Below are positions 1-64,000 of a DNA stretch of 64,000 bases, one piece after another (positions within the stretch are counted from its first letter, which is position 1; the number at the start of each line of letters is the position of its first letter). The position numbers and the translations under genes were made by a program. The stretch covers positions 1 to 64,000 of the forward strand of contig JAAFJG010000008.1 of assembly GCA_013298075.1 (NCBI GenBank). Direction: 5' to 3'. The notes below the pieces were generated by a model. The model saw only the letters and a program-made list of their open reading frames with translations, was not told the origin of the DNA and ran no database searches. The DNA comes from Cytophagales bacterium. Its GTDB lineage: Bacteria; Bacteroidota; Bacteroidia; Cytophagales; Microscillaceae.

Positions 1-77
1 ATCTCTTTTCATAATAAATAGTATAAATAAATTATTTTTTCGCAAAAATAAAAAAAAATAGATAAATAAACTATTTT

Positions 78-383
78 TTAACTATATTTAATATTAAAAA
101 TACGTAAAAAAAATGTCGTTATCAAATCCATTGGGATTTTATATTTAGATTCAGAAAGTTCAATATATTCCCCACCGCTAAGTGGTGATAGCACATATAT
201 ACTATTATTTAAGGGATCAATGTTTAATTTTAACTTACTTTTAAAATAAACGAAGTTAGTAGATTCCATATTCACAACTTCTATGTTAGAATTTGATAAA
301 ATTTTACTATTTTCACGTTTTATTTGAGAATAAGTAATACCATCAACAAATAAAATCACTGGTTTTTCATTTGGATTGTTCAT
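78..383 (-). CDS. Small hypothetical protein, last gene of the GTPase operon
   Basis: A 101-residue protein of unknown function. I see no signal peptide, membrane segment or recognised motif. It begins with a polar stretch, has a hydrophobic strand (VILFVDG, about residues 9-15) and ends in a short hydrophobic segment (LITTFFLRIF). It starts 11 nt after the stop of the tail-anchored gene and is the third and last gene of a minus-strand unit that begins with the GTPase, so a shared function is likely. Its position in the operon is the main reason to accept it as real. Confidence 0.6.
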   Translation of the reverse strand: MNNPNEKPVILFVDGITYSQIKRENSKILSNSNIEVVNMESTNFVYFKSKLKLNIDPLNNSIYVLSPLSGGEYIELSESKYKIPMDLITTFFLRIFNIKYS

Positions 384-394
384 ATTTTTTTTAT

Positions 395-895
395 TTATTT
401 TAGGATCATTATAATTAGAAATATTAACGCTACTAACAATACTATCCCAACCCCAATTGTAAAAATGTTCTTTTTTTTTAAATTGTTTTCCAAATCAGAT
501 TTTAATTGATTTAATATTTTTTCGATATGTTCCTTATTTACTTCATAATCAGAAGTCTTTAAAGTTTCATCAATCATATCTTGCAAATCAGAACGAGTAT
601 TTTCTCGATAATTTTCCACTAAAATCATCATAGGCATAGTTCTACCATTTTCATCTAACTTTAATGTTTGTAATTTAATAAGATAAATACCTTTATTATC
701 TTTATCTTTAATAATTTTAAGATCATTAGAAGCATAAAATTCTTTTCCCTTTTCATCAATGTGAAACATCATTTTTGATATTTCTTTCCTGAGACTTTCG
801 GATTCTACTGAGATAAATTTACCATTTTTTAAAATTAGGTCACTTTCTTCAGTATTTGGATTTTGTATCCAAGCAGATAAATTAAAATCAAGCAT
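395..895 (-). CDS. Tail-anchored hypothetical protein
   Basis: A 166-residue protein with a polar, charged body and one hydrophobic segment at the extreme C-terminus (about residues 144-165, IFTIGVGIVLLVALIFLIIM), so it is probably a tail-anchored inner-membrane protein with its body in the cytoplasm. The region before the anchor (about 105-140) is rich in Lys, Glu and Leu and may form a coiled coil. It begins 20 nt after the GTPase gene and is followed after 11 nt by the 101-residue gene. The GTPase is also membrane anchored, at its N-terminus, so the two could meet at the membrane. I do not recognise the family. Confidence 0.7.
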   Translation of the reverse strand: MLDFNLSAWIQNPNTEESDLILKNGKFISVESESLRKEISKMMFHIDEKGKEFYASNDLKIIKDKDNKGIYLIKLQTLKLDENGRTMPMMILVENYRENTRSDLQDMIDETLKTSDYEVNKEHIEKILNQLKSDLENNLKKKNIFTIGVGIVLLVALIFLIIMILK

Positions 896-915
896 ATATT
901 TATTTTTTTTAATTC

Positions 916-1614
916 CTAACCAACCTTAAACATATTAAGTAATTCATGAACCATTTCTTGTTTTGCCTTATCATTTTCTAAACTTCCCATTAGGAAATCT
1001 CTTTTATTAGCACGTATTGGATTTAGCATAATAAGCCACCTATCCTCTATTAAACTATCTCTAAATTTAGTTCGTTCTATTTCAAAATCAACACTGAATT
1101 TAGATTTATCCTTATTAAATGCTCTGACTACTTTATCATAAGATACAGCCATTATGTTAAGTTTGTCCGTTCTCGCAGGATTATCTTCGTAAAATTGATT
1201 TATTAGGTTTAAATGCTCTCTAACTATGGATATATAGTTTGCTGCTGATTCCTCTCCAACAATTTCACTAAAAGTTTTAGAAATATCTATCATATAAAAG
1301 ATATAATCACTATCTTTCATAATACTTACCCATCTATCGCGAAAGTCTTGTGACCCACCAATATCTACCCCTTGCTTAATGTTCAAGGATAGATCATTTA
1401 ATTTATAAAGATTTGCTTTGGTTGTCTGCACAGCAGTAGCTCCAGTTAATTCACCACCAGTCAAAAAATTGTATAAAGTGGTTTTACCAGTACCACGTGC
1501 GCCTAATATGGCAAGTCTTTTACCACTAAGACGACTATAATAAGTTTTTGCTGTTAATCCAGTAATTAATGTTGCTACAGCAACACCAGCTATCCATAAT
1601 AAAGGTATTGGCAT
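916..1614 (-). CDS. Membrane-anchored P-loop GTPase
   Basis: A 232-residue protein with an N-terminal membrane segment (about residues 3-22) followed by a small G-protein-like domain. The P-loop is at residues 38-46 (GARGTGKTT) and a G3-type DxxG is at 84-87 (DIGG). The usual NKxD base-specificity motif is not obvious; the SYDK stretch near residue 160 is in about the right place but does not match, so nucleotide preference is uncertain. The domain resembles Ras/Arf-like bacterial GTPases, and membrane anchoring suggests signalling or membrane remodelling. It is the first gene of a three-gene minus-strand operon with two small unknown proteins. Function is inferred only from the GTPase fold. 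Confidence 0.8.
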   Translation of the reverse strand: MPIPLLWIAGVAVATLITGLTAKTYYSRLSGKRLAILGARGTGKTTLYNFLTGGELTGATAVQTTKANLYKLNDLSLNIKQGVDIGGSQDFRDRWVSIMKDSDYIFYMIDISKTFSEIVGEESAANYISIVREHLNLINQFYEDNPARTDKLNIMAVSYDKVVRAFNKDKSKFSVDFEIERTKFRDSLIEDRWLIMLNPIRANKRDFLMGSLENDKAKQEMVHELLNMFKVG

Positions 1615-1646
1615 GATTTCTAAAATTTTATGTTATAATTTTTATG

Positions 1647-1678
1647 CAAAGGTGAAACAAAATTTTGACAAAACCAAA
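1647..1678 (-). promoter_or_regulatory. Candidate promoter of the GTPase operon
   Basis: Read on the minus strand, TTTG (1678-1675) is followed after 20 nt by CACCTTTG (1654-1647). This is one mismatch from the Bacteroidota -7 box TAnnTTTG, with the normal spacing to the -33 box. It lies 33 nt upstream of the GTPase start. Confidence 0.45.
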
Positions 1679-1794
1679 TAAAACCAAAAATAATTTTACT
1701 ATTTTTTTATTTAGAGTTGTCAATGTTGAATATTTGATAAAATCGGACTAATAAATTTTGTTTTTTAGGAAAATGATTGAAAAACATCAACTCA

Positions 1795-1924
1795 AAAAAC
1801 ATAAAAAATTTTGGCTAAAGCCAATTATTAAATTTTTTATTATCCTCCAGATAAATCTGGAGGCAATTCAAAAGATTATTTTTTTATTTTATTTTTATTT
1901 CCTGTATAAATTCTCCAAAAATCA
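1795..1924 (-). repeat. Three-hairpin element, copy 1 (truncated, reverse)
   Basis: Holds hairpin 2 (TTGGCTAAAGCCAA, 1811-1824) and hairpin 1 (CCTCCAGATAAATCTGGAGG, 1844-1863), in reverse order relative to most copies. The stretch around 1910-1924 matches the left end of the element. Hairpin 3 and the right end are missing. With the inverted repeat at 1967-2061 it fills the gene-free stretch 1615-2107; no convincing gene lies there. Confidence 0.85.
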
Positions 1925-1966
1925 AAAAAAAATATTTAATTTTGCATCAAAAATAAAAAAAATAGA

Positions 1967-2061
1967 TACTGTCCCAATTTGATTGCAAATTTATTTTTAT
2001 GTTGATAAAAGTATCTATAACTATTTTGTTTTAAATCTCTTGCAACGGATTTGGGACAGTA
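1967..2061. repeat. Short inverted-repeat element (TACTGTCCC family)
   Basis: Imperfect 21-bp arms at 1967-1987 and 2041-2061 face each other (TACTGTCCCAA on the left, TTGGGACAGTA on the right) around about 53 bp of AT-rich DNA. The layout is that of a small non-autonomous insertion element, or of the joined ends of a deleted insertion sequence. A related single arm occurs at 46206-46225. Confidence 0.6.
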
Positions 2062-2107
2062 CCAACTTTTTAGGTTTGTGTCTTTTTTTATTTTGATTAT
2101 TTTTGGA

Positions 2108-4303
2108 TTATCTTATCATCAATAGTTCACGATATTTTGCCAAAGGCCACAAATTATCATCAACAATTAACTCTAATTTATCAGCCGCATAACGAATATC
2201 ATCAAACAAAGATTTTACATTATTTTCATAATCGACCGCTTTTTGTTTTGTATTTTCGATAAGATTTGCTTCTTTGCGTGCATCAATCATCTTTTTAACA
2301 CCCGATTGAATTGTGCCAATATATTTAGAAATATCACTAATTGCTTCTTTGACAGTGCTTGTCCCTTCAATATCACCCATACCAATTACCATCAAATTTT
2401 TGATGTTTTTAACCAATTCATTTTGATAAGCAATAGCCGCAGGAATAATTTGATTAAGTGCCAAATCACCCATCACACGTGATTCAATTTGTACTTTTTT
2501 GATATAATTTTCTAAATTGATTTCATATCTCGCCTCGACTTCTCTATGCGTCATAATGCCTAAATTTTCGAATAAATACAAAGATTTTTCAGAAATATAC
2601 GCATCTAACGCTTCTGGCGTAGATTTCACATTAGGCAAACCACGTTTTTGAGCTTCTTCTGCCCATTCTTGAGAGTAATTATCGCCTTCGAAAAGTATAT
2701 TTTTTGATTGTTTGATATAATCACGCAAAACATTGACAATGGCAACCTCTTTTTTATCAGTCAATTCAGAAGCTTTATCTACATCTTTTTTGAATTGTTG
2801 TAATTGATTGGCAACAATTGTATTCAAAACTAACATAGGTGCGGCACAATTCGCAGAACTTCCCACTGCTCTAAACTCAAATTTATTTCCTGTAAAAGCG
2901 AAAGGAGAAGTACGATTGCGGTCGGTTGTATCTAAAATAATTTGAGGAACTTTGTTAATTCCTAATTTCATATACAAATTATCACCTTTTTCGATTTCTA
3001 TGGTCGCATTATTTTCTAATTCATCTAATACTTTTTTCATTTCTGCTCCCGCAAAAATAGAAATAATAGCAGGTGGTGCTTCGTTGGCACCCAAACGAAA
3101 ATCATTGCCCGCAGTCGCAATGCTTGCACGCAACAAATCAGCATAATCGTGAACGGCTTTGACGGTATTGACAAAAAAAGTTAAGAATTGCAAATTTTCT
3201 TTTGCTTTTGAAGTCGGAGCTAATAAATTTTTACCTGTATTTGTACCCAAAGCCCAATTATTATGTTTGCCACTTCCGTTAATTCCTGCAAATGGTTTTT
3301 CGTGAAAAAGAACTTTAAAATTATGTCTTTCTGCTACTTTTTCCATTACGTCCATCAACAAAGTATTATGATCGACTGCCAAATTTACTTCCTCAAAAGT
3401 AGGAGCGCACTCAAATTGTGCAGGAGCAACTTCATTATGACGAGTGCGAATAGGAATACCTAATTTTTGTGCTTCGATTTCAAAATCGACCATATAAGCA
3501 CGCACACGCGAAGGAATTGAGCCAAAATAATGGTCTTCTAATTGTTGTCCTTTCGCAGGAGCGTGTCCAAAAACACTTCTTCCCGCCATCATCAAATCTG
3601 GGCGAGCATAAAATAATGCTTTATCTACCAAAAAATATTCTTGTTCTGCCCCCAAAGTAGCCACTACTTTTGTAATATCTTTATCAAAATATTCGCTACA
3701 AATAGCCGTTGCTGCTTTATCTACTGCAGAAAGTGCTTTTAATAAAGGCGTTTTATAATCCAATGCTTCGCCTGTATAAGAAACAAAAATCGTAGGAATA
3801 CATAAAGTTTTGCTTCCTTCTATTTCCATAATAAAAGCAGGCGAACTCGAATCCCAAGCCGTATAACCACGTGCTTCGAAAGTCGCTCTAATTCCTCCAC
3901 TTGGAAAAGAAGACGCATCAGGTTCTTGTTGTGCCAATGCTTCTCCTTTAAATTTTTCTAAGGCATTTCCTTTTATATCTATATCATAAAAAGCATCATG
4001 TTTTTCTGCCGTTGTGCCTGTCAAAGGTTGAAACCAATGTGTATAATGCGTTACGCCTTTGGTGATTGCCCAAGTTTTCATTGCTCCAGCAATAGCATCA
4101 GCCAATTCATTATCAATTTTAAGCCCTTGTTCTACTGCTTGATGTAGTTTTTTGTACGCATCAACACTTACATATTGTCGCATTGCATTGTCATTAAATA
4201 CATTTGTTCCAAAATAGTCTGAAACTTTTGGGGCAGGCATATTGACCTGTATTGTTGCACGATTTTGTGCTGTTTCTATTGCATTAAAACGCAAGATTGC
4301 CAT
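2108..4303 (-). CDS. glnN: Glutamine synthetase type III (GlnN)
   Basis: Makes glutamine from glutamate, ammonia and ATP in the cytoplasm, the main step of ammonium assimilation. The length (731 residues) is that of the GSIII class, against about 450-470 for GSI. Class features include FPSGGIRATFEARGYTAWD (133-151), LGAEQEYFLVD (217-227) with the catalytic-site Glu residues, HNEVAPAQFE, the ATP-site region GSGKHNNW and the RTSPFAFTGNKFEFR stretch. The gene stands alone, with no PII or ammonium transporter gene beside it. A remnant of a dispersed repeat separates it from the upstream restriction operon. The start codon is followed by MAILRFNAIE, the usual N-terminus for the family. Confidence 0.97.
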   Translation of the reverse strand: MAILRFNAIETAQNRATIQVNMPAPKVSDYFGTNVFNDNAMRQYVSVDAYKKLHQAVEQGLKIDNELADAIAGAMKTWAITKGVTHYTHWFQPLTGTTAEKHDAFYDIDIKGNALEKFKGEALAQQEPDASSFPSGGIRATFEARGYTAWDSSSPAFIMEIEGSKTLCIPTIFVSYTGEALDYKTPLLKALSAVDKAATAICSEYFDKDITKVVATLGAEQEYFLVDKALFYARPDLMMAGRSVFGHAPAKGQQLEDHYFGSIPSRVRAYMVDFEIEAQKLGIPIRTRHNEVAPAQFECAPTFEEVNLAVDHNTLLMDVMEKVAERHNFKVLFHEKPFAGINGSGKHNNWALGTNTGKNLLAPTSKAKENLQFLTFFVNTVKAVHDYADLLRASIATAGNDFRLGANEAPPAIISIFAGAEMKKVLDELENNATIEIEKGDNLYMKLGINKVPQIILDTTDRNRTSPFAFTGNKFEFRAVGSSANCAAPMLVLNTIVANQLQQFKKDVDKASELTDKKEVAIVNVLRDYIKQSKNILFEGDNYSQEWAEEAQKRGLPNVKSTPEALDAYISEKSLYLFENLGIMTHREVEARYEINLENYIKKVQIESRVMGDLALNQIIPAAIAYQNELVKNIKNLMVIGMGDIEGTSTVKEAISDISKYIGTIQSGVKKMIDARKEANLIENTKQKAVDYENNVKSLFDDIRYAADKLELIVDDNLWPLAKYRELLMIR

Positions 4304-4442
4304 AAAAATATTATTTTTATTAAAAATAGATTAAATTTCGATGCAAGTTTATGAAATAAATATGAAAAAACCAAAAAGTAGGGTGTTTTTTTAGGCAGTT
4401 TTTTAAAATTGTTTGTTTTTTTTGATTTTAGTTTTTAAATTG

Positions 4443-4462
4443 CCTCCAGATTTATCTGGAGG
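4443..4462 (+). repeat. Three-hairpin element, copy 2 (hairpin 1 only)
   Basis: An intact hairpin 1 (CCTCCAGATTTATCTGGAGG) preceded by TTGAATT-like sequence, without the rest of the element. It sits between the 3' end of the restriction gene and the glnN leader on the minus strand, where it could also end transcription of the restriction operon. Confidence 0.75.
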
Positions 4463-4479
4463 ATTATATAATAGTTGTG

Positions 4480-7452
4480 TTAATAATTGATTACAATTTC
4501 TTTGATTAAATCGACTATTTTATCATTGCTAAATTGTGTTTTAAATTCGATTTTTACTTTACCATCAAAAAACTTTTCGGCGTGTTTGATTTTAAATTTC
4601 TCTTCTTCTCGAAGTCCTTCTTCGTTATTGACATTTTTTGTTTCTACAATAAAATGTAGTTTTTGTTCTCCATCTTTAAATTTTAAAACATAAGCAAAAT
4701 CAGGCGAATAAGATTTACCACCTGCCACAGGAATTTTAATGGAGTTTTTAGGAATTTTTGTAAAAATAATCACTTCATCAATATTATTTTTGATATTTGA
4801 TTTTTCTAAATCCGAATCGTAATATAATTTATCAAACAAATAAGAAGTTGCCACATTTTCTTCTGAAAATAAAATGCCTACATCAGAAGCCGAAACTTCG
4901 CTTAATACTTTTCCATTTTCATCTGTTAATTTAGTTGGGTGAATATTATTGGAAACTTTTTTGTATTCAATACTAAATTTATCAATCGCATTTGCCATCA
5001 AATAATGTTCAAAATTTTGTTTGATAATTCGAATAGTTGTTTGATTCAAAAATTTGTTTATTTCTGTGTTTGCCTCAATCATCGATTGATGAAGTGTTTT
5101 GATATTGATATTTAATATTTTTGATAATTCTCTTAAAAAATCACTATATTTCATCGTTGAAATAGGTACGTTTTTTTGATTATAAATCGAATCAGGTTCG
5201 TTTACAACTGCTTTATTATCTATGATTTCAATTTTTGAAATTTTTTCGTTGATTCCATCTACAACAAAATTATTTTTTTGTGATTTTAAAAATGCCGTAA
5301 ACAACGTTTTAAAACTTATTTCATTTTCAAATTTATATTCTAAAATTACTTTTTCGTTTAGTTTTTCCCAAAGGTCTTTCAACTCTTGATATTTTTCTGT
5401 TCTTACAATAATTTTCTTTTTTGTATCAGTTTCTTTACGAATTTTATTAAAATTTACGCCTTCAAAAATACGTGGATAATTAGTTTTGATAAATTCAAAA
5501 CCACCTTCTTTGAAATCATTATTTCGTTTAATAATGCCTTCATTATCTAAAAATTCTAATAATTTTTCTTCCTCTGTAAATCTTTCAGGATATTTTTCAA
5601 GAATGATTTTAGTTAGTTCATTCAAATTTGTATATATTTTTTCGTAAGAAACCGCTCCCGATTTTTGATTGATTTCATTGACTAATTTATCTATAAAATC
5701 ACTTTCTGTAAAATCTACAGCATAATGAAGAAAAAATTGTTCATCTTTTACACGATTCCCGTATTCATTCACAGGCAAACGCAAACCGCGCCCAACTTCT
5801 TGTAATTTTGAAATTTCGCTGCCACTTGTGCGAAGTTTACAAATCTGAAATACATTTGGATTGTCCCAACCTTCGCGCAAAGTCCATTTTGAAAAAATAA
5901 ATCGTCTTGGATTTTCTAAACTAAGCATCGATTGTTTGTCGTGCAAAATTTCGTTTATTTCTTTTTCGATGGCTTCATCTTTTTCTGTATTATCTTTCGA
6001 AAAATAACCGCCGTGCGTAGTCGAAAGATTAAGCAATGTTTTTTTAAGATAGGATTTATAAAAAATATTTTCTTCCGTTTTTAATCGATTTTCTACTTCT
6101 GTTTTTATACAAATTTCAACAAAATTACGAATATATCCATTTTTATTTCTGTATTCATCTATATTATCAATAAAAAAAAGTGTCAATGGTTTTATTTTTA
6201 TATCTCTTGTTAATAAACTTTTCTCGATTTCAAAATGTCTTGCAATAGCACTTCGCATCATTGTTTCTTGTAATTTTGTTGAATACGAATAAGGATTTAT
6301 TTTATCACCTTTTTTCATTTCTAATCCATTAGACAAAATAACTGTACTTTTATTCAAATTTTCAATGGTCAAATCAGTCATTTCAGCGTGAATTTTTTCG
6401 AAACTTTCTGTTTTAGAAAGTTTTATTGTTTTATGTTTATCGTTTTCTATCAATTCAAAAGTGGCTTCTATGCCATCAGAATCAATAAATTTGACCGATA
6501 CATTTTCACCTTTTTCAAAATTAGAAATACAACCAGTAATTCCTTTCACCAAATTTTGATTAAATGCATCTACAGCCGTGAGTTGATAAATTAAATTATG
6601 ATAATCTTTTGTGTGAGTAATTTCTATTTTTTTGTTTAATATATTTTTTTGTTTCAATTCTTTATCAGGAAAAGTTGCTCCATAACGCAAAATAAATTGA
6701 GGTTTCATTTTTTGTACATTTTCCCAAGTTTTATTGCCCGTTCCAAATTTATGTGGCTCATCAATAATCATAAAAGGTTTGATAGCACCAATGGCATCAA
6801 AAGGAATAGTATATTTATCAAAAACACTTTTATCAAAACTTTTTTGCATCGTATCCGAGTTTATCATACCCGCATTAATAATCATTACCTGAATACTATT
6901 TTTTTCAAAACTTCCTGCATTCACAAAACTTGTAACGGCTGGCGGAATAAATGATTTTTTATTTTTATTATTTTTCTGACTTTCTACGATATGAAGATGA
7001 ATTATTTTGCCATATTGTTCTTTGAAATGCTCTCGACTGCTCTCTGATTTTAAAAAACTAATCGTTCCTGCTTTGATAGAAAGGGTAGGAACGACTATAA
7101 TAAATTTAAAAATACCATAGTTTTTATTGAGTTCAAAAATAGTTTTGGTATAAGTATAAGTTTTACCTGTACCTGTTTCCATCATTATATCGATAATATT
7201 ACTACCATTGATAGCGTTTTCTTTGATAAAATTATCTTCTTGTTTGGCTTTTACATTTTTATAATATTGTCCTGTTGGCAAAGTAATATTTTGAAAAACA
7301 TTTCCTTGTTTTTGAATTTTATTATAAATCGGATTCATAAAATTTTTATCTACTTCCGAAACCGAATGAAGTTCTAAATTTTCAAATAGTGCCAATGTAC
7401 TTTTTACGGCATTTTCTTGATGTGATAAGTTTTTTTCAAAATTAAAATTCAT
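4480..7452 (-). CDS. res: Type III restriction enzyme, Res subunit
   Basis: ATP-dependent helicase-nuclease subunit of a type III restriction system, which works in complex with Mod to cut unmodified DNA. At 990 residues it has the usual length. The SF2 helicase Walker A motif is TGTGKT (93-98), and motif II is DEPH (231-234), characteristic of Res subunits. An arginine-rich motif VI region is seen as QEVGRGLRLPV. The C-terminal PD-(D/E)XK endonuclease domain is intact, with D918 (YSPDFAY) and E937-T-K939 (VETKN). Its start overlaps the stop of the upstream GxxExxY gene by 4 nt (ATGA), so the two are translationally coupled. No inactivating change is visible. Confidence 0.96.
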   Translation of the reverse strand: MNFNFEKNLSHQENAVKSTLALFENLELHSVSEVDKNFMNPIYNKIQKQGNVFQNITLPTGQYYKNVKAKQEDNFIKENAINGSNIIDIMMETGTGKTYTYTKTIFELNKNYGIFKFIIVVPTLSIKAGTISFLKSESSREHFKEQYGKIIHLHIVESQKNNKNKKSFIPPAVTSFVNAGSFEKNSIQVMIINAGMINSDTMQKSFDKSVFDKYTIPFDAIGAIKPFMIIDEPHKFGTGNKTWENVQKMKPQFILRYGATFPDKELKQKNILNKKIEITHTKDYHNLIYQLTAVDAFNQNLVKGITGCISNFEKGENVSVKFIDSDGIEATFELIENDKHKTIKLSKTESFEKIHAEMTDLTIENLNKSTVILSNGLEMKKGDKINPYSYSTKLQETMMRSAIARHFEIEKSLLTRDIKIKPLTLFFIDNIDEYRNKNGYIRNFVEICIKTEVENRLKTEENIFYKSYLKKTLLNLSTTHGGYFSKDNTEKDEAIEKEINEILHDKQSMLSLENPRRFIFSKWTLREGWDNPNVFQICKLRTSGSEISKLQEVGRGLRLPVNEYGNRVKDEQFFLHYAVDFTESDFIDKLVNEINQKSGAVSYEKIYTNLNELTKIILEKYPERFTEEEKLLEFLDNEGIIKRNNDFKEGGFEFIKTNYPRIFEGVNFNKIRKETDTKKKIIVRTEKYQELKDLWEKLNEKVILEYKFENEISFKTLFTAFLKSQKNNFVVDGINEKISKIEIIDNKAVVNEPDSIYNQKNVPISTMKYSDFLRELSKILNINIKTLHQSMIEANTEINKFLNQTTIRIIKQNFEHYLMANAIDKFSIEYKKVSNNIHPTKLTDENGKVLSEVSASDVGILFSEENVATSYLFDKLYYDSDLEKSNIKNNIDEVIIFTKIPKNSIKIPVAGGKSYSPDFAYVLKFKDGEQKLHFIVETKNVNNEEGLREEEKFKIKHAEKFFDGKVKIEFKTQFSNDKIVDLIKEIVINY

Positions 7453-7841
7453 AATTTTATTTTTTTGTTTTCATTTGTAAATACTTTGCGTTTAAATTCG
7501 GGAGTTTGTCCAAAATTCAATAATAAACCTACTTCTATTTCCGTTGCTTTTAGGTAGTTGATAAGTTGTAATTCATGCACATAAGCCAATGTTTGACTTG
7601 CTTTTAATTCTAAAATTATTTTATTATCTATTATTATATCAGCGCGATACTCGCCCACTAAAATATTTTTATAATACACTTTAATAGGTTTTTCTGTTTG
7701 GCAATGTAAGCCTTGTGATTTTAGTTCACGATACAACGCATTTTTATAATCTTTTTCTAAAAAACCAAAACCTAATTCGTTATATACTTGATAAAATGTT
7801 TTGATTATTTTATCTGTAATTTCTTTGTGTAATAATTCCAT
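7449..7841 (-). CDS. GxxExxY family protein, PD-(D/E)XK-like
   Basis: A 130-residue protein of the GxxExxY family, which is widespread in environmental bacteria. The signature G26-F-L-E29-K-D-Y32 is present, followed by D68 (YRADIII) and E78-L-K80, which together form a PD-(D/E)XK-type nuclease core. It lies between mod and res, 138 nt after mod, and overlaps the res start by 4 nt, so it is part of the restriction operon. The family is usually found as single genes, so a place inside a type III operon is notable. Whether it cuts DNA or assists the complex is unknown. Confidence 0.92.
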   Translation of the reverse strand: MELLHKEITDKIIKTFYQVYNELGFGFLEKDYKNALYRELKSQGLHCQTEKPIKVYYKNILVGEYRADIIIDNKIILELKASQTLAYVHELQLINYLKATEIEVGLLLNFGQTPEFKRKVFTNENKKIKL

Positions 7842-7879
7842 TTTTTTATTTTATTTTATTTTATTTATATTTTTTTTTA

Positions 7880-7957
7880 GCACGCAGATAACACGGATTG
7901 AGCAGATTAATACAGATATACCAGCGAAAATCCGCTCAACCCGCGTTATCCGTGTGC
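7880..7957. repeat. Palindromic repeat of the AACACGGAT family
   Basis: Two 29-bp arms (7880-7908 and 7929-7957) are near-perfect reverse complements (GCACGCAGATAACACGGATT on the left) around a 20-bp loop, so the transcript would form a long hairpin. It lies inside the restriction operon between mod and the GxxExxY gene and may attenuate downstream transcription or protect the mod message. Related sequences occur at 39302-39350 and 61623-61670. Confidence 0.8.
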
Positions 7958-7979
7958 AAAAGTTGAATAGATTTTAACC

Positions 7980-9953
7980 CTAATATCTCGTTATAAAATC
8001 AATATCAATATTTTTCTTGTTTCTATAAGATTTTATATTTTCAGAAATTTCGCGTAAATTTTTACTATCAAAATAATACCCAAAAGCAATGATAGAAGTT
8101 GGATTAAATGTTTTGTTTCCATCAATTTTTTCCAACAATGTTTTAAGATTATCCGTAGTAAAACCTTTGTCCATCAAATATAATTTACCATTCCCAAGAT
8201 ATGCTTGATAACCATCTAAATCAATATTTTCTAATTCTTGCGTCAAAACAATGCCATCATACGTTTTCCAAGTAGTGAGCAATGCGTTCAGGTCGTCTTG
8301 TGTCAATTTAGTTTCATCAAATAAAATAGTTTGATTATCAAATTCGGTGGCTTCAAACTCATAATCTTCCCAAATAGGCATCGTTTCAAATATTTTGAAC
8401 GCATTTTGAGTTTTACATTTTTCTAAACTTTTAATCGTTGCTAATGTTTCTTCGTTGGTTATTTCGCCTTTGAATTTGGCTATTTTTTGCGATAAATCTG
8501 CATTGATTTTTTTCGCAGCACGCAACAAACGTTCTTTGGTTATTTCAAAAATAGTTGGATTCGCTTTGAGTTCATCTTTTACAAAATCAAATGCTGTTTT
8601 ATTTTTCTTTTTGTCTATTTCTTCAGCTAATTGTACTAAAATAAATTTTCGATGACCATTATCTTCTGCATTGAGTTGCATAACTGCATCGCCTGTGGTG
8701 CCAGAGCCTGCGAAGAAGTCGAGAATTAGGTCAGAGGAAGAAGAGCCTAAATAGATAATTTTTTTAAGTAATTTTACAGGCTTTGGATTGGTAAATATTG
8801 ATAAATCATCAAATATTTCTTTGACTTCTTGAGTACCCTCTGTTGTTGTGCCATCATTATCCCACAAAGATTTTGAGACCCTTCCTCTCTCTTTTGCTTC
8901 AAATAAAAATCTTTTTCTTTGGGGTGCAGATTCACCACTCGCCCCAAAAACTATACGATTATCTTTTATAAGTTCCTTAAATTTATCCAAATCATTTTTC
9001 CAACTACATCCATCATTTGGCTTATATACTTTTTTAGTATTTGGATTTACAATTTCATACTGTTGATTTGGTCTCCATCCCCCAACTTGAAATGGGTCTG
9101 CTTTCCAACTTCCTCTTGGATCATTATCAGGGTTTGAAAAACCTTCAAAGTCCTTTTCTGGCAAACGAAACTCTTTTCTGTTTGCAATTTGATAGTTTAA
9201 ATTTTTTGCATAGATTAAAACATAACTATGATTATCAGAAATAATGGCTGTATTTGTTACAGATTTTGTAGAATTCCAAGCTATTTCTTTCATATAATTC
9301 TCTTCTCCAAAAATTTCGTCCATCAATAATCGTAGTTGTGCCACTTCATTATCATCAATAGAAATAAAAATAACGCCATCATCTTTGAGTAATTGTTTGG
9401 CAATATACAATCGAGGATACATAAAAGTAAGCCACGCCGAATGGCTCTTGCTTTTACTTTGCGTAAAACTTAAAATGCGTTTTGCCTTTTCTTCATCAAT
9501 ACCAATCAGATTTTGGAGTTCTTTTGTCGTAAATTTTCTATCATCATTATAGACAAAACCATCACTTCCTGTGTTATAAGGCGGGTCTATATAAATCATT
9601 TTTATTTTTTCATAATAAGCATTCGCAAGATGTTTTAGCACTTCGAGATTATCACCTTTTATCAATACATTTTCGGCATTGTTATTTTCAGGTTGCGTAT
9701 TATGTAGTTCGTTTGGTTTGAGCAAAGTAGTGGCGGGGTCGCTTGCGAGCAGTCTTGCGTAAGATTTTCCGAGCCAATCTAAGCCATAACTTTCGGCAGA
9801 AAAATTAATTTCTTTTTCGGTTAGATTATTCTTAAATTTTTCTAATTGAAAATCTCCGTTTTTATCAAAACATTGTGGAAAGTGTGTTTTCAATACTTCC
9901 AAATCATTATTTGATATTTTTATATTGTTGGTTATTTTTTGTTCTTCGTTCAT
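7980..9953 (-). CDS. mod: Type III DNA adenine methyltransferase, Mod subunit
   Basis: Site-specific DNA N6-adenine methyltransferase and specificity subunit of the type III system. Motif IV (DPPY, 123-126, in YIDPPYNTGSDGF) comes before the S-adenosylmethionine motif I (DFFAGSGTT, 412-420), the order of beta-class amino-methyltransferases to which Mod proteins belong. The roughly 285 residues between the motifs include the target-recognition region. Length (657) is normal. It is the first gene of the operon, ahead of GxxExxY and res. I saw no simple-sequence tract of the kind that makes some mod genes phase variable. The candidate promoter is at 10030-10061. Confidence 0.97.
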   Translation of the reverse strand: MNEEQKITNNIKISNNDLEVLKTHFPQCFDKNGDFQLEKFKNNLTEKEINFSAESYGLDWLGKSYARLLASDPATTLLKPNELHNTQPENNNAENVLIKGDNLEVLKHLANAYYEKIKMIYIDPPYNTGSDGFVYNDDRKFTTKELQNLIGIDEEKAKRILSFTQSKSKSHSAWLTFMYPRLYIAKQLLKDDGVIFISIDDNEVAQLRLLMDEIFGEENYMKEIAWNSTKSVTNTAIISDNHSYVLIYAKNLNYQIANRKEFRLPEKDFEGFSNPDNDPRGSWKADPFQVGGWRPNQQYEIVNPNTKKVYKPNDGCSWKNDLDKFKELIKDNRIVFGASGESAPQRKRFLFEAKERGRVSKSLWDNDGTTTEGTQEVKEIFDDLSIFTNPKPVKLLKKIIYLGSSSSDLILDFFAGSGTTGDAVMQLNAEDNGHRKFILVQLAEEIDKKKNKTAFDFVKDELKANPTIFEITKERLLRAAKKINADLSQKIAKFKGEITNEETLATIKSLEKCKTQNAFKIFETMPIWEDYEFEATEFDNQTILFDETKLTQDDLNALLTTWKTYDGIVLTQELENIDLDGYQAYLGNGKLYLMDKGFTTDNLKTLLEKIDGNKTFNPTSIIAFGYYFDSKNLREISENIKSYRNKKNIDIDFITRY

Positions 9954-10029
9954 TATTTTTGTTTTTTTAATATTTTTTTTATATATATGCTAAAAATCTA
10001 TGCAATTTCGTAAAATAGTTTAATATTTG

Positions 10030-10061
10030 CAAAAATATAGACTTAATTTTAAAATTCCAAA
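10030..10061 (-). promoter_or_regulatory. Promoter of the type III restriction operon
   Basis: On the minus strand TTTG (10061-10058), a 20-nt spacer and TATTTTTG (10037-10030) match the Bacteroidota -33/-7 consensus exactly. It lies about 75 nt upstream of the mod start. Confidence 0.65.
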
Positions 10062-10074
10062 TAAATTTTTTTGT

Positions 10075-10262
10075 TTTTTTAGGAAATTTGTACAGAATAT
10101 AAAAATATATATTTTGAATTTTTTTTTGAATTGCCTCCAGATTTATCTGGAGGATAATGTACAATTCAATCATTGGCTTTAGCCAAATTTTTTGTATTTT
10201 TTATATTTATATTTTCTATATTTCGAAAATTAATGGCATAAATGCTATTTCTATTTGTAGTA
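10075..10262 (+). repeat. Three-hairpin element, copy 3
   Basis: All three hairpins occur in order: CCTCCAGATTTATCTGGAGG (10134-10153), TTGGCTTTAGCCAA (10173-10186), and a slightly decayed ATGGCATAAATGCTAT (10233-10248). The left end begins with AGGAAATTTGTACAG. The right end is cut off close to the parA stop codon. The element fills most of the 9954-10275 gap. Confidence 0.9.
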
Positions 10263-10275
10263 TAGCAAACTATAT

Positions 10276-11016
10276 TTATCCAACAACTTCTTTCGCTAAA
10301 TTACCATAATCTTCAGCAGCCATAGAGTCGGGGGCATACGTAAAAATATCTTGTCCCATGGTGGAGGCTTCTACCAATGAAACATTTTGTCTAATCACAG
10401 TTTTAAAAACTTTTTCTTCGTGTTGTGCTTGTACGGCTTCGACAATATTTTTACTGACAATCGTCCTATTGACTTGCGTCAATAATAAACCACCAATTTT
10501 TAAATGTTGGTTCAAATTTTTACGCAATTCATCTATTAATTCCATAATTGTTTGTAAACCTTTGATAGCCAAATATTGAGATTGAACAATCAACATAATT
10601 TCTGTGGCAGCAATCAAAGCATTGACTGTCAATATTCCCAAACTCGGTGGGCAATCAATCAATACATAATCGTAATGTGTGGGGAGATTTTGTAATGATT
10701 CTTTCAGCCTAAAATAACCATTAATATCACCTATCAATTTCAATTCTGCTCCTGATAAAGCCAAACTTGCAGGTACAATATCAAAATTTGTAGCGATATT
10801 TTGAACAGGTAATTTTTCTTTTTCACACAGTGCGTGATAAATTTCTTTTTTGGGGTCTTCAATCTTTAACGATTGTGAAAGATTGGCTTGCGGGTCAGAA
10901 TCGATAATGAGAACATTTTTTCCTAACATACTCAAAGCCTTGCCTAAGTGCAAAGTGGTAGTAGTTTTTCCAACGCCTCCTTTGTGATTAACCATAGCAA
11001 TAATGCGTGTATTCAT
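10276..11016 (-). CDS. parA: ParA/Soj-family partition ATPase
   Basis: A 246-residue deviant-Walker ATPase that binds DNA non-specifically in its dimeric ATP form and positions DNA or protein cargo. The deviant Walker A is KGGVGKTTT (12-20), followed by the Walker A' segment (IIDSDPQAN) and Walker B (VLIDCPPSLG). It stands alone: no parB follows, and flanking genes are unrelated, so this may be an orphan ParA acting on another cargo, or the chromosomal Soj with ParB elsewhere. The start at MNTRIIAMVNHKGG is the normal N-terminus for short ParA proteins. Confidence 0.93.
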   Translation of the reverse strand: MNTRIIAMVNHKGGVGKTTTTLHLGKALSMLGKNVLIIDSDPQANLSQSLKIEDPKKEIYHALCEKEKLPVQNIATNFDIVPASLALSGAELKLIGDINGYFRLKESLQNLPTHYDYVLIDCPPSLGILTVNALIAATEIMLIVQSQYLAIKGLQTIMELIDELRKNLNQHLKIGGLLLTQVNRTIVSKNIVEAVQAQHEEKVFKTVIRQNVSLVEASTMGQDIFTYAPDSMAAEDYGNLAKEVVG

Positions 11017-11089
11017 CTATATTTTGTTGATTTTAGTTGATTTTTTTTGCAAATTACATAATATTATCGTAAAGTTATAACTTTTTTAT

Positions 11090-11097
11090 TATCTTTG
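11090..11097 (+). promoter_or_regulatory. -7 promoter box for the 71-residue gene
   Basis: TATCTTTG matches TAnnTTTG exactly and lies 19 nt upstream of the start codon at 11117. The -33 region is weak. It lies in the divergent gap between parA and the small gene. Confidence 0.5.
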
Positions 11098-11116
11098 AAA
11101 AAAAAATTAAAAATTT

Positions 11117-11332
11117 ATGAAAAAATATAGCACAGCCTTAATAATTTGGTATGCTTTTGACAAAAAAATTACTTATTTTATGCCTCAACAAGAAGAAAAA
11201 TCAATTCTCGAAGGTAATTGGCAAATAGTCGCAGATTTATTAGATGCGTTGAGTAATGATGGTTGGAAAATAACTACACACGCCATCGAAAAAGATGTGC
11301 ATTATTGGAATTTGCAAATAAAAAATGAGTAA
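11117..11332 (+). CDS. Small hypothetical protein
   Basis: A 71-residue cytoplasmic protein with no signal peptide or membrane helix. The layout resembles small alpha/beta proteins of the DUF4177 kind, with a helix (WQIVADLLDALSNDGW) followed by a strand (HYWNLQIKN), but I cannot assign it firmly. It has its own -7 box 19 nt upstream and a strong intrinsic terminator just after the stop, so it is a single-gene unit, divergent from parA. Those flanking signals are the best evidence that it is real. Confidence 0.75.
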   Translation: MKKYSTALIIWYAFDKKITYFMPQQEEKSILEGNWQIVADLLDALSNDGWKITTHAIEKDVHYWNLQIKNE

Positions 11333-11342
11333 ATTTTGAAAT

Positions 11343-11384
11343 AAAAAACACAAAATAAATGTAAAAGTTTATTTTGTGTTTTTT
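11343..11384 (+). terminator. Intrinsic terminator
   Basis: A 17-bp stem (11343-11359 with 11368-11384; ACACAAAATAAA pairs with TTTATTTTGTGT) with an 8-nt loop and a T-rich 3' side directly after the 71-residue gene. As the stem starts with an A-tract it could act in both directions. Confidence 0.8.
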
Positions 11385-11646
11385 ATTTTTTTGTGTATAA
11401 TAAATCTTATGTTAAGTAGATAAAATACAAACCTCTCTCCTATTATAAACTGATGTTATGCAGCCTTTAAATAATATTTGTAATAAGTAGATTTTCTTTC
11501 ATTTTATTCTGCTTTCTTAAATCTATATTTATTGAAAATCAATACTTTATGATAATGAAATTACCATTTTACAAATTAGAATTTTACTTTGCGTAACATT
11601 CAGTTATAAAGTTAGTTTTTTCTTTATGATTACAAATAATAAAACT
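11385..11646. other. Gene-free stretch with no recognised feature
   Basis: About 260 nt of AT-rich DNA between the terminator and the end of the Rpn gene. I see no open frame, hairpin or copy of the repeat families here. Confidence 0.5.
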
Positions 11647-12606
11647 TTAGATATTTTCCTTTCTAATTTTTATTATTTCCTGCACAGATAAACCAGTTAA
11701 ATCTTGAATAGTTTGATTATCATAACCTTTTTTAATAGCGTTTAAAGCGATTTGTTTCGCTTTATTTTGCTCACCTTCGATTTTTCCTTCGATTTTTCCT
11801 TCGATTTTTCCTTCGATTTTTCCTTCGATTTTTCCTTCGATTATCCCCAGAATTTTTCCTTCATCTTTAGCATTATTCATCGAATTGACAAAATCGGTTA
11901 AGTTTTTTAGACTACTTTGATATTCATTCAATTCTTCCTTTGAATATTTGGATACTTTTGATTTTTCAAATACTTTCATAAATATGTCATCTTCTAATTC
12001 TAAAGGTAAATTTTGTAATTGTGATATATTTTTTAAAATATATAACCATTTTTCATAGCGAGTTGTCAAATCCTCAATTTCTTTATTAAAATTAGGCATC
12101 TCTAAATAAATAAACTGCAATTTGTCATAAAATATTGTATTATCTTCAATATCTTTTAACATAATATGATGTTTTACTTTTTGAATAGGATTATATTCAT
12201 CAAATTTGAAATCCATAATTGCCACAGAATAAATGCTTTTTAATTCATAACTCCAAACAAAACCATTTTTTTTTGAGTCTTTCAAAGCTTGATTTTGAAT
12301 CGGAAAAGTTGAATAATAAATCGTTCTATCTTTGAAAAATTTTTGTTTCGCATTTTGCATTTCTACGATAAAAAATTCATCATTCTCAGTTTTGCAATGT
12401 ATATCAAAAATGGCTTTTCTATCATCTTCTGTTCTACCTAAATTATCATTTTTGAGATAATTAATAGCCACAATTTTATCGTTATTTTGCAATAAAAGTG
12501 AATTTAAAAAATCAATCAATAATTCTTTACTATCTTCTTGACCAAATAGTTTTTTGAAACCAAAATCTGTAAAAGGATTGGCATAAGTACCCAAGTTTAT
12601 ATTCAT
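11647..12606 (-). CDS. Rpn-family PD-(D/E)XK nuclease
   Basis: A 319-residue protein of the Rpn / PDDEXK transposase-like family. The N-terminus NPFTDFGFKKLFG (11-23) is the family signature, and the catalytic core is D68 (AIFDIH) with E82-M-Q84 (IVEMQ). Known Rpn proteins are DNA endonucleases; in enterobacteria they act in phage defence and are inhibited by a short product from an internal start. Here the C-terminal part has five KIEG repeats (259-278) before a conserved tail. In-frame internal Met codons at 210 (11977-11979) and 243 could in principle give such a short form. A -7 box (TATTTTTG) lies at 12631-12624 on the minus strand. It has no obvious partner gene. Confidence 0.92.
   Translation of the reverse strand: MNINLGTYANPFTDFGFKKLFGQEDSKELLIDFLNSLLLQNNDKIVAINYLKNDNLGRTEDDRKAIFDIHCKTENDEFFIVEMQNAKQKFFKDRTIYYSTFPIQNQALKDSKKNGFVWSYELKSIYSVAIMDFKFDEYNPIQKVKHHIMLKDIEDNTIFYDKLQFIYLEMPNFNKEIEDLTTRYEKWLYILKNISQLQNLPLELEDDIFMKVFEKSKVSKYSKEELNEYQSSLKNLTDFVNSMNNAKDEGKILGIIEGKIEGKIEGKIEGKIEGKIEGEQNKAKQIALNAIKKGYDNQTIQDLTGLSVQEIIKIRKENI
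11773..11841 (-). repeat. 12-bp tandem repeat inside the Rpn gene
   Basis: Five to six near-identical 12-bp units (CCTTCGATTTTT on the plus strand) encode the KIEG repeats. The unit length is a multiple of three, so unit gain or loss would lengthen or shorten the linker without breaking the frame. Confidence 0.9.
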
Positions 12607-12695
12607 TTTTTTATATGTTTTTGCAAAAATATTCTTTTTTTTTGATAAATACTTTATTTTTTTTAATCATTTATCAAAATATAAGAAAAAAATAC

Positions 12696-12703
12696 TACCT
12701 TTG
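12696..12703 (+). promoter_or_regulatory. -7 promoter box for the DUF4255 gene
   Basis: TACCTTTG matches TAnnTTTG. It overlaps a TTG at 12701 that could be misread as a start codon. The box decides that the true start is the ATG at 12722. Confidence 0.55.
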
Positions 12704-12721
12704 TTAAAAATCCTTCAATAT

Positions 12722-13255
12722 ATGTTAAATGTTGCGCTCAAAGCTGTGGTAGATAAACTAAATGTTTATCTCAAAAGTCGTTTTTCACTCACAAAAGATA
12801 AAGTTGAACTCTCCTCAATTATTAAAAGTGAAGGCGGCGGTACTTCTACTAATACCGAAAAAATTACGGTAACGTTGGTAGGAATTAATCAAGAAAGAAA
12901 TATCAAAATTCCTGTCATTAACCCTGCAGATTCACCTATTTATCTGAATCTAAATGTATTAATTTCTGTGTATTTTGGTGAGGAAGGAAGTTATGAACAA
13001 GCACTCAAAGAACTATCCGCAGTGATTAGTTTTTTTCAAGCAAATTCTGTACTAACTCCACAAAACACGCCCGAATTGGGCAGTAATATTGATAAGTTAG
13101 TCTTCGTTATCGAGCCACAAGATATGACAACGATGCAAAATATGTGGTCTATGTTAGGGGGAAAACATACGCCTTGTATTTTATTCAAAGTTACTATGGT
13201 TGGAATCGATGAAGGAAATGCTTCTTTTGGTGGTACAATCGGAGTTGGTGGTTAA
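12722..13255 (+). CDS. DUF4255 (Pvc16-type) protein
   Basis: A 177-residue protein with the DUF4255 pattern: an N-terminal amphipathic start (MLNVALKAVVDKLNVYL), a central strand-rich section and the C-terminal WSMLGGKHTPCILFKV, matching the WSxLGGKY-x-PS-x-x-YK block of Pvc16 proteins. In phage-tail-like injection particles Pvc16 belongs to the tail-terminator or cap region. Here no sheath, tube, baseplate or ATPase gene lies nearby, so it is either an orphan or acts with a cluster elsewhere. I chose ATG 12722, not TTG 12701, because the TTG lies inside the -7 box. Confidence 0.85.
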   Translation: MLNVALKAVVDKLNVYLKSRFSLTKDKVELSSIIKSEGGGTSTNTEKITVTLVGINQERNIKIPVINPADSPIYLNLNVLISVYFGEEGSYEQALKELSAVISFFQANSVLTPQNTPELGSNIDKLVFVIEPQDMTTMQNMWSMLGGKHTPCILFKVTMVGIDEGNASFGGTIGVGG

Positions 13256-13304
13256 AAATAATGTTAAATAAGTATAAAAATTTTCATTTATTAAAAATAT
13301 TGTT

Positions 13305-13312
13305 TAATTTTG
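13305..13312 (+). promoter_or_regulatory. -7 promoter box for the DinB gene
   Basis: TAATTTTG matches the TAnnTTTG consensus and lies 30 nt before the start at 13343. Confidence 0.45.
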
Positions 13313-13342
13313 TTTATAATTTTAAAATAAATAATATTTTTT

Positions 13343-13846
13343 ATGTATAATTCTTTAGAAAGTTTTCTTACTGATTGGGCTTATGAAGTCGAATCTACGT
13401 TAAAATTCATCAATAATTTGAATGATGACGCATTAAAATTGCCAAAATCTCACGAAAAAGCAAGAGCAATGAAGCAAATTGTTTGGCATATTATCTCCAC
13501 TCCTTCTGAAATGTTGAACTTGACAGGCTTGCAAGTTTTTGAAGTTGATTATAATACTCCCGCACCCGAAAGCGTAAAGGAATTAAAAGAAACTTACGAA
13601 AAAGTAAATGAAAGCCTTATCGAAAACATCAAAAAAAATTGGAACGATGAAATATTAAAAACAACTAATGATATGTATGGCGAAGTTTGGACAAAAGGAG
13701 ATACATTAAAATATATGCTTTTCCACCAAATTCATCACAGAGGTCAGTTAAGTATTTTGATGCGTCAAGCAGGTTTGCGTGTTGCAGGTGTTTATGGACC
13801 TTCGAATGAAGAATGGCAAGCAATGAATTTGCCTGCGATGATTTAG
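13343..13846 (+). CDS. DinB-family metal-binding protein
   Basis: A 167-residue four-helix-bundle protein of the DinB/YfiT family. The metal-binding histidines are visible as H49 (IVWHI) and H128 with H132 (HQIHHRGQ), the family's usual triad. Members include thiol-dependent enzymes such as bacillithiol transferases, but most are uncharacterised, so no reaction is assigned. A -7 box lies upstream and an intrinsic terminator follows 26 nt after the stop, so it is transcribed alone. Confidence 0.93.
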   Translation: MYNSLESFLTDWAYEVESTLKFINNLNDDALKLPKSHEKARAMKQIVWHIISTPSEMLNLTGLQVFEVDYNTPAPESVKELKETYEKVNESLIENIKKNWNDEILKTTNDMYGEVWTKGDTLKYMLFHQIHHRGQLSILMRQAGLRVAGVYGPSNEEWQAMNLPAMI

Positions 13847-13872
13847 TCTGAAATTTCATTTTCTTATCCAAT

Positions 13873-13905
13873 AAAAAGACCAGTTTCTTACAAAATTGGT
13901 CTTTT
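13873..13905 (+). terminator. Intrinsic terminator after the DinB gene
   Basis: AAAAAGACCAGTTT (13873-13886) pairs with AAAATTGGTCTTTTT (13892-13905), with a short loop and a T-run. Confidence 0.85.
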
Positions 13906-13972
13906 TATTTTGATTATTTTTCTATCTTTATTTATCAATTTAAAAAATAATTACAAAAAAACATTGACTTTT

Positions 13973-14003
13973 TTTGTAATTTTGTGAAAAATAATTACTT
14001 TTG
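13973..14003 (+). promoter_or_regulatory. Promoter of the GWxTD gene
   Basis: TTTG (13973-13976), a 19-nt spacer and TACTTTTG (13996-14003) fit the Bacteroidota -33/-7 consensus completely, ending 23 nt before the start codon. Confidence 0.7.
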
Positions 14004-14026
14004 AAAGAATTTTTATAACAAAAACT

Positions 14027-15343
14027 ATGAAAAAATATTTTTTATATTTATTATTGTATGTAGGTGCGAGTTTTGGTTTGTCAAGTTGTGTCATGTTTGG
14101 ATTTAATTTGTTTGATTTAGGCAACAATAATTCACGTTCTCAACCTCCTCAAAATATGCCTAATAGACCCAAAACAGAGATAAAATCGAATGCAGCAGAA
14201 ATGCTTGCCAAAAGAATGTTGTGTAGAACAAAATTTTTAGACGATGGAGATAGCATTCGAGTTTTTGTAGAATTAGAAATTCCACGATTAGCAGAAAAAG
14301 AAAATATTTCAACTTTGTTAAGTGAATTTTCTTTTGCCTACGGATTATTGGGAAGTTATAGTGCCAAAGAATATACTTATACCGAAAAATTAAAACCTTC
14401 TTATAATCAAGTCGAATACAAAAATAATATGTATTATTTTAATTTTGGTGTCATCAAAAAACCAACGCTTTCGATGGTAATGGTGATGGAAATTACTGAT
14501 GTTAGAAATAATGATAAATTGGTGCAAGATATGGTTATATTTTTTACAATTACAAAAATTCGTGAAAGTTATGGATTATTTGATAAAAATGGAAAATATA
14601 TTCATTTTAGTAAATTTTTCTTAAATAAAGATACTTTTCAAATTCGAGATTTAACTCGAAATTCGAAGGAATTATATGTGAGATATTTTAGTCAAGATTT
14701 TGAACCTGCTTTGCCACCTATGACTACGCAAGCACGCTTGGGTACAAAAGATATGAAAGTAGATAGTTTATTTAAAATTTCTTCTCATTCTCCGCTTAAT
14801 TTTTCGAAAAAAGGTTTATATTTAATTCAAAATGATACCACTGCTTATTATGGATTGACAATTTATGTGTCTGATAAAAAATATCCTAAACTGAGTAAAG
14901 TCAATGATTTGATTGAACCTTTGATTTATATTACCACAGAAGATGAACGTAGAAATCTGCAGAATGCCACAGAAATAAAAAAAGAAATGGATAAATTATG
15001 GCTCAAATTATCACAAGGAAATACAAAATTAGCCAAATTTGTCATCAAAAATTATTACCAAAGAGTTAAATATTCGAATCAATATTTTACTACTTATAAA
15101 GAAGGTTGGAAAACTGATATGGGTATGATTTATATTATTTATGGAGCGCCCAATAGAATTGTAAGAAATAATGACGCAGAATATTGGTTTTATACACAAA
15201 ACACAAATTTTGCAGAAATTAAATTTACTTTTGCCAAAAAACCAAATCAATTTACAGATGACCATTATAATTTGCTTCGTTTTCCTGATTATGAACAAGT
15301 TTGGTATCCTGTGATAGAACAATGGAGGTCAGGAAAAATATAA
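14027..15343 (+). CDS. GWxTD-domain lipoprotein
   Basis: A 438-residue exported lipoprotein. The signal peptide ends in the lipobox LSSC (C21), followed by a Gly/Asn/Pro-rich linker. The C-terminal GWxTD domain is present (GWKTD at 360-364, followed by MGMIYIIYGAPN); this domain is common in Bacteroidota and Acidobacteriota surface or periplasmic proteins, and its role is not known. The middle 200 residues look beta-rich. It has its own consensus promoter and no close co-transcribed partner; the next gene begins 131 nt later. Confidence 0.9.
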   Translation: MKKYFLYLLLYVGASFGLSSCVMFGFNLFDLGNNNSRSQPPQNMPNRPKTEIKSNAAEMLAKRMLCRTKFLDDGDSIRVFVELEIPRLAEKENISTLLSEFSFAYGLLGSYSAKEYTYTEKLKPSYNQVEYKNNMYYFNFGVIKKPTLSMVMVMEITDVRNNDKLVQDMVIFFTITKIRESYGLFDKNGKYIHFSKFFLNKDTFQIRDLTRNSKELYVRYFSQDFEPALPPMTTQARLGTKDMKVDSLFKISSHSPLNFSKKGLYLIQNDTTAYYGLTIYVSDKKYPKLSKVNDLIEPLIYITTEDERRNLQNATEIKKEMDKLWLKLSQGNTKLAKFVIKNYYQRVKYSNQYFTTYKEGWKTDMGMIYIIYGAPNRIVRNNDAEYWFYTQNTNFAEIKFTFAKKPNQFTDDHYNLLRFPDYEQVWYPVIEQWRSGKI

Positions 15344-15474
15344 CATTAATATATACTCAAAAGTAATTAATTATATGTTTTTTTAGAAGATAAATTCTTA
15401 AAAATCAAGTTAATCAATCTTACAAATCACGAAAATCGTGTAAATCTTAGGATAAAAACAACAATAAAAAATAT

Positions 15475-16197
15475 ATGTACGAACAATATCACAGATGGTA
15501 TTCACCTTATATAGAGCGTGAAACTGAAATGCTGACTTTTGGTTATGCGGGCAAACCTTTAATTATTTTTCCTACTTCGATGGGAAGATTTTTTGAAAAT
15601 AAAGATTTCAAATTGATTGATTCTTTGGCTTGGTATGTAGATAATGGCTTAATTAAAGTCTATTGTCCTGATAGTTTTGATAAAATGAGTTGGTATAATC
15701 GCAGTATTCCACCACCTTATAAAGTCTTAAATCATTTGGCGTATGAAAGAATGATTATGCACGAAGTAGTCGAAAGAGCCACTTATGAAACAGGACATTA
15801 CAGAGTAATTGCGGCTGGTTGTAGTTTTGGCGGTTATCACGCTTTGAATATTGCTTTCAAACACCCACATCGATTTGCTTATACGATTAGTATGTCGGGG
15901 GCTTTTGATATTAAATCATTTTTAGATGGATATTATGATGATAATTGTTATTTTAATAACCCTGTCGATTATATGTCAAACTTAAATTATGGACATCATT
16001 ATGATATGATTCGAGAAATGGGAATTATTTTGGCATCAGGCGAATGGGACGCATGCAAAGGCGATAACGAATATATGTCAAGTTTGTTAAGAAAAAATGG
16101 TATTCCACATTGGTTTGAGTGCAATCAAGGAGTTGGGCATGATTGGGGTTGGTGGAGAGAAATGTTACCACGTTTTGTAGGACAAATTTTATCTTAA
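15475..16197 (+). CDS. Alpha/beta-hydrolase, esterase family
   Basis: A 240-residue cytoplasmic hydrolase of the esterase D / PF00756 type. The nucleophile elbow is GCSFGG with S117, and the C-terminal histidine is likely the one in GVGHDWGWW, just before the end. No signal peptide is seen. The N-terminus (MYEQYHRWYSPYIERETEM) is typical of Bacteroidota homologues, supporting this start. The substrate is unknown. The preceding gap (15344-15474) contains a short imperfect hairpin around CACGAAAATCGTG but no clear promoter. A terminator follows the gene. Confidence 0.9.
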   Translation: MYEQYHRWYSPYIERETEMLTFGYAGKPLIIFPTSMGRFFENKDFKLIDSLAWYVDNGLIKVYCPDSFDKMSWYNRSIPPPYKVLNHLAYERMIMHEVVERATYETGHYRVIAAGCSFGGYHALNIAFKHPHRFAYTISMSGAFDIKSFLDGYYDDNCYFNNPVDYMSNLNYGHHYDMIREMGIILASGEWDACKGDNEYMSSLLRKNGIPHWFECNQGVGHDWGWWREMLPRFVGQILS

Positions 16198-16204
16198 AAA
16201 AATT

Positions 16205-16246
16205 AAAAAATGCTTATAAGATTGAATACTTATAGGCATTTTTTTT
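16205..16246 (+). terminator. Intrinsic terminator between convergent genes
   Basis: AAAAAATGCTTATAAG pairs with CTTATAGGCATTTTTT with one bulge. It is AT-flanked on both sides, so it can serve the esterase gene and the converging membrane-protein gene. Confidence 0.75.
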
Positions 16247-16271
16247 GCTAAAAACTGATATAAAAAAACGT

Positions 16272-16913
16272 TTACATCATTGGATTTTCGTGATTTTTTC
16301 CTTCTGCTACTAATCTTTCATCAAGTTGAAACATAGATACAATCATCAAAATCATACCTATCAAAATAGATATAAATCCAATTCCTATAATTGAAGTGGC
16401 TGCACCTATTAAGAGAAAATTAGCAGCTAAATTAAGACTTTTCACATTTGTTACTTTTCCTAAAACCTTACAAGAAAATGCTACAAATACTACAGAAATA
16501 ATATATAAAATAATTATTATCGCGAAAAAAACAATAATTTGGTTAGTTAATATCGCTTTTATTATTTCTTGAGCAAATTCAGGGTCAGCTTGTGCTTTTT
16601 TTGCTAAATCTTCCAAAAACGCAGAGGTATCAGTTTCATTCGAATTACCAAATTTACTCATTAGATATTGGCTACCTATTTTTACTGCCATAATAAGTGT
16701 AACATTCATAACCAAAGACGAAATAAAAGCAATCAAATAATGAACAAAAATAATATTTTTTTGATAGTTTTTACCAAAAAGATAGAAAGCAAATAATACT
16801 AATAATTGTGGTAATAAGGCAATAAAAAAACCTAAAATGCTTGTTCCATCTAACACAAAAGATAACACAATAGATGATAAAAAGCCTATGCGGGCAAATA
16901 ATACGGGTTTCAT
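16272..16913 (-). CDS. Multi-pass membrane protein of unknown function
   Basis: A 213-residue integral membrane protein with about five hydrophobic segments: two near the N-terminus (about 8-45), one around 55-78, one around 127-150, and a long one near 163-197. A soluble, acidic Ala-rich loop lies between the third and fourth (about 85-122). The short C-terminal tail is hydrophilic. I do not recognise the family. It is a single gene, convergent with the esterase, and has no recognisable partner. Confidence 0.75.
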   Translation of the reverse strand: MKPVLFARIGFLSSIVLSFVLDGTSILGFFIALLPQLLVLFAFYLFGKNYQKNIIFVHYLIAFISSLVMNVTLIMAVKIGSQYLMSKFGNSNETDTSAFLEDLAKKAQADPEFAQEIIKAILTNQIIVFFAIIIILYIISVVFVAFSCKVLGKVTNVKSLNLAANFLLIGAATSIIGIGFISILIGMILMIVSMFQLDERLVAEGKNHENPMM

Positions 16914-17089
16914 TGATATTTTTTAATTTTTTTGAATATACATATAAATTATAAGTACAAATATAGGTAAAAATATTTCATTTGCAAAAAAAAAAAAAAT
17001 TTAAGCAATAAAATTAATTCAAATTATATAATTTAAAATTATTTTTTCAATGAATATTCTATTTGAAAACCTGCCCAAAAATCAACTTT

Positions 17090-17280
17090 TTTTTCAAATA
17101 TGTTTTTTGAATTGTCTCTAGATTTATTTGGAATATAATAAAAAAAATTTAATCATTGGTTCTATCCGAAATCTCTGTATTTTTCAAATTGATATTTTTA
17201 TATTTTTTAAATAAATTGTATAAATACCATTTCTATTCATACACAATAAAATTATATCCCCAATATTTTCCTATGAACCT
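17090..17280 (+). repeat. Three-hairpin element, copy 4 (decayed)
   Basis: The whole element can be traced, but every hairpin is broken by substitutions: TTGTCTCTAGATTTATTTGG for hairpin 1, TTGGTTCTATCCGAA for hairpin 2, and TTGTATAAATACCAT for hairpin 3. The right end CAATATTTTC-CTATGAACC is clear. It lies in the 16914-17435 gap, which holds nothing else apart from the promoter at 17350. Confidence 0.75.
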
Positions 17281-17349
17281 TTTTAGTTATAAAATCACAT
17301 TAAAATAAAAAAAAAATTAATAATATTAGGTTTTTTTTAATTTTTTTTT

Positions 17350-17357
17350 TAATTTTG
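17350..17357 (+). promoter_or_regulatory. -7 promoter box for the amidotransferase gene
   Basis: TAATTTTG matches TAnnTTTG and lies 78 nt before the start, leaving a long leader without a recognisable riboswitch. Confidence 0.5.
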
Positions 17358-17435
17358 TACGAAAATAAAAACTAAATTCTAATTCTGGAGTTATATACAA
17401 ATATTACTTCATAAATTTTTTAAACTTTACTATTT

Positions 17436-18269
17436 ATGCGTGAAATTCAAAAAGTAGCAATACTTGATTTATACAATGGAATGGCTAACTTGGGCTTAAA
17501 AAATATACAAGAAATAATAACTCGATATTCTGATAATTCAGACATCGAATTACAATATGATATTTTTGATGTGCGTCAAAAAGAAGAAGTTCCAAATATC
17601 GATCAGTATGATATGTATATTTCTACAGGCGGACCTGGAAGTCCTTTTGAAGGAGAAGGAAAAAAATGGGAAAAAAATTATTTTAATTGGGTAAATAAAA
17701 TTTATAATTTTAATCAAAAAAATAATGATGCTAAAAAACACGCTTTTTTTATTTGTCATTCGTTTCAAATGATTTCTCGTTTTTTTGATATTGGTAATGT
17801 ATGCAAAAGAAAATCTCTTTCTTTTGGAATTTTTCCGATGCACCACACAGAAGCAGGCTGGCAAGAACCTTTTTTTAGTGAATTACCAGAACCTTTTTAT
17901 GCGGTAGATAATAGATATTGGCAACTTATCGAACCTAATCATGCAAAATTAAAAAGTTTGGGCGCAGAAATTTTATCTATCGAAAAAGAAAGACCACACG
18001 TCGATTTGGAACGTGCTGTGATGGCAATTCGTTTTTCACCTGAAATGTTTGCGGTGCAATTTCACCCTGAAGCAGACCCAATTGGTATGGAAAAATATTT
18101 TAATGATGCTTTGAAAAAACAAGAAATTATTGAAAGTCATGGGCAACAAAAATATGATGAAATGTGTGATTTTGTTAATGATGAAGATAAAATTGTTTTA
18201 ACTCAAAAGGTGATTATTCCTAATTTCCTGCAAAACGCTATCGATGCAAAACAATTACAATTGGCTTAA
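17436..18269 (+). CDS. Class I glutamine amidotransferase-like protein
   Basis: A 277-residue protein with a class I (triad) glutaminase domain: nucleophile C107 (FICHSFQM) and H210 with E212 (QFHPEADP). The oxyanion region TGGPGSP (about 64-70) is present. The nucleophile motif is CHS, not the usual CxG, and the domain stands alone without a synthetase partner, so it may be a stand-alone amidase or peptidase-like member, not the subunit of a biosynthetic enzyme. About 60 residues follow the domain. It has its own promoter and terminator. Confidence 0.87.
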   Translation: MREIQKVAILDLYNGMANLGLKNIQEIITRYSDNSDIELQYDIFDVRQKEEVPNIDQYDMYISTGGPGSPFEGEGKKWEKNYFNWVNKIYNFNQKNNDAKKHAFFICHSFQMISRFFDIGNVCKRKSLSFGIFPMHHTEAGWQEPFFSELPEPFYAVDNRYWQLIEPNHAKLKSLGAEILSIEKERPHVDLERAVMAIRFSPEMFAVQFHPEADPIGMEKYFNDALKKQEIIESHGQQKYDEMCDFVNDEDKIVLTQKVIIPNFLQNAIDAKQLQLA

Positions 18270-18300
18270 AATGGTATTCGAAAAATATTAAAATATATCA

Positions 18301-18338
18301 AAAAAAAGCCTTTATTTCTTAGATTTAAAGGCTTTTTT
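18301..18338 (+). terminator. Intrinsic terminator
   Basis: AAAAAAAGCCTTTA pairs with TAAAGGCTTTTTT around a short AT loop, 31 nt after the amidotransferase gene. Confidence 0.85.
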
Positions 18339-18382
18339 GTTTTTTATTTAAAAAATAAAAACAATCTAAATCATTCAATAAA

Positions 18383-19039
18383 ATGAGTACATTTAAAAAT
18401 TGGACAAGAGATAAACTAAAAAAAAGATTTGGACTAAAAAGAATTTATAATCAACCCGAACTAATCGAATGGTTAGAATCAAACGTAGAAATAAATGCTT
18501 TTGAAGCCGAAAGTCTTCATTTTTGGCGCGAAAAAATGGCTCGTTATGTAGATTATTGGAACGAAGAAGAAGTCAAATTAAAATTTATAGGCAATATTAT
18601 TACTTTAGTTGGGTATGATAATGACGAAATTTCTTGTTTTGCAGATAGATATATTGGCGGAATAATAGATGGCGAAACGATGAATGGCGAGCCTGATTTG
18701 ATTATTGCGACAGGAAAACAAGAAATTGAAGCCCCTTTTTTTTTCTTACACGAATACAAAAAAGAATTAGATAACAATACGCCTGACCCCGCAGGACAAT
18801 GTTTGGCGGCTATGTTTTTGGCTTATCAACTCAATTTAAACATACCTCAAATGGCTAAAAAATCTATTTTTGGCGCATATATTGTTGGGCGAAATTGGTT
18901 TTTTATGTTATTGAATGAAGATAAAACCTATTGTATTAGCGATGCTTTTGTGGCGACAAATAAAGAAGATTTAACCAAAATTTTCAAAATTATGAAAGCT
19001 TGTAACAATAAAATAAAAGAAATTTGGAATGAAATTTAA
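18383..19039 (+). CDS. Orphan PD-(D/E)XK-like protein
   Basis: A 218-residue cytoplasmic protein I cannot name. The central region has D105 (GEPDLII) followed by E124-Y-K126 (FLHEYKKE), the spacing and context of a PD-(D/E)XK nuclease-fold core, similar to hypothetical proteins common in Bacteroidota. The following PDPAGQCLAAM segment would form the usual helix with a conserved Gln. The N-terminus is basic (NWTRDKLKKRFGLKR). It stands alone between a terminator and a dispersed repeat. Nuclease function is inferred from motif spacing only. Confidence 0.75.
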   Translation: MSTFKNWTRDKLKKRFGLKRIYNQPELIEWLESNVEINAFEAESLHFWREKMARYVDYWNEEEVKLKFIGNIITLVGYDNDEISCFADRYIGGIIDGETMNGEPDLIIATGKQEIEAPFFFLHEYKKELDNNTPDPAGQCLAAMFLAYQLNLNIPQMAKKSIFGAYIVGRNWFFMLLNEDKTYCISDAFVATNKEDLTKIFKIMKACNNKIKEIWNEI

Positions 19040-19106
19040 TTATATTTGTAAGAAAAAAGTATGAATTTTAAATTTGTAAAAAAAACTTGGCAAGATAAAA
19101 CTAAAA

Positions 19107-19326
19107 AAAACAAGTTCTTAGGAAATTTGTGTGGAAAAATTTGAAATATGTTTTTTGAATTGCCTCCAGATTTATCTGGAGGATAATAAAAAATTCAATC
19201 GTTGGCTTTAGCCAAAATCTCTGCTTTTTTTAAATTGATATTTTTATATTTTTTTTAATAAATGGCATAAATGCCATTTCTATTCATAACAGAATAAAAT
19301 TATATCCGAAATATTTCTCACGAATC
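19107..19326 (+). repeat. Three-hairpin element, copy 5 (complete, best preserved)
   Basis: The reference copy. Left end AGTTCTTAGGAAATTTGTG, hairpin 1 at 19163-19182, hairpin 2 (TTGGCTTTAGCCAA) at 19202-19215, hairpin 3 (ATGGCATAAATGCCAT) at 19262-19277, then TTCTATTCATAACAGAATAA and the right end near 19325. It fills most of the 356-nt gap 19040-19395. Confidence 0.92.
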
Positions 19327-19395
19327 AAAAAATAATCACTATTTCAATAATTTAAAACCTAAAAATAAAGAAAATAAATCTTAGTACTAATCACC

Positions 19396-22365
19396 TTGAA
19401 AAATTTACTCATATTATCTTATTTTATCTTTCTACCTTTCTTTATCTACGGACAAGAGGCGTATATGCAACATTTTTCGGATAGAGATGGTTTGCCTAAT
19501 ATGACGATTTATGATATTTTACAAGATAATAAAGGATATATTTGGCTCGGTACAGATGGCGGAATAGTGCGTTATGATGGAGCGCAATTTGATGTTTTTG
19601 AAGTGCCTTGTGCCAAAAGCAATGCTTTTTCTTATTTGCAACAAGATAAAAATGGTACGATTTATTTTCAAAACTTTTCAGGACAATTTTTTTATATCCA
19701 AAACGAAAAATCATATTGTTTGGATTTAACCAAAGATTTTAATCGTCATAAACAAAATAAATTTTGGCTTGATACACAACAAGAAATTATTTGGGTAATC
19801 AATACCTCTATTTATCAATACCATATCAAAAAAAAAGAATGGAAAAAAATAAATATTCCCGAAATAAAAAATATTGAAAATGCCAGACATATACATATCA
19901 CACAAAACCAGAAAGGCTCAATTTGGTTATTGATAAACGATAATTTATTTGAAATCTACAACCAAAAACTTATCCAAATCATTGATTTAACAGGTTTGGA
20001 TATTAGTAAAGTATACGCCATTGGGCAGAAGATTTTTTTGTTGGAAAGCAATAAAAACGTGATTTATGAATATAAAAAACAAGAAAAAATAAAAACATCT
20101 TTGTCTGAATTTTTAACAAATTCCGCTTATATTACCCATATTAATACCGATAATGAATATAATCTTTGGATTGCTACGCTGGAAGGAGCATTATTGATTG
20201 ATAAAGAAAATACAATTTATCCTATTCCTTTTTTGAAAAATAAACACGTATCTACTTGTATGCAAGATAGAGAAGGTAATTTTTGGTTTGGAACAATTGG
20301 AAAAGGCTTGTATATGATGCCTAATAAAGATATTCAGTTTTTTAATACCCAAAATTCCGCCCTCAAAAATGACCAAATTAAATGCTTGGCTGAAGATGAC
20401 GAATCAAATTTATTCATAGGGGCTAATTATCCTGAAGTGTGGAAAATCAATCAAGAAGGAAAAATTATACAAAAATATGAATTGTCTTTGGGCGATGTAG
20501 AATGTTTGTTTTTTGATAAAAAAAGAAAACAAATATTGGTGGAAGCCTTAGCCATCAATGTTTTTGATGTCAATGCTTCAAAACCTAAACATACTTTTTT
20601 TGCAGGTTCAAGTCCAAAAGATATTGCATTATTTGATGAAAATAATTTGATTGTGGCTGCAGGAGATGCTGCGTATGCGATTGATATTACCCAAAAAGCA
20701 GGCGACAAACCACCTATGAATCTTGTGTATAGACAAAAATTTAGGCAAGATGCTCTCAAAAAAAAAGAATTGTTGTATTCTAATTTGATATTCCGCCAAA
20801 TGCGGTCAAGATGTGCGTATGTAGATAATGATAATAAAAATATTTGGATAGGTTTTGATGATGGTTTGTTTTGCTATCAAAATGCAAAAGAAGAAGAAAT
20901 AAAAACGCCCCAACAAGAAAAAATCATTGCTAAATGTATCATCAAAGATAAAGAAGGTATTTTGTGGATAGGCACGCTCAAACAAGGTATATTTGCCATC
21001 AAAAACAAAAAAGTAATGCAACATTTTACCCAAAAAAATGGCTTGTTGAGTAATTATTGTAAAAAATTAAGATTAGATAATCAAACACTTTGGATAGGCA
21101 CAGACAAAGGTATTCAGGCGTTGGATTTGATTACTCAAAAATCAGATTTTTATACGCAACAAGATGGACTTATCAGCAGTGAAATTAACGATATTTGGAT
21201 ACAAAAAGATAAAATTTGGATAGCAACTAATAAAGGTTTGGTGGTATTTGATAAAAAAATGAAAAGCAAAAATTTGATTGCACCGCTTATTTATATTACA
21301 AATTTTTTTATATCTGAAAAAGCCTCTAAACTACAACCAAAATATTATCTTTCTTATCAAGAAAATAACCTTAAAATTGATTTTAGGGCAATTTCTTTTA
21401 GAAGTGAAGGAACTTTTAAGTATAAATATAGAATGTTGGGGTTAGATTCTAATTGGATTTATGTCAAAAGTGTTAATAATTATGTACGTTATGCGTCTTT
21501 GCCTTCGGGAAATTATGAATTTCAAATAAAATCTATCAATGAAGATAATATTGAAAGCGAAAAAATAGCAAAAATTGAAATAAAAATAGATTTTCCTTAT
21601 TGGCGAACTTGGTGGTTTGTGATTTTGATGTTTTTTTTGGGTATAAGCATCGTGAGTTTGTTTTTTATGATTAGAATCAAAAACCTAAAAAGGCGTAATG
21701 ATTTGGAAAATCAACTGCGAAATGCACATTTATTGGGGCTTAAAACACAAATGAATCCCCATTTTTTATTTAATGTACTCAATTCTATCAAAAGTTTTAT
21801 GTATGAAAATGATAAAAAAAATGCCATTTTGTATTTGAATAAATTTAGCAATTTGGTACGCAAAATATTGCAAAATAGTGAGGTAGATTTTATTTCATTT
21901 CACGAAGAAATAGAAATGTTGTCGGATTATATTGAATTGGAAAAAATGCTTTTAGAAGATGATTTTGTGTGGGAATTAGAAAAAGATACAAATATTGATA
22001 CAAGCCTTATGTTGCCTACTTTATTGATACAACCTTTTGTAGAAAATGCCTTTAAACACGGATTAAGACATCAAAAAGGAATAAAAGAACTAAAAATTAG
22101 TTTTTTATTGACCAATCCAAATCAATTACAAATAACGATAGAAGACAATGGCATTGGCAGAAAAAAATCAGCAGAAATCAACCAAAAAAATTATGTCAAT
22201 CATCAATCTTTTGCACTCAAAAACATCAATAATCGCATTGCTTTATTAAACCAAAAACAACAATTTAAAATAAAAATCAATATCATAGACAAAATAGATG
22301 CAGAAAATCAATCAAAAGGCACAAAAATAATATTACAAATTGATTATGAAACCAGAAGAAAATAA
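19396..22365 (+). CDS. Propeller-type sensor histidine kinase (LytS-like)
   Basis: A 989-residue two-component sensor. In order: signal peptide (ending FIYGQ), a periplasmic beta-propeller of reg_prop repeats (NKGYIWLGTDGGI and similar WIGT/WFGT blades to about residue 640), a Y_Y_Y domain (about 665-728), a membrane helix (about 736-758), and a cytoplasmic His_kinase domain with phospho-acceptor H789 (NPHFLFN), N-box (ENAFKHG) and G-box (EDNGIGR). The start is TTG at 19396; it is favoured because a complete signal peptide begins there, whereas the first downstream ATG falls after the cleavage site. The gene overlaps the next (LytTR regulator) by 20 nt, so the two form a cognate pair. Confidence 0.95.
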   Translation: MKNLLILSYFIFLPFFIYGQEAYMQHFSDRDGLPNMTIYDILQDNKGYIWLGTDGGIVRYDGAQFDVFEVPCAKSNAFSYLQQDKNGTIYFQNFSGQFFYIQNEKSYCLDLTKDFNRHKQNKFWLDTQQEIIWVINTSIYQYHIKKKEWKKINIPEIKNIENARHIHITQNQKGSIWLLINDNLFEIYNQKLIQIIDLTGLDISKVYAIGQKIFLLESNKNVIYEYKKQEKIKTSLSEFLTNSAYITHINTDNEYNLWIATLEGALLIDKENTIYPIPFLKNKHVSTCMQDREGNFWFGTIGKGLYMMPNKDIQFFNTQNSALKNDQIKCLAEDDESNLFIGANYPEVWKINQEGKIIQKYELSLGDVECLFFDKKRKQILVEALAINVFDVNASKPKHTFFAGSSPKDIALFDENNLIVAAGDAAYAIDITQKAGDKPPMNLVYRQKFRQDALKKKELLYSNLIFRQMRSRCAYVDNDNKNIWIGFDDGLFCYQNAKEEEIKTPQQEKIIAKCIIKDKEGILWIGTLKQGIFAIKNKKVMQHFTQKNGLLSNYCKKLRLDNQTLWIGTDKGIQALDLITQKSDFYTQQDGLISSEINDIWIQKDKIWIATNKGLVVFDKKMKSKNLIAPLIYITNFFISEKASKLQPKYYLSYQENNLKIDFRAISFRSEGTFKYKYRMLGLDSNWIYVKSVNNYVRYASLPSGNYEFQIKSINEDNIESEKIAKIEIKIDFPYWRTWWFVILMFFLGISIVSLFFMIRIKNLKRRNDLENQLRNAHLLGLKTQMNPHFLFNVLNSIKSFMYENDKKNAILYLNKFSNLVRKILQNSEVDFISFHEEIEMLSDYIELEKMLLEDDFVWELEKDTNIDTSLMLPTLLIQPFVENAFKHGLRHQKGIKELKISFLLTNPNQLQITIEDNGIGRKKSAEINQKNYVNHQSFALKNINNRIALLNQKQQFKIKINIIDKIDAENQSKGTKIILQIDYETRRK

Positions 22366-23134
22366 AAACCAAGAAACCAAAAAAATAAAAACGCTTATTG
22401 TTGATGATTCACAAAGAGCAAGGCGATTGTTAAAAATAATCATAGAAGAAAATATTTCTGATGTGTTGATATTGGGCGAAGCCTCCAATGTAGAAGAAGC
22501 ATTTTTGATACTCAAAAACACACAAATAGATTTACTTTTATTGGATATAGAAATGCCTAATAAAACGGGTTTGCAGTTAGCACAAGAACTTTTGGACGCA
22601 AATATAAGTTGTGAAATTATTTTTACGACTGCTTATAATCAATACGCAATTCAAGCGTTTAGGCTTTCTGCCATAGATTATTTGTTGAAACCTATTCAAG
22701 AAAATGATTTGATAGATGCCATTGAAAAAGTAAAACAAAAAAAAGAATGGCTCAATGACCAGCAACGTCTCAAAGCACTTACTCAAAATTTGGATAGCGA
22801 AAAAGAAAATAAAATTTGCTTGCCTATGCTCAATGGCTATCAATATATGGAATTAGATAATATAGAATATTTGGAGGCAGATGGTTCTTATGTAAAGATT
22901 CATTTGATAAATGGTAAAAATATTACGATTTCCAAAAACCTTAAATATTTTGAAGATATTTTTGAGAAATCTACTGATTTTTTAAGGATTCATCGCTCAT
23001 TTATTGTGCATAAAAAATATGTTAAAAAAATTCAAAAAAGCAAAAATAGCACTGTCATTATGCAAAATAATAGCGAATTAGAAATTTCACGCAATAAAAA
23101 AGAGGAGATTTTAGATGCGTTTGGTATTCAATAA
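22346..23134 (+). CDS. LytTR-family response regulator
   Basis: A 262-residue DNA-binding response regulator. The receiver domain (about 9-125) has the acidic pair VDDS, phospho-acceptor D67 (LLLDIEMPN), and the conserved KP (LLKPI). The LytTR DNA-binding domain follows (about 155-260), with EADGSYVKIHL and FLRIHRSFIVHKKYV. It overlaps the sensor kinase gene, so co-translation is expected. ATG 22346 is chosen over a TTG 6 nt upstream. The last codons and downstream sequence are repeated before two later genes, and all three promoter modules carry 21-bp-spaced direct repeats that suit a LytTR dimer. Confidence 0.96.
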   Translation: MKPEENKNQETKKIKTLIVDDSQRARRLLKIIIEENISDVLILGEASNVEEAFLILKNTQIDLLLLDIEMPNKTGLQLAQELLDANISCEIIFTTAYNQYAIQAFRLSAIDYLLKPIQENDLIDAIEKVKQKKEWLNDQQRLKALTQNLDSEKENKICLPMLNGYQYMELDNIEYLEADGSYVKIHLINGKNITISKNLKYFEDIFEKSTDFLRIHRSFIVHKKYVKKIQKSKNSTVIMQNNSELEISRNKKEEILDAFGIQ

Positions 23135-23180
23135 ACGCCATTTATTTTTAATTATTTGACTAGAAAATCCTATAAATTCC

Positions 23181-23249
23181 CATTCACAAAGTCATATTCA
23201 CCATTCACAAAACGCTTTATTCATATTTGGATAAAGCGTTTTATCTTTG
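23181..23249 (+). promoter_or_regulatory. Promoter module copy 1 with candidate LytTR site
   Basis: CATTCACAAA at 23181-23190 and again at 23202-23211 form a direct repeat with a 21-bp period. A 12-bp inverted repeat follows (AAAACGCTTTAT at 23209-23220, ATAAAGCGTTTT at 23231-23242), then a -7 box TATCTTTG (23242-23249). No good -33 box is present, as expected for an activator-dependent promoter. It lies between the LytTR gene and the 106-residue gene. Confidence 0.65.
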
Positions 23250-23354
23250 CACTATGTAAAACGTTAATTGAATCTACAAATTAAAGTTTTATGATATAAC
23301 AATTATCATTTATAAATTTAAAAAATTATTTACTCATTTTAATTATCACAAGTC

Positions 23355-23675
23355 ATGAAAAAAACATTTTTTTATAGCACTATATTAACAAGTGTTTTAT
23401 TTTTATTTTCATTTAGGGAAGTTTCAAAAACTAACATAGGAACATCAGTAAGTGGTTCTATTACTAATAACGGAAAAAAAGCATTGAAAGCCAGTGTACA
23501 AACTCCAAGAAACACAACAAGAGGCTCAATTTCTTATAATGTTCAACCAGGTCAAACGACTACTTTTAGTGGGGAATCAGGAGATAGATTGGAAGTGGTT
23601 TGTAATGGTAAAAAACAACAGCATACATTGGTAGAAGGTAGAAATCAAAACAAAATTACAAGTAATTGTAACTAA
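23355..23675 (+). CDS. Small exported protein
   Basis: A 106-residue protein with a Sec signal peptide (about residues 1-20) and a Ser/Thr/Asn/Gly-rich mature part that looks beta-stranded (TSVSGSITNNGKKALKASV). The two Cys residues of the mature part (VVCNGKK and the near-terminal SNCN) could form a disulfide. I do not recognise the family. It is the first gene after the LytTR regulator, behind promoter module copy 1, and is followed after 80 nt by a lipoprotein gene. Confidence 0.75.
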   Translation: MKKTFFYSTILTSVLFLFSFREVSKTNIGTSVSGSITNNGKKALKASVQTPRNTTRGSISYNVQPGQTTTFSGESGDRLEVVCNGKKQQHTLVEGRNQNKITSNCN

Positions 23676-23755
23676 TTTTTAGGATACTAATTTGTCATAA
23701 ATTGTCAGCGTATTTTTTTTATTTATTTAACTTTTAACTTTTAATTTTTATTTCA

Positions 23756-24211
23756 ATGAAACATTTATTTTTTTATTTTATTTTGATGGCAGGTTGTATC
23801 TTGTCAAGTTGTGGGAAAAAAGAGACTCCTGCTCCTACACCTCTTACCAAAACACAACTGATTTCCGCAAAAACTTGGAGAATGACTGCTGCAACTATTA
23901 GAATTGGTACTAATGCTCCTGTTGATAATTTGAGTGGTTATCCTGCTTGCGAAGCAGATAACTTGTATATCTACAGGGCTAACAATACCTACGAAGAGGA
24001 TCAAGGGGCTACCAAATGCAGCCCAAATCAGAGTCAAATCCGTTTAACTGGTACTTGGGCGTTTACAACGAATGAAACGAAACTTTCAATTACTAGGGGA
24101 TCAGGATCAATCGTAGATGACTTTGACCTTTTGGAGCTCACTGCTACAACTCTAAAAACCAGAATGGTTGATGGTAATGGCACACTAGATTACACTTTTA
24201 CTGCTCAATAA
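23756..24211 (+). CDS. Lipocalin-like lipoprotein
   Basis: A 151-residue lipoprotein with lipobox LSSC (C19) and a short Pro/Thr linker (ETPAPTPLTKTQ). The mature part has the pattern of Bacteroidota lipocalin-like domains: LISAKTWRMTA at the start, YIYRANNTYEEDQG, then LTGTWAFTTNETKLSI and a final strand. The two Cys residues (C64 in YPACEAD and C83 in ATKCSPN) probably pair. It probably sits in the outer or inner membrane leaflet. It follows the 106-residue gene without a clear promoter of its own, so both may depend on module copy 1. Confidence 0.83.
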   Translation: MKHLFFYFILMAGCILSSCGKKETPAPTPLTKTQLISAKTWRMTAATIRIGTNAPVDNLSGYPACEADNLYIYRANNTYEEDQGATKCSPNQSQIRLTGTWAFTTNETKLSITRGSGSIVDDFDLLELTATTLKTRMVDGNGTLDYTFTAQ

Positions 24212-24337
24212 ACTATCTGCCACAAAAGGATAGAAACTTGCATTATTGTTGTCTTAGTTGTAATTTCTTTATTTACAAATTACAGTAAAAAATGGGATTT
24301 TAAGGTTTTTGTTATTCAATAAATCCTATAAAATTCC

Positions 24338-24406
24338 CATTTACAAAGTCATATTCACCATTCACAAAACGCTTTGTTTATATTTGGATAAAGCGTTTTA
24401 TATTTG
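24338..24406 (+). promoter_or_regulatory. Promoter module copy 2 with candidate LytTR site
   Basis: Direct repeats CATTTACAAA (24338-24347) and CATTCACAAA (24359-24368), again with a 21-bp period. Then the inverted repeat AAAACGCTTT / AAAGCGTTTT (24366-24375 and 24390-24399) and -7 box TATATTTG (24399-24406). The homology extends to the start codon at 24492 and upstream to a GTTATTCAATAAA stretch that matches the end of the LytTR gene. Confidence 0.65.
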
Positions 24407-24491
24407 TACTTATAAATTGTTATGAATTTACGAATTTACAAATCTAAAATTTTTAATATACAATAATTATCGTTAATAACTCGTAAAAAAA

Positions 24492-25571
24492 ATGAAAAAA
24501 ATAATTCTTAGTCTCCTACTATCTGCGTATGTATGTGTAGGCTTACAAGCACAAACCAAAAAAATGGAAGAGACATCTATCCAAACCATCAAATTCAAAG
24601 ATGGAAAAACCAAAGTTCTTAAAGGAATTTTAATCTCTGAACTAACAGAAAAGAATGGTTTTAATGACAACCTTATGAAAGATAAATATATCTATTCTCG
24701 TAAAGATAGTTTGGTTACGTTTTATGTTTACGATGAATGGCAAAAACCTGCAGAAGGTTTTAACCAGTTGCGTGAATATACTTTTCATATCAATCAACTG
24801 AAAGTAGATGGTGATTTTAAAATAGAAGAAAACCAACCTGACGATAACTTTACAACAAAATATTATACACTTTCTGGTCATGCCATTGAGGAAAAAAATT
24901 TTAACATCAATACATACTATTCGCATAAAAGTACCCCCCATACAACCTCAATCTTTGGAATGTTCACATTAAAAAGTTTGAAGAAAGAAAGTTTAGAAAA
25001 AGTAATGACCGATTTAAAATCAATGCTTCCAAAGAAAAAAGAGGACGTATATGAAGGCTTACAAGCACAAACCAAAAAAGAGGAAGAGGCATCTATCCAA
25101 ACCATCAAATTCAGAGATGAAAAAACCAAAGTCTTTAAAGGAATTTTACTATCTGAACTAACAGAAAAGAATGCTTTTGATGACAAACTTACAAAATATA
25201 AATATTTCTATTTTCGTAAAGATAGTTTGATTACGTTTTATGTTTACCAAGAATGGCAAAAACCTGCAAGTGGATTTGACGAAATGAGCGAATATATTTT
25301 TCATATCAATCAACTGCAAGTAGATGGTGATTTTAAAATAGAAGAAAACCAACCTGACGATAACTTTACGACAAAATACTATACAATTCTTGTTAGAGCC
25401 ATTGATGGAAAAACTTTTAATATTAATCAATACGATAGGTATAAAAGTACACCCTATAGAACCTTAACCTTTCCAACTTTCATATTAAAAAGTTTGAATA
25501 AAGAAAGTTTAGAAAAATTAATGGACGATTTAAAATCAATGCTTCCAAAGAAAAAAACAGAAGAGGATTAA
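24492..25571 (+). CDS. Exported protein with an internal tandem duplication
   Basis: A 359-residue exported protein made of a signal peptide (1-20, ending GLQAQ) and two similar 172-residue halves (17-188 and 189-359). The second half even repeats the GLQAQTKK of the cleavage region, so the duplication began inside the signal-peptide codons. Each half has a conserved core (SIQTIKF-x-D, KGIL-x-SELTEKN, WQKPA-x-GF, FHINQL-x-VDGDFKIEEN) and ends SMLPKKK. No known family is recognised. It lies behind promoter module copy 2. Sequence divergence between the halves is modest, which points to a fairly recent event. Confidence 0.83.
   Translation: MKKIILSLLLSAYVCVGLQAQTKKMEETSIQTIKFKDGKTKVLKGILISELTEKNGFNDNLMKDKYIYSRKDSLVTFYVYDEWQKPAEGFNQLREYTFHINQLKVDGDFKIEENQPDDNFTTKYYTLSGHAIEEKNFNINTYYSHKSTPHTTSIFGMFTLKSLKKESLEKVMTDLKSMLPKKKEDVYEGLQAQTKKEEEASIQTIKFRDEKTKVFKGILLSELTEKNAFDDKLTKYKYFYFRKDSLITFYVYQEWQKPASGFDEMSEYIFHINQLQVDGDFKIEENQPDDNFTTKYYTILVRAIDGKTFNINQYDRYKSTPYRTLTFPTFILKSLNKESLEKLMDDLKSMLPKKKTEED
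24540..25571 (+). repeat. Two 516-bp tandem units inside one gene
   Basis: Unit 1 spans 24540-25055 and unit 2 spans 25056-25571. Both begin GGCTTACAAGCACAAACCAA and both are 516 bp, the second ending exactly with the stop codon. The period is a multiple of three, so the frame is kept. Confidence 0.88.
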
Positions 25572-25674
25572 ATAAGAGTTGTTTTAAGTTCGTTGTGAAT
25601 GATTTTATACGTTTTTGGTATTCAATAAATATCATTTATTTTAGTTATTTGATTATAAAATCCTATAAAATTCC

Positions 25675-25743
25675 CATTCACAAAGTCATATTCGCCATTC
25701 ACAAAACGCTTTGCTTATATTTGGATAAAGCGTTTTATATTTG
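25675..25743 (+). promoter_or_regulatory. Promoter module copy 3 with candidate LytTR site
   Basis: CATTCACAAA at 25675-25684 and 25696-25705 (21-bp period), the AAAACGCTTT / AAAGCGTTTT inverted repeat, and -7 box TATATTTG (25736-25743). Upstream, 25617-25660 matches the last codons of the LytTR gene and the bases after them. Downstream homology with copy 2 runs to the start codon at 25826. Confidence 0.65.
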
Positions 25744-25825
25744 CACTTATAAATTGTTATGAATTTACGAATTTACAAATCTAAAATTTTAATATATAAT
25801 AATTATCGTTAATAACTCATAAAAA

Positions 25826-26584
25826 ATGAAAAAAATCTTAATCTTAGCTACGCTTATTTGTAGCATTTCTTTTTCTTCTTGTAAAAAAAGTACTGAAGAA
25901 ACTCCCGCACCTGAAATAGCAGTTGCTGACGCTAATGGCGTAATTGAACGATTTAACTTTGATGGCAATCTGAATGGATTGCGTAGGACAAATGTTACAT
26001 TTTCTAATCCAAATAGTGCCACTGTTACAGGCAAAGATAGACGTGGAAATACAAATCGTGCATTAGTTGTACCTGCAAATGCATCTTTAACCATAGATGG
26101 TTTGCCTTTGGTAACAGGTGGAGGCTCACGCACTATACTTTGTTGGATACACCCTAATAATAGCACAGGAAATGGTCTTCCAAGAAATTTTGTGAGTTAT
26201 GGGGCAAACTATAACGAACAAGGTATTGGTTTCTCAGGAAATAATACTATATATGGCAACATACCTGGTACAAGTGTAAGTAAAAATTGGGAAATGGATA
26301 TATCAAGCACAGTAAATCCAGCAGATGACTTTTGTTATTGGATCCCTGTGGCACTTGTATATAACCAAACTACTAATAAACTAACATTTTATGTATGGAA
26401 CAACACAACAGGAAAAGTAGAAGTTACGCCTCCTTCTTCAGTTAATACAACAGGCACAGGTTTGAGAATAGGTGGAAGTACTACAGCCACTTTTAAAATT
26501 GATGACCTTATCATTTACAATCGTGCTTTGACTGACAGCGAAATACAAACTTTATTGACAGACGGAAGACCTGATTGCACATAA
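25826..26584 (+). CDS. LamG-like lipoprotein
   Basis: A 252-residue lipoprotein with lipobox FSSC (C19) and a short charged/Pro linker (KKSTEETPAPE). The mature domain has the concanavalin-like LamG pattern: an N-terminal FDGNLNG, central SRTILCWIHP, and the closing motif IDDLIIYNRALTDSEIQTL that marks LamG-type jelly rolls of Bacteroidota. It is probably a surface or periplasmic carbohydrate- or protein-binding lipoprotein. It lies behind promoter module copy 3 and has an intrinsic terminator 13 nt after its stop. Confidence 0.9.
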   Translation: MKKILILATLICSISFSSCKKSTEETPAPEIAVADANGVIERFNFDGNLNGLRRTNVTFSNPNSATVTGKDRRGNTNRALVVPANASLTIDGLPLVTGGGSRTILCWIHPNNSTGNGLPRNFVSYGANYNEQGIGFSGNNTIYGNIPGTSVSKNWEMDISSTVNPADDFCYWIPVALVYNQTTNKLTFYVWNNTTGKVEVTPPSSVNTTGTGLRIGGSTTATFKIDDLIIYNRALTDSEIQTLLTDGRPDCT

Positions 26585-26596
26585 AAAAATAAAAAT

Positions 26597-26634
26597 AAAG
26601 TTGTTAAGAAATATATTGTTTTTTAACAACTTTT
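26597..26634 (+). terminator. Intrinsic terminator after the LamG gene
   Basis: AAAGTTGTTAA (26597-26607) pairs with TTAACAACTTT (26623-26633), followed by T-rich sequence. Confidence 0.8.
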
Positions 26635-26651
26635 CTATAATTTAAAAAAAT

Positions 26652-27188
26652 ATGAAAAAAAAACTTTTTTTAGTGCTAATGCTCATCAATAGCATTACAT
26701 TATTTGCTCAAAAAGCACCAAAATTGACATTTAGCGAAAACTACGCAAATGAAAATTTGAGAGGCAAAGAGTTGGTTATCAAAGGAAAATTAATAGCCAC
26801 AGATGACAAGGGCGGTCTTTTATTTTTTTTAGAAAAAACAAAGGACAAATTTATCTTAACACGTGTGTATAATAATACTGATTCTTTTTTTGATAAAGAA
26901 GCACCAAAATTTGTGAAAGATGTTATTTATTATCAACTTTCTCCTGAGTTGCTCAAAAAACTTACTATCAAACCTATGGAAAATCAAAAAGGATATTATC
27001 AAATTGATAGTGAATGGAATAATATTCCTTATATGCAAGATGCTGAAAGAAAAATAAAAACACAACGTTGGGGTTTTGGTGAAGAAAATGAGGAAGGTGT
27101 TATTTTAGCTGGGGAACAAATGATTCAAATAGGCATCTTTAAATCAGAAAAAGATTTTGAAAAATTCAAAAAAGAACTTTTTAAATAA
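26652..27188 (+). CDS. Exported protein, paralogue of the next gene
   Basis: A 178-residue exported protein: signal peptide about 1-19 (ending LFAQ), then a domain beginning LRGKELVIKGKLIATDDKGG and ending FKSEKDFEKFKKELFK. The next gene has the same layout (KGKNFSVEGNLVAEDK ... FKTKKELETFKKMLKK), so the two are diverged tandem paralogues. No known family is recognised. The intergenic distance of 12 nt indicates co-transcription. Confidence 0.8.
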   Translation: MKKKLFLVLMLINSITLFAQKAPKLTFSENYANENLRGKELVIKGKLIATDDKGGLLFFLEKTKDKFILTRVYNNTDSFFDKEAPKFVKDVIYYQLSPELLKKLTIKPMENQKGYYQIDSEWNNIPYMQDAERKIKTQRWGFGEENEEGVILAGEQMIQIGIFKSEKDFEKFKKELFK

Positions 27189-27200
27189 ACTTAAATTAAA

Positions 27201-27698
27201 ATGAAAAATAAAATGAAAAAAAATATTGTATTGACATTCGCATTATTTTGTTTGTTGGTAAACATAAGTTTTGCGCAAAAAGATTTCAAATTCACAAATA
27301 AACCATCTAATGAAGGTTGTGTAATGAAAGGTAAAAATTTTAGTGTAGAGGGTAATTTGGTGGCTGAAGATAAACACAGCGATGGTGGAAAATCACTTTA
27401 TTTTGCTATCAAAAAAGGTGAAGATGCATTGATAACTTATGTAGGGTTAAATCCTGAGCAAGAAGCAAAAAATGTATCATATCATTTCTTTACAAAAGCA
27501 TATTTGGAAGATGTACAATTCGGAAGTTTTGGAGATGATCTTAGTTTGAGCATCGATAATATGTATTCTAAATACAAATATGATGAATTTTCAGAAGAAA
27601 ATGTTCAGAAAAAAACGCAAGAGATAAATGGTACAATGATCAGAACTTTTAAAACAAAAAAAGAATTAGAAACATTCAAAAAAATGTTAAAAAAATAA
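27201..27698 (+). CDS. Exported protein, paralogue of the previous gene
   Basis: A 165-residue exported protein with a signal peptide ending ISFAQ. The start is either ATG 27201 (MKNKMKKN) or ATG 27213; the shorter form gives a more usual signal peptide, and the choice is open. The mature part aligns by eye with the preceding gene at its start (VMKGKNFSVEGNLVAEDK) and end (KTKKELETFKKMLKK). A hairpin at 27723-27755 follows. Function unknown. Confidence 0.8.
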   Translation: MKNKMKKNIVLTFALFCLLVNISFAQKDFKFTNKPSNEGCVMKGKNFSVEGNLVAEDKHSDGGKSLYFAIKKGEDALITYVGLNPEQEAKNVSYHFFTKAYLEDVQFGSFGDDLSLSIDNMYSKYKYDEFSEENVQKKTQEINGTMIRTFKTKKELETFKKMLKK

Positions 27699-27722
27699 TT
27701 CATTTTTAAGATAATTTATAAA

Positions 27723-27755
27723 ATTCCTTCGAAGTTTTCAAAATCTTGAAGGAAT
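27723..27755 (+). terminator. Hairpin, probable terminator
   Basis: ATTCCTTCGAAG and CTTGAAGGAAT form a stem about 11 bp long, 24 nt after the paralogue pair. The 3' T-run is poor, so termination may be incomplete. Confidence 0.5.
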
Positions 27756-27835
27756 AATAAAATAAATATTTATTTACAAAATTAAAAAGTTATTATTAAA
27801 CTAATAACATTACCCAAAAATTAAACTAAAGAAAA

Positions 27836-28465
27836 ATGAAAAAATACTTATGTCTCCTTTTATTTATTTGTTTTTGTAGCAATAATATTTTTGCACAAAC
27901 GAACAAACCGCAAACTTTTGTTTTTAGAGATAAAAATCAAGTACAAAAAGTTATGCTTACTTTTGATGAAAACGGAAAAACAACTTCGTTGAGTTATCAA
28001 GACACAAAAGATAAAAAATTTATTAAATTAAATATCATCAAAGAAGATGAAACAGAAATGAAACTTATCACAGAAAGAACTGATAACAAACAAAAAATTG
28101 TTTGGAGTTCTATGTGGATGATGGGTGGTTCTATGTTTTTGGAAAATGGCGAAATAGTATCTTTTTTACCTGAAACAATTTGTCAAGCCCCAACAGGTGA
28201 ACAAATTATTACTTCTGGTGCGCCCACGTTTTTACCATTTTATTATGCACCCAATGCTAAATCTGGTTTTGTATTATTGGATATTCCACAAGAGCAAATC
28301 AATGACACAAAAAGAACAAAAGCAAATGAAATGTACTACGAAATAAATGTGCCTAATAAAAAAGGAAAATACAAACTTATCATTATGAATAATGATGATA
28401 GCAACAAAACAAAATTAAAATTGGTAGATATAAACCAAAAATCTACTTTATTTCAAGAAAAATAA
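27836..28465 (+). CDS. Exported protein of unknown function
   Basis: A 209-residue exported protein with signal peptide 1-21 (ending IFAQ). The mature part is beta-rich, with TFVFRDKNQVQKVMLTFDENG near the start, a Met/Trp-rich segment in the middle (SSMWMMGGSMFLENG), and a polar Lys/Asn-rich C-terminus. No family is recognised. The last 58 nt of the coding sequence and the 8 nt after it are repeated exactly at 29497-29562, beyond the following LRR gene. Confidence 0.78.
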   Translation: MKKYLCLLLFICFCSNNIFAQTNKPQTFVFRDKNQVQKVMLTFDENGKTTSLSYQDTKDKKFIKLNIIKEDETEMKLITERTDNKQKIVWSSMWMMGGSMFLENGEIVSFLPETICQAPTGEQIITSGAPTFLPFYYAPNAKSGFVLLDIPQEQINDTKRTKANEMYYEINVPNKKGKYKLIIMNNDDSNKTKLKLVDINQKSTLFQEK

Positions 28466-28473
28466 TCAATTTT
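28408..28473 (+). repeat. 66-bp direct repeat, left copy
   Basis: Contains the 3' end of the 209-residue gene. An identical 66-bp copy lies at 29497-29562, so the LRR gene is bracketed by direct repeats. Confidence 0.92.
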
Positions 28474-28498
28474 TATAAAAAAAAACAATTAAATTATT

Positions 28499-29425
28499 AT
28501 GAAAAAAATCATTTTATCATTCGTTTTTTCACTCGTGAGCGTGTATTTGTATGCACAGGGAAATTTATTGGACAATGCAGCTTTAAAAATCCAGAAAGAA
28601 TATAAAAATCTTGAGGAGGCTTTGAAAAACCCACTGAAAGTGTATAAATTGGATTTAGATAACAAACAGTTGGAAAAATTTCCAATAGAAATTTTGGAAT
28701 TAAAAAACTTACAAGTTTTGAGTTTGGGTGGAAACCAAATAAAAAAATTACCTGCAAAATTTGGAAATCTGAAAAATTTACAAAATTTATATTTGTATGG
28801 CAACAGCTCAATGTTTTCTTCGATACAAGAAATATGTAATCTCCAAAACTTACAACATTTGGATTTGAGTAAGAACGAAGGAATAACATATTTGCCAAAA
28901 GAAATTGGAAATCTAAAAAATTTACAAGAATTAATCCTTGAGAGTTGCAAATTAAGTTCTTTACCTAAAGAAATTGGAAAACTTAATAACTTACAATTTT
29001 TAGATGTTAATGGCAACAAACTAACGAATTTGCCCCAAGAAATTGGAAACCTCAAAAAATTAACAGATTTATATTTGCACAATAACGAACTTACCAGTTT
29101 ACCCCAAGAAATTGGAAAACTTGACAACTTACAAGGATTAACCCTGATGAACAATAAATTAAGTAATTTACCCGCAGAATTTGGAAACCTCAAAAACTTA
29201 GAAGCTTTGAATTTGTCAAATTGTATGAGTATTTTACCAGAATTAATTTGGAATCTTAGTAAACTGACAGACCTTTATTTAGAAAACAACAAATTGACTA
29301 CACTGCCAAAAGAAATTACGAAATTAAAAAGTTTGTCATTATTAAATTTACAGTCTAATACAATTTCTGACGAAGAACGAGCAAATATCAAAAAACTTTT
29401 ACCCAATTGTGAGATAAATTTTTAG
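28499..29425 (+). CDS. Exported leucine-rich repeat protein
   Basis: A 308-residue exported protein: signal peptide (ending LYAQ), a short alpha-helical stretch, then about ten leucine-rich repeats of roughly 23 residues (LPxEIGNLKNLxxLxLxxN type) from about residue 55 to the end, with a final capping segment (NTISDEERANIKKLLPNC). Such repeats form a curved solenoid used for protein binding, here outside the cytoplasm. The gene lies between two 66-bp direct repeats, so its insertion or excision by recombination is plausible. The frame is intact. Confidence 0.93.
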   Translation: MKKIILSFVFSLVSVYLYAQGNLLDNAALKIQKEYKNLEEALKNPLKVYKLDLDNKQLEKFPIEILELKNLQVLSLGGNQIKKLPAKFGNLKNLQNLYLYGNSSMFSSIQEICNLQNLQHLDLSKNEGITYLPKEIGNLKNLQELILESCKLSSLPKEIGKLNNLQFLDVNGNKLTNLPQEIGNLKKLTDLYLHNNELTSLPQEIGKLDNLQGLTLMNNKLSNLPAEFGNLKNLEALNLSNCMSILPELIWNLSKLTDLYLENNKLTTLPKEITKLKSLSLLNLQSNTISDEERANIKKLLPNCEINF

Positions 29426-29496
29426 GTAATAATAAGTAATTCTTCATCACAAAGGTATATATAAATGTCTTTGTGAGGAGGAATAATCATAGCATA

Positions 29497-29562
29497 AACA
29501 AAATTAAAATTGGTAGATATAAACCAAAAATCTACTTTATTTCAAGAAAAATAATCAATTTT
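29497..29562 (+). repeat. 66-bp direct repeat, right copy
   Basis: Identical to 28408-28473. Here it is not part of a gene: it is a scar of the 209-residue gene's 3' end. Weaker similarity extends a few bases further upstream. Confidence 0.92.
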
Positions 29563-29588
29563 ATGTGTATTTATCCAATTTAAAAACA

Positions 29589-30104
29589 ATGAAAAAAACA
29601 CTTTTTTTAGGTATTATTACCTTTTTATTCTTTTCTTTTGGTATTTCTAAAGTTTTTGCACAAACTAAATGGACGGATTTTGTGGGTAAAATACCTGAAA
29701 TATCGCTCCCTTATGAGTTTGACCAAAGTAAACTTGATAATGCTACAAAATTAGATGTCAAAGATGTTACCACTCATTTTAAAGTTAAGAGAAATTTATC
29801 GGATATGTGGTCTGCTAAGGTTCTTGGTAAAATTACCGCACCCAATGGCGCAGTAGCAATTATTTGGAGTAAAGACGACTTACCAAAACCAAGTGTTACG
29901 CAATTTGTTTCTTTTTTTGATAAAAAAGGAAAAGAAAAAGAACTTAAAATAATCATACTTTACGCAGGTTATGGTAATAAAAACGATTTTTCAATCAAAA
30001 AAGAAGAAAGTAATTATATTTTTGAAGAAATATATAAAAAATCGGGTAAGGTAGTAGGTAAAGTTTTGAGATTCAATACAAATCCTAAGGATTGGGAAAA
30101 ATAA
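29589..30104 (+). CDS. Exported protein of unknown function
   Basis: A 171-residue exported protein. ATG 29589 is chosen because it begins a complete signal peptide (MKKTLFLGIITFLFFSFG ... VFAQ); an in-frame GTG 24 nt upstream would add a polar extension next to the 66-bp repeat. The mature part starts TKWTDFVGKIPEISLPYEFD and ends DPKDW-like. It is beta-rich and of no recognised family. Its signal sequence is nearly the same at DNA level as that of the gene at 30635. Confidence 0.77.
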   Translation: MKKTLFLGIITFLFFSFGISKVFAQTKWTDFVGKIPEISLPYEFDQSKLDNATKLDVKDVTTHFKVKRNLSDMWSAKVLGKITAPNGAVAIIWSKDDLPKPSVTQFVSFFDKKGKEKELKIIILYAGYGNKNDFSIKKEESNYIFEEIYKKSGKVVGKVLRFNTNPKDWEK

Positions 30105-30170
30105 ATGACATATAACTTTTATTTCAAACTTTTATTTCAATTAAAAAAAATTCATTCAAAACATAAAACA

Positions 30171-30596
30171 ATGAAAAAATTACTCTTTTTAGGTATTATT
30201 ATTTGCCTTGCATTTGCTCAAAATTCTTTTGCACAACTTACCACTGAAAATATGGTAGGTAGATGGAGAGTTGTAGATTTCAATATGGTTCCCAAAAAAG
30301 CCAACGGAAAACTTACTAAAAATGAAATAACAACCATAGAAACGATGAAAAAAGCTTTGGCTTTAAAACCCAAGCTTATGATTTTTACACTCAATACTGA
30401 TGGCTCTACCATAATAGAACCCAAACCAGAAAAAATAAACCCAACTTGGTCGATTGATAATTCTATTATTACTTTCAAATATGGACGTAAAAAATCAGAA
30501 CAATATAGCATCAAATTATTAAATGATGGCAAAACAGAATGGCAAGCCCTAAAAAGTAAGGTAGCTTTGCCTGTAATGACATTTGAAAAAGATTAA
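30171..30596 (+). CDS. Exported lipocalin-like protein
   Basis: A 141-residue exported protein. ATG 30171 is chosen, not the in-frame ATG 30105, because it directly precedes the signal peptide (MKKLLFLGIIICLAFAQNSF). The mature part begins LTTENMVGRWRVVDF, the start typical of lipocalin-like proteins in Bacteroidota, and follows with LMIFTLNTDGSTIIEP and NPTWSIDNSIITFKYG. Ligand unknown. It belongs to a run of short exported genes sharing similar signal-peptide DNA. Confidence 0.77.
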   Translation: MKKLLFLGIIICLAFAQNSFAQLTTENMVGRWRVVDFNMVPKKANGKLTKNEITTIETMKKALALKPKLMIFTLNTDGSTIIEPKPEKINPTWSIDNSIITFKYGRKKSEQYSIKLLNDGKTEWQALKSKVALPVMTFEKD

Positions 30597-30634
30597 ATTT
30601 AAAATTATTCAATTCAAAAAAATAATTCAAAACA

Positions 30635-31471
30635 ATGAAAAAGTTACTTATTTTAGGTCTTATTACCTTTTTATTTGTTTCTTTTGATATTTCTGAAACT
30701 TTTGCCCAAAAAATTACAGAAAAGACTTTTTTTAAAAATCAACAGCAATACATTACTCAGGTAAAAGTAGGTGAAATAACTATTCGCCAAAAACGCATAC
30801 CTAAGTCAGTATTTCCTGCCAAAATAACACCTAAAAATTGGTCTTTTTATAATGGTTTAGAAGGCATTCAAAATGAATTAGATAAACTACAAGCAGATTT
30901 TGTGGCAAAAAAGAAAGAATCTTATACTTGGAAAGAAACTTATCGTCTTGAAAATAAGACGTTTTCTAAACGGCTCAAAGAATTACAAGAAGAAGATAAT
31001 AGATTAAAAGTTGAATCTTATGCACAAGAATGGGAGGTTTATGCTACTTATTTTCGCCAACAAGATAGCATAAGTAGTGCGCAATTTTGGCAAAAATATA
31101 ATGCTGAAAAACAAGCAGTACAAGAACAATATTACAAACTTTTGAAAATTTGTGAGAAAGATATATTGACTTTTATTGATTTAGAACACTTGAAAACAGG
31201 TAGACAAATTTTTCCAGATAGTGTGGCTTTACGCGAATGTTATGTATTGAAATTAGCACAATCAGGAGAGGTCAAGTTAGCCTTGCAAGAGCAAGAACCT
31301 TACCTACAAACAGGCTCAGGTGCAGCACAAGAAAAATCTCTTTTATTTTACAATCGCATAAAAAAAGATTATATCAAAGTTCAAACACCTACTAACACAA
31401 CAAATATCAATAACACTCGTACCAAAACCACCACTACCAGACGTATCAAAACTACTGGACGAAGGCGATAA
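30635..31471 (+). CDS. Exported helical protein with a basic C-terminus
   Basis: A 278-residue exported protein with signal peptide ending TFAQ. The middle (about 75-180) is rich in Glu, Lys, Gln and Leu and is probably coiled coil or TPR-like helical hairpins. The end is a Thr/Asn-rich linker followed by a strongly basic tail (TRRIKTTGRRR). No family is recognised. The signal-peptide codons closely match those of the gene at 29589, although the mature parts are unrelated. Confidence 0.77.
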   Translation: MKKLLILGLITFLFVSFDISETFAQKITEKTFFKNQQQYITQVKVGEITIRQKRIPKSVFPAKITPKNWSFYNGLEGIQNELDKLQADFVAKKKESYTWKETYRLENKTFSKRLKELQEEDNRLKVESYAQEWEVYATYFRQQDSISSAQFWQKYNAEKQAVQEQYYKLLKICEKDILTFIDLEHLKTGRQIFPDSVALRECYVLKLAQSGEVKLALQEQEPYLQTGSGAAQEKSLLFYNRIKKDYIKVQTPTNTTNINNTRTKTTTTRRIKTTGRRR

Positions 31472-31540
31472 TAAAAACTAACAGAGAACGAAAAATATTA
31501 TTAAAAATAAAAAAAATGGAATTTTAAATCAATAAAAAAA

Positions 31541-31975
31541 ATGAAAAAATCACTTATTTTAATTGCTCTTATCATGATTTTGGTAAATGTAGCAGTTGCA
31601 CAAAAAACTACTTCTAAAATGTTTGTAGGAGTTTGGGAATTTGAGCGCATAGAACTCTTGGTGGGAGATGCAACACTTACAGAAGCCGACAAAGAACTGA
31701 AATTAAACGCAGAAAAGAAATTTATAGAACAATTACAAGGTAAAACTATTTCTTTTACGTCCAAAAAATGTAATGAGCAATTATTCGGATTTGGAGAGGC
31801 AAAGTGGAGTTTTGACAAAGACAATCAACAACTCTACCTCGAAAAACAAGTATTAGTAGATGGAAAAAAATTGAAAGATGTTATTGCTTATGAGGCAAAT
31901 ATCAAAGATGGGCAACTTAGTCTTAAACCATGGACATTAGCAAGTTATATCGTTTATTTGAAACGTAAATCGTAA
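31541..31975 (+). CDS. Exported lipocalin-like protein
   Basis: A 144-residue exported protein with signal peptide 1-20 (ending AVAQ). The mature part starts MFVGVWEFERIELLVGD and has the later AKWSFDKDNQQLYLE strand, the layout of small lipocalin-like proteins, and resembles the product of 30171. It is the last gene of the long exported-protein run; a 17-bp perfect hairpin terminator follows at 32044-32080. Confidence 0.78.
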   Translation: MKKSLILIALIMILVNVAVAQKTTSKMFVGVWEFERIELLVGDATLTEADKELKLNAEKKFIEQLQGKTISFTSKKCNEQLFGFGEAKWSFDKDNQQLYLEKQVLVDGKKLKDVIAYEANIKDGQLSLKPWTLASYIVYLKRKS

Positions 31976-32043
31976 AAAAAATTGGTTTCATAAATTTACC
32001 ATTTTTTTATGTAGTGGTAGAAATATTGTATGAAACCACCAAA

Positions 32044-32080
32044 AAAATACACAAAAATATGATATATTTTTGTGTATTTT
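32044..32080. terminator. Strong bidirectional terminator
   Basis: A perfect 17-bp stem (32044-32060 with 32064-32080, TACACAAAAATA / TATTTTTGTGTA) with a 3-nt loop ends the exported-gene run. A second, looser stem (TTGGTTTCA / TGAAACCA) lies just before it at 31982-32038. The 31976-32410 gap holds this terminator and the repeat elements below. Confidence 0.85.
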
Positions 32081-32118
32081 CATTTTCTAAGCAATTTCAT
32101 TTCCTTTTTTATCTTTCA

Positions 32119-32187
32119 GGGAGCATCTAAAAAATAAACTACCCACTCAAAAAAACCTATTTTTAGTTCCCTCACCGCTGGGGAGGG
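32119..32187 (+). repeat. 69-bp dispersed repeat, copy 1
   Basis: GGGAGCATCTAAAAAATAAA through GGGGAGGG. The reverse complement occurs, with about two mismatches, at 61395-61463. Confidence 0.9.
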
Positions 32188-32383
32188 TTAGGGTCAGTGT
32201 TGTTAAATTCTAATATTTGTCAGGTAAATTATTTTACAAATCAAAATATAATTTGCCAAATCTATAAGATTTTCAAAAAATTATGGATTTTTTACAGAAT
32301 ATTATACAAGTTAATTTCTATTTTACTTGTTAAAAAGAAAAGAATTTAACAACACTGACCCCAGCCCTCCCCGAAGGTGAGGG
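32169..32383. repeat. Long inverted repeat
   Basis: Arms of 42 bp at 32169-32210 and 32342-32383 (CCCTCACC...GTTGTTAAATTC against its reverse complement) differ at only a few positions and enclose about 131 bp of AT-rich DNA. GC-rich arms of this kind contrast with the surrounding DNA. It has the layout of a small non-autonomous mobile element. Confidence 0.87.
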
Positions 32384-32410
32384 AGTTTTTTTGGGTATAA
32401 TATTTTCTAC

Positions 32411-35400
32411 TTAGTCCCTCAATTCCTTCAAAAGTTGTTTTCTTTTTACCCATAAATATAATGAAGGAATAATAATGGGCGAAAAAATCAACGTACTTGT
32501 CAAACCACCAATAATTACAGTTGCCAAAGGTCTTTGCACATCTGAGCCAATGCCCGAAGAAATAGCCGCAGGCACCAAACCAACAATCGCCACAATCAAA
32601 ATCGCTAATTCTGCTCTTAATTGTTCTTTGCTTGCTTCTTTAATCGTATGCAATAAATCATCATTTTTGGCACATAAAATATGCCGTTTTATTTCTGACA
32701 CCAACACCACTCCTGCCATGACCGAAATTCCAAAAATACTTACAAAACCTACGCCACCTGACACATTAAAATAATAACCTCGCATCAATAAAGCCGTAAT
32801 TCCGCCTGCTAACGCAAATAAAATACAAGTCATTGTGATTAAAGTATCTGTAATGGTCTGATAAAACATATATAAAAACACAAAAACAGTAACAATAGTT
32901 AAAGGAATTGTAAACAATAATTGTCCGCCTGCTCGTTTCAAATTTTCGTATTGTCCCCCCAAAACTAAATTATAACCTTTGGGAATTTTGATTTGTTGAG
33001 CAATTTTTTCTTCTAATTCTTTCACAAAACCAACTTGGTCGCGCCCACGTATATTGGTGCGAACCGTAATCATTCTTTTGTTATTATATCGATAAATATT
33101 GGTTTGTCCTTCTATAAAATGAATATTTGCTAATTCTGCCATCGGAATTTGTGAGCCATTGGGCGAAGTTACTAATAAGGTTTTAATCACATCAATATTG
33201 TTTCGAAATTCGGGCAAATAACGCACAATAATATCATATTTTTTGGTTTCATCATATAAAACTGAAATTGCTTTTCCTCCAATGGCTGCCTCAATCATAT
33301 TTTCAATATCAGAAATATTGATACCAAAACGAGCCGCATTTTCTCTTTTGATATTGATGGCTAATTGTTCTTGAGGTCCTTCTTGCTCGATATTGACCGA
33401 TTCACTTCCTGTCATATTTTTGACAATTTTTGCGATAGAATCGCCTTTTTGTCGCATCATTTTTAAATCATTTCCGATGATAGAAATGGCTAAATCTGCT
33501 GCTGAACCTGTTACAATTTCCATTACTTGGTCAATAATTGGTTGTCCTGACGAAAATTTAATACTCGGAAAAGCCTTTTCTAAATCGTTTCGAATCATTT
33601 TGACTAATTCTTTTTTAGGCAATGTATCTGCCCACAAATGATAATCTTTTAAGCCCACTAAAATTTCATTTCTATTCGCAGGAAAAGGGTCAGTTCCTTC
33701 GTCATTTCGTCCTGTTTGAGAAATAATAAAATCTATTTGTGGAAATTTTCCAATAATTTCTCTGATTTTTGGCGCGTGTTTTACGTTTTCTTTAATCGTA
33801 ATTCCTGAAGGAAAATTGCCTCTTAAAAATATAGAGCCTTCGTCTAATTCGGGTAAAAATTCACTTCCTATCCAAGCCCCTGTGCCAATCATCAATAAAA
33901 CAATGACCAAACCTGAAATAACTGTTAATTTTGTTTTTTTGAGCGTAATATTTAAAATAATTCCATACCATTTATCAAAAAAATCTAACACGAAATTTTT
34001 ATACGTTTTGATAGATTTTTCTGCTTTTTCAAAAGATTTTTTATAAATCATCGAAATCAACACAGGAATAAAAGTCAATGCACCAATCAAAGAACCAATC
34101 ACCGCAAAAGCCAAAGTCAATGCCATGGGTGAAAATAATTTTCCTTCTACACGCGTCATCAACAAAATCGGCATATACGCCAAAATAATAATCGTTACCG
34201 AAAAAAATATTTCTCCACTTACTTCTTGTGCGGTGTGTAATGTAAGATGAAAAATACCTTTTTTGCGTTCTTCTTGGTTTGCTTGCCTATATTTTCGAAT
34301 CAAATGTTCCACCATTACACACGCTCCATCTACAATAATTCCAAAATCTATCGCTCCCAAAGACAATAAATTGGCAGGAATTCCTGCTATTTTCATCATA
34401 ATAAAAGCAAAAAGCAAAGAAAAAGGAATGGTTAATGCCACTACTAACGCACTTCTAACACTTCCCAAAAAGAAAACTAACAAAATAATCACGATAGAAA
34501 CGCCTTCAAAAAGTGTATGAGCAACGGTTTCAAGAGAATGGTCAATCAAAAAACTTCTATCGTACATCACACGCAATTTCACGCCTTCGGGCAATTCATT
34601 TTCTTCTAATTCTTTTATTTTTTGTTTCAAATTGGCTAATGCTTCACTTGGATTTTCATATCTACGCAATAAAATAATTCCTTCTACGCCACTATTCACA
34701 TTGATATTTTTACTTGGAATCGAATACCCTAAAATACCACTAGCAGGTGGTGGAGTAATTTCTACACTCGCTACATCTCTGATAAAAATAGGCACTCCGC
34801 CATCTGCTTTTAAGACAATATTTTCAATATCTTCCTCACTTTTTACCATTCCCAAACCTCGAACTGCAAAACCTTGTCCGCCTCTTTCTATCGAATTTCC
34901 ACCTGTATTTTGGTTATTTATCACGACTGCTTTTTCAATATCGCCAATAGTAAGATTATAACGGCGAAGTTTATCAGGAGAAGTGAGAATATGAAATTGT
35001 TTGAGCGGACCGCCAAAAGTGGTGATATCTGCAATGCCGGGCGTTTGCAATAAAAAAGGTTTGATAACCCAATCTTGCAAATCGCGCACTTGTGTAGGCG
35101 AAAAAGTAGGCGGTGCTTCTACTACATATCTAAAAATTTCTCCTACGGCTGTCGAAAGTGGGGCTAATTCAGGCACAACGCCATCAGGAAGTTGTAAAGA
35201 AGCCAATCTTTCTAAGACTTGTTGTCGAGCAAAATAATCGTCTGTGCCATCTCTAAAGGTAAGTTGTACTACGCCCAAACCAAAAATAGTTCTACTTCTT
35301 TTATCTAATACATTGGGCGTACTTTGCAAGGCTTTTTCAATCGGAACTGTCACTTGTTGCTCAACTTCTTCGGCTGCTCTGCCCTCATATTTGGCAACAA

Positions 35401-35545
35401 TAATAACGTTTGTGTCTGCTATATCTGGATAAGCTTCGATTTTTAATTGAGTAAAACACCAATAACCAATCAACATCAAAAGAAAACTTGTGATGATAAT
35501 TAGCCAACGTTGTGTCAATGAAAAATTAATCAGTAACTTTATCAT
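32411..35545 (-). CDS. CzcA/CusA-family RND efflux pump
   Basis: A 1044-residue inner-membrane proton-driven RND transporter of the heavy-metal efflux class, which moves metal cations out through an adaptor and an outer-membrane channel. The class features are the N-terminal TM1 followed by LKIEAYPDIAD, the TM4 motif D400-FGIIVD406-G that carries proton-relay Asp residues, and the long periplasmic loops. Length is normal for CusA/CzcA. The adaptor gene lies 40 nt upstream in the same operon. Which metal is pumped cannot be read with confidence from the sequence. Confidence 0.96.
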   Translation of the reverse strand: MIKLLINFSLTQRWLIIITSFLLMLIGYWCFTQLKIEAYPDIADTNVIIVAKYEGRAAEEVEQQVTVPIEKALQSTPNVLDKRSRTIFGLGVVQLTFRDGTDDYFARQQVLERLASLQLPDGVVPELAPLSTAVGEIFRYVVEAPPTFSPTQVRDLQDWVIKPFLLQTPGIADITTFGGPLKQFHILTSPDKLRRYNLTIGDIEKAVVINNQNTGGNSIERGGQGFAVRGLGMVKSEEDIENIVLKADGGVPIFIRDVASVEITPPPASGILGYSIPSKNINVNSGVEGIILLRRYENPSEALANLKQKIKELEENELPEGVKLRVMYDRSFLIDHSLETVAHTLFEGVSIVIILLVFFLGSVRSALVVALTIPFSLLFAFIMMKIAGIPANLLSLGAIDFGIIVDGACVMVEHLIRKYRQANQEERKKGIFHLTLHTAQEVSGEIFFSVTIIILAYMPILLMTRVEGKLFSPMALTLAFAVIGSLIGALTFIPVLISMIYKKSFEKAEKSIKTYKNFVLDFFDKWYGIILNITLKKTKLTVISGLVIVLLMIGTGAWIGSEFLPELDEGSIFLRGNFPSGITIKENVKHAPKIREIIGKFPQIDFIISQTGRNDEGTDPFPANRNEILVGLKDYHLWADTLPKKELVKMIRNDLEKAFPSIKFSSGQPIIDQVMEIVTGSAADLAISIIGNDLKMMRQKGDSIAKIVKNMTGSESVNIEQEGPQEQLAINIKRENAARFGINISDIENMIEAAIGGKAISVLYDETKKYDIIVRYLPEFRNNIDVIKTLLVTSPNGSQIPMAELANIHFIEGQTNIYRYNNKRMITVRTNIRGRDQVGFVKELEEKIAQQIKIPKGYNLVLGGQYENLKRAGGQLLFTIPLTIVTVFVFLYMFYQTITDTLITMTCILFALAGGITALLMRGYYFNVSGGVGFVSIFGISVMAGVVLVSEIKRHILCAKNDDLLHTIKEASKEQLRAELAILIVAIVGLVPAAISSGIGSDVQRPLATVIIGGLTSTLIFSPIIIPSLYLWVKRKQLLKELRD

Positions 35546-35585
35546 AGGTTTTTTGTCAAATTATTTTTTGAAAAACATGGTTATT

Positions 35586-36593
35586 TTAATATCCAAAAGA
35601 AAGTCCTTTTAATTGTAAAACACCTTCGATAGCAATTTCATCATCGTTACTCAACCCTTTCATAATCAATATTCTATCACCAATTTGTTGTCCGATTTGC
35701 ACTTCTTTTCTGATAAAAGTTTGTTTATTTTTTTTAAGAAAAACATAATCTTTTCCCTGCACAGTTATCAACGAATTTTTATTGATATTGATAAAATCTC
35801 CTTCGTTTAGTTCGAAAGAAACGCTGGCAAACATTCCTGCTTTTAACTTAAATAGTGCATTGGTTACTATAATTCTCAATCGAATCATTCGAGTTGTGTT
35901 ATCAACTACATCAGCAATATCTTCTATTTTTCCTCCAAATTTTTCATTAGGAAACGAGGCAAATTCGAGTTTACACTCAGCACCTTTTTGAATTTTTGTG
36001 ATTTGATTTTCGGGAATATGACAAATAATATACGCCATTCCAGCGGAAGTAAAATTAAGTTGGTCAGGATTAAATCCGTTTGATTTTAGTTTTACTTCAT
36101 GTTCTACAATGCTTGCTTTTTCATTGGCGAGATTTGTTTTTTCAACTGAAAGTGACATTTGTGCTTCTAATAAATCTTTGCCTGTTCCTGCTCCGTGTGT
36201 TAGCAAATCTTTTACTCTTTCCAATTCAATTTCTCTTTGTTTGATATTGATATTTTGAATTTGAGAAATATTGATTTGATGATGGGCAATATCGATATAA
36301 CTGCTTGTCAATTCAGGACTTTCGAACAATACCAAAACAGGTCTGTTGCCTTGTGTAGCGGGTACGGTAATTGCTCCCACACGCCCCAATGCGTGTAATT
36401 CTTTGCTAATGTCATCAGAATTAACTTTGTTTGTTTTAAAAAATTTAAAACTATCATCAGTTTTAAATTCGATAGTTATTCCGTCTGTACTGACTTCGGG
36501 TGGTTTGTTTTCAATAACTTTATTTTTTTCTTTGTGTGATGTGCAAGAAAAAATAAGCCCTAAAAGAATAGAAAAATAAATAAATAATTTCAT
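35586..36593 (-). CDS. RND efflux periplasmic adaptor lipoprotein (CzcB/CusB-like)
   Basis: A 335-residue membrane-fusion protein that links the RND pump to an outer-membrane channel. It has a lipobox (IFSC, C17), a helical hairpin (about 115-165, INISQIQNINIKQREIELER), a lipoyl/beta-barrel section (CKLEFASFPNEKFGGKIEDI), and the C-terminal membrane-proximal domain. It is the first gene of the two-gene operon. No TolC-type channel gene is present nearby, so the channel must be encoded elsewhere. A candidate promoter lies at 36635-36669. Confidence 0.94.
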   Translation of the reverse strand: MKLFIYFSILLGLIFSCTSHKEKNKVIENKPPEVSTDGITIEFKTDDSFKFFKTNKVNSDDISKELHALGRVGAITVPATQGNRPVLVLFESPELTSSYIDIAHHQINISQIQNINIKQREIELERVKDLLTHGAGTGKDLLEAQMSLSVEKTNLANEKASIVEHEVKLKSNGFNPDQLNFTSAGMAYIICHIPENQITKIQKGAECKLEFASFPNEKFGGKIEDIADVVDNTTRMIRLRIIVTNALFKLKAGMFASVSFELNEGDFININKNSLITVQGKDYVFLKKNKQTFIRKEVQIGQQIGDRILIMKGLSNDDEIAIEGVLQLKGLSFGY

Positions 36594-36634
36594 TGATTTT
36601 CAATTAAATATAATTAGTTTTTGATTAGTTTTTG

Positions 36635-36669
36635 CAAATATAAAGTTTAAATATCTCAATATTTGCAAA
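36635..36669 (-). promoter_or_regulatory. Promoter of the metal efflux operon
   Basis: Minus strand: TTTG (36669-36666), 23-nt spacer, TATATTTG (36642-36635), about 42 nt upstream of the adaptor start. Confidence 0.55.
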
Positions 36670-36918
36670 GTTATATATTTATTGATTGATAATGAATAAA
36701 ATGGAAAAATAATAAAAGATTTTAGTTATTTTTACAATTTTGAGGAGGATAAAAAACAAAAAATAATCTTGACAAAAAAGGTAATAATTTTTGAAAAAAA
36801 ACTTTCTATTTTGACTAAGAATCGAAAAAGTAATAATGTAAACTTTTTATTTTATTTATTTTTGAGGTCTAAAAATGTTATAACTGCAAAAAATAGCTTA
36901 GTGATAACCAAACTAAAT

Positions 36919-37133
36919 GGTTCATGGGAAATTATTGCAGATATAATTCTGGTCTATATATGAATATCTTTTTATTTTAAAAATATAGAAAAATATCCAT
37001 TTGAGAAACATAAAAATTTTGGCTAAAGCCAAGAATTGAATTTTATATTAACCTCCAGATAAATCTGGAGGCAATTCAAAAAATACATTTCAAAAAAAAT
37101 TCATTTTCCGCACAAATTTCCCAAAAACGAACT
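36919..37133 (-). repeat. Three-hairpin element, copy 6 (reverse)
   Basis: Right end GGTTCATGGGAAATTATTGC starts at 36919, then hairpin 2 (TTGGCTAAAGCCAA, 37019-37032), hairpin 1 (37052-37071) and the left end near 37133. Hairpin 3 is eroded. It lies in the 36594-37309 gap, which otherwise holds only promoters. Confidence 0.88.
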
Positions 37134-37230
37134 AAATAATTAAAAAATACAATAATTCTAATTTTATATTTACTTTTTTTAGTGTTTACATTATTTAAAA
37201 TCTGATCCTTAAAAATAGATTTATAATTAA

Positions 37231-37265
37231 TTTGATATAAAATAAATAAAAAAAATGTATATTTG
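37231..37265 (+). promoter_or_regulatory. Promoter of the alcohol dehydrogenase gene
   Basis: TTTG (37231-37234), 23-nt spacer, TATATTTG (37258-37265), 44 nt before the start codon. Confidence 0.6.
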
Positions 37266-37309
37266 CACTCATAAATATTAACTTTTTCTCATAAAAAGAC
37301 TTTAAAAAA

Positions 37310-38446
37310 ATGCAAGATTTTGTATCATATAATCCTACCAAACTTATTTTTGGTAAAAATACCCTCGAAAAATTAGGAAAAGAAGCCTTAAATTACGGTA
37401 AAAATGCCTTAATTTTAATCGGAAAAGGCTCTGTAAAAAAAAATGGTGTCTTAGATACCGTTACAAAACAACTCACGCAAAACAATATTTCTTTCGAAAT
37501 TTTTGAGGGAATAAAATCAAATCCTATTTATGAAGACGCGGATAGTGCAGTAACTCACGCAAAAAAAATGAAAGCTGATATGGTGATTGCAGTAGGTGGT
37601 GGCTCTGTTTTAGATACTGCAAAAGCGGTTTGTGCAGGCGTATATAGCGATCATTCTGTTTGGGAATTTTATACGCATACCAAAAGTCCTGTCAATGCGT
37701 TACCTTTATTGACCGTTTTGACGTTGGCAGCCACAGGCTCAGAAATGAATTATTATACCGTGATTCAAAATGATACAACCAAAGAAAAACTTGCTTTTGG
37801 CTCGCCTTTGGTTGCGCCCAAAGTATCATTTTTGAATCCTGAATTTACGTATTCTGTGGACAAATATTATACTTCTTGTGGAGTAGTTGATTTAATTTCT
37901 CATTGTTTGGAGGCTTATTTTGATACTTCGAGTTCACCTTTGAGTGATGCTATTGTAGCGGATATTATTCGATTGGCAATGGATTATGGTAAAAAAATAA
38001 TCGACAATCCAAATGATTATGAAACGAGAGCAAACATTATGTGGTTGGCTACTACGGCTTTGAATGGCAGTTTATCGGCAGGAAAAAGAGGTGGAGATTG
38101 GGGGGTTCATCAATTAGAACACGGATTAAGTGCTTTATTTGATATTGCTCACGGAGCTGGTTTGGCGATTGTTTATCCTGCTTGGCTCAAACATTATCAC
38201 CCACAAATCAAAGATAAATTAAAGTTTTTAGCAAAATATGTTTTAGGTGATGATAAAGCAGATTTTATTGAAGTGTTAGAATATTTTTATGGAAAAATAG
38301 GCGTGCCAATTCGTTTGAAACAAGCAAATATCGATGAAAATGAATATGAAAATATTATGAGTAATTGGCAGAAAAATAAAGCAAGCGGTTATTTTTTCAA
38401 AATGACTACTCAAGATTACAAAGGAATTTTAAGTTTAATGAAATAA
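37310..38446 (+). CDS. Iron-containing (YqhD/BdhA-type) alcohol dehydrogenase
   Basis: A 378-residue NAD(P)-dependent dehydrogenase of the group III iron/zinc family, which reduces aldehydes to alcohols in the cytoplasm. The nucleotide-binding GGGSVLDTAKA is present, and the metal ligands are D194, H198 (VDLISH), H267 (VHQLEH) and H281 (IAHGAG). The GGDWGVHQLEHGLS stretch is typical of the YqhD/BdhA butanol dehydrogenase branch. It is a single-gene unit with a good promoter; a repeat element follows. Confidence 0.95.
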   Translation: MQDFVSYNPTKLIFGKNTLEKLGKEALNYGKNALILIGKGSVKKNGVLDTVTKQLTQNNISFEIFEGIKSNPIYEDADSAVTHAKKMKADMVIAVGGGSVLDTAKAVCAGVYSDHSVWEFYTHTKSPVNALPLLTVLTLAATGSEMNYYTVIQNDTTKEKLAFGSPLVAPKVSFLNPEFTYSVDKYYTSCGVVDLISHCLEAYFDTSSSPLSDAIVADIIRLAMDYGKKIIDNPNDYETRANIMWLATTALNGSLSAGKRGGDWGVHQLEHGLSALFDIAHGAGLAIVYPAWLKHYHPQIKDKLKFLAKYVLGDDKADFIEVLEYFYGKIGVPIRLKQANIDENEYENIMSNWQKNKASGYFFKMTTQDYKGILSLMK

Positions 38447-38454
38447 AATATTTC

Positions 38455-38650
38455 CTTTTGAAATATAGAAAAATATACTGTATTTTTTGAATTACCTCCA
38501 GATTTATCTGGAGGATAATAAAACATTCAATCGTTGGCTATAGCCGAAAATCTCTGTGTTTTTCAAATTGATATTTTTCTATATTTTTTTAAATAAATGG
38601 CTATTTATAATAGAATAAAATTAACTCCGCAATAATTTTCAATGAACCAA
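38455..38650 (+). repeat. Three-hairpin element, copy 7
   Basis: Hairpin 1 intact at 38495-38514, hairpin 2 with compensating changes (TTGGCTATAGCCGAA, from 38534), hairpin 3 decayed, right end CAATAATTTTCAATGAACC near 38630-38648. It accounts for about half of the 38447-38838 gap. Confidence 0.87.
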
Positions 38651-38766
38651 AACTTTCAAAAATTGTATCATAATTTAGTCCTGATAAAAGATTTTTTTCT
38701 CTACAAAATTGTCAAACAACCATTTTTTTATGCCTATCATTTTTTTTTAAAATTTATTCTTAAAAA

Positions 38767-38798
38767 TTTGCTAAATGTTTATTTTTTACGTATCTTTG
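38767..38798 (+). promoter_or_regulatory. Promoter of the 144-residue gene
   Basis: TTTG (38767-38770), 20-nt spacer, TATCTTTG (38791-38798), 40 nt before the start codon: full consensus. Confidence 0.65.
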
Positions 38799-38838
38799 TG
38801 AAGAAATTATAAGTAAAAAAAATAAATATCCTGCAAAT

Positions 38839-39273
38839 ATGAAAGCACGTTTTTCTGTTAAACAATTAGGTAAAAAAAGACCTTTTATTGATGCCAAAGA
38901 AATCGAGATTGACATCAATCAAAATGAAGAATATCAACTCAAAGACCTGCTCACGCAAGTAGTGATACAACAAGTAACGGAATTTAACCAAAAAATAGAT
39001 GACCACGCCAATAATAAATCTTTGTTTACTTTTTTTCAAGAAAATGAAATTGAAAATGAAGCACAAACAGGACGTGTGCGTTTTGGTGATATTTTTAATA
39101 ATAAAAAAGCAAACCCTGAAAAAGCAATAGAAACCGTTTTGTGGGCTTTTTTTGATGGTTTGATTGCGGTTTTTATTGATGATGTTCAAATTGAAAAATT
39201 AGAAAATCCTATCATGCTCAAAGAAAATTCTTTGATTACTTTTGTTAGACTTACTTTTTTGGTGGGAATATAA
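38839..39273 (+). CDS. Hypothetical protein upstream of the DUF4132 gene
   Basis: A 144-residue cytoplasmic protein, acidic and without signal peptide or membrane helix. A helical middle section (LLTQVVIQQVTEFNQKIDDH) precedes the RVRFGDIFNNKKANPEKAIE stretch, and the C-terminal half is mostly strands (DGLIAVFIDDVQIEKLENPIML ... LITFVRLTFLVGI). It sits 111 nt upstream of the DUF4132 gene, with a repeat in the gap, and has a consensus promoter; the pair probably works together. No family name is known to me. Confidence 0.78.
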   Translation: MKARFSVKQLGKKRPFIDAKEIEIDINQNEEYQLKDLLTQVVIQQVTEFNQKIDDHANNKSLFTFFQENEIENEAQTGRVRFGDIFNNKKANPEKAIETVLWAFFDGLIAVFIDDVQIEKLENPIMLKENSLITFVRLTFLVGI

Positions 39274-39301
39274 AGAATTAAAAAAACATTAAAAAATTCA
39301 G

Positions 39302-39350
39302 AAAAAATCCGTTTTAATCCGTAAAATCCGCGTTATCCGCGTGCTAAAAT
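39302..39350 (+). repeat. AACACGGAT-family repeat, one arm
   Basis: AATCCGCGTTATCCGCGTGC and flanks match the right arm of the palindrome at 7880-7957. It lies just upstream of the DUF4132 gene. Confidence 0.75.
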
Positions 39351-39384
39351 CTTTGTCATAAAACTTTTATAAACAAAAACAAAC

Positions 39385-42300
39385 ATGGAAAATATCCAAG
39401 AATTTCTTAAAACAAAAATAAAAAAAGACACTTATTTAAGTGATTTTTGCAAAGAATTACAAGCATTTGAAAGTGCAAAAAATTATACTATATTATCTGA
39501 AAAAAGTGTAATGTTTGGGCTTTTATTGCTCAATGGCATACCCGAACTTTTTGAATATGCACACCAAAAAAATGCAAATGTACAAATACAAAAAGACACA
39601 AAACGCTACAAAAAATTATTAGAATTGTTGGAAATTAAGGTAGAAAGTGAAGGAAAAAGTGAAGTGATTTCTGGGCAAGTTCCTCCAAAAAAATGGGGTG
39701 AATTTAATGATTTTTGGATATATTTTTTTGGAAAAGAAATTACAAAATATATCGTGGGCGCATGCGAATTGGTGGAAAAAGCACCTTATCAAACTGGGTA
39801 TTATCGCAGGTCTTTTACCGCTCCAAATATGTCTGAATTGTGTTTTTTAAGGCAATTATATTTTTTAAATTCCCTCATGCACGATTTGAGATATAATTTT
39901 ACTTTGACCGAATATGTCTTATATGAATATCAAATATCGCTTTATTATTCGCCTATTGACTATATTTGGGCAAGCGCTATCAACGAAGAAGGCAAAGATT
40001 TTGATAAAAATTTTTATGATTTGATGCTTGATATTATGTATAATCGCCATGATACAGCCAAACCAAGTAGAAAAAATATCAAAGCCATGTTACTCTCGCA
40101 CAAGCCCGAAGCGTGGGAAGGCGTAGTAAAATTATTGCTCGCAGCACAAAGACAAGAAGGACTTAGACAAACGATTTTGGAGTGTTTGGACGAAACAAAT
40201 ATAGGAGCAATGAAAGCCCTTATAAAAGTAATTTTAGATGAAAAACTTACACGATTTTCTTCTGTGGTGCGTGCCTTAGATGTGTGGGCAGGATTGGGTT
40301 GGGAGGCACAAAAAGAAAGTACGATTATTCGTTTTATGGAACTTGGACAGCGATTTTTAGAAAATCCTACCCAAATATCAGAAGGAATCAAAAGCAAAGA
40401 TAATGCAGAAGTTTATATGGCTTTGTGGGCGCAAGGCATATATGACGTAGAAAAATGTTATCCTTTACTTGATGAACTTTTGGCGGGAGATGACCACGAA
40501 AAAATGCTTTTGGCGTTATATTTTGTGAGTTTATTAGGTTTGCCAAAAGCAAATTTGCACTATTTTGAAAAGGTATTAAAACGCCCTGATGCCATAGAAG
40601 ATTTGGCGGTATTGTCGCAAGTTTTAAATATATTTTCTATAACAGAAGGAGATTATAACAAATCACAAAGGTTTGAATTGTTTGATATTTTGGAAAAAAC
40701 ATTGCCCAATGTACCTGAAAAAGAGAAAAAATTTGAAGGAAAAGTATTTTCTTGGCTTAATTTTTCTATTCAAAAATCAAGCGTTTTAAGTACAATGATT
40801 TTCTTTATTGATTTTAAAAATGAAGAAGAATGGGATAAAATTATGCCTTATTTTGAAAAGGGAGATGCAAATATTAGAATGCAAATCACAAGTTTAATCC
40901 TACCTTTTGAACATTATTATACTTATGATAATAGCAAACTAAAACCTATTACCAAAAAACAAAGAGATTTTGCGTTAAATGTGCTAAAAGACCGTTCTAC
41001 AAATGTGCGTGATTTGGCTATGAGAGTGCTTGTGGAAGCGGATATTAGCGTGGAAGAGATACCTATTTTTATTGAAATGCTCACCAAAAAAAACACCGAA
41101 GTACGCAAAACTGTCATTGCTTTATTTTTGAAATTTGATAAAAATACGCTCATGGATACTATCCAAAAATTGTTGATGGCAAATACAGAACAACGATTGG
41201 CGGGTTTGGATTTATTGATTAAAACAAAAGAAGATAATTTATTAGATAATATTTGGATACAAAAAACAACCGAAAGTTTTGTAAATAATCCAAAAACGAC
41301 ACAACAAGAATTATTGATTGCAGATAAATTGCTCAATAAAGACGTTGATGTATTGTCTTTTAAACAAGAAAATGGTTTTGGTTTATTTGACCCAACTATT
41401 ATCACACTTGAACAAAAACCAAGCATTTTGACTGATGGTTTGTATATGACGTTGACCAAAAATAATGCCTTTGGATTGAGCCAATCTCCCGAAAAAATTA
41501 ACGACGCATTAAAAGAATTGCAAACATTATTTATAAAATATAAAGATTATGAATATGAATGTGAATATTGGAACAAAACAAAAGGAGCAGTGTTGTTAGG
41601 TAATGAATTTTCTTCTGCTAAATATGATATTTCAAATTTATCTAATGAAGAAATTTTTGCCAATTATCCTTTACACGAAGTTTGGCAAAAATGGGCAGAA
41701 GACCACAAACTTACGCCTTTGGATATAATGCTTATCAATTTAGGGGCAAATTTTTCTTCAGATGAAGGAGAAGTTGAGGAGGAGAAAGAAGAAGAAATTG
41801 AAAATGAAGAATACGAGCAAGAAGAAGTTGAGGACGAAATACCCAATAATAACAATGGCACACACACACAAGAAGAAGCGAATGAATGGATGTCAGGTTT
41901 AGATGAAAGCCTAAAAAAACATATTTTTATAGCAAAATTTCCTACAAACATTACAGGAAATAGATGTTATAATCCTGCAAAAACAATTTTACGGATTTTG
42001 CCTTATAAATTTCAATATCCCAAAAATGAACAATTATCGTTTTTAGAAGGATTTTTAAGGTTTTTGTATAACCAAATTTCAGAAGAAGATTTGAATAAAT
42101 ACATCAAAGTTAAAAATATGTATTGGTATGGCAGTGAAATGACTTGGCGAGATGCGTCTTCTGTTAATACTGTGTATCAAGCGTATATGCAAAGTGTAAA
42201 TGAAATAGAACAACAAGAAAATAGTGATGATGATACTTATTTTAAAGCACTTTGGAATTTGGAAAAATGGCGTTTTCAAACTATGCCCAAACAACATACT

Positions 42301-44550
42301 CGTTTAGAATATTACAAACCAAATCTTACATATTATATAAAGGCTTTTGGTTTGAAATTGATAGAAAAAAATGAATTGTTGTCTGTGCTTATGACTGATG
42401 ATGGCATACGCCAAATCACACACGTACCCAAAAAAGAAGAGGATTTTAGCCTTGTTAAAAAATATCCTTTTTTAATGGAATTTGTGGAACTTTGCAGAAA
42501 TCGTATTTTGGAAATTGAACTCAAAAGAAGCAATGTTGATACCGCTGTAACGCATTTGGCACAATGTCTTTCGTCTATATATGGCATGGATTATTTGATG
42601 CAAATTATTGTCGGATTGGGCAGTGATAAAAATATTATTACTACTTATGGTTGTAGTTATTTGCTCAAAAGATGTTTTGCACTTCCAACCGAAACACAAG
42701 AAGATTTTAACCAAAAAATAAAAATGATTAAAGTTTCTACCAAAAGACTCGTAGAAATTGCTTTGTTTTCTCCTTATTGGACAAAATTTATCGAAAATTA
42801 TTTGGATTGGAAAAACATGGAAAGTGCGGTTTGGTGGTTGCACGCCCATACAAATGGCTATCATTCTGCAGAAACTGAAACCGAAATCGCCAAATATTCT
42901 AAGGTTGAAATCACAGAATTTAAAGATGGTGCGGTAGATACAAAATGGTTTCAAGAAATATATGATAGTTTGGGAGCGAATAATTGGAAATTGATGTATG
43001 ATGGTGCAAAATATATTTCTGATGGCAATGGACACACAAGAGCAAAACTCTATGCTGATGTGATTTTGGGTCATCTTTCTCTGGACGAAATTCACAAAAG
43101 AGTAATGGACAAACGCAATCAAGATTATTTAAGAGTGTATGGATTGGTGGCTTTGGACACAAAAAATGCGGATAAAGATGTATTAAATCGCTATCAATAT
43201 TTGCAAAAATTCAAAAAAGAAAGCAAACAATTTGGGGCGCAACGACAAGCAAGCGAAGGTTTGGCGGTCAAAATTTCTATGGATAATTTGGCTCGTACCG
43301 CAGGTTTTCCTGACCCAATGCGATTGACTTGGGCAATGGAAACAGAGGAAGCAATAGACATTATCAACAAAGCAAAAGCGTTGGAATTTGGCGAAATTAC
43401 GGTTAGTTTGGTGATAGATGAATATGGACAATCTTCTTTGGAAACGTTTAAAGCAGGAAAACCACTCAAATCAATCCCTGCAAATTTAATTAAAAATGAA
43501 AAAATAATTGAACTCAAAGAATTTAACAAAACTTTACAAGACCAATACAAACGCACACGCAAAAGTTTGGAAATGGCGATGATTGATGGCGATGAATTTA
43601 CGATAAAAGAAATAGAAAATTTGATGCGACATCCTGTAGTTTCGCCCATGTTGAAAAAATTGGTGTTAAAATCTGATAATCAAATTGGTTTTTGGCAAGA
43701 AGGCAAACTTGTATCTGCGAATGGCAAAGAAAATTTACCTAAAAAAAGCGTTCAAATTGCCCATTGTACTGATTTATTTGCAAGCAAAGAATGGGGAAGT
43801 TATCAAAAACATTGTTTTGAAAAAGAAATCAAACAACCTTTCAAACAAATTTTTAGGGAATTATACACGCCTACAACCGAAGAATTGAAAGAAAATGCAG
43901 TTTCAAGACGTTATGCAGGACACCAAGTACAACCACAAAAAACGGTTGCATTATTAAAATCGCAAGGTTGGACAGTCAATTATGATGAAGGCTTGCAAAA
44001 AGTATTTCACAAAGAGGGTTTTATTGCCAAAATATATGCGATGGCAGATTGGTTTACGCCTTCTGATGTAGAAAGTCCTACGATTGAAACGGTGGAAATC
44101 ATCAATCGCAAGACGTGGCAAAATATGCCTTTTAATGAAATAAGTCCGCGCATTTTTTCGGAAATTATGCGAGATGTGGATTTGGTGGTAAGCGTGGCAC
44201 ACGTGGGAGATGTAGACCCTGAAATGAGTCAATCAAGCATAGAATTGCGTACTGTGATTGTGCAAGAAACTTTACGATTGTTCAAAATCACGAATGTAGA
44301 ACTCAAAGGCACACACGCCCTTATCAAAGGCACAAAAGGCGAATATTCGGTACATTTGGGAAGTGCGATTGCTCGCAAAATATTGGGTGTTACGTTGCAT
44401 ATATTGCCTGTTCATTCACAACACAGAGGCAAAATGTTTTTACCATTTTTGGACGAAGACCCACGCACTGCTGAATTGATTTCAAAAATTATCCTTTTGG
44501 CAAAAGATAATGAAATTCAAGATCCAACGATTTTGACGCAATTGGTGTAA
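39385..44550 (+). CDS. Giant DUF4132/DUF5724 protein
   Basis: A 1721-residue cytoplasmic protein. The N-terminal three quarters are helical, with HEAT-like sections (for example 520-600, STNVRDLAMRVLVEADISVEEIP) and a very acidic linker near 795-830 (EEEKEEEIENEEYEQEE). The C-terminal DUF4132 region (about 1395-1700) has LSLE-type helices, RRYAGHQVQPQKTVALLKSQGW, and the closing HLGSAIARKILGVTLHILP and RGKMFLPFLDEDPRTAE. Proteins of this kind (MolR/YehI-like) have been linked to metal or stress responses without a firm function. A small gene precedes it and a terminator follows. The frame is unbroken throughout. Confidence 0.9.
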   Translation: MENIQEFLKTKIKKDTYLSDFCKELQAFESAKNYTILSEKSVMFGLLLLNGIPELFEYAHQKNANVQIQKDTKRYKKLLELLEIKVESEGKSEVISGQVPPKKWGEFNDFWIYFFGKEITKYIVGACELVEKAPYQTGYYRRSFTAPNMSELCFLRQLYFLNSLMHDLRYNFTLTEYVLYEYQISLYYSPIDYIWASAINEEGKDFDKNFYDLMLDIMYNRHDTAKPSRKNIKAMLLSHKPEAWEGVVKLLLAAQRQEGLRQTILECLDETNIGAMKALIKVILDEKLTRFSSVVRALDVWAGLGWEAQKESTIIRFMELGQRFLENPTQISEGIKSKDNAEVYMALWAQGIYDVEKCYPLLDELLAGDDHEKMLLALYFVSLLGLPKANLHYFEKVLKRPDAIEDLAVLSQVLNIFSITEGDYNKSQRFELFDILEKTLPNVPEKEKKFEGKVFSWLNFSIQKSSVLSTMIFFIDFKNEEEWDKIMPYFEKGDANIRMQITSLILPFEHYYTYDNSKLKPITKKQRDFALNVLKDRSTNVRDLAMRVLVEADISVEEIPIFIEMLTKKNTEVRKTVIALFLKFDKNTLMDTIQKLLMANTEQRLAGLDLLIKTKEDNLLDNIWIQKTTESFVNNPKTTQQELLIADKLLNKDVDVLSFKQENGFGLFDPTIITLEQKPSILTDGLYMTLTKNNAFGLSQSPEKINDALKELQTLFIKYKDYEYECEYWNKTKGAVLLGNEFSSAKYDISNLSNEEIFANYPLHEVWQKWAEDHKLTPLDIMLINLGANFSSDEGEVEEEKEEEIENEEYEQEEVEDEIPNNNNGTHTQEEANEWMSGLDESLKKHIFIAKFPTNITGNRCYNPAKTILRILPYKFQYPKNEQLSFLEGFLRFLYNQISEEDLNKYIKVKNMYWYGSEMTWRDASSVNTVYQAYMQSVNEIEQQENSDDDTYFKALWNLEKWRFQTMPKQHTRLEYYKPNLTYYIKAFGLKLIEKNELLSVLMTDDGIRQITHVPKKEEDFSLVKKYPFLMEFVELCRNRILEIELKRSNVDTAVTHLAQCLSSIYGMDYLMQIIVGLGSDKNIITTYGCSYLLKRCFALPTETQEDFNQKIKMIKVSTKRLVEIALFSPYWTKFIENYLDWKNMESAVWWLHAHTNGYHSAETETEIAKYSKVEITEFKDGAVDTKWFQEIYDSLGANNWKLMYDGAKYISDGNGHTRAKLYADVILGHLSLDEIHKRVMDKRNQDYLRVYGLVALDTKNADKDVLNRYQYLQKFKKESKQFGAQRQASEGLAVKISMDNLARTAGFPDPMRLTWAMETEEAIDIINKAKALEFGEITVSLVIDEYGQSSLETFKAGKPLKSIPANLIKNEKIIELKEFNKTLQDQYKRTRKSLEMAMIDGDEFTIKEIENLMRHPVVSPMLKKLVLKSDNQIGFWQEGKLVSANGKENLPKKSVQIAHCTDLFASKEWGSYQKHCFEKEIKQPFKQIFRELYTPTTEELKENAVSRRYAGHQVQPQKTVALLKSQGWTVNYDEGLQKVFHKEGFIAKIYAMADWFTPSDVESPTIETVEIINRKTWQNMPFNEISPRIFSEIMRDVDLVVSVAHVGDVDPEMSQSSIELRTVIVQETLRLFKITNVELKGTHALIKGTKGEYSVHLGSAIARKILGVTLHILPVHSQHRGKMFLPFLDEDPRTAELISKIILLAKDNEIQDPTILTQLV

Positions 44551-44603
44551 AATTATTAGAAAAAAATTAGAAAAAAAATCAATTATCCCATTTAAAAATA
44601 CAC

Positions 44604-44645
44604 AAAAAAAAGCCTTTTTATCAAAAAAATAAAAAGGCTTTTTTT
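44604..44645. terminator. Bidirectional terminator between convergent genes
   Basis: AAAAAAAAGCCTTTTT pairs with AAAAAGGCTTTTTTT; it serves both the DUF4132 gene and the converging ligase gene. Confidence 0.87.
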
Positions 44646-44662
44646 ATGAAATAAAACAAATA

Positions 44663-45772
44663 TTACAAACCTTGATTTGTTTGTTGAACGATATAATCAA
44701 CTACTTTTTTGAGGTCTTTAGTTTCTTCATAGACTTTTAATTGTCTATCAGCACCTGTACCATTTCTCAAAATATCGTGAATTCTGCTGATTTCTTCTCT
44801 ACTTCCTAATTCATCAACCACATCATCAACAAAATCTAATAATTCCATAATTAGTTTTTTGGTATCTAACGCTTCTTCTTTTCCAAAATCAATCATTTCG
44901 CCTTCAATGCCATAACGAGAGGCACGCCATCTGTTTTCAGTAATTAAAGCACGACTATAGTCTCTAAAAGCCAAATTACTTTTCATTAATCTATATGTTT
45001 TTGCGACTAATGCTTGCATCAAAGCAGCCAAAGCAATCGTTTCATCAACCAACATCGGAATATCACAAATTCTAAATTCAATGGTTTCAAAAAATGGGTG
45101 CAAACGTAAATCCCACCAAATTTTTTTACCATTATCAATACAACCTGTTTTTATCAATAAATCGATATAATTATCATAATCAGATACAGAACTAAAATTT
45201 TCGGGTAATCCTGTACGTGGAAATCTTTCAAAAACCTTGACTCTAAACGATTTAAAGCCTGTATTTCTACCTTCCCAAAAAGGCGAATTAGTTGATAATG
45301 AAAAAATATGAGGTAATAAATATCTTACTGCATTCATAATATGTAATCCAATTTTACGACTTTCCACACCTACGTGTACGTGTAAACCAAAAATTAAATT
45401 AGAACGTGCCGCTTCTTGTAATTCATTGACAATTTCTTCATAACGCGGGTGGTCAGTGATTAACTGGTCTTGCCAACGAGAAAAAGGGTGCGTTCCTGCT
45501 GCTCCGATGACTAAACCTTGTTTGTCTGCTAATTCAGCAATCATTCCTCTCAAATAAGTAACTTCTTGTCTTGCTTCTTGGATATTTTTGCAAATATTAG
45601 TCCCTACTTCGACTACAGATTGGTGCATTTCTACCTTAACTTGTTCTTTTAAAATTACCTTTCCGTTTTCGATAATTTTGTGCATGTGTGAATGTAATTC
45701 ACCTGTAACTGGGTCAATGATTTGAAATTCTTCTTCAATGCCCAATGTAAATGCTGGTAGTTTCTCAGCCAT
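44663..45772 (-). CDS. Carboxylate-amine ligase, YbdK / GCS2 family
   Basis: A 369-residue ATP-dependent ligase of the glutamate-cysteine ligase type 2 family, which joins a carboxylate to an amine. The N-terminal GIEEEFQIID (11-20) is the family hallmark, followed by HVHVGVESR (metal and nucleotide site) and RICDIPMLVDET. Length matches YbdK-type proteins. The true substrate is unknown, since YbdK-type enzymes have only weak glutamate-cysteine ligase activity. It is convergent with the DUF4132 gene. The upstream gap 45773-45924 holds no clear promoter. Confidence 0.94.
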   Translation of the reverse strand: MAEKLPAFTLGIEEEFQIIDPVTGELHSHMHKIIENGKVILKEQVKVEMHQSVVEVGTNICKNIQEARQEVTYLRGMIAELADKQGLVIGAAGTHPFSRWQDQLITDHPRYEEIVNELQEAARSNLIFGLHVHVGVESRKIGLHIMNAVRYLLPHIFSLSTNSPFWEGRNTGFKSFRVKVFERFPRTGLPENFSSVSDYDNYIDLLIKTGCIDNGKKIWWDLRLHPFFETIEFRICDIPMLVDETIALAALMQALVAKTYRLMKSNLAFRDYSRALITENRWRASRYGIEGEMIDFGKEEALDTKKLIMELLDFVDDVVDELGSREEISRIHDILRNGTGADRQLKVYEETKDLKKVVDYIVQQTNQGL

Positions 45773-45924
45773 AGTTTTTTATGAGTTTTATTATAAAATA
45801 TTATATTTATATAAAAAATAGATACATTCTATTTATTTTAGGCATAAAATTAGTGTATTATTTGGAAAAACCAAAGTTTTTACAAAAAAAAATTTTTTTT
45901 TTTATTTTTTTGTCGTATTTTTTT

Positions 45925-46104
45925 CTATTTTTGATTGATTTGGTTGTTTTGTAGTTGTTGATTTGCTTGTTCATTCAATTTTCCAATCAATTCATACACT
46001 TCTGAAAATGGCAATGTTCCCAATGCTTTAAAAATTAAATTGGCATCATCTAAATTGATATTGAGTTGAATATTGATTTCTTTTTTTTCTATTTTATTTT
46101 CCAT
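45925..46104 (-). CDS. Small 59-residue protein
   Basis: A complete minus-strand frame from ATG (46104-46102) to TAG. The product has a charged start (MENKIEKKEINIQLNIN), a predicted helix-forming core (DDANLIFKALGTLPFSEVYE) and a polar Gln/Asn-rich tail. The core pattern (ALGxLPFxxVYELIxK) recalls short conserved Bacteroidota proteins of unknown function. It is the only gene in the 45773-46481 gap. Coding is supported by the ordered amphipathic pattern, but no experimental role is known. Confidence 0.7.
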   Translation of the reverse strand: MENKIEKKEINIQLNINLDDANLIFKALGTLPFSEVYELIGKLNEQANQQLQNNQINQK

Positions 46105-46205
46105 TTATTTTTTTGATTTTGAATTGCATTTTTTTATGCAAATCAATCTATTTTTTGTTGAAAATACAAGAAAATGGACTAATATTTTCTATCTAAAAAA
46201 TAGAT

Positions 46206-46225
46206 GATGTCCCAAATTCATTGCA
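46206..46225 (+). repeat. TACTGTCCC-family single arm
   Basis: GATGTCCCAAATTCATTGCA, with flanks ATAGATGATGTCCC, matches the left arm of the inverted-repeat element at 1967-2061 and shares its flank. No second arm is present nearby. Confidence 0.5.
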
Positions 46226-46428
46226 GAAAAATTTATAAATTTAAAAAAAGATACACTTATAAGATATTTGCGATTCACGATAAAAAATAATGCGATTTAT
46301 TGATGAGGTATTTTTTATGAAAAATAAAAATAAAATTAATTTTGCACAACACTAACTTTTTTTCAAATATATTTTATAAAAAAATATTTTCACTATAAAA
46401 TATTGATAATCAATTATTTATTTTTTCA

Positions 46429-46472
46429 GTAAGAGTTGTCAATCTCGAAGACTTGACAAACTCTCACTGAAA
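46429..46472 (-). terminator. Terminator of the lipoprotein gene
   Basis: CAGTAAGAGTTGTCAA pairs with TTGACAAACTCTCACTG, a long stem with one bulge and a TCGA-type loop, with a T-run in the minus-strand direction 10 nt after the lipoprotein stop. Confidence 0.8.
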
Positions 46473-46481
46473 AAAATACTA

Positions 46482-47087
46482 TCAATTCAACGTTACATTA
46501 AAAGCAGGAGTTGTATCTACATCAGTCGAGCCGCCCGCGTTCGTAATATCTCCCGTACTTACATTCGCAGCATTTTTATTGAGTTGATGACGCAAAACAA
46601 TTTTTAAAGTTCCAGAAGTTGCAGTTGTACTTGTCATAACTCTTGTTACCAAACCGATTGGTTTCGGACTAGTATTAGTATCAAAATCTTGATAAGAAAA
46701 ATCAGAAAAAATATCCCCAGTACTGATAAAAAATAATTGATGATCCACGCCTTCAGTTCGTATTTCTGGTGTTTTATCTTCCATCGGATTTTTTGTTTCA
46801 TCTAAAAATCTTGTATTGATTCTATACGTTGTGTTTCTTGCTAAAGTCAAAGGAAGTACCACAGGCACGCCACTTCCCGCACCATCTAAGTCTTTCCAAG
46901 TAACTACTATCGGCGTTACTCCACTAATAGGAATATTATTCACATCTAAGCGTGTAAAAGTCAATTCTACCGTGGTGATTAATTCATTTTCCTCTACAGG
47001 TTTTGGGTCTTCGTTTTTCTTTTTACAAGAAAAGAATAAAATAGTTATTAAAACTATTAAAAGTGTGTTTTTTAAAATATTTTTCAT
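46482..47087 (-). CDS. Lipoprotein of the 'type 1 periplasmic binding fold' family
   Basis: A 201-residue lipoprotein with lipobox FFSC (C21) and a charged linker (KKKNEDPKPVEENE). The mature part opens with TTVELTFTRLD and ends with the family-like block GTLKIVLRHQLNKNAANVS-GDITNAGG. Proteins of this kind, annotated in databases as type 1 periplasmic binding fold superfamily, are common in Bacteroidota beside TonB receptors and are suspected metal or cofactor carriers. No receptor gene lies adjacent here. Its promoter region has a palindrome that fits a Fur/Zur-type repressor. Confidence 0.82.
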   Translation of the reverse strand: MKNILKNTLLIVLITILFFSCKKKNEDPKPVEENELITTVELTFTRLDVNNIPISGVTPIVVTWKDLDGAGSGVPVVLPLTLARNTTYRINTRFLDETKNPMEDKTPEIRTEGVDHQLFFISTGDIFSDFSYQDFDTNTSPKPIGLVTRVMTSTTATSGTLKIVLRHQLNKNAANVSTGDITNAGGSTDVDTTPAFNVTLN

Positions 47088-47171
47088 AATAAAAAAATTA
47101 AATAAAAATGTAACATTATAAAAAAAAAATAGACATTTATCTCTAAAAATTATTTTTTTAGATTTGGTAAA

Positions 47172-47218
47172 TGCAACAATGTTGCAAAAGTGATATTATT
47201 ATTTTAGAAATATGCAAA
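47172..47218 (-). promoter_or_regulatory. Promoter with a 7-1-7 palindromic operator
   Basis: Minus strand: TTTG (47218-47215), 22-nt spacer, CACTTTTG (47192-47185). The perfect palindrome TGCAACAATGTTGCA (47172-47186) overlaps the end of the -7 box and the likely start site, where a bound repressor would block transcription. The 7-1-7 geometry is that of Fur/Zur-family operators, but the regulator is inferred. Confidence 0.6.
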
Positions 47219-47243
47219 TTTTTTAGATTATTTTTTTGAAAAA

Positions 47244-48494
47244 TTAAAATACTTCTTGAACACTGATAAAAAAACCTGATGAATTTTGCGTACCAAGTCC
47301 ATAATCAAAACAAATATTAGTTCGAGAGATTTTGTTGAGTTTCAAACGCAAGCCTGTACCAATACCATAATCAAATTTTTGTGCGATTTTTTGATTATTA
47401 GCAGCATTACTTGTAGAAACTGTGTTGGCATATAATACAAATCCCCACAATCCATTTCGAGAGATATTTTGGCGATATTCAGTTTCAAAATACATCAATT
47501 CTTGTCCTCGAAAACGTCCTTGTGGAAAGCCACGTGCCGAACCGCCATACGTATCCCAACCTGATGCGGGCAACATCATATAAGGTGCTTTTCCTGAAGC
47601 AATGATTTGTGATAATGCCCAAAATGCCAAAATACGAGGTTTACTTTTATGTAATTTGATAAAATGTCTTGCTTCTGCTGATACTTGTCCATAATCACTA
47701 CTTCCTCCCAAATCTTTGGCACATTGTCTATAATTCAAAGCCAAATAAGTGCCTTTGTAGGCGTTATTGGCATTATCTCTACTATCATAAATCGCATTCA
47801 AACTTATTCCAACCGCAGAACTTTCTTTGATTGAAAAATTATTATTCAAAGAATAATCAAAATAAGGCGTAGATAAAATAGTAGGAGATGGGAGAGTAGA
47901 AATTTGTTTTTCTAAATTTTCATCGGTAATTTTAGACCAATTATCATAATGAAAACCTACTCCAAAATATAAATTTTTGGCTGTTTTTTTCAAAAATGTT
48001 TCGTGAAATCTAAATAAATTATATTTCAATAAAGTTTTATCAGTATCATCAATGCCTGTTCCCAATCCATAAGTAGGTTGATTTGAAATCAAAAAACGCC
48101 AATCACCTTGCAAAATCCAGCCATCATTTTTGGTGAAAATATTAGAGCGAGAAGTTAAAAAAAATTGATTTTTAGTGGTTAAATTGACCACAATAGACAT
48201 CGCAGAAATTCTTGTACTATCTACATTTCCAAAATATCTACTTACATTTCCTGATAAACCATAAATAAATCCACTCGTAGGATTGGAAGCAATCGCAGGA
48301 ATCAGTCCAAAAAAAGTTTTGTGCGGTTGTTCTTTTTGTGTATTGAGCGTATCTGACGCTAATCTAGAAGATTTTTTTTTGAGATAATCAAAAAGTTGTC
48401 TTTGTGGCACTTGATTTTGTTGTCCAAAAATATTTTTTGGAAAAATAAAAAGACAAGCAATTATAAAACCTAAAAAAGTGTAATTTTTTATCAT
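47244..48494 (-). CDS. BamA/TamA-like outer-membrane barrel protein
   Basis: A 416-residue exported protein: signal peptide (ending IFGQ), then beta-barrel strands with the surface-antigen D15 pattern. Typical blocks are IYDSRDNANNAYKGTYLALN, the ARGFPQGRFRGQ motif of strand and loop L6 that matches the BamA-family RGF/RG signature, and a C-terminal strand ending in Phe (SVQEVF). There are no POTRA domains, so this is the small-barrel branch (patatin/metallophosphatase-linked or stand-alone type), not BamA itself. The cargo is unknown. Its gene lies upstream of the lipoprotein, which has its own promoter. Confidence 0.88.
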   Translation of the reverse strand: MIKNYTFLGFIIACLFIFPKNIFGQQNQVPQRQLFDYLKKKSSRLASDTLNTQKEQPHKTFFGLIPAIASNPTSGFIYGLSGNVSRYFGNVDSTRISAMSIVVNLTTKNQFFLTSRSNIFTKNDGWILQGDWRFLISNQPTYGLGTGIDDTDKTLLKYNLFRFHETFLKKTAKNLYFGVGFHYDNWSKITDENLEKQISTLPSPTILSTPYFDYSLNNNFSIKESSAVGISLNAIYDSRDNANNAYKGTYLALNYRQCAKDLGGSSDYGQVSAEARHFIKLHKSKPRILAFWALSQIIASGKAPYMMLPASGWDTYGGSARGFPQGRFRGQELMYFETEYRQNISRNGLWGFVLYANTVSTSNAANNQKIAQKFDYGIGTGLRLKLNKISRTNICFDYGLGTQNSSGFFISVQEVF

Positions 48495-48504
48495 AGAAAT
48501 AGTT

Positions 48505-48712
48505 TTTTTAGAGAAATTTGTACAGAAAACGAAAATATATTTTTTGAATTGTTTTTATATTTATCTGAATTGCCTCCAGATTTATCTGAATTGCCTCCAG
48601 ATTTATCTGGAGGATAACATACAATTCAATCATTGGCTTTACCTGAAATTTTTATTTATTTATATTTTTTATTCAAAAAAAAATGGCATAAATGCCATTT
48701 CTATTCATAAGA
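48505..48712 (+). repeat. Three-hairpin element, copy 8, with an expanded hairpin 1
   Basis: The 21-bp unit GAATTGCCTCCAGATTTATCT occurs three times in tandem (48546-48566 degenerate, 48567-48587, 48588-48608), the last continuing into the full hairpin 1. Hairpin 2 is degraded (TTGGCTTTACCTGAA) and hairpin 3 is intact (ATGGCATAAATGCCAT). The right end is truncated. Confidence 0.88.
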
Positions 48713-48741
48713 CAATTCACAAAAAAATATAAAAATTAAAA

Positions 48742-49344
48742 TCAAAGATTTAATTTTTTGAGCCAAGTTTCTCTTTTGGCTTGAAATTCTTCTTCTGTGA
48801 TAATGCCTTGTTTTTTGAGTTCTACTAACTCTTCTAATTTTTTCAAAACGGTTGCTTTGTCTGGGTTTTCGTCTTGTTTTTTTTCTTTTTCTTTGTTATT
48901 TAAGTCAGTAGCGTAGGTTTTTCCTTTTTCAAAGTTTGCCTCATAATGTCTTTTCGCCCAATCCATATCGAAATTAAATAAATTTCCACCATTTTCGAAA
49001 TGATTGATAAAAACCTGCCCCAACGCATAAGTAGAAGCACCCGACAAAACCGCCATCGAAACGCCACCTAACCACGAGCCTATGCCAGGAATACTTTTAA
49101 TAAAACTTGCGCCCAAGCGAGCCAAACTACTACTTGCAATAGCAGAAACAAAGTTTTTACCTGAACTTTCTTCATAATTCACGTCATAAGCACGACTAAT
49201 TTGTTTGAGCATATCAGACTGCACATAACTCACCGCAATTACGTCAATAATGGGCAAAGGAACTGCTCCCGCACCCATTGACCATAAAATATGAGATTTA
49301 ATAATCTCTTCCGCTTCATTTCTTTCTTTTGAGTAATGTTCCAT
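48742..49344 (-). CDS. DUF697-like protein with a SHOCT C-terminus
   Basis: A 200-residue protein. The first 120 residues match the DUF697 pattern (HILWSMGAGAVPLPIIDVIAVSYVQSDMLKQIS followed by Gly-rich hydrophobic helices), which associates with membranes and often with GTPases. The C-terminal end (LKKLEELVELKKQGIITEEEFQAKRETWLKKL) is a SHOCT domain, a short helical pair involved in oligomerisation. It lies 87 nt downstream of the SpoIIE phosphatase gene on the same strand and may be co-transcribed. Function is unknown. Confidence 0.88.
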   Translation of the reverse strand: MEHYSKERNEAEEIIKSHILWSMGAGAVPLPIIDVIAVSYVQSDMLKQISRAYDVNYEESSGKNFVSAIASSSLARLGASFIKSIPGIGSWLGGVSMAVLSGASTYALGQVFINHFENGGNLFNFDMDWAKRHYEANFEKGKTYATDLNNKEKEKKQDENPDKATVLKKLEELVELKKQGIITEEEFQAKRETWLKKLNL

Positions 49345-49431
49345 AATAATATAGTTTTATTTTTGCAAATATAATGAAATTAAATGATTGAATGTAATAA
49401 AATAAGAATTATTTTTAATAAATAATTTTAC

Positions 49432-51870
49432 TTATATTTTGACACCTATTACTAAAATATCGTCAGTTTGTGGCTCTGTACCTTCGTTTATCCAGATTTC
49501 TATTTCATATTTTAGGATTTCTTTTTGTGTTATCATTTCTTTTTGATGAATATCAAATAACAATTCTTTCATTTTTCTTATCATAAATTTTTTGCTATCA
49601 TTTCCACCAAATTGGTCTTGATAACCATCAGAAAATAAATAAAAACAAGTTTCATTTTGTACGTCAATCGTATGTTTTGTAAAGACACGATTTTGTTCTG
49701 TTTGTTCTCCACCAATAGCGGTTTTATCGCCTTTTATATGTACTAATTCATTGTTTTGAACATATATCAAAGGATTTTTTGCTCCTGCAAACTCGACCTT
49801 TTTTTCTTGATGATAAATGGTAATCAAAGCCATATCCATCCCATCTTGATTGCTTGTTTCTTCTTGTTTGAGTGCTTTTCTGATGCCTTTATGCAGTTCG
49901 TTTAAAATCAAATCAGGAGAATAAATTTGTGAAACAATAATAATTTCATTCAAAATTTGATTACCAACCATACTCATCAATGCGCCCGGAACGCCATGAC
50001 CTGTGCAGTCAATCGCAGCAATGATAGTTTTATTATCTTTATGTTCAAAAAAGTAAAAATCTCCACTCACAATATCTCTTGGTTTGAACAAAATAAAGTG
50101 ATTGGGTAAACTTTTAGTAATTTCTTCAGGAAGTGGCAAAATTGATTCTTGAATTTGTTTTGCATAGTTGATACTGCCAATAATATGCTCATTTTTTTCT
50201 ATCAATAATTGTCCTAAATTCTCTGCTGTATCTCTTTGGGCTGCAATTTCTTCATTATTTTGTGCCAATTCAATGTTTTTTTGTTCAATTTCAGTTCTTT
50301 GTTTTGCCAATGCTTGATTTTTTTTTCTTGTCAAAATAAGTCCAATCAAAACCAACAAAAAAATCAATCCCACCAAAGCAAAAGCAATCATTACAAAATA
50401 TTGAAATTGTTTTGCTTCATTTTCTTTTCTCTGATTTTCAATTTCTTTTAACTTTTTATCTTTGTTTAATAATTCAATTTCATTTTTTCTTTCTTGCTCT
50501 TTTTGTCTTTCTAAGGCACTTTTTTTTAAGATTTCAGCATCTTTTACGGCTTCTGAACGTTGTAATTCGAGGATTGCTCTGTCTTTTTTCTCAGCTAAAG
50601 ATTGTTGTTGTAAAAGCAATAATTCTTGTTTTGCTCGTTTTTGTTCGAGGTCTTGTCGGGCTAATTGTCCATCTTTTATTTTTTGACTTTGTTGCAAAAT
50701 TTGATTTTCTTTCTCTTTTTTATCCGCTTCTGCTCTTGCTTCTTTGAGTTGTGCTTCTTTAATATCTTCGCTTGCCATCATCAATTTCAATTCATTTTCA
50801 CTTCTTTCGACTACATATTGTTGTTGTTGAATATTTTGCTGTTGCAAACGTTCTTCTACCAACAATGAATCTTTGATTTGTAAATGTTTTTTGAAATATT
50901 CTAATGCCTTATCATATTTTTCTTCTTGTTGATAAAGCAAAGAAGTCGTTTGATACGCATTACTCAATGTTTTTTTATCTTTACTATCTTCTGCTAATTT
51001 TAAAGCCAAATCATTGTAATACTTTGCATTATAATAATCTTTCAAATTAAAATAAACAGACGAAAGTAAATCGTACATTTGAGCCATTTCTTTCTTATTT
51101 CCTGATTTTTCGATGCTTTTATTTGCCTCTAATAAATACCTGAGCGTATTTTGATAATCGCCAATATTTTGATAAGTAATGCCTAAATTGATGAGTGTGG
51201 CAACATTTCCTGCTTTATTTTGTTTTTTTTCTGCTGCTAAAACTTCTTCAAAAGTCCGAATCGCTAAATTATAATTATTCAAATATTTATAGGCATAACC
51301 AATATTATTTTTAGCAATCAAAATTCCTTCTTCATTTTTGATAGAAGTTTGAATTTTCAAAATTTCTAAATTATATTCTAAAGCACTTTCATAATCTTTT
51401 AAATTTTGATACGCAATAATTATTTTTCGTAAATTAGGTAGTTTTTTGATAGGGTCATTTTTATAAAGTTCCTCATATTCATTTCCGATTTTTAAATATC
51501 CGTTGAGTGCTTCTTCATATTTTTTTTGTTTCATTTCCAAATCAGCCACTTGCGAATCTATTTTATTGTCATTGGGCGTGATTTTTTTTGCTTTTTGTAA
51601 ATATTCTAATGCTTTTTCATTCAAATTTCCTTCTTGATAAACATTGGCAATTTCTTGATAAATTTGAGATAATTTTTCGGTATTATTATTTTTTTCTTCA
51701 TTTTTTGCCGCTTGCAAATAGGCACGCAAAGCATTCGAATAATCTTCTTTTTGTACGTTTACACGCGCATAACTCAACAATGAATCTGTTTTTGATTGTG
51801 CAAAAACATTCCATAGACTAAGAAAAAAAATAAATACACAGATAAATATTTTTTGAACGAGTTGGGACAT
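49432..51870 (-). CDS. TPR / SpoIIE-type protein phosphatase
   Basis: An 812-residue sensor-type phosphatase: signal peptide (ending VFAQ), about seven TPR repeats in the periplasm (25-340), a long coiled coil (345-485), a membrane helix (about 491-514), a short linker helix, and a cytoplasmic SpoIIE/PP2C domain (about 560-812) with FKPRDIVSGDFYFF, AIDCTGHGVPGALMS and FLFSDGYQDQFGG, which carry the metal-binding Asp residues. Such proteins probably dephosphorylate an anti-anti-sigma factor or similar partner in response to an external signal. No STAS or RsbW gene is seen next to it. Confidence 0.95.
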   Translation of the reverse strand: MSQLVQKIFICVFIFFLSLWNVFAQSKTDSLLSYARVNVQKEDYSNALRAYLQAAKNEEKNNNTEKLSQIYQEIANVYQEGNLNEKALEYLQKAKKITPNDNKIDSQVADLEMKQKKYEEALNGYLKIGNEYEELYKNDPIKKLPNLRKIIIAYQNLKDYESALEYNLEILKIQTSIKNEEGILIAKNNIGYAYKYLNNYNLAIRTFEEVLAAEKKQNKAGNVATLINLGITYQNIGDYQNTLRYLLEANKSIEKSGNKKEMAQMYDLLSSVYFNLKDYYNAKYYNDLALKLAEDSKDKKTLSNAYQTTSLLYQQEEKYDKALEYFKKHLQIKDSLLVEERLQQQNIQQQQYVVERSENELKLMMASEDIKEAQLKEARAEADKKEKENQILQQSQKIKDGQLARQDLEQKRAKQELLLLQQQSLAEKKDRAILELQRSEAVKDAEILKKSALERQKEQERKNEIELLNKDKKLKEIENQRKENEAKQFQYFVMIAFALVGLIFLLVLIGLILTRKKNQALAKQRTEIEQKNIELAQNNEEIAAQRDTAENLGQLLIEKNEHIIGSINYAKQIQESILPLPEEITKSLPNHFILFKPRDIVSGDFYFFEHKDNKTIIAAIDCTGHGVPGALMSMVGNQILNEIIIVSQIYSPDLILNELHKGIRKALKQEETSNQDGMDMALITIYHQEKKVEFAGAKNPLIYVQNNELVHIKGDKTAIGGEQTEQNRVFTKHTIDVQNETCFYLFSDGYQDQFGGNDSKKFMIRKMKELLFDIHQKEMITQKEILKYEIEIWINEGTEPQTDDILVIGVKI

Positions 51871-52080
51871 TGTTCGTTATTTTTTTTAATTTTTTGATTG
51901 ATTTTTATTGATCAATTTTAATAAATTATTCAAATTTCATACCTTATTGATATAGATAGAAAAAATCTTACTAATAAGTATAAAAAAATAGAAAAAATTA
52001 CAAATAATCGTATTTTATGATTTAGGTTTGTTCTTTATTTCTAATGACTAATAATTGATGGTTTTAAACCTATAAAAAAA
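51871..52080. other. Gene-free stretch
   Basis: About 210 nt of AT-rich DNA ahead of the duplicated sigma leader. It probably carries the promoters of the divergent phosphatase gene and sigma unit, but I see no exact TAnnTTTG pair and no known repeat. Confidence 0.4.
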
Positions 52081-52176
52081 TATTTTTAAAAATAAATCAA
52101 AAAAATGTTAGCAGAAAAAGAAAAAAGGAATATATAAGTAGAAGTTAGTTACAATTAAACGATAGATTTCAAAAAT

Positions 52177-52212
52177 ATGATTATTTACGACTATAATTTT
52201 CATATCATATAA
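52177..52212 (+). pseudogene. Truncated sigma gene copy 1 (11 codons)
   Basis: ATG followed by the first eight codons of the sigma gene family (MIIYDYNF), then a junction and a stop. The bases after the junction match the end of copy 2, so an internal part of the copy was deleted. Confidence 0.75.
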
Positions 52213-52323
52213 AACTTCTTAAAAAAATATTTTTAAAAATAAATCAAAAAAAATGTTAGTAGAAAAAGAAAAAAGGAATATACAAGTAGAAGTTAGTTAC
52301 AATTAAACGATAGATTTGAAAAT

Positions 52324-52611
52324 ATGATTATTTACGACTATAATTTTCGCATTAAATATAAAGTTAGTTCTGATAACGAAAGAAATAATATGCTTTCGGA
52401 ATTTAGCAAAGAACATTATCCTAAGAGTTATGCTTGGGCAGAAAGGCGTATGCAAAAAATTTCTAAGGAAGATGCTGATGATATTTTTCAAGAATCTTTA
52501 TTAAGTTTTCATAATCATCTTTTAGATAAAGATGGAAACAATTCTGAAAATTTATTAGATTTATTTTATAAAATATTTATAAATAAACTTCTTAAAAAAA
52601 AATATTTTTAA
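52324..52611 (+). pseudogene. Truncated sigma gene copy 2 (95 codons)
   Basis: A 95-residue frame that matches residues 1-92 of the full sigma-like protein (YDYNFRIKYK, MLSEFSKEHYPKSYAWAERR, DADDIFQESLLSFH) and then stops in KKKYF just before the third leader. It keeps the region-2-like part but lacks everything that follows. It may be a remnant, or a short product able to bind the anti-sigma protein without promoting transcription. Confidence 0.75.
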
Positions 52612-52698
52612 AAATAAATTAAAAAAAATGTTAGTAGAAAAAGAAAAAAGGAATATACAAGTAGAAGTTAGTTACAATTAAACGATAAATTTCAAAAT

Positions 52699-53376
52699 AT
52701 GCCAAATATTTACGACCATAATTTTCGTATTAAATACAAAGCGGGTTCTGATAATGAAAGATATAAAATGCTTTCAGAATTTAGAAAAGATCATTATCCT
52801 AAGAGTCATGCTTGGGCAAAGAGATATGATCAAAAAATTTATAAAGAAGATTCTGATGATATTTTTGAAAAATCTATGATGGTTTTCCACGAGGATCTTT
52901 TGAATAAAGAGGGAACAGATACTGAAAATTTACCAGGTTTATTTTATACTATATTTATAAACAAAGTTCTAAAAAAAATGGAGAATGATAAAAAAAATAT
53001 CATAGGTAATTTTAGAAAAACTGGTGGTCAGATATTAGACGAAGCAGATAAAATAGATATTTTAAGAATTATACTCGAGAAAATACTTTCTGACGAAAAG
53101 AATGGGCTTGATGAATATTGCAAAGCATATTATCGTGCTATGCTTGATAATTTATTAAGTCATAAAAACAAAAACTTAGGAAATAAATTAATTGCAGAAA
53201 TTAATGCTTTTATTAAAAATAATCCTACAGAATTTCAGGCTTATGTTACCAATGGTAAAAAAATATCTTTGAAAAATATAGCCAAAAAAAATACTGATTG
53301 TAGAAAAAAGTTAAGGCAGGAGTTAAAAAAATATGGAATTAAAATCAAAGAAAAAAACGAAAACAATGAAAAATAA
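52699..53376 (+). CDS. Sigma-70-like (ECF-type) factor, divergent
   Basis: A 225-residue cytoplasmic protein. The first 95 residues resemble ECF sigma region 2: a helix around HYPKSHAWAKRYDQK, then EDSDDIFEKSMMVFHEDLL (compare the usual DEDIVQDTFLxLW) and LPGLFYTIFINKVLKKM (compare YLYxIARNxxLD). The C-terminal half is basic and helical; a region 4 helix-turn-helix is not obvious, so this is a divergent member. Its stop overlaps the start of a membrane-anchored gene by 11 nt, as for a sigma/anti-sigma pair. Two truncated copies precede it. Confidence 0.72.
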   Translation: MPNIYDHNFRIKYKAGSDNERYKMLSEFRKDHYPKSHAWAKRYDQKIYKEDSDDIFEKSMMVFHEDLLNKEGTDTENLPGLFYTIFINKVLKKMENDKKNIIGNFRKTGGQILDEADKIDILRIILEKILSDEKNGLDEYCKAYYRAMLDNLLSHKNKNLGNKLIAEINAFIKNNPTEFQAYVTNGKKISLKNIAKKNTDCRKKLRQELKKYGIKIKEKNENNEK

Positions 53377-54235
53377 AATTAACAACAGCATAAATGACCA
53401 AGATAATTGGTATGAATGGATAAATCATTTTTTTGAATATTCTCTTTGCGAAGAAGATGAAATTATATTTGATAAAAAATATGATGACGATATTTTGTTT
53501 GCTAAAGAAGTAGAAAAAAGAAGATATTTTGAAAATATTATCGATCAATTAGAATTTCAAAATTTTGATGACGATGATGAAGAAGACGATGAAAATAATG
53601 AGGTAGAAAAACCCAAATCTATTTTAATTTCTAAATCATTTTTTCAAAAAAACAAAAAAATAATACTTGCCACGGCTGCAAGCATTATGTTATGTGTGAG
53701 TGTGGGTATCATTTATTATTTAAACCAAAACAACAAAGATAAATCGGTAGTGAAAAATATTAAATTAAATACCAACAAAAACACAGAAAAATCGCCTTTA
53801 AATACCAAAAACGAAACAGAAAAATCACTTGTTGTGAATGATAGTTTAGAAAATATTATTCCTAAAAAAGAGGAATTAAAAGTCATAGAAAAACAAAAAC
53901 TTGATTATTTGGCAAGTATTGACGAAAATTTACGCAAAGAAATCAAAGGCGAAAGCGGGCAAAGAGGTGAAAATAAAAAGTTTCAATTATACGAACCTAA
54001 AAATGAAATTATTGTCAAAGATAGTATTCGTTTTAAGTGGAAAGGCACCTTGGAAAAAGAAATATTGATTGTTGAAATTGTGAATAAATTTGATAAATTT
54101 ATTACTCAAATTAGTCTTAAAAACAACGAAAATATTTATTTAGGTAACTTAGAAGAAGGTTTTTTTGCTTTCAAAATCCGAGATAAAAACGAAAAAAAAT
54201 TATATACAGGTTATTTTATTGTGGAAAAAAAGTAA
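53366..54235 (+). CDS. Membrane-anchored anti-sigma-like protein
   Basis: A 289-residue protein with an acidic cytoplasmic N-terminal region (NWYEWINHFFEYSLCEEDE, then a DDDDEEDDE run), one membrane helix at about 98-119 and a periplasmic C-terminal domain (about 120-289) ending in beta strands (LEEGFFAFKIRDKNEKKLY). This topology, and the overlap with the sigma-like gene, fit an anti-sigma factor released by periplasmic signals. ATG 53366 is chosen over ATG 53333 to give an 11-nt overlap and a normal start; 53333 remains possible. No anti-sigma zinc motif is seen. Confidence 0.75.
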   Translation: MKNKINNSINDQDNWYEWINHFFEYSLCEEDEIIFDKKYDDDILFAKEVEKRRYFENIIDQLEFQNFDDDDEEDDENNEVEKPKSILISKSFFQKNKKIILATAASIMLCVSVGIIYYLNQNNKDKSVVKNIKLNTNKNTEKSPLNTKNETEKSLVVNDSLENIIPKKEELKVIEKQKLDYLASIDENLRKEIKGESGQRGENKKFQLYEPKNEIIVKDSIRFKWKGTLEKEILIVEIVNKFDKFITQISLKNNENIYLGNLEEGFFAFKIRDKNEKKLYTGYFIVEKK

Positions 54236-54347
54236 TTAAAAATTACTTCCATCCAAATATAGTTTAACATCAAAAATTTAGGTCTTATTTAATCAACTTT
54301 TAATAACAAAAATATTTTATTTTAATTTCAATTTCAAAATTATCAAC

Positions 54348-54962
54348 ATGCGTTATTACATAATTTTTATTTTCTTTCTTCTTTTAATACAAAATGTATT
54401 AGCACAAGAAAAATCAGATAGAAAAAATTACCCTGTTCTTTATTTGGGTTATAGTAATCAAGAGTTTCTAAACTCTAATTATAGTAATCTAAAAAATCAA
54501 GGCTATTTAGGTGCTGGAAATGCCTTTACTGGTGGAGTACGATTTAGATTTCTTAGCTACCTCTCTTTTGACTTGGGAGGTTTTTATGGGGGGCATGAAG
54601 TGAAAAAAAATACACCAGCATGGGCATTTTCAGATGTAAAAGTCAATACAAGTGGGATGGAAAGTTCTCTTTCTTTATTGCTTATGACTCATAAAATAAA
54701 ATGGTTTAAGCCTTATATTGGAGGAGGTTATCAAAGTTCTAATATTGCTGTAACTAAAAATAGTTCAAGTGGTTCGAGCAATAGTAATCAAAAAAATACT
54801 ACTCTTTCAAAAATGGACACATCAGGTGCTTTTTGGAATTTTAAACTATTTATCAAAATAAGCGCCATTGAATTGGCAGGCGAGTATAGACAAACATTCG
54901 GAGAAGCAAGTATGCGACATCTACAATTTACACTTAATTGTCCTTTACACATTTTAAGATAA
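54348..54962 (+). CDS. Outer-membrane beta-barrel protein
   Basis: A 204-residue exported protein: signal peptide (ending VLAQ), then alternating strands with Gly/aromatic patterns (YLGYSNQEF, GGVRFRFLSYLSFDLGGFYGG, WFKPYIGGGYQSSN, LAGEYRQTFGEASMRHLQFTLNC) typical of a small eight-stranded barrel. A Ser/Asn-rich loop (about 145-160) would face outside. It is the third gene of the unit after the sigma and anti-sigma genes. The ligand is unknown. Confidence 0.82.
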   Translation: MRYYIIFIFFLLLIQNVLAQEKSDRKNYPVLYLGYSNQEFLNSNYSNLKNQGYLGAGNAFTGGVRFRFLSYLSFDLGGFYGGHEVKKNTPAWAFSDVKVNTSGMESSLSLLLMTHKIKWFKPYIGGGYQSSNIAVTKNSSSGSSNSNQKNTTLSKMDTSGAFWNFKLFIKISAIELAGEYRQTFGEASMRHLQFTLNCPLHILR

Positions 54963-54984
54963 CAAAAAAATAAAAATATTAAAA

Positions 54985-56940
54985 ATGAAAAACATATACA
55001 TTCTCGCAATTTTACTTATTGTCATAAGCACAAGTTGCCTTTCTAAAAGGGCTTTACCTAAAGCATCTCTTGTACCTGATTACAATCAAAGAATATCTGT
55101 ACAAAATGCGTACTTCAAAAAACGCTTGAGTTTCACAGGCGTATTAATTAGTGGAAGTGTGGCAGGAGTAGGTGCTTTAGCAGCCAACGAAGCCAAACTT
55201 ACTACTTTTTATAATGATAAAAATGAAAAAATTACTAACGAACCATTAAATTATGGATTAGGCGGTGTTTCTGGATTAGGAGTTTCTTTTTTATTTCATG
55301 ATGCTGGTGGTTGGGGAAAAGAAAAAAAAGTTGATGATAAAAACAAACGTAATAAATGGATTCGAAAAAAAATAGGCAATCCTAACAATTATATAATTCA
55401 AAATACTTCTCAGTTGGAGGTATTTACTTTAGTAAAAAAAACCGCACAAAATTCTTGGGTAATAAAAAATATGCAAGATTTAGATGATTTCCTTTTGCTA
55501 TTTCCTGATACTGATGGTGGAAATATGCTTAATGTAGCAAAACAATCATTTAGCGTTTTAGCAACTAACGTAGATGCAACTATGGCGATTAGAAAAAAGT
55601 TTGAGAATACATTGGTAAAAGATTATGTAAATGAGGAAGCAGGCAATAGAGCATCAGAACAAGTAAATAATTACTCTTCTTTGGATCAATTTGCAAACCA
55701 ATACCCCTCGCATAAAAAAATATCTGAACTTGTAGCAAGAGTTACACCACAAGCCACAAGACAAGAATTAAGGGCAATGATAGGACAATTTTATCAAGCA
55801 AATACGATAGACGAAACAAAAAAACGTTATATTAACACAGCAAATAACCTTAGTGATTATTTAGATGCAATAAATATTGCTGACCCAAAAAACCAATTTT
55901 TTTCTGTTAGTACTGTCGAAAATAGGGCTTTTTCTTTAATAGAAGGTCTTCAAGATGCGATACTATTCAAAAATAGTTTCTCTAATTCTAAATACGTACA
56001 TCGATATAGTGACCGTACTTTTATTGGTACATTACAAGACGAACGTCGTAGTGGTAAAGGTATTATGCTTTACGGTAATAATGAATACTATGATGGACAG
56101 TGGGCAAATGACCTAAAAAATGGCTATGGTACCTATCAAAATACTTCTGTTATCTACCAAGGATACTTTAGAGATGGAAAATATCATGGCAAAGGCAAAC
56201 TCCAAAAAACAAATGGAGAAATATATGAGGGATCATTTGAAGATGACCTCTATCACGGAAAAGCAGAATGGGTATGTCCTGCTAAAAACATAAAAAAATA
56301 TATAGGAAGTTTTAGCAATGGTAATCCCGAAGGATATGGTGAACTCACCTATACAAATGCTGACCTATACATAGGACAATTTCAGGAGGGAAAAAGACAT
56401 GGAAAAGGTAAAATGATAGTAAAAGAAGAAGGAGATATTTTTATTCCTCGTGTGTATGAAGGCACTTTTGAGAATGACCTCAAAGAAGGTAAATTTACTC
56501 TTATACAAGAAGGAGTTAGAGATAGATGGTTAGATGTAGTTATATCTTATGAAAAAGGTGTGGAAGTTGATAGAAAAGAATATAAGGACTATTACAAATA
56601 TCGTCATACAGGTAACGAAGCAGATGAGAAGATTTATTTGGAAAAAGAAAGGGAGAGTAATGAAGAAAGAAAATATATTTGTGAAGGTAATGTATCTGTT
56701 CCTTCTTACAAGCAAAAAAATTCTGGTTATGAAGATAGAGATATTATTGTAGAATTCAAAGATGGGCTAAGTGGTACTTTATTTTTTGATCAATCTAAAG
56801 GAGAGTACTATATTTCAGATGGTGGCATATTGGGCGTATTGCCTAGGCATTATTACTATAAAAGTTTTAGTCTACTTATTAAAGCCTTGTATATTTATAA
56901 AAAAGCATCAGGTTGTATTTTACGTGAAGGTCAAAAATAA
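54985..56940 (+). CDS. MORN-repeat lipoprotein
   Basis: A 651-residue lipoprotein with lipobox STSC (C18). A Gly-rich hydrophobic stretch (about 50-70, GVLISGSVAGVGALAA) is followed by a helical middle part (about 110-340) and six or seven MORN repeats (about 345-505) of the form GxxxDGxxxGxGxxxxxxGxxYxGxF, such as YQGYFRDGKYHGKGKLQK and YIGQFQEGKRHGKGKM. The last 145 residues are charged and of unknown fold. MORN repeats bind lipids or proteins. It starts 22 nt after the barrel gene, so co-transcription is very likely. Confidence 0.9.
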   Translation: MKNIYILAILLIVISTSCLSKRALPKASLVPDYNQRISVQNAYFKKRLSFTGVLISGSVAGVGALAANEAKLTTFYNDKNEKITNEPLNYGLGGVSGLGVSFLFHDAGGWGKEKKVDDKNKRNKWIRKKIGNPNNYIIQNTSQLEVFTLVKKTAQNSWVIKNMQDLDDFLLLFPDTDGGNMLNVAKQSFSVLATNVDATMAIRKKFENTLVKDYVNEEAGNRASEQVNNYSSLDQFANQYPSHKKISELVARVTPQATRQELRAMIGQFYQANTIDETKKRYINTANNLSDYLDAINIADPKNQFFSVSTVENRAFSLIEGLQDAILFKNSFSNSKYVHRYSDRTFIGTLQDERRSGKGIMLYGNNEYYDGQWANDLKNGYGTYQNTSVIYQGYFRDGKYHGKGKLQKTNGEIYEGSFEDDLYHGKAEWVCPAKNIKKYIGSFSNGNPEGYGELTYTNADLYIGQFQEGKRHGKGKMIVKEEGDIFIPRVYEGTFENDLKEGKFTLIQEGVRDRWLDVVISYEKGVEVDRKEYKDYYKYRHTGNEADEKIYLEKERESNEERKYICEGNVSVPSYKQKNSGYEDRDIIVEFKDGLSGTLFFDQSKGEYYISDGGILGVLPRHYYYKSFSLLIKALYIYKKASGCILREGQK

Positions 56941-56981
56941 CATCTAAAAAAACAGTAATATCATTAATTTCTAAACTTATT

Positions 56982-57656
56982 ATGAAAAATATCTATATAA
57001 AATTTTTGTTTGTTTGCCTTTTATCTGCGTGTGGCAGTAACAACAATCCTGAGCCACTTGAGAATATATTTCTTGAGAAAAACCCAGAGGCACAATATGA
57101 ATGGGGAGAAAGCAAAAAAAAGCCTCTTTTTCTTGAGTCGTTCTCAAACAATAGCAGGGGCTGGTTTATTGCTAATAATTCAACTACTACTGCAAGCGTT
57201 ACAAGTGGTTATTATTTTTTAGAATCAAAAACTACCAATGGTTTTATTTGTTGGCTTAATACTTTTGTATTAAATGTGCAACAAGACTTTCAAGTAGAAA
57301 TTGCTATCAAACTTGTTTCAGGTGTCAATAATAGTGGCTTTTATTGGAGTTTTGATAGTATTTCTAAAAATGGTTATTATATGTATATCAATTCAAATCG
57401 GCAAATGAATACTGGAAAATATTTTTCTTCTGCTTTTGAAACTTGGGCGCAAAATCAAAATGTAGAAAATATTTCTATTACAGATTATAATCTACTTACA
57501 GTCAGAAAAATAGCGGATAGTTATTACTTTTTTATCAACAAGCAATTTGTGAGTTCAAAAAAATATGAATTTTTGAGTGGTAATTTAGTGCCTTTGTTTG
57601 TGGGAGGTAATAGTAGTATTCAAGTAGATTATTTGAATATCTATAAATTTGATTAA
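56982..57656 (+). CDS. Jelly-roll lipoprotein
   Basis: A 224-residue lipoprotein with lipobox LSAC (C17) and a Pro-rich linker. The mature part (about 55-224) has the concanavalin-like pattern of DUF1080/LamG-like domains: FSNNSRGWFIANN, then VEIAIKLVSG-VNNSGFYWSF and a closing IQVDYLNIYKF strand. It may bind sugar or protein at the cell surface. Located 41 nt after the MORN gene, it is the last gene of the five-gene unit, which is followed by a repeat element. Confidence 0.85.
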   Translation: MKNIYIKFLFVCLLSACGSNNNPEPLENIFLEKNPEAQYEWGESKKKPLFLESFSNNSRGWFIANNSTTTASVTSGYYFLESKTTNGFICWLNTFVLNVQQDFQVEIAIKLVSGVNNSGFYWSFDSISKNGYYMYINSNRQMNTGKYFSSAFETWAQNQNVENISITDYNLLTVRKIADSYYFFINKQFVSSKKYEFLSGNLVPLFVGGNSSIQVDYLNIYKFD

Positions 57657-57662
57657 AAAAAA

Positions 57663-57885
57663 TAGTTCTTAGGAAATTATTGCGAAACTAATTTTATTCT
57701 AATATGAATAGTAATTTATTTTGAAAACATAAAAAAATATCAATTTGAGAAACACAAAAATTTCGGCTAAAGTCAACGATTTAATTTTATAGTATCCTCC
57801 AGATAAATCTGAAGGCAATTTAAAATTTTTTTCCAAAAAATATTTTGTTTTCAAAATAAATTTCAGAAAACTATTTTTTGAAATT
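57663..57885 (-). repeat. Three-hairpin element, copy 9 (reverse, decayed)
   Basis: Right end AGTTCTTAGGAAATTATTGC at about 57664, hairpin 2 broken (TCGGCTAAAGTCAA), hairpin 1 at 57795-57814 with one mismatch (CCTCCAGATAAATCTGAAGG), left part to about 57885. It makes up most of the 57657-58006 gap. Confidence 0.83.
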
Positions 57886-58006
57886 TATACATAAAAAAAC
57901 TATCAAAAAAAGTACAAATCCATCTAAATTATAGTGATTTTTTACAAGGCGAAAACCGAAAAGCCTGTAATAGAGTAGGAAAAAATAATAATAAAACATT
58001 GATAAC

Positions 58007-58198
58007 ATGGGAAAATTCAAATATTGTCCTGCTTGTAAATCTGAAAAAAAAGGACACGAAATATGGTTATGTAAAGATTGTGGTAGTTATTATTGCCATA
58101 ATAATAATCGTAACCAATTTCTTAGATTAGCATGTCCTACTCATAATTGTAATAACAATAAATGGGGAACTGCGGGTTATGTAGACCCAAATGCATAA
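58007..58198 (+). CDS. Small zinc-ribbon protein
   Basis: A 63-residue protein with two CxxC pairs (C8-PA-C11 and C22-KD-C25), a third Cys at 30, and Cys/His near the end (C43-PTHN-C48), which suggests one or two zinc-binding knuckles. Such mini zinc ribbons can bind DNA, RNA or a protein partner. No signal peptide is present. It lies between the repeat element and the CHAT protease gene and is followed by a small stem-loop. The genomic position suggests, but does not prove, a link to the CHAT gene. Confidence 0.8.
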   Translation: MGKFKYCPACKSEKKGHEIWLCKDCGSYYCHNNNRNQFLRLACPTHNCNNNKWGTAGYVDPNA

Positions 58199-58234
58199 TA
58201 ATTTGCATAAATACTAAAAATAAGATATAATTTT

Positions 58235-58257
58235 GGTGCTATTGTAAGTATAGCACC
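58235..58257 (+). terminator. Stem-loop after the zinc-ribbon gene
   Basis: GGTGCTAT (58235-58242) pairs with ATAGCACC (58250-58257). No strong T-run follows, so termination is likely but not certain. Confidence 0.55.
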
Positions 58258-58395
58258 TTAAAATAATTTTCTACAAATCACTCAATAAATAAATGTAACC
58301 CACAAAAACAATAATTTTTCATTTCAAAAATAAAACATAATAATTTCTTGCAAATGTAATATTTTTTATATTATTTTGCATAATTCACATTTATT

Positions 58396-61344
58396 ATGTT
58401 TTTTTTTATGACTAAATTTTACTTATTTTTATTTATTTCTTATTTTGTATTTGTATTTTCTTTGACAGCACAAATTCAAAGAGATACACTTTTATCAAAT
58501 CAATATACAAAAACGGCAGATTCTTTATTTGCTATAAAAGAATATCAAAAAACCATCGATTTATGCGAAAAAATAGCAGCCTTAGAAAAAAAACATCAAC
58601 GAATAGAAAAGTGGTGGCAGGCGAATGATAAAATTTTAAAAGCAATGGTTTCTGGTGATTTTGGTAGCAATGTAGAAGAAGTTCACCAAAAAATGATAGA
58701 TATTTTAGATTATGCCAAAACAAAACTCCCAGAAAATAGCATTTTATTGGGTGCTATTTATCAAGTTTTTTCTGGTATGTATCTAAATATACAAGCAGTC
58801 AATAAATATGATTATGCTTTAAATTATATTCATCAATCCATTATGATAGAAAAAAAACAGCAAAAACTACAATACTCAAAACTTGCCTATAAATATATAT
58901 TATTAGGTCGTATAGATTTAGGATATAATTTAGGAAAACCGGGCACGTATCAAAAATGTATCAACTATTTATACGAAGCAGAAAAATACTTTAACAAAGA
59001 AACTAATGAAAATAAAGTAATAAATCAAAGAACTTTATATACTATTTTAAATGCGTATGGAGTATGTTATTCTAACATACATCAAAAAGATAATTTACAT
59101 CAAAACTTAGATAGTGCTATATATTATTATAAAAAAGGGTATCACATAGCAAAAAAAACAAATAACAACTACGATATATTAAAAACATTTTCTAATAATA
59201 TAGCAATAATATATAATAATTCATTTGGTACACCTTTCAAAAATTTTAATTATGATAGTGCTTTTGTATATCTAAAAGAATCAGAAGTCTATTCTCTAAA
59301 GTTAATAGATAATAGAGTAGAATCTAAAATAGAACTCTCAAACTTATATTATTTTTTAGGTAGTAATGCCAATCATAGAAAAAAAATAGATTCATCTTTA
59401 TACTATGCTCATAAATCTATACAAGTTATTTATCCTAATTTTAAAGATAATGACGTAATGGCTGTTCCTAATTTTTCTAATCCAAATGATATTCTAAACT
59501 ATCAACAAACAATGAAAGTAGTTTTTTATAAAATGGTGATTAGTTTTACTATTTATACACAAACAAAAGATAAAAAATATTTATCATTAGCAGAAACACT
59601 TATTTTTAAATTGGATACTTTGAATAATCATCTCAAAAAAGATTTTACCAAAGGCAAAGAAAGGTTTGATTTGTTATCTCATGTATCTCATGAATATAAT
59701 GGAATTTTATCGTATTTAGTAAAAGAATTTCCAGAGCGAAAAGAAAGCATAGAAAAGCAAGCATTTTACTTCACAGAATCACAACGTAATAATTTATTGT
59801 CAATTCATTTACCACAATTAAACAAAGAAAAAAACCTTCCTATTGCTATCAAAGACAATATGAAAGGACTCAAACAACAATATATAAACAAAAATAATGA
59901 AATAGAAGTAGAAGAAATCAAACTCAGAAATGATACTACAATTATCAATAAAAGTAAAATTACGACATATATTGATGTTTTAACAAAAGAAAAAATTGAT
60001 ATTTTTTCAAAAATAGCCGAAATAGAAGATACTATTAGAAGAAATTATCCTGATTATTATCGACGTGGTGAAAATATAGATTCGCCCACCTACCAAAATG
60101 TACAATCATATTTAGATGAGGAAACAATCATTCTAAATTATAATATAATTGCTGGCTCAAAAACAGATTCTTTATTAGTTTGGTGTTTTGATAATACACA
60201 AACTAAAATGTATATGATAGATACCAAAGAATTGGTTGGTAAATTTATTCCTCGTTTGGATAGATTTAGAAAATCTTGCCATGATGATATTGTAAATTCT
60301 GAATATATATACATAGAAGAAGGATATGAGTTATACAAAATTTTGGTTGCTCCAATAGTATCTCAATTAAAAGGTAAAAAAAGGCTTTTATTGATAGGAG
60401 ATGCGTATTTTAGTATATTTCCATTCAAAGCATTGCTTACACAATCTGTAAAATATGACAAAAACAAAGAAACAGCATGGGAAACTATGCCTTATCTAAC
60501 AAAACAATTTCCAAAAGGCATCAGTATTTATCCATCTTTGAGTTTGCTCATGCAAAATTATCGTTTGAAAGATAATACATTTGAAAATGAATTACAAATA
60601 TATGCCCCTGTTTTTGACCAAAAAAATGGTTCACAACCTTATAATCCATTTTTATTATCAGCCATAGAAGCAAGTACTAAATCAGGACAAAGAGGTATTT
60701 TTAAAAAAAATGGTGATATAATTAAATTTCAACCGATTAAAAGTACCGTCAATGAACACAATAAAATTATTGATATTTTAAAAAAATTAAAATTAAAATA
60801 TAAATCGTATTTACGTGAAAATGCGACAGAAGACCATTTATTGAAACCACAAAATTCAAGAATATTGCATTTTATTACGCATAGTTTTTATAATATTTCC
60901 TATCCAAATTTTTCGGGAATTGCTTTTTATCAACCTGATAAAATAGATAGTTTATTGATAAAAGAAAATAAAAAACCTGATGGATTATTGATGTTTGATG
61001 AAATTCCTTTGATAGATATGAAGGCTGATTTGATTATATTGAGTAGTTGTGAATCGGGCATTGGCGAAATAGCCAATAGTAATGTAACTTCTTTGTCTTA
61101 TAAATTTTTGTGTGCAGGCGTGCCTAATGTGATTTCAACTTTATGGCGAATTGATGATGAAAAAACATCTTTTTTGTTTCCTTTATTTTATCAATATTTA
61201 TACGAAAATAATAATAAAAATAATCAAAAATATGATTATGCGGAAGCAATGCAAAAAGCAACTCAAGAAATGATAAATAAAAGAAAAACTGCAAAACCTT
61301 ATTTTTGGGCAGGTTTTCAAATAGAATATTCGTGGGGGAAGTAA
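58396..61344 (+). CDS. Secreted TPR-CHAT protease
   Basis: A 982-residue caspase-like peptidase. A signal peptide (ending LTAQ), starting at ATG 58396 or the ATG 12 nt later, is followed by a TPR solenoid (about 30-430), a helical linker (about 430-590) and the CHAT domain (about 640-982). The catalytic dyad is visible as H829 (HFITHSF) and C885 (ILSSCESG), and the closing CAGVPNVISTLWRIDDE is conserved in CHAT proteins. CHAT peptidases cleave partner proteins in stress, defence and cell-death pathways. The signal peptide places it in the periplasm, on the same side as the C-terminal domain of the anti-sigma-like protein. A repeat and the zinc-ribbon gene separate it from the five-gene unit. 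Confidence 0.93.
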   Translation: MFFFMTKFYLFLFISYFVFVFSLTAQIQRDTLLSNQYTKTADSLFAIKEYQKTIDLCEKIAALEKKHQRIEKWWQANDKILKAMVSGDFGSNVEEVHQKMIDILDYAKTKLPENSILLGAIYQVFSGMYLNIQAVNKYDYALNYIHQSIMIEKKQQKLQYSKLAYKYILLGRIDLGYNLGKPGTYQKCINYLYEAEKYFNKETNENKVINQRTLYTILNAYGVCYSNIHQKDNLHQNLDSAIYYYKKGYHIAKKTNNNYDILKTFSNNIAIIYNNSFGTPFKNFNYDSAFVYLKESEVYSLKLIDNRVESKIELSNLYYFLGSNANHRKKIDSSLYYAHKSIQVIYPNFKDNDVMAVPNFSNPNDILNYQQTMKVVFYKMVISFTIYTQTKDKKYLSLAETLIFKLDTLNNHLKKDFTKGKERFDLLSHVSHEYNGILSYLVKEFPERKESIEKQAFYFTESQRNNLLSIHLPQLNKEKNLPIAIKDNMKGLKQQYINKNNEIEVEEIKLRNDTTIINKSKITTYIDVLTKEKIDIFSKIAEIEDTIRRNYPDYYRRGENIDSPTYQNVQSYLDEETIILNYNIIAGSKTDSLLVWCFDNTQTKMYMIDTKELVGKFIPRLDRFRKSCHDDIVNSEYIYIEEGYELYKILVAPIVSQLKGKKRLLLIGDAYFSIFPFKALLTQSVKYDKNKETAWETMPYLTKQFPKGISIYPSLSLLMQNYRLKDNTFENELQIYAPVFDQKNGSQPYNPFLLSAIEASTKSGQRGIFKKNGDIIKFQPIKSTVNEHNKIIDILKKLKLKYKSYLRENATEDHLLKPQNSRILHFITHSFYNISYPNFSGIAFYQPDKIDSLLIKENKKPDGLLMFDEIPLIDMKADLIILSSCESGIGEIANSNVTSLSYKFLCAGVPNVISTLWRIDDEKTSFLFPLFYQYLYENNNKNNQKYDYAEAMQKATQEMINKRKTAKPYFWAGFQIEYSWGK

Positions 61345-61394
61345 TTTTAAATTGTGTAAGGGAATAAATAAAAAATAACATACCTAAAAAAACT

Positions 61395-61463
61395 CCCTCT
61401 CCAGCGGTGAGGGAACTAAAAATAGGTTTTTTTGAGTGTGTAGTTTATTTTTTAGATGCTCCC
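61395..61463 (-). repeat. 69-bp dispersed repeat, copy 2
   Basis: CCCTCTCCAGCGGTGAGGGA to GATGCTCCC; the reverse complement of 32119-32187 with about two differences. Confidence 0.9.
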
Positions 61464-61622
61464 TAATAAGATTTTGTTCTTATTATTTTATATAAAACAG
61501 AAGCGTTAATACTTCCTTTTTATATGAAATTGTAAAATATTTTTCAGAAATTACACTATATTTTGATGTAAAAAACACTTCCATACTTTTTAATTACATT
61601 AGTATTTTTTAAATGAAAGGGA

Positions 61623-61670
61623 TTTTAGCACACAGATAACACGGATTTAGCGGATTAATACGGATTTTTT
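61623..61670 (+). repeat. AACACGGAT-family repeat, one arm
   Basis: TTTTAGCACACAGATAACAC followed by GGATTTAGCGGATTAATACG matches the left arm of the palindrome at 7880-7957. It lies in the 61345-61860 gap, which also holds the 69-bp repeat and the TonB receptor promoter but no gene. Confidence 0.75.
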
Positions 61671-61774
61671 TCTTTTTTCTTGAATTTTTAATGATTTTTG
61701 TCAATTTTTGGCTACCATCTAAAAAACTCTATTAACCATTTTTCTAAAAATATATCGAAAACAATAAATATTTT

Positions 61775-61804
61775 TTTGTTTTTGCAATAAAAACATTACT
61801 TTTG
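61775..61804 (+). promoter_or_regulatory. Promoter of the TonB receptor gene
   Basis: TTTG (61775-61778), 18-nt spacer, TACTTTTG (61797-61804), 56 nt before the start codon. Confidence 0.6.
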
Positions 61805-61860
61805 CTACGAATTTGACATATTATATAATTAAAAAATCTTACCATTATAGCCTATCAATT

Positions 61861-64000
61861 ATGCAAAAATCATTGTTATTTTTTATTTTTTTTGGAACTA
61901 TTCTATCTATTTTTGCACAAGTTGATAGCACAGAAATCGATAAAATGAATAAATTAGATTTGATAGAAGGAAAAGAATCCGATGAAATGAAAGTAATTTC
62001 TGCCAGCCGTTCCAATCGTAAAATTAGTGAATTGCCTACCACTATTCAAGTAATCACCAAAGAAGAAATACAAAGAAATGGGTATGTTACTTTGGTTGAT
62101 GTATTGAAACACGTAGCAGGAATTCGTACTTCGCAACCCGGAAGTGGAGATTATGGTGAAAGTTTTTTGATGCGAGGTTTGGTAGGTAATTATTACACAA
62201 AAATATTATTAAATAGTATTCCTTTACAACCTTCTACCACAGGAACTTTGGCTATTGCTGAACAATTACCTATCGCACAAGCGGAGAGAATTGAGATAGT
62301 TTTTGGTCCTGCGTCTGCCATTTATGGAGCAGATGCGATGGCGGGAGTTATCAATATTATCACTCGAAATGCGGACAAAGGCAGTTTTACACAAGGCAAT
62401 GTGGTAAGTGGCGAATATGGGTATCGCCATTTTAATTTTTCGATGGGAGGAAAATTTGGGAAAGATAAAAACGTAGTCAAATATGTAGTGTATGGTAATT
62501 ATGCAAAAAGAGATGATTTGAATACTTTTTATGATAAAGATTTATATAATCCGCTGAATAATGTAAACTTTAATGACAATGCAAGAGCCGCCGCAGCCGC
62601 AAATCCTACTCTTTTTTTTCAAAATTTTATATTGGGTCAAGATTTTTCTCCCTATTATAAAGGTAGTTTATATACGCCAGAAATATCATCAAGACCTCAA
62701 AACAGTTATTTATTAGGAGCGCAAATACAATTTAAAAATTTTCAATTTAGTTTTAATGAAATGTATAGACAAAATCATTGGGCTATTGGATTAACTCCTT
62801 TAGTTTTTTCTTATGCTAATCCAAATACATTTTCAGGCGATAAGATACAACGTTTTACAGGAAGTTATAACAAAGAATGGGAAAAATGGTCTTTGACTGC
62901 TAATATTTCTTACAATAAATATAAAATGAATCCAAAATCTTCAAGAGGTTCTAATTATAGTGGATTTGGGGGAGTTTCTTATAAATATGCCGCTTCTGAT
63001 GATATTTTTGCAGAAGTTTTATTGCGTTTTATGTCTTCTAAAAAATGGGAATGGACGTTTGGAACATCTTTTCAAATCTCAAGTATTTTACCTTTGACTA
63101 ATGATTTGGCGCATCCTTTTGATGAAATTGGTTATCAACCTTTTTTAAAAACAATTCCTCAACCTTTGCCTATATTAGGAACTTTTGGGTATAATCCACA
63201 AGTATATTCTAATCTTGGTTTCTTTACACAATTTATTAAAACCTTAGATAAATGGACTTTTATAGGTGGTTTTAGAATAGATAGAAATTCAGGATACGAA
63301 AGTAATTCTGCTTTGTCTATTGCTCCTGTCGGTCAAGTAAGAATTTCTGCCCAATATAATATTAAAAAAGATTTATCTGTGCGAGCCTCTTTTGGGAGTG
63401 CTTTCAAATCCCCCTCTCCCTCTGAAACCTATATTTCATTGGGTATTCCTATTGAAGGCATCAATAAAGTAAATTATCAACAAATCCCAAATCCAAATTT
63501 AAAACCAGAATCACTTTTTTCGAGTGAGATAGGTGTACGTTATAATCCTAATAATAATTTTTCGTTAGAGGCAATTTTTTATTCTTATATTATCACTCAA
63601 AGAATATCTGCTATCATAACCACAGTTGATTTAAATACTTATCCTAATGCGATTAGTGGGCAAAATCCAACAGACGTTAGAGCAAGAAGTTATAGCAATG
63701 ATGCCTTATCAAGTTCTGAACTAGCCAGTGCACAAATCATTGCTAAATATAAAAACTTAATCCCAAAATGGAATTTTAACATCGATGGAAGTTTTTCTTA
63801 TAGTCAAGGTACAGAAGTATTGCCTGATGACCCTTTGAGAGCCAATGATGGTGGTACAATCAATGAATTTAGAATGATACCACGCTGGTCTGGAAAATTA
63901 AATTTTGATTTTTCTCCTTATAAAAATTGGTATGTTAGATTTGAAAATATAACGATGTCTTCTTGGCAACAACGATACACTTTAAATGCTAATCAATCTA
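61861..64000 (+). CDS. TonB-dependent receptor, 5' part (runs off the window)
   Basis: At least 713 codons from ATG 61861 to the window edge; the frame is open throughout the sampled parts and still open at 64000. The product has a signal peptide (ending IFAQ), then a plug domain with VISASRSNRKISELPTTIQV, RIEIVFGPASAIYGADAMAG and VINIITR, followed by barrel strands. It has no N-terminal CarboxypepD_reg domain, so it is the simple siderophore- or cofactor-receptor layout, not a SusC. The ligand cannot be read from the sequence. The 3' end lies outside the window. Confidence 0.94.
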   Translation, partial: MQKSLLFFIFFGTILSIFAQVDSTEIDKMNKLDLIEGKESDEMKVISASRSNRKISELPTTIQVITKEEIQRNGYVTLVDVLKHVAGIRTSQPGSGDYGESFLMRGLVGNYYTKILLNSIPLQPSTTGTLAIAEQLPIAQAERIEIVFGPASAIYGADAMAGVINIITRNADKGSFTQGNVVSGEYGYRHFNFSMGGKFGKDKNVVKYVVYGNYAKRDDLNTFYDKDLYNPLNNVNFNDNARAAAAANPTLFFQNFILGQDFSPYYKGSLYTPEISSRPQNSYLLGAQIQFKNFQFSFNEMYRQNHWAIGLTPLVFSYANPNTFSGDKIQRFTGSYNKEWEKWSLTANISYNKYKMNPKSSRGSNYSGFGGVSYKYAASDDIFAEVLLRFMSSKKWEWTFGTSFQISSILPLTNDLAHPFDEIGYQPFLKTIPQPLPILGTFGYNPQVYSNLGFFTQFIKTLDKWTFIGGFRIDRNSGYESNSALSIAPVGQVRISAQYNIKKDLSVRASFGSAFKSPSPSETYISLGIPIEGINKVNYQQIPNPNLKPESLFSSEIGVRYNPNNNFSLEAIFYSYIITQRISAIITTVDLNTYPNAISGQNPTDVRARSYSNDALSSSELASAQIIAKYKNLIPKWNFNIDGSFSYSQGTEVLPDDPLRANDGGTINEFRMIPRWSGKLNFDFSPYKNWYVRFENITMSSWQQRYTLNANQS

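Follow-up and report, generated by a model that had tools for sequence, protein, structure and literature searches.

An exported TPR-CHAT protease linked to an ECF sigma/anti-sigma pair: a candidate anti-sigma protease outside CRISPR systems

Half of the 247 Bacteroidota genomes sampled here encode CHAT proteases, and for most CHAT proteases we know of no substrate. In type III-E CRISPR systems, the TPR-CHAT protease Csx29 cuts Csx30, an inhibitor of a sigma factor (PMC10028731). A stretch of 64,000 nucleotides from a Cytophagales bacterium (contig JAAFJG010000008.1; hereafter the window) encodes a sigma-like protein, an anti-sigma-like protein and, farther along, a TPR-CHAT protease with a signal peptide. 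A first-pass annotation had suggested that the protease cuts the anti-sigma protein and so releases the sigma factor to drive envelope or defence genes; all the genes that it named are indeed present where it had placed them. The locus thus raises two questions: does the protease belong with the sigma unit, and if it does, is the anti-sigma protein its substrate?

Components of the locus

The divergent sigma-like gene (52699-53376, forward strand) codes for a 225-residue protein, the full copy of which has no match in Pfam; indeed, Pfam searches with the sigma and anti-sigma proteins by themselves yielded nothing useful, and family profiles were required. A profile built from 25 CHAT-linked sigma factors of other genomes, excluding the window and its genus, recovered the protein with E=3.8e-5, directly after the training set. 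Its predicted structure matches region 2 of ECF sigma factors (SigW, 5wuq: Z 10.7, 94 aligned residues, 2.8 A), and the top structural matches are almost all ECF sigma factors; Foldseek alone gave no significant match (E 0.22), though ECF sigma/anti-sigma complexes ranked first. A Pfam match for region 4 is absent from the window copy, the C-terminal half of which is modelled at low confidence, and is present in 10 of 28 relatives. Judging from the profile and the modelled structure, this protein is a genuine ECF-type sigma factor.

Upstream of it, the 5' end of the gene recurs twice in tandem in truncated form, each copy preceded by a near-identical 106-bp repeat. The first unit (52073-52213, forward strand) comprises repeat 1 (52073-52178) and a 5'-end remnant of about 11-12 codons, with its ATG at 52178. 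The second (52221-52611, forward strand) comprises repeat 2 (52221-52326) and a truncated copy (52324-52611) of 95 residues spanning region 2 only, which is 65% identical in amino acid sequence to the full copy and matches both Sigma70_r2 (E 0.027) and the above profile of CHAT-linked sigma factors (E=9e-7). Repeat 3 (52596-52701, forward strand) stands ahead of the full gene. Repeat copies 2 and 3 are 97% identical, yet dS between the adjoining coding copies is 0.48. On contig C89, a sequence resembling the repeat precedes a secreted LRR gene.

The anti-sigma gene (53333-54235, forward strand), the reading frame of which overlaps that of the sigma gene by 44 bp, encodes a 300-residue protein with an N-terminal anti-sigma domain, a single transmembrane (TM) helix (residues 110-128), a linker and a C-terminal Ig-like domain (53978-54232, forward strand), a degenerate version of a domain with the motif GLYYW...GKF. 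A profile of anti-sigma factors from other modules detects it with E=7e-11; the window protein itself has no direct match to zf-HC2 or anti-sigma models, and six members of the profile match zf-HC2 and NCBIfam anti-sigma models. With its N-terminal anti-sigma domain, one TM helix and location directly downstream of the sigma gene, it conforms to the class I membrane anti-sigma factors. Matches of the Ig domain to Por_Secre_tail, a type IX secretion sorting domain, are weak (E 0.0018-0.06), and some of the phyla that carry the domain are, to our knowledge, not known for type IX secretion.

The protease gene (58396-61344, forward strand) encodes 982 residues, with a signal peptide, a TPR region and a CHAT domain at residues 643-975 (PF12770, 3.7e-40; 138.6 bits versus a curated cut-off of 24) that retains an intact His/Cys dyad (H829/C885). 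The parallel with Csx29 drawn in the first-pass annotation agrees with fold searches, which place Csx29 closest (8eex, Foldseek E 3e-14; 7y9x, Z 30.4, 578 residues aligned, 11% identity). Separase (5fby: Z 26.2, 327 residues aligned, 3.5 A) and Myxococcus xanthus DdvA (Z 19.7 over 590 residues) also match, and by sequence the closest solved relative is DdvA, which the CHAT profile ranks best among PDB entries (E 5.7e-6).

Four ORFs, all on the forward strand, separate the protease from the anti-sigma gene: an outer-membrane beta-barrel (54348-54962; OMP_b-brl, 4.7e-6), a lipoprotein with five MORN repeats (54985-56940; 4e-24), a lipoprotein lacking a Pfam family and earlier described as a jelly-roll (56982-57656), and a 63-residue zinc-ribbon ORF (58007-58198). 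The barrel and the two lipoproteins had been proposed as parts of the system; other modules lack such genes, and 36 related genomes yielded no relative of the MORN lipoprotein at E<=1e-20, so that it occurs in just this genome among 37. They are local additions outside the conserved module.

Linkage, topology and co-evolution across genomes

Modules of sigma, anti-sigma and TPR-CHAT genes were seen in Bacteroidota, Ignavibacteriota, Balneolota, Acidobacteriota and Aminicenantes. Their usual order is CHAT-> <-anti-sigma<-sigma; in the window the genes are not convergent and 4.2 kb lie between anti-sigma and CHAT. Sigma genes are concentrated near CHATs (24 of 532 genes within three genes versus 1 of 551 beyond; 1083 genes, P=4e-7). 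Conversely, a search of 247 Bacteroidota genomes with the anti-sigma factor only recovered eight Ig-type proteins in six genomes, all eight with a CHAT gene adjoining, that of the window at 4.2 kb. A second type of anti-sigma factor has a TPR ectodomain: at least 32 of the 48 strong representatives have a CHAT inside about 7 kb, and for about a third no CHAT was found nearby, several of these still carrying the Arg motif described below. Within one genus, a CHAT lies within about 7 kb of a TPR-type anti-sigma gene in 8/8 genomes, and phyletically CHAT occurs in nine of the ten genomes with the anti-sigma factor and in none of the four without it. The first-pass annotation had made its proposal hinge on conserved linkage of this kind in related genomes, and such conservation was found. 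We accordingly regard it as very likely that sigma, anti-sigma and exported TPR-CHAT constitute one functional unit. No fused form was recovered, there being no anti-sigma domain in the 113 CHAT proteins of our set.

The topology of the protease follows the type of anti-sigma factor. A C-terminal TM anchor is present in the CHATs of TPR-type modules (10/10, 9/9 loci and 11/12 in three counts) and absent outside them (0/24 and 0/5), and in one lineage an anti-sigma factor lacking the TM helix is matched by a CHAT lacking the signal peptide; this covariation comes mostly from one clade. The sigma factor co-evolves with the N-terminal domain of the anti-sigma factor (r=0.73), and the Ig domain with CHAT (r=0.57; partial Mantel 0.54 given sigma, P=2e-4; 19 Ig-type modules), the value for sigma versus CHAT given the Ig domain being 0.16.

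The extracytoplasmic linker of the anti-sigma factors contains a conserved motif of Arg and a small residue, represented in the window by Arg211 (Q-R-G; 53963-53965, forward strand). R[SGTDN] precedes the Ig domain in 17 of 19 proteins (9.0 expected), and R[SGN] follows the TM helix in 34 of 42 TPR-type proteins (12.9 expected), neither count being reached in 2000 shuffles; Lys control motifs were not enriched, and the control set of other anti-sigma factors had four members only. Lys-Ser replaces Arg in a second module of the same genome, and two cytosolic members likewise have Lys. Taken together, topology, co-evolution and the linker Arg suggest proteolysis of the anti-sigma factor outside the cytoplasm.

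Proposed mechanism and alternatives

From these sequence comparisons we propose that the TPR-CHAT protein docks onto the Ig-like domain of the anti-sigma factor and that, once activated by an envelope signal, it would cut the linker after the conserved Arg (R211-G). This cut would be the site-1 step of regulated intramembrane proteolysis, after which a site-2 protease would complete the cleavage and free the sigma factor. One M50 homologue is encoded in the genome. A two-compartment regulatory module with CHAT as its anti-sigma protease is probably the right overall explanation, and we consider cleavage of the anti-sigma factor by CHAT equally probable; the exact cut at the conserved Arg is put forward more tentatively. 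Separase cuts after Arg. Its residue that reads the P1 Arg is D2151, equivalent to K670 in Csx29 (PMC9729208); since alignment on the conserved Trp places S925 of the window protein at this position, it lends no support to Arg specificity. For the same reason the invariant Asp921 was rejected as an Arg-reading S1 residue.

Co-evolution and topology prove contact at most, not cutting, and a less probable alternative is that CHAT is a sensor or co-inhibitor, which binds the Ig or TPR ectodomain, holds or frees that ectodomain by its conformation, and cuts another target or nothing. That DdvA carries both functions in one polypeptide is compatible with this, and AlphaFold and PDB searches are silent on activity; against it stand the dyad, found in 34/34 linked CHATs (the Cys partly by construction, as the search pattern included it), and the Arg-small motif retained in both anti-sigma types.

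Sigma factors frequently control adjacent genes, and CHAT might thus be an output, induced by the sigma factor and directed at other envelope or invader proteins, with a different protease cutting the anti-sigma factor. CHAT effectors are known from Craspase and gasdermin systems (PMC9729208). We judge this improbable, as the specific co-evolution of Ig and CHAT and the match of type and topology would be unexpected for a mere target gene, and no promoter-like motif shared by the sigma and CHAT upstream regions exceeded shuffles in 28 modules, admittedly a weak test. Linkage without common function, by neighbourhood drift or sheer abundance (some Cytophagales carry many CHAT and ECF genes, one genome having 22 CHATs, and four ORFs intervene in the window), is very improbable given the enrichment near CHATs, the reciprocal 8/8, the spread over several phyla, the shared orientation and the co-evolution.

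As for the suggestion that defence genes are driven by the module, it finds no backing in its surroundings: 97 neighbour proteins show no enrichment of defence genes, with five scattered PADLOC matches, and the linked CHATs mainly match a generic TPR model in PADLOC.

Relationship to known systems

Cleavage of the anti-sigma factor by CHAT, as favoured here, would resemble type III-E CASP/Craspase, which likewise has a TPR-CHAT protease, a sigma inhibitor and an ECF-type sigma factor (Csx29, Csx30 and CASP-sigma; PMC10028731). Csx29 is RNA-bound in the cytosol, whereas the window CHAT is exported and its anti-sigma partner is a membrane protein; no Cas7-11 or CRISPR genes adjoin the module, RAMP and Cas1 matches being on contigs C90, C24, C144 and C63 and not on C132 or C72, and none of the frames was a long fused RAMP. 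DdvS-DdvA of M. xanthus, an ECF sigma factor with a transmembrane anti-sigma factor (PDB 8rot, 8rw5, 8rlz), also unites anti-sigma and TPR-CHAT in one ECF pathway, and the DdvA CHAT retains both His and Cys in the alignment; unlike the separate genes of the window, with CHAT exported by itself, DdvA is one 991-residue chain. DdvS controls an antiphage island (PMC12288465), a link without a counterpart seen at this module. The earlier view of the combination as undescribed must be qualified, with DdvA already solved as an anti-sigma factor fused to CHAT. The RseA/DegS/RseP and RsiW systems, in which membrane anti-sigma factors undergo regulated proteolysis, share with the module a single-pass inhibitor of an ECF sigma factor, much of which lies outside the cytoplasm, and an M50 protease is encoded in this genome; the site-1 protease proposed here is a separase-like CHAT rather than DegS or PrsW, and it would act on an Ig-like or TPR ectodomain. 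Eukaryotic separase has a similar TPR/helical scaffold with a C-terminal caspase-fold protease, but its Arg-reading Asp is not conserved in the window CHAT, and securin has no equivalent here.

We therefore offer, with less confidence than the cleavage itself, the broader view that Bacteroidota and other phyla widely possess a counterpart of Craspase without CRISPR, in which an exported or membrane-anchored TPR-CHAT would be a dedicated site-1 protease for an ECF anti-sigma factor with a conserved Arg-small cut site. DdvA, with its fused architecture, and Csx29/Csx30/CASP-sigma, as recruited by CRISPR, would then be derived or sister forms of this signalling module. If true, a large subset of CHAT proteases would gain a candidate substrate, docking domain and cut site, and ECF pathways a new kind of envelope-signal protease. 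It also suggests a possible origin for the sigma/inhibitor/TPR-CHAT trio of type III-E systems in a pre-existing module without CRISPR.

The sigma, anti-sigma and TPR-CHAT genes

The gene set named in the first-pass annotation is present in full on the + strand: a sigma-like gene (52699-53376, 225 aa), an overlapping gene for a single-pass membrane protein, the anti-sigma (53333-54235, 300 aa), genes for a barrel, a MORN lipoprotein, a further lipoprotein and a small zinc ribbon, and the gene for an exported TPR-CHAT protein (58396-61344, 982 aa). The CHAT domain is unambiguous (PF12770, 3.7e-40), and the intact His/Cys dyad (H829, C885) and export are likewise as that annotation had described them. 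The sigma sequence is very divergent and the full copy has no Pfam match; it is nevertheless recovered by a profile trained on 25 sigma factors that are CHAT-linked in other genomes, the window's genus excluded (E=3.8e-5). Its predicted structure (pLDDT 79) contains ECF sigma region 2 (SigW, Z 10.7 over 94 residues, 2.8 A; sigma-E, Z 10.6), and the top structural matches are almost all sigma factors. The anti-sigma is detected by a profile built on anti-sigmas of other modules (E=7e-11), members of which match zf-HC2 and NCBIfam anti-sigma models. A TPR protein with a TM segment and a SpoIIE-type phosphatase domain is encoded divergently next to the module (49432-51870, - strand).

Fold comparison places Csx29 of type III-E CRISPR nearest to the window CHAT (Foldseek E 3e-14; VIA Z 30.4 over 578 residues), with separase also a close match (Z 26). 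Csx29 cuts Csx30, which inhibits an ECF-like sigma factor (PMC10028731). Among solved proteins, Myxococcus xanthus DdvA is the nearest in sequence (E 5.7e-6 versus 1e-3 for Csx29). This transmembrane anti-sigma has CHAT as its C-terminal part, whereas the window has separate genes; DdvA is partnered by DdvS, which controls an antiphage island (PMC12288465). Thus, fused and CRISPR-recruited forms of the trio are already known. The earlier view that the combination is undescribed without CRISPR genes has to be qualified in view of the fused form, DdvA; for the split, exported trio found across several phyla, the literature searched, with many subscription papers beyond reach, yielded no description. 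RAMP and Cas1 genes are present in the window's genome, on other contigs. The DdvA and Csx29 systems are both linked to defence, but the neighbours of the modules show no such link and lend no support to the defence role once suggested. A type IX secretion sorting tail is seen on 11/97 proteins neighbouring modules.

Conservation of the linkage

CHAT relatives were chosen blind to their neighbours, comprising 20 loci from related genomes and 80 from 84,980 species genomes; the search pattern for the 80 included the Cys, so its conservation among linked CHATs is partly built in. Sigma genes accounted for 24/532 genes within three genes of the CHATs versus 1/551 beyond (P=4e-7), bearing out the conserved linkage anticipated earlier. 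The prevailing gene order is CHAT-> <-anti-sigma<-sigma, with modules in Bacteroidota, Ignavibacteriota, Balneolota, Acidobacteriota and Aminicenantes; the envelope genes lying between anti-sigma and CHAT in the window, previously counted in the system, fall outside the conserved module. A second module (L045, contig C72) is present in the window's own genome, and others occur in three genomes of the same order (G004, G006, G018) and in the genus sister G001 (L047). The L047 CHAT is short, lacking its N-terminus and signal peptide, with a transposase-like insertion-sequence gene (12374-13429) immediately upstream, and is probably a product of insertion damage. Phylogeny of 111 CHAT domains puts the window's in a group of 23 (support 97%); 16 of these are module-linked, and L055 can be added on inspection, its anti-sigma being partial and at a contig edge. 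Another G001 operon (L048, 3028-9737), encoding an ECF sigma, a 406-aa single-pass protein, a 388-aa exported protein with an HExxH-like metalloprotease motif and TPR, and a 1238-aa CHAT, is possibly a third module type.

The reverse search used the anti-sigma alone as query in 247 Bacteroidota genomes. Anti-sigmas of the Ig type, to which the window's belongs, gave eight strong full-length matches in six genomes, all with a TPR-CHAT nearby (seven adjacent, the window's 4.2 kb away). The TPR type gave 48 strong matches (E up to about 1e-20), with a CHAT within ~7 kb in at least 32 and without one in at least nine among the matches listed. In 8/8 genomes of genus g39, 2.1-4.5 kb separate the CHAT from the sigma/anti-sigma pair, and a CHAT is present in 9/10 genomes of this genus with a strong TPR-type anti-sigma versus 0/4 without. 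At L189 (1-579) a caspase-like (p20-type) gene adjoins a TPR-type pair with no CHAT close by; a different clan CD protease may fill its place there. L218, in a genome without CHAT (G255), joins sigma and TPR-type anti-sigma in one open frame of ~323 aa, by fusion or decay.

Topology, co-evolution and a candidate cut site

The anti-sigma classes diverge outside the membrane, bearing either TPR repeats or an Ig-like domain that is marked by GLYYW...GKF and weakly similar to the type IX secretion sorting tail. CHATs beside TPR-type anti-sigmas have a C-terminal TM anchor with a basic tail in 10/10 cases of a first set (two weak by threshold) and in 9/9 loci and 11/12 cases of further sets, compared with 0/24 and 0/5 beside other anti-sigmas. 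Almost all complete linked CHATs carry a signal peptide, its apparent lack in L069 and L126 being resolved by an earlier start; a single lineage (L112, L128) combines an anti-sigma that has lost its TM with a CHAT that has no signal peptide. CHAT and anti-sigma thus stay together in one compartment, though the match of type and topology amounts to few independent events since TPR-type CHATs are mostly one clade.

Tree distances among 19 Ig-type modules correlate between sigma and the anti-sigma N-domain (r=0.73) and between Ig domain and CHAT (r=0.57; 0.54 with the sigma signal removed, P=2e-4), while controlling for the Ig domain leaves little correlation between sigma and CHAT (0.16, P=0.05). 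These distances match the expectation that sigma would contact the N-domain inside and CHAT the Ig domain outside. The window is an example of this: its anti-sigma is closest in TM and linker to the paralogue in the second module (L045, 11095-12048; 64%), with nearly identical DNA there and diverged ends; its Ig domain is closest to that of G001 (37%), which also has the closest CHAT (39%). Both paralogues are mosaic genes, probably formed via recombination.

The linkers from TM to C-terminal domain are poorly conserved apart from an Arg with a small residue after it: R[SGTDN] in 17/19 Ig-type linkers (9.0 expected by shuffling) and R[SGN] in 34/42 TPR-type linkers (12.9 expected). Neither count was matched in 2000 shuffles and Lys controls gave no enrichment; the comparison with other anti-sigmas comprised only four proteins. 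In the window this candidate cut site is R211-G212, 11 residues N-terminal of the Pro that is conserved in the Ig domain, and Lys replaces the Arg in the own-genome paralogue and cytosolic forms. Several clan CD proteases, namely gingipain-R, MALT1 and separase, cleave after Arg (PMC4626109); the Arg-reading residue of separase is not conserved in the window CHAT, and hence the match of motif and protease is only putative.

Candidate sigma promoters and a probable release pathway

The sigma upstream region stands in three tandem copies (52073-52701) with two truncated sigma 5' ends, and a truncated 95-aa copy outscores the full gene as sigma region 2. The 106-bp stretch preceding sigma is 97% identical between the last two copies, unlike the adjoining coding parts, which have diverged (dS 0.48, dN 0.20), a pattern that would be expected from local gene conversion or an autoregulated promoter. 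Contig C89 has a 58-bp match to this repeat (91%; L227, G000:C89:26151-26208), ~135 bp upstream of the gene encoding a secreted leucine-rich-repeat protein of 312 aa, making that gene a candidate target of sigma and the match its candidate promoter.

Most likely, an envelope signal would activate TPR-CHAT already docked on the Ig domain of the anti-sigma, and the activated protease would cut at the linker Arg. Release would be finished by a site-2 protease (the genome has one M50 homologue), and the freed sigma would then direct its promoters.
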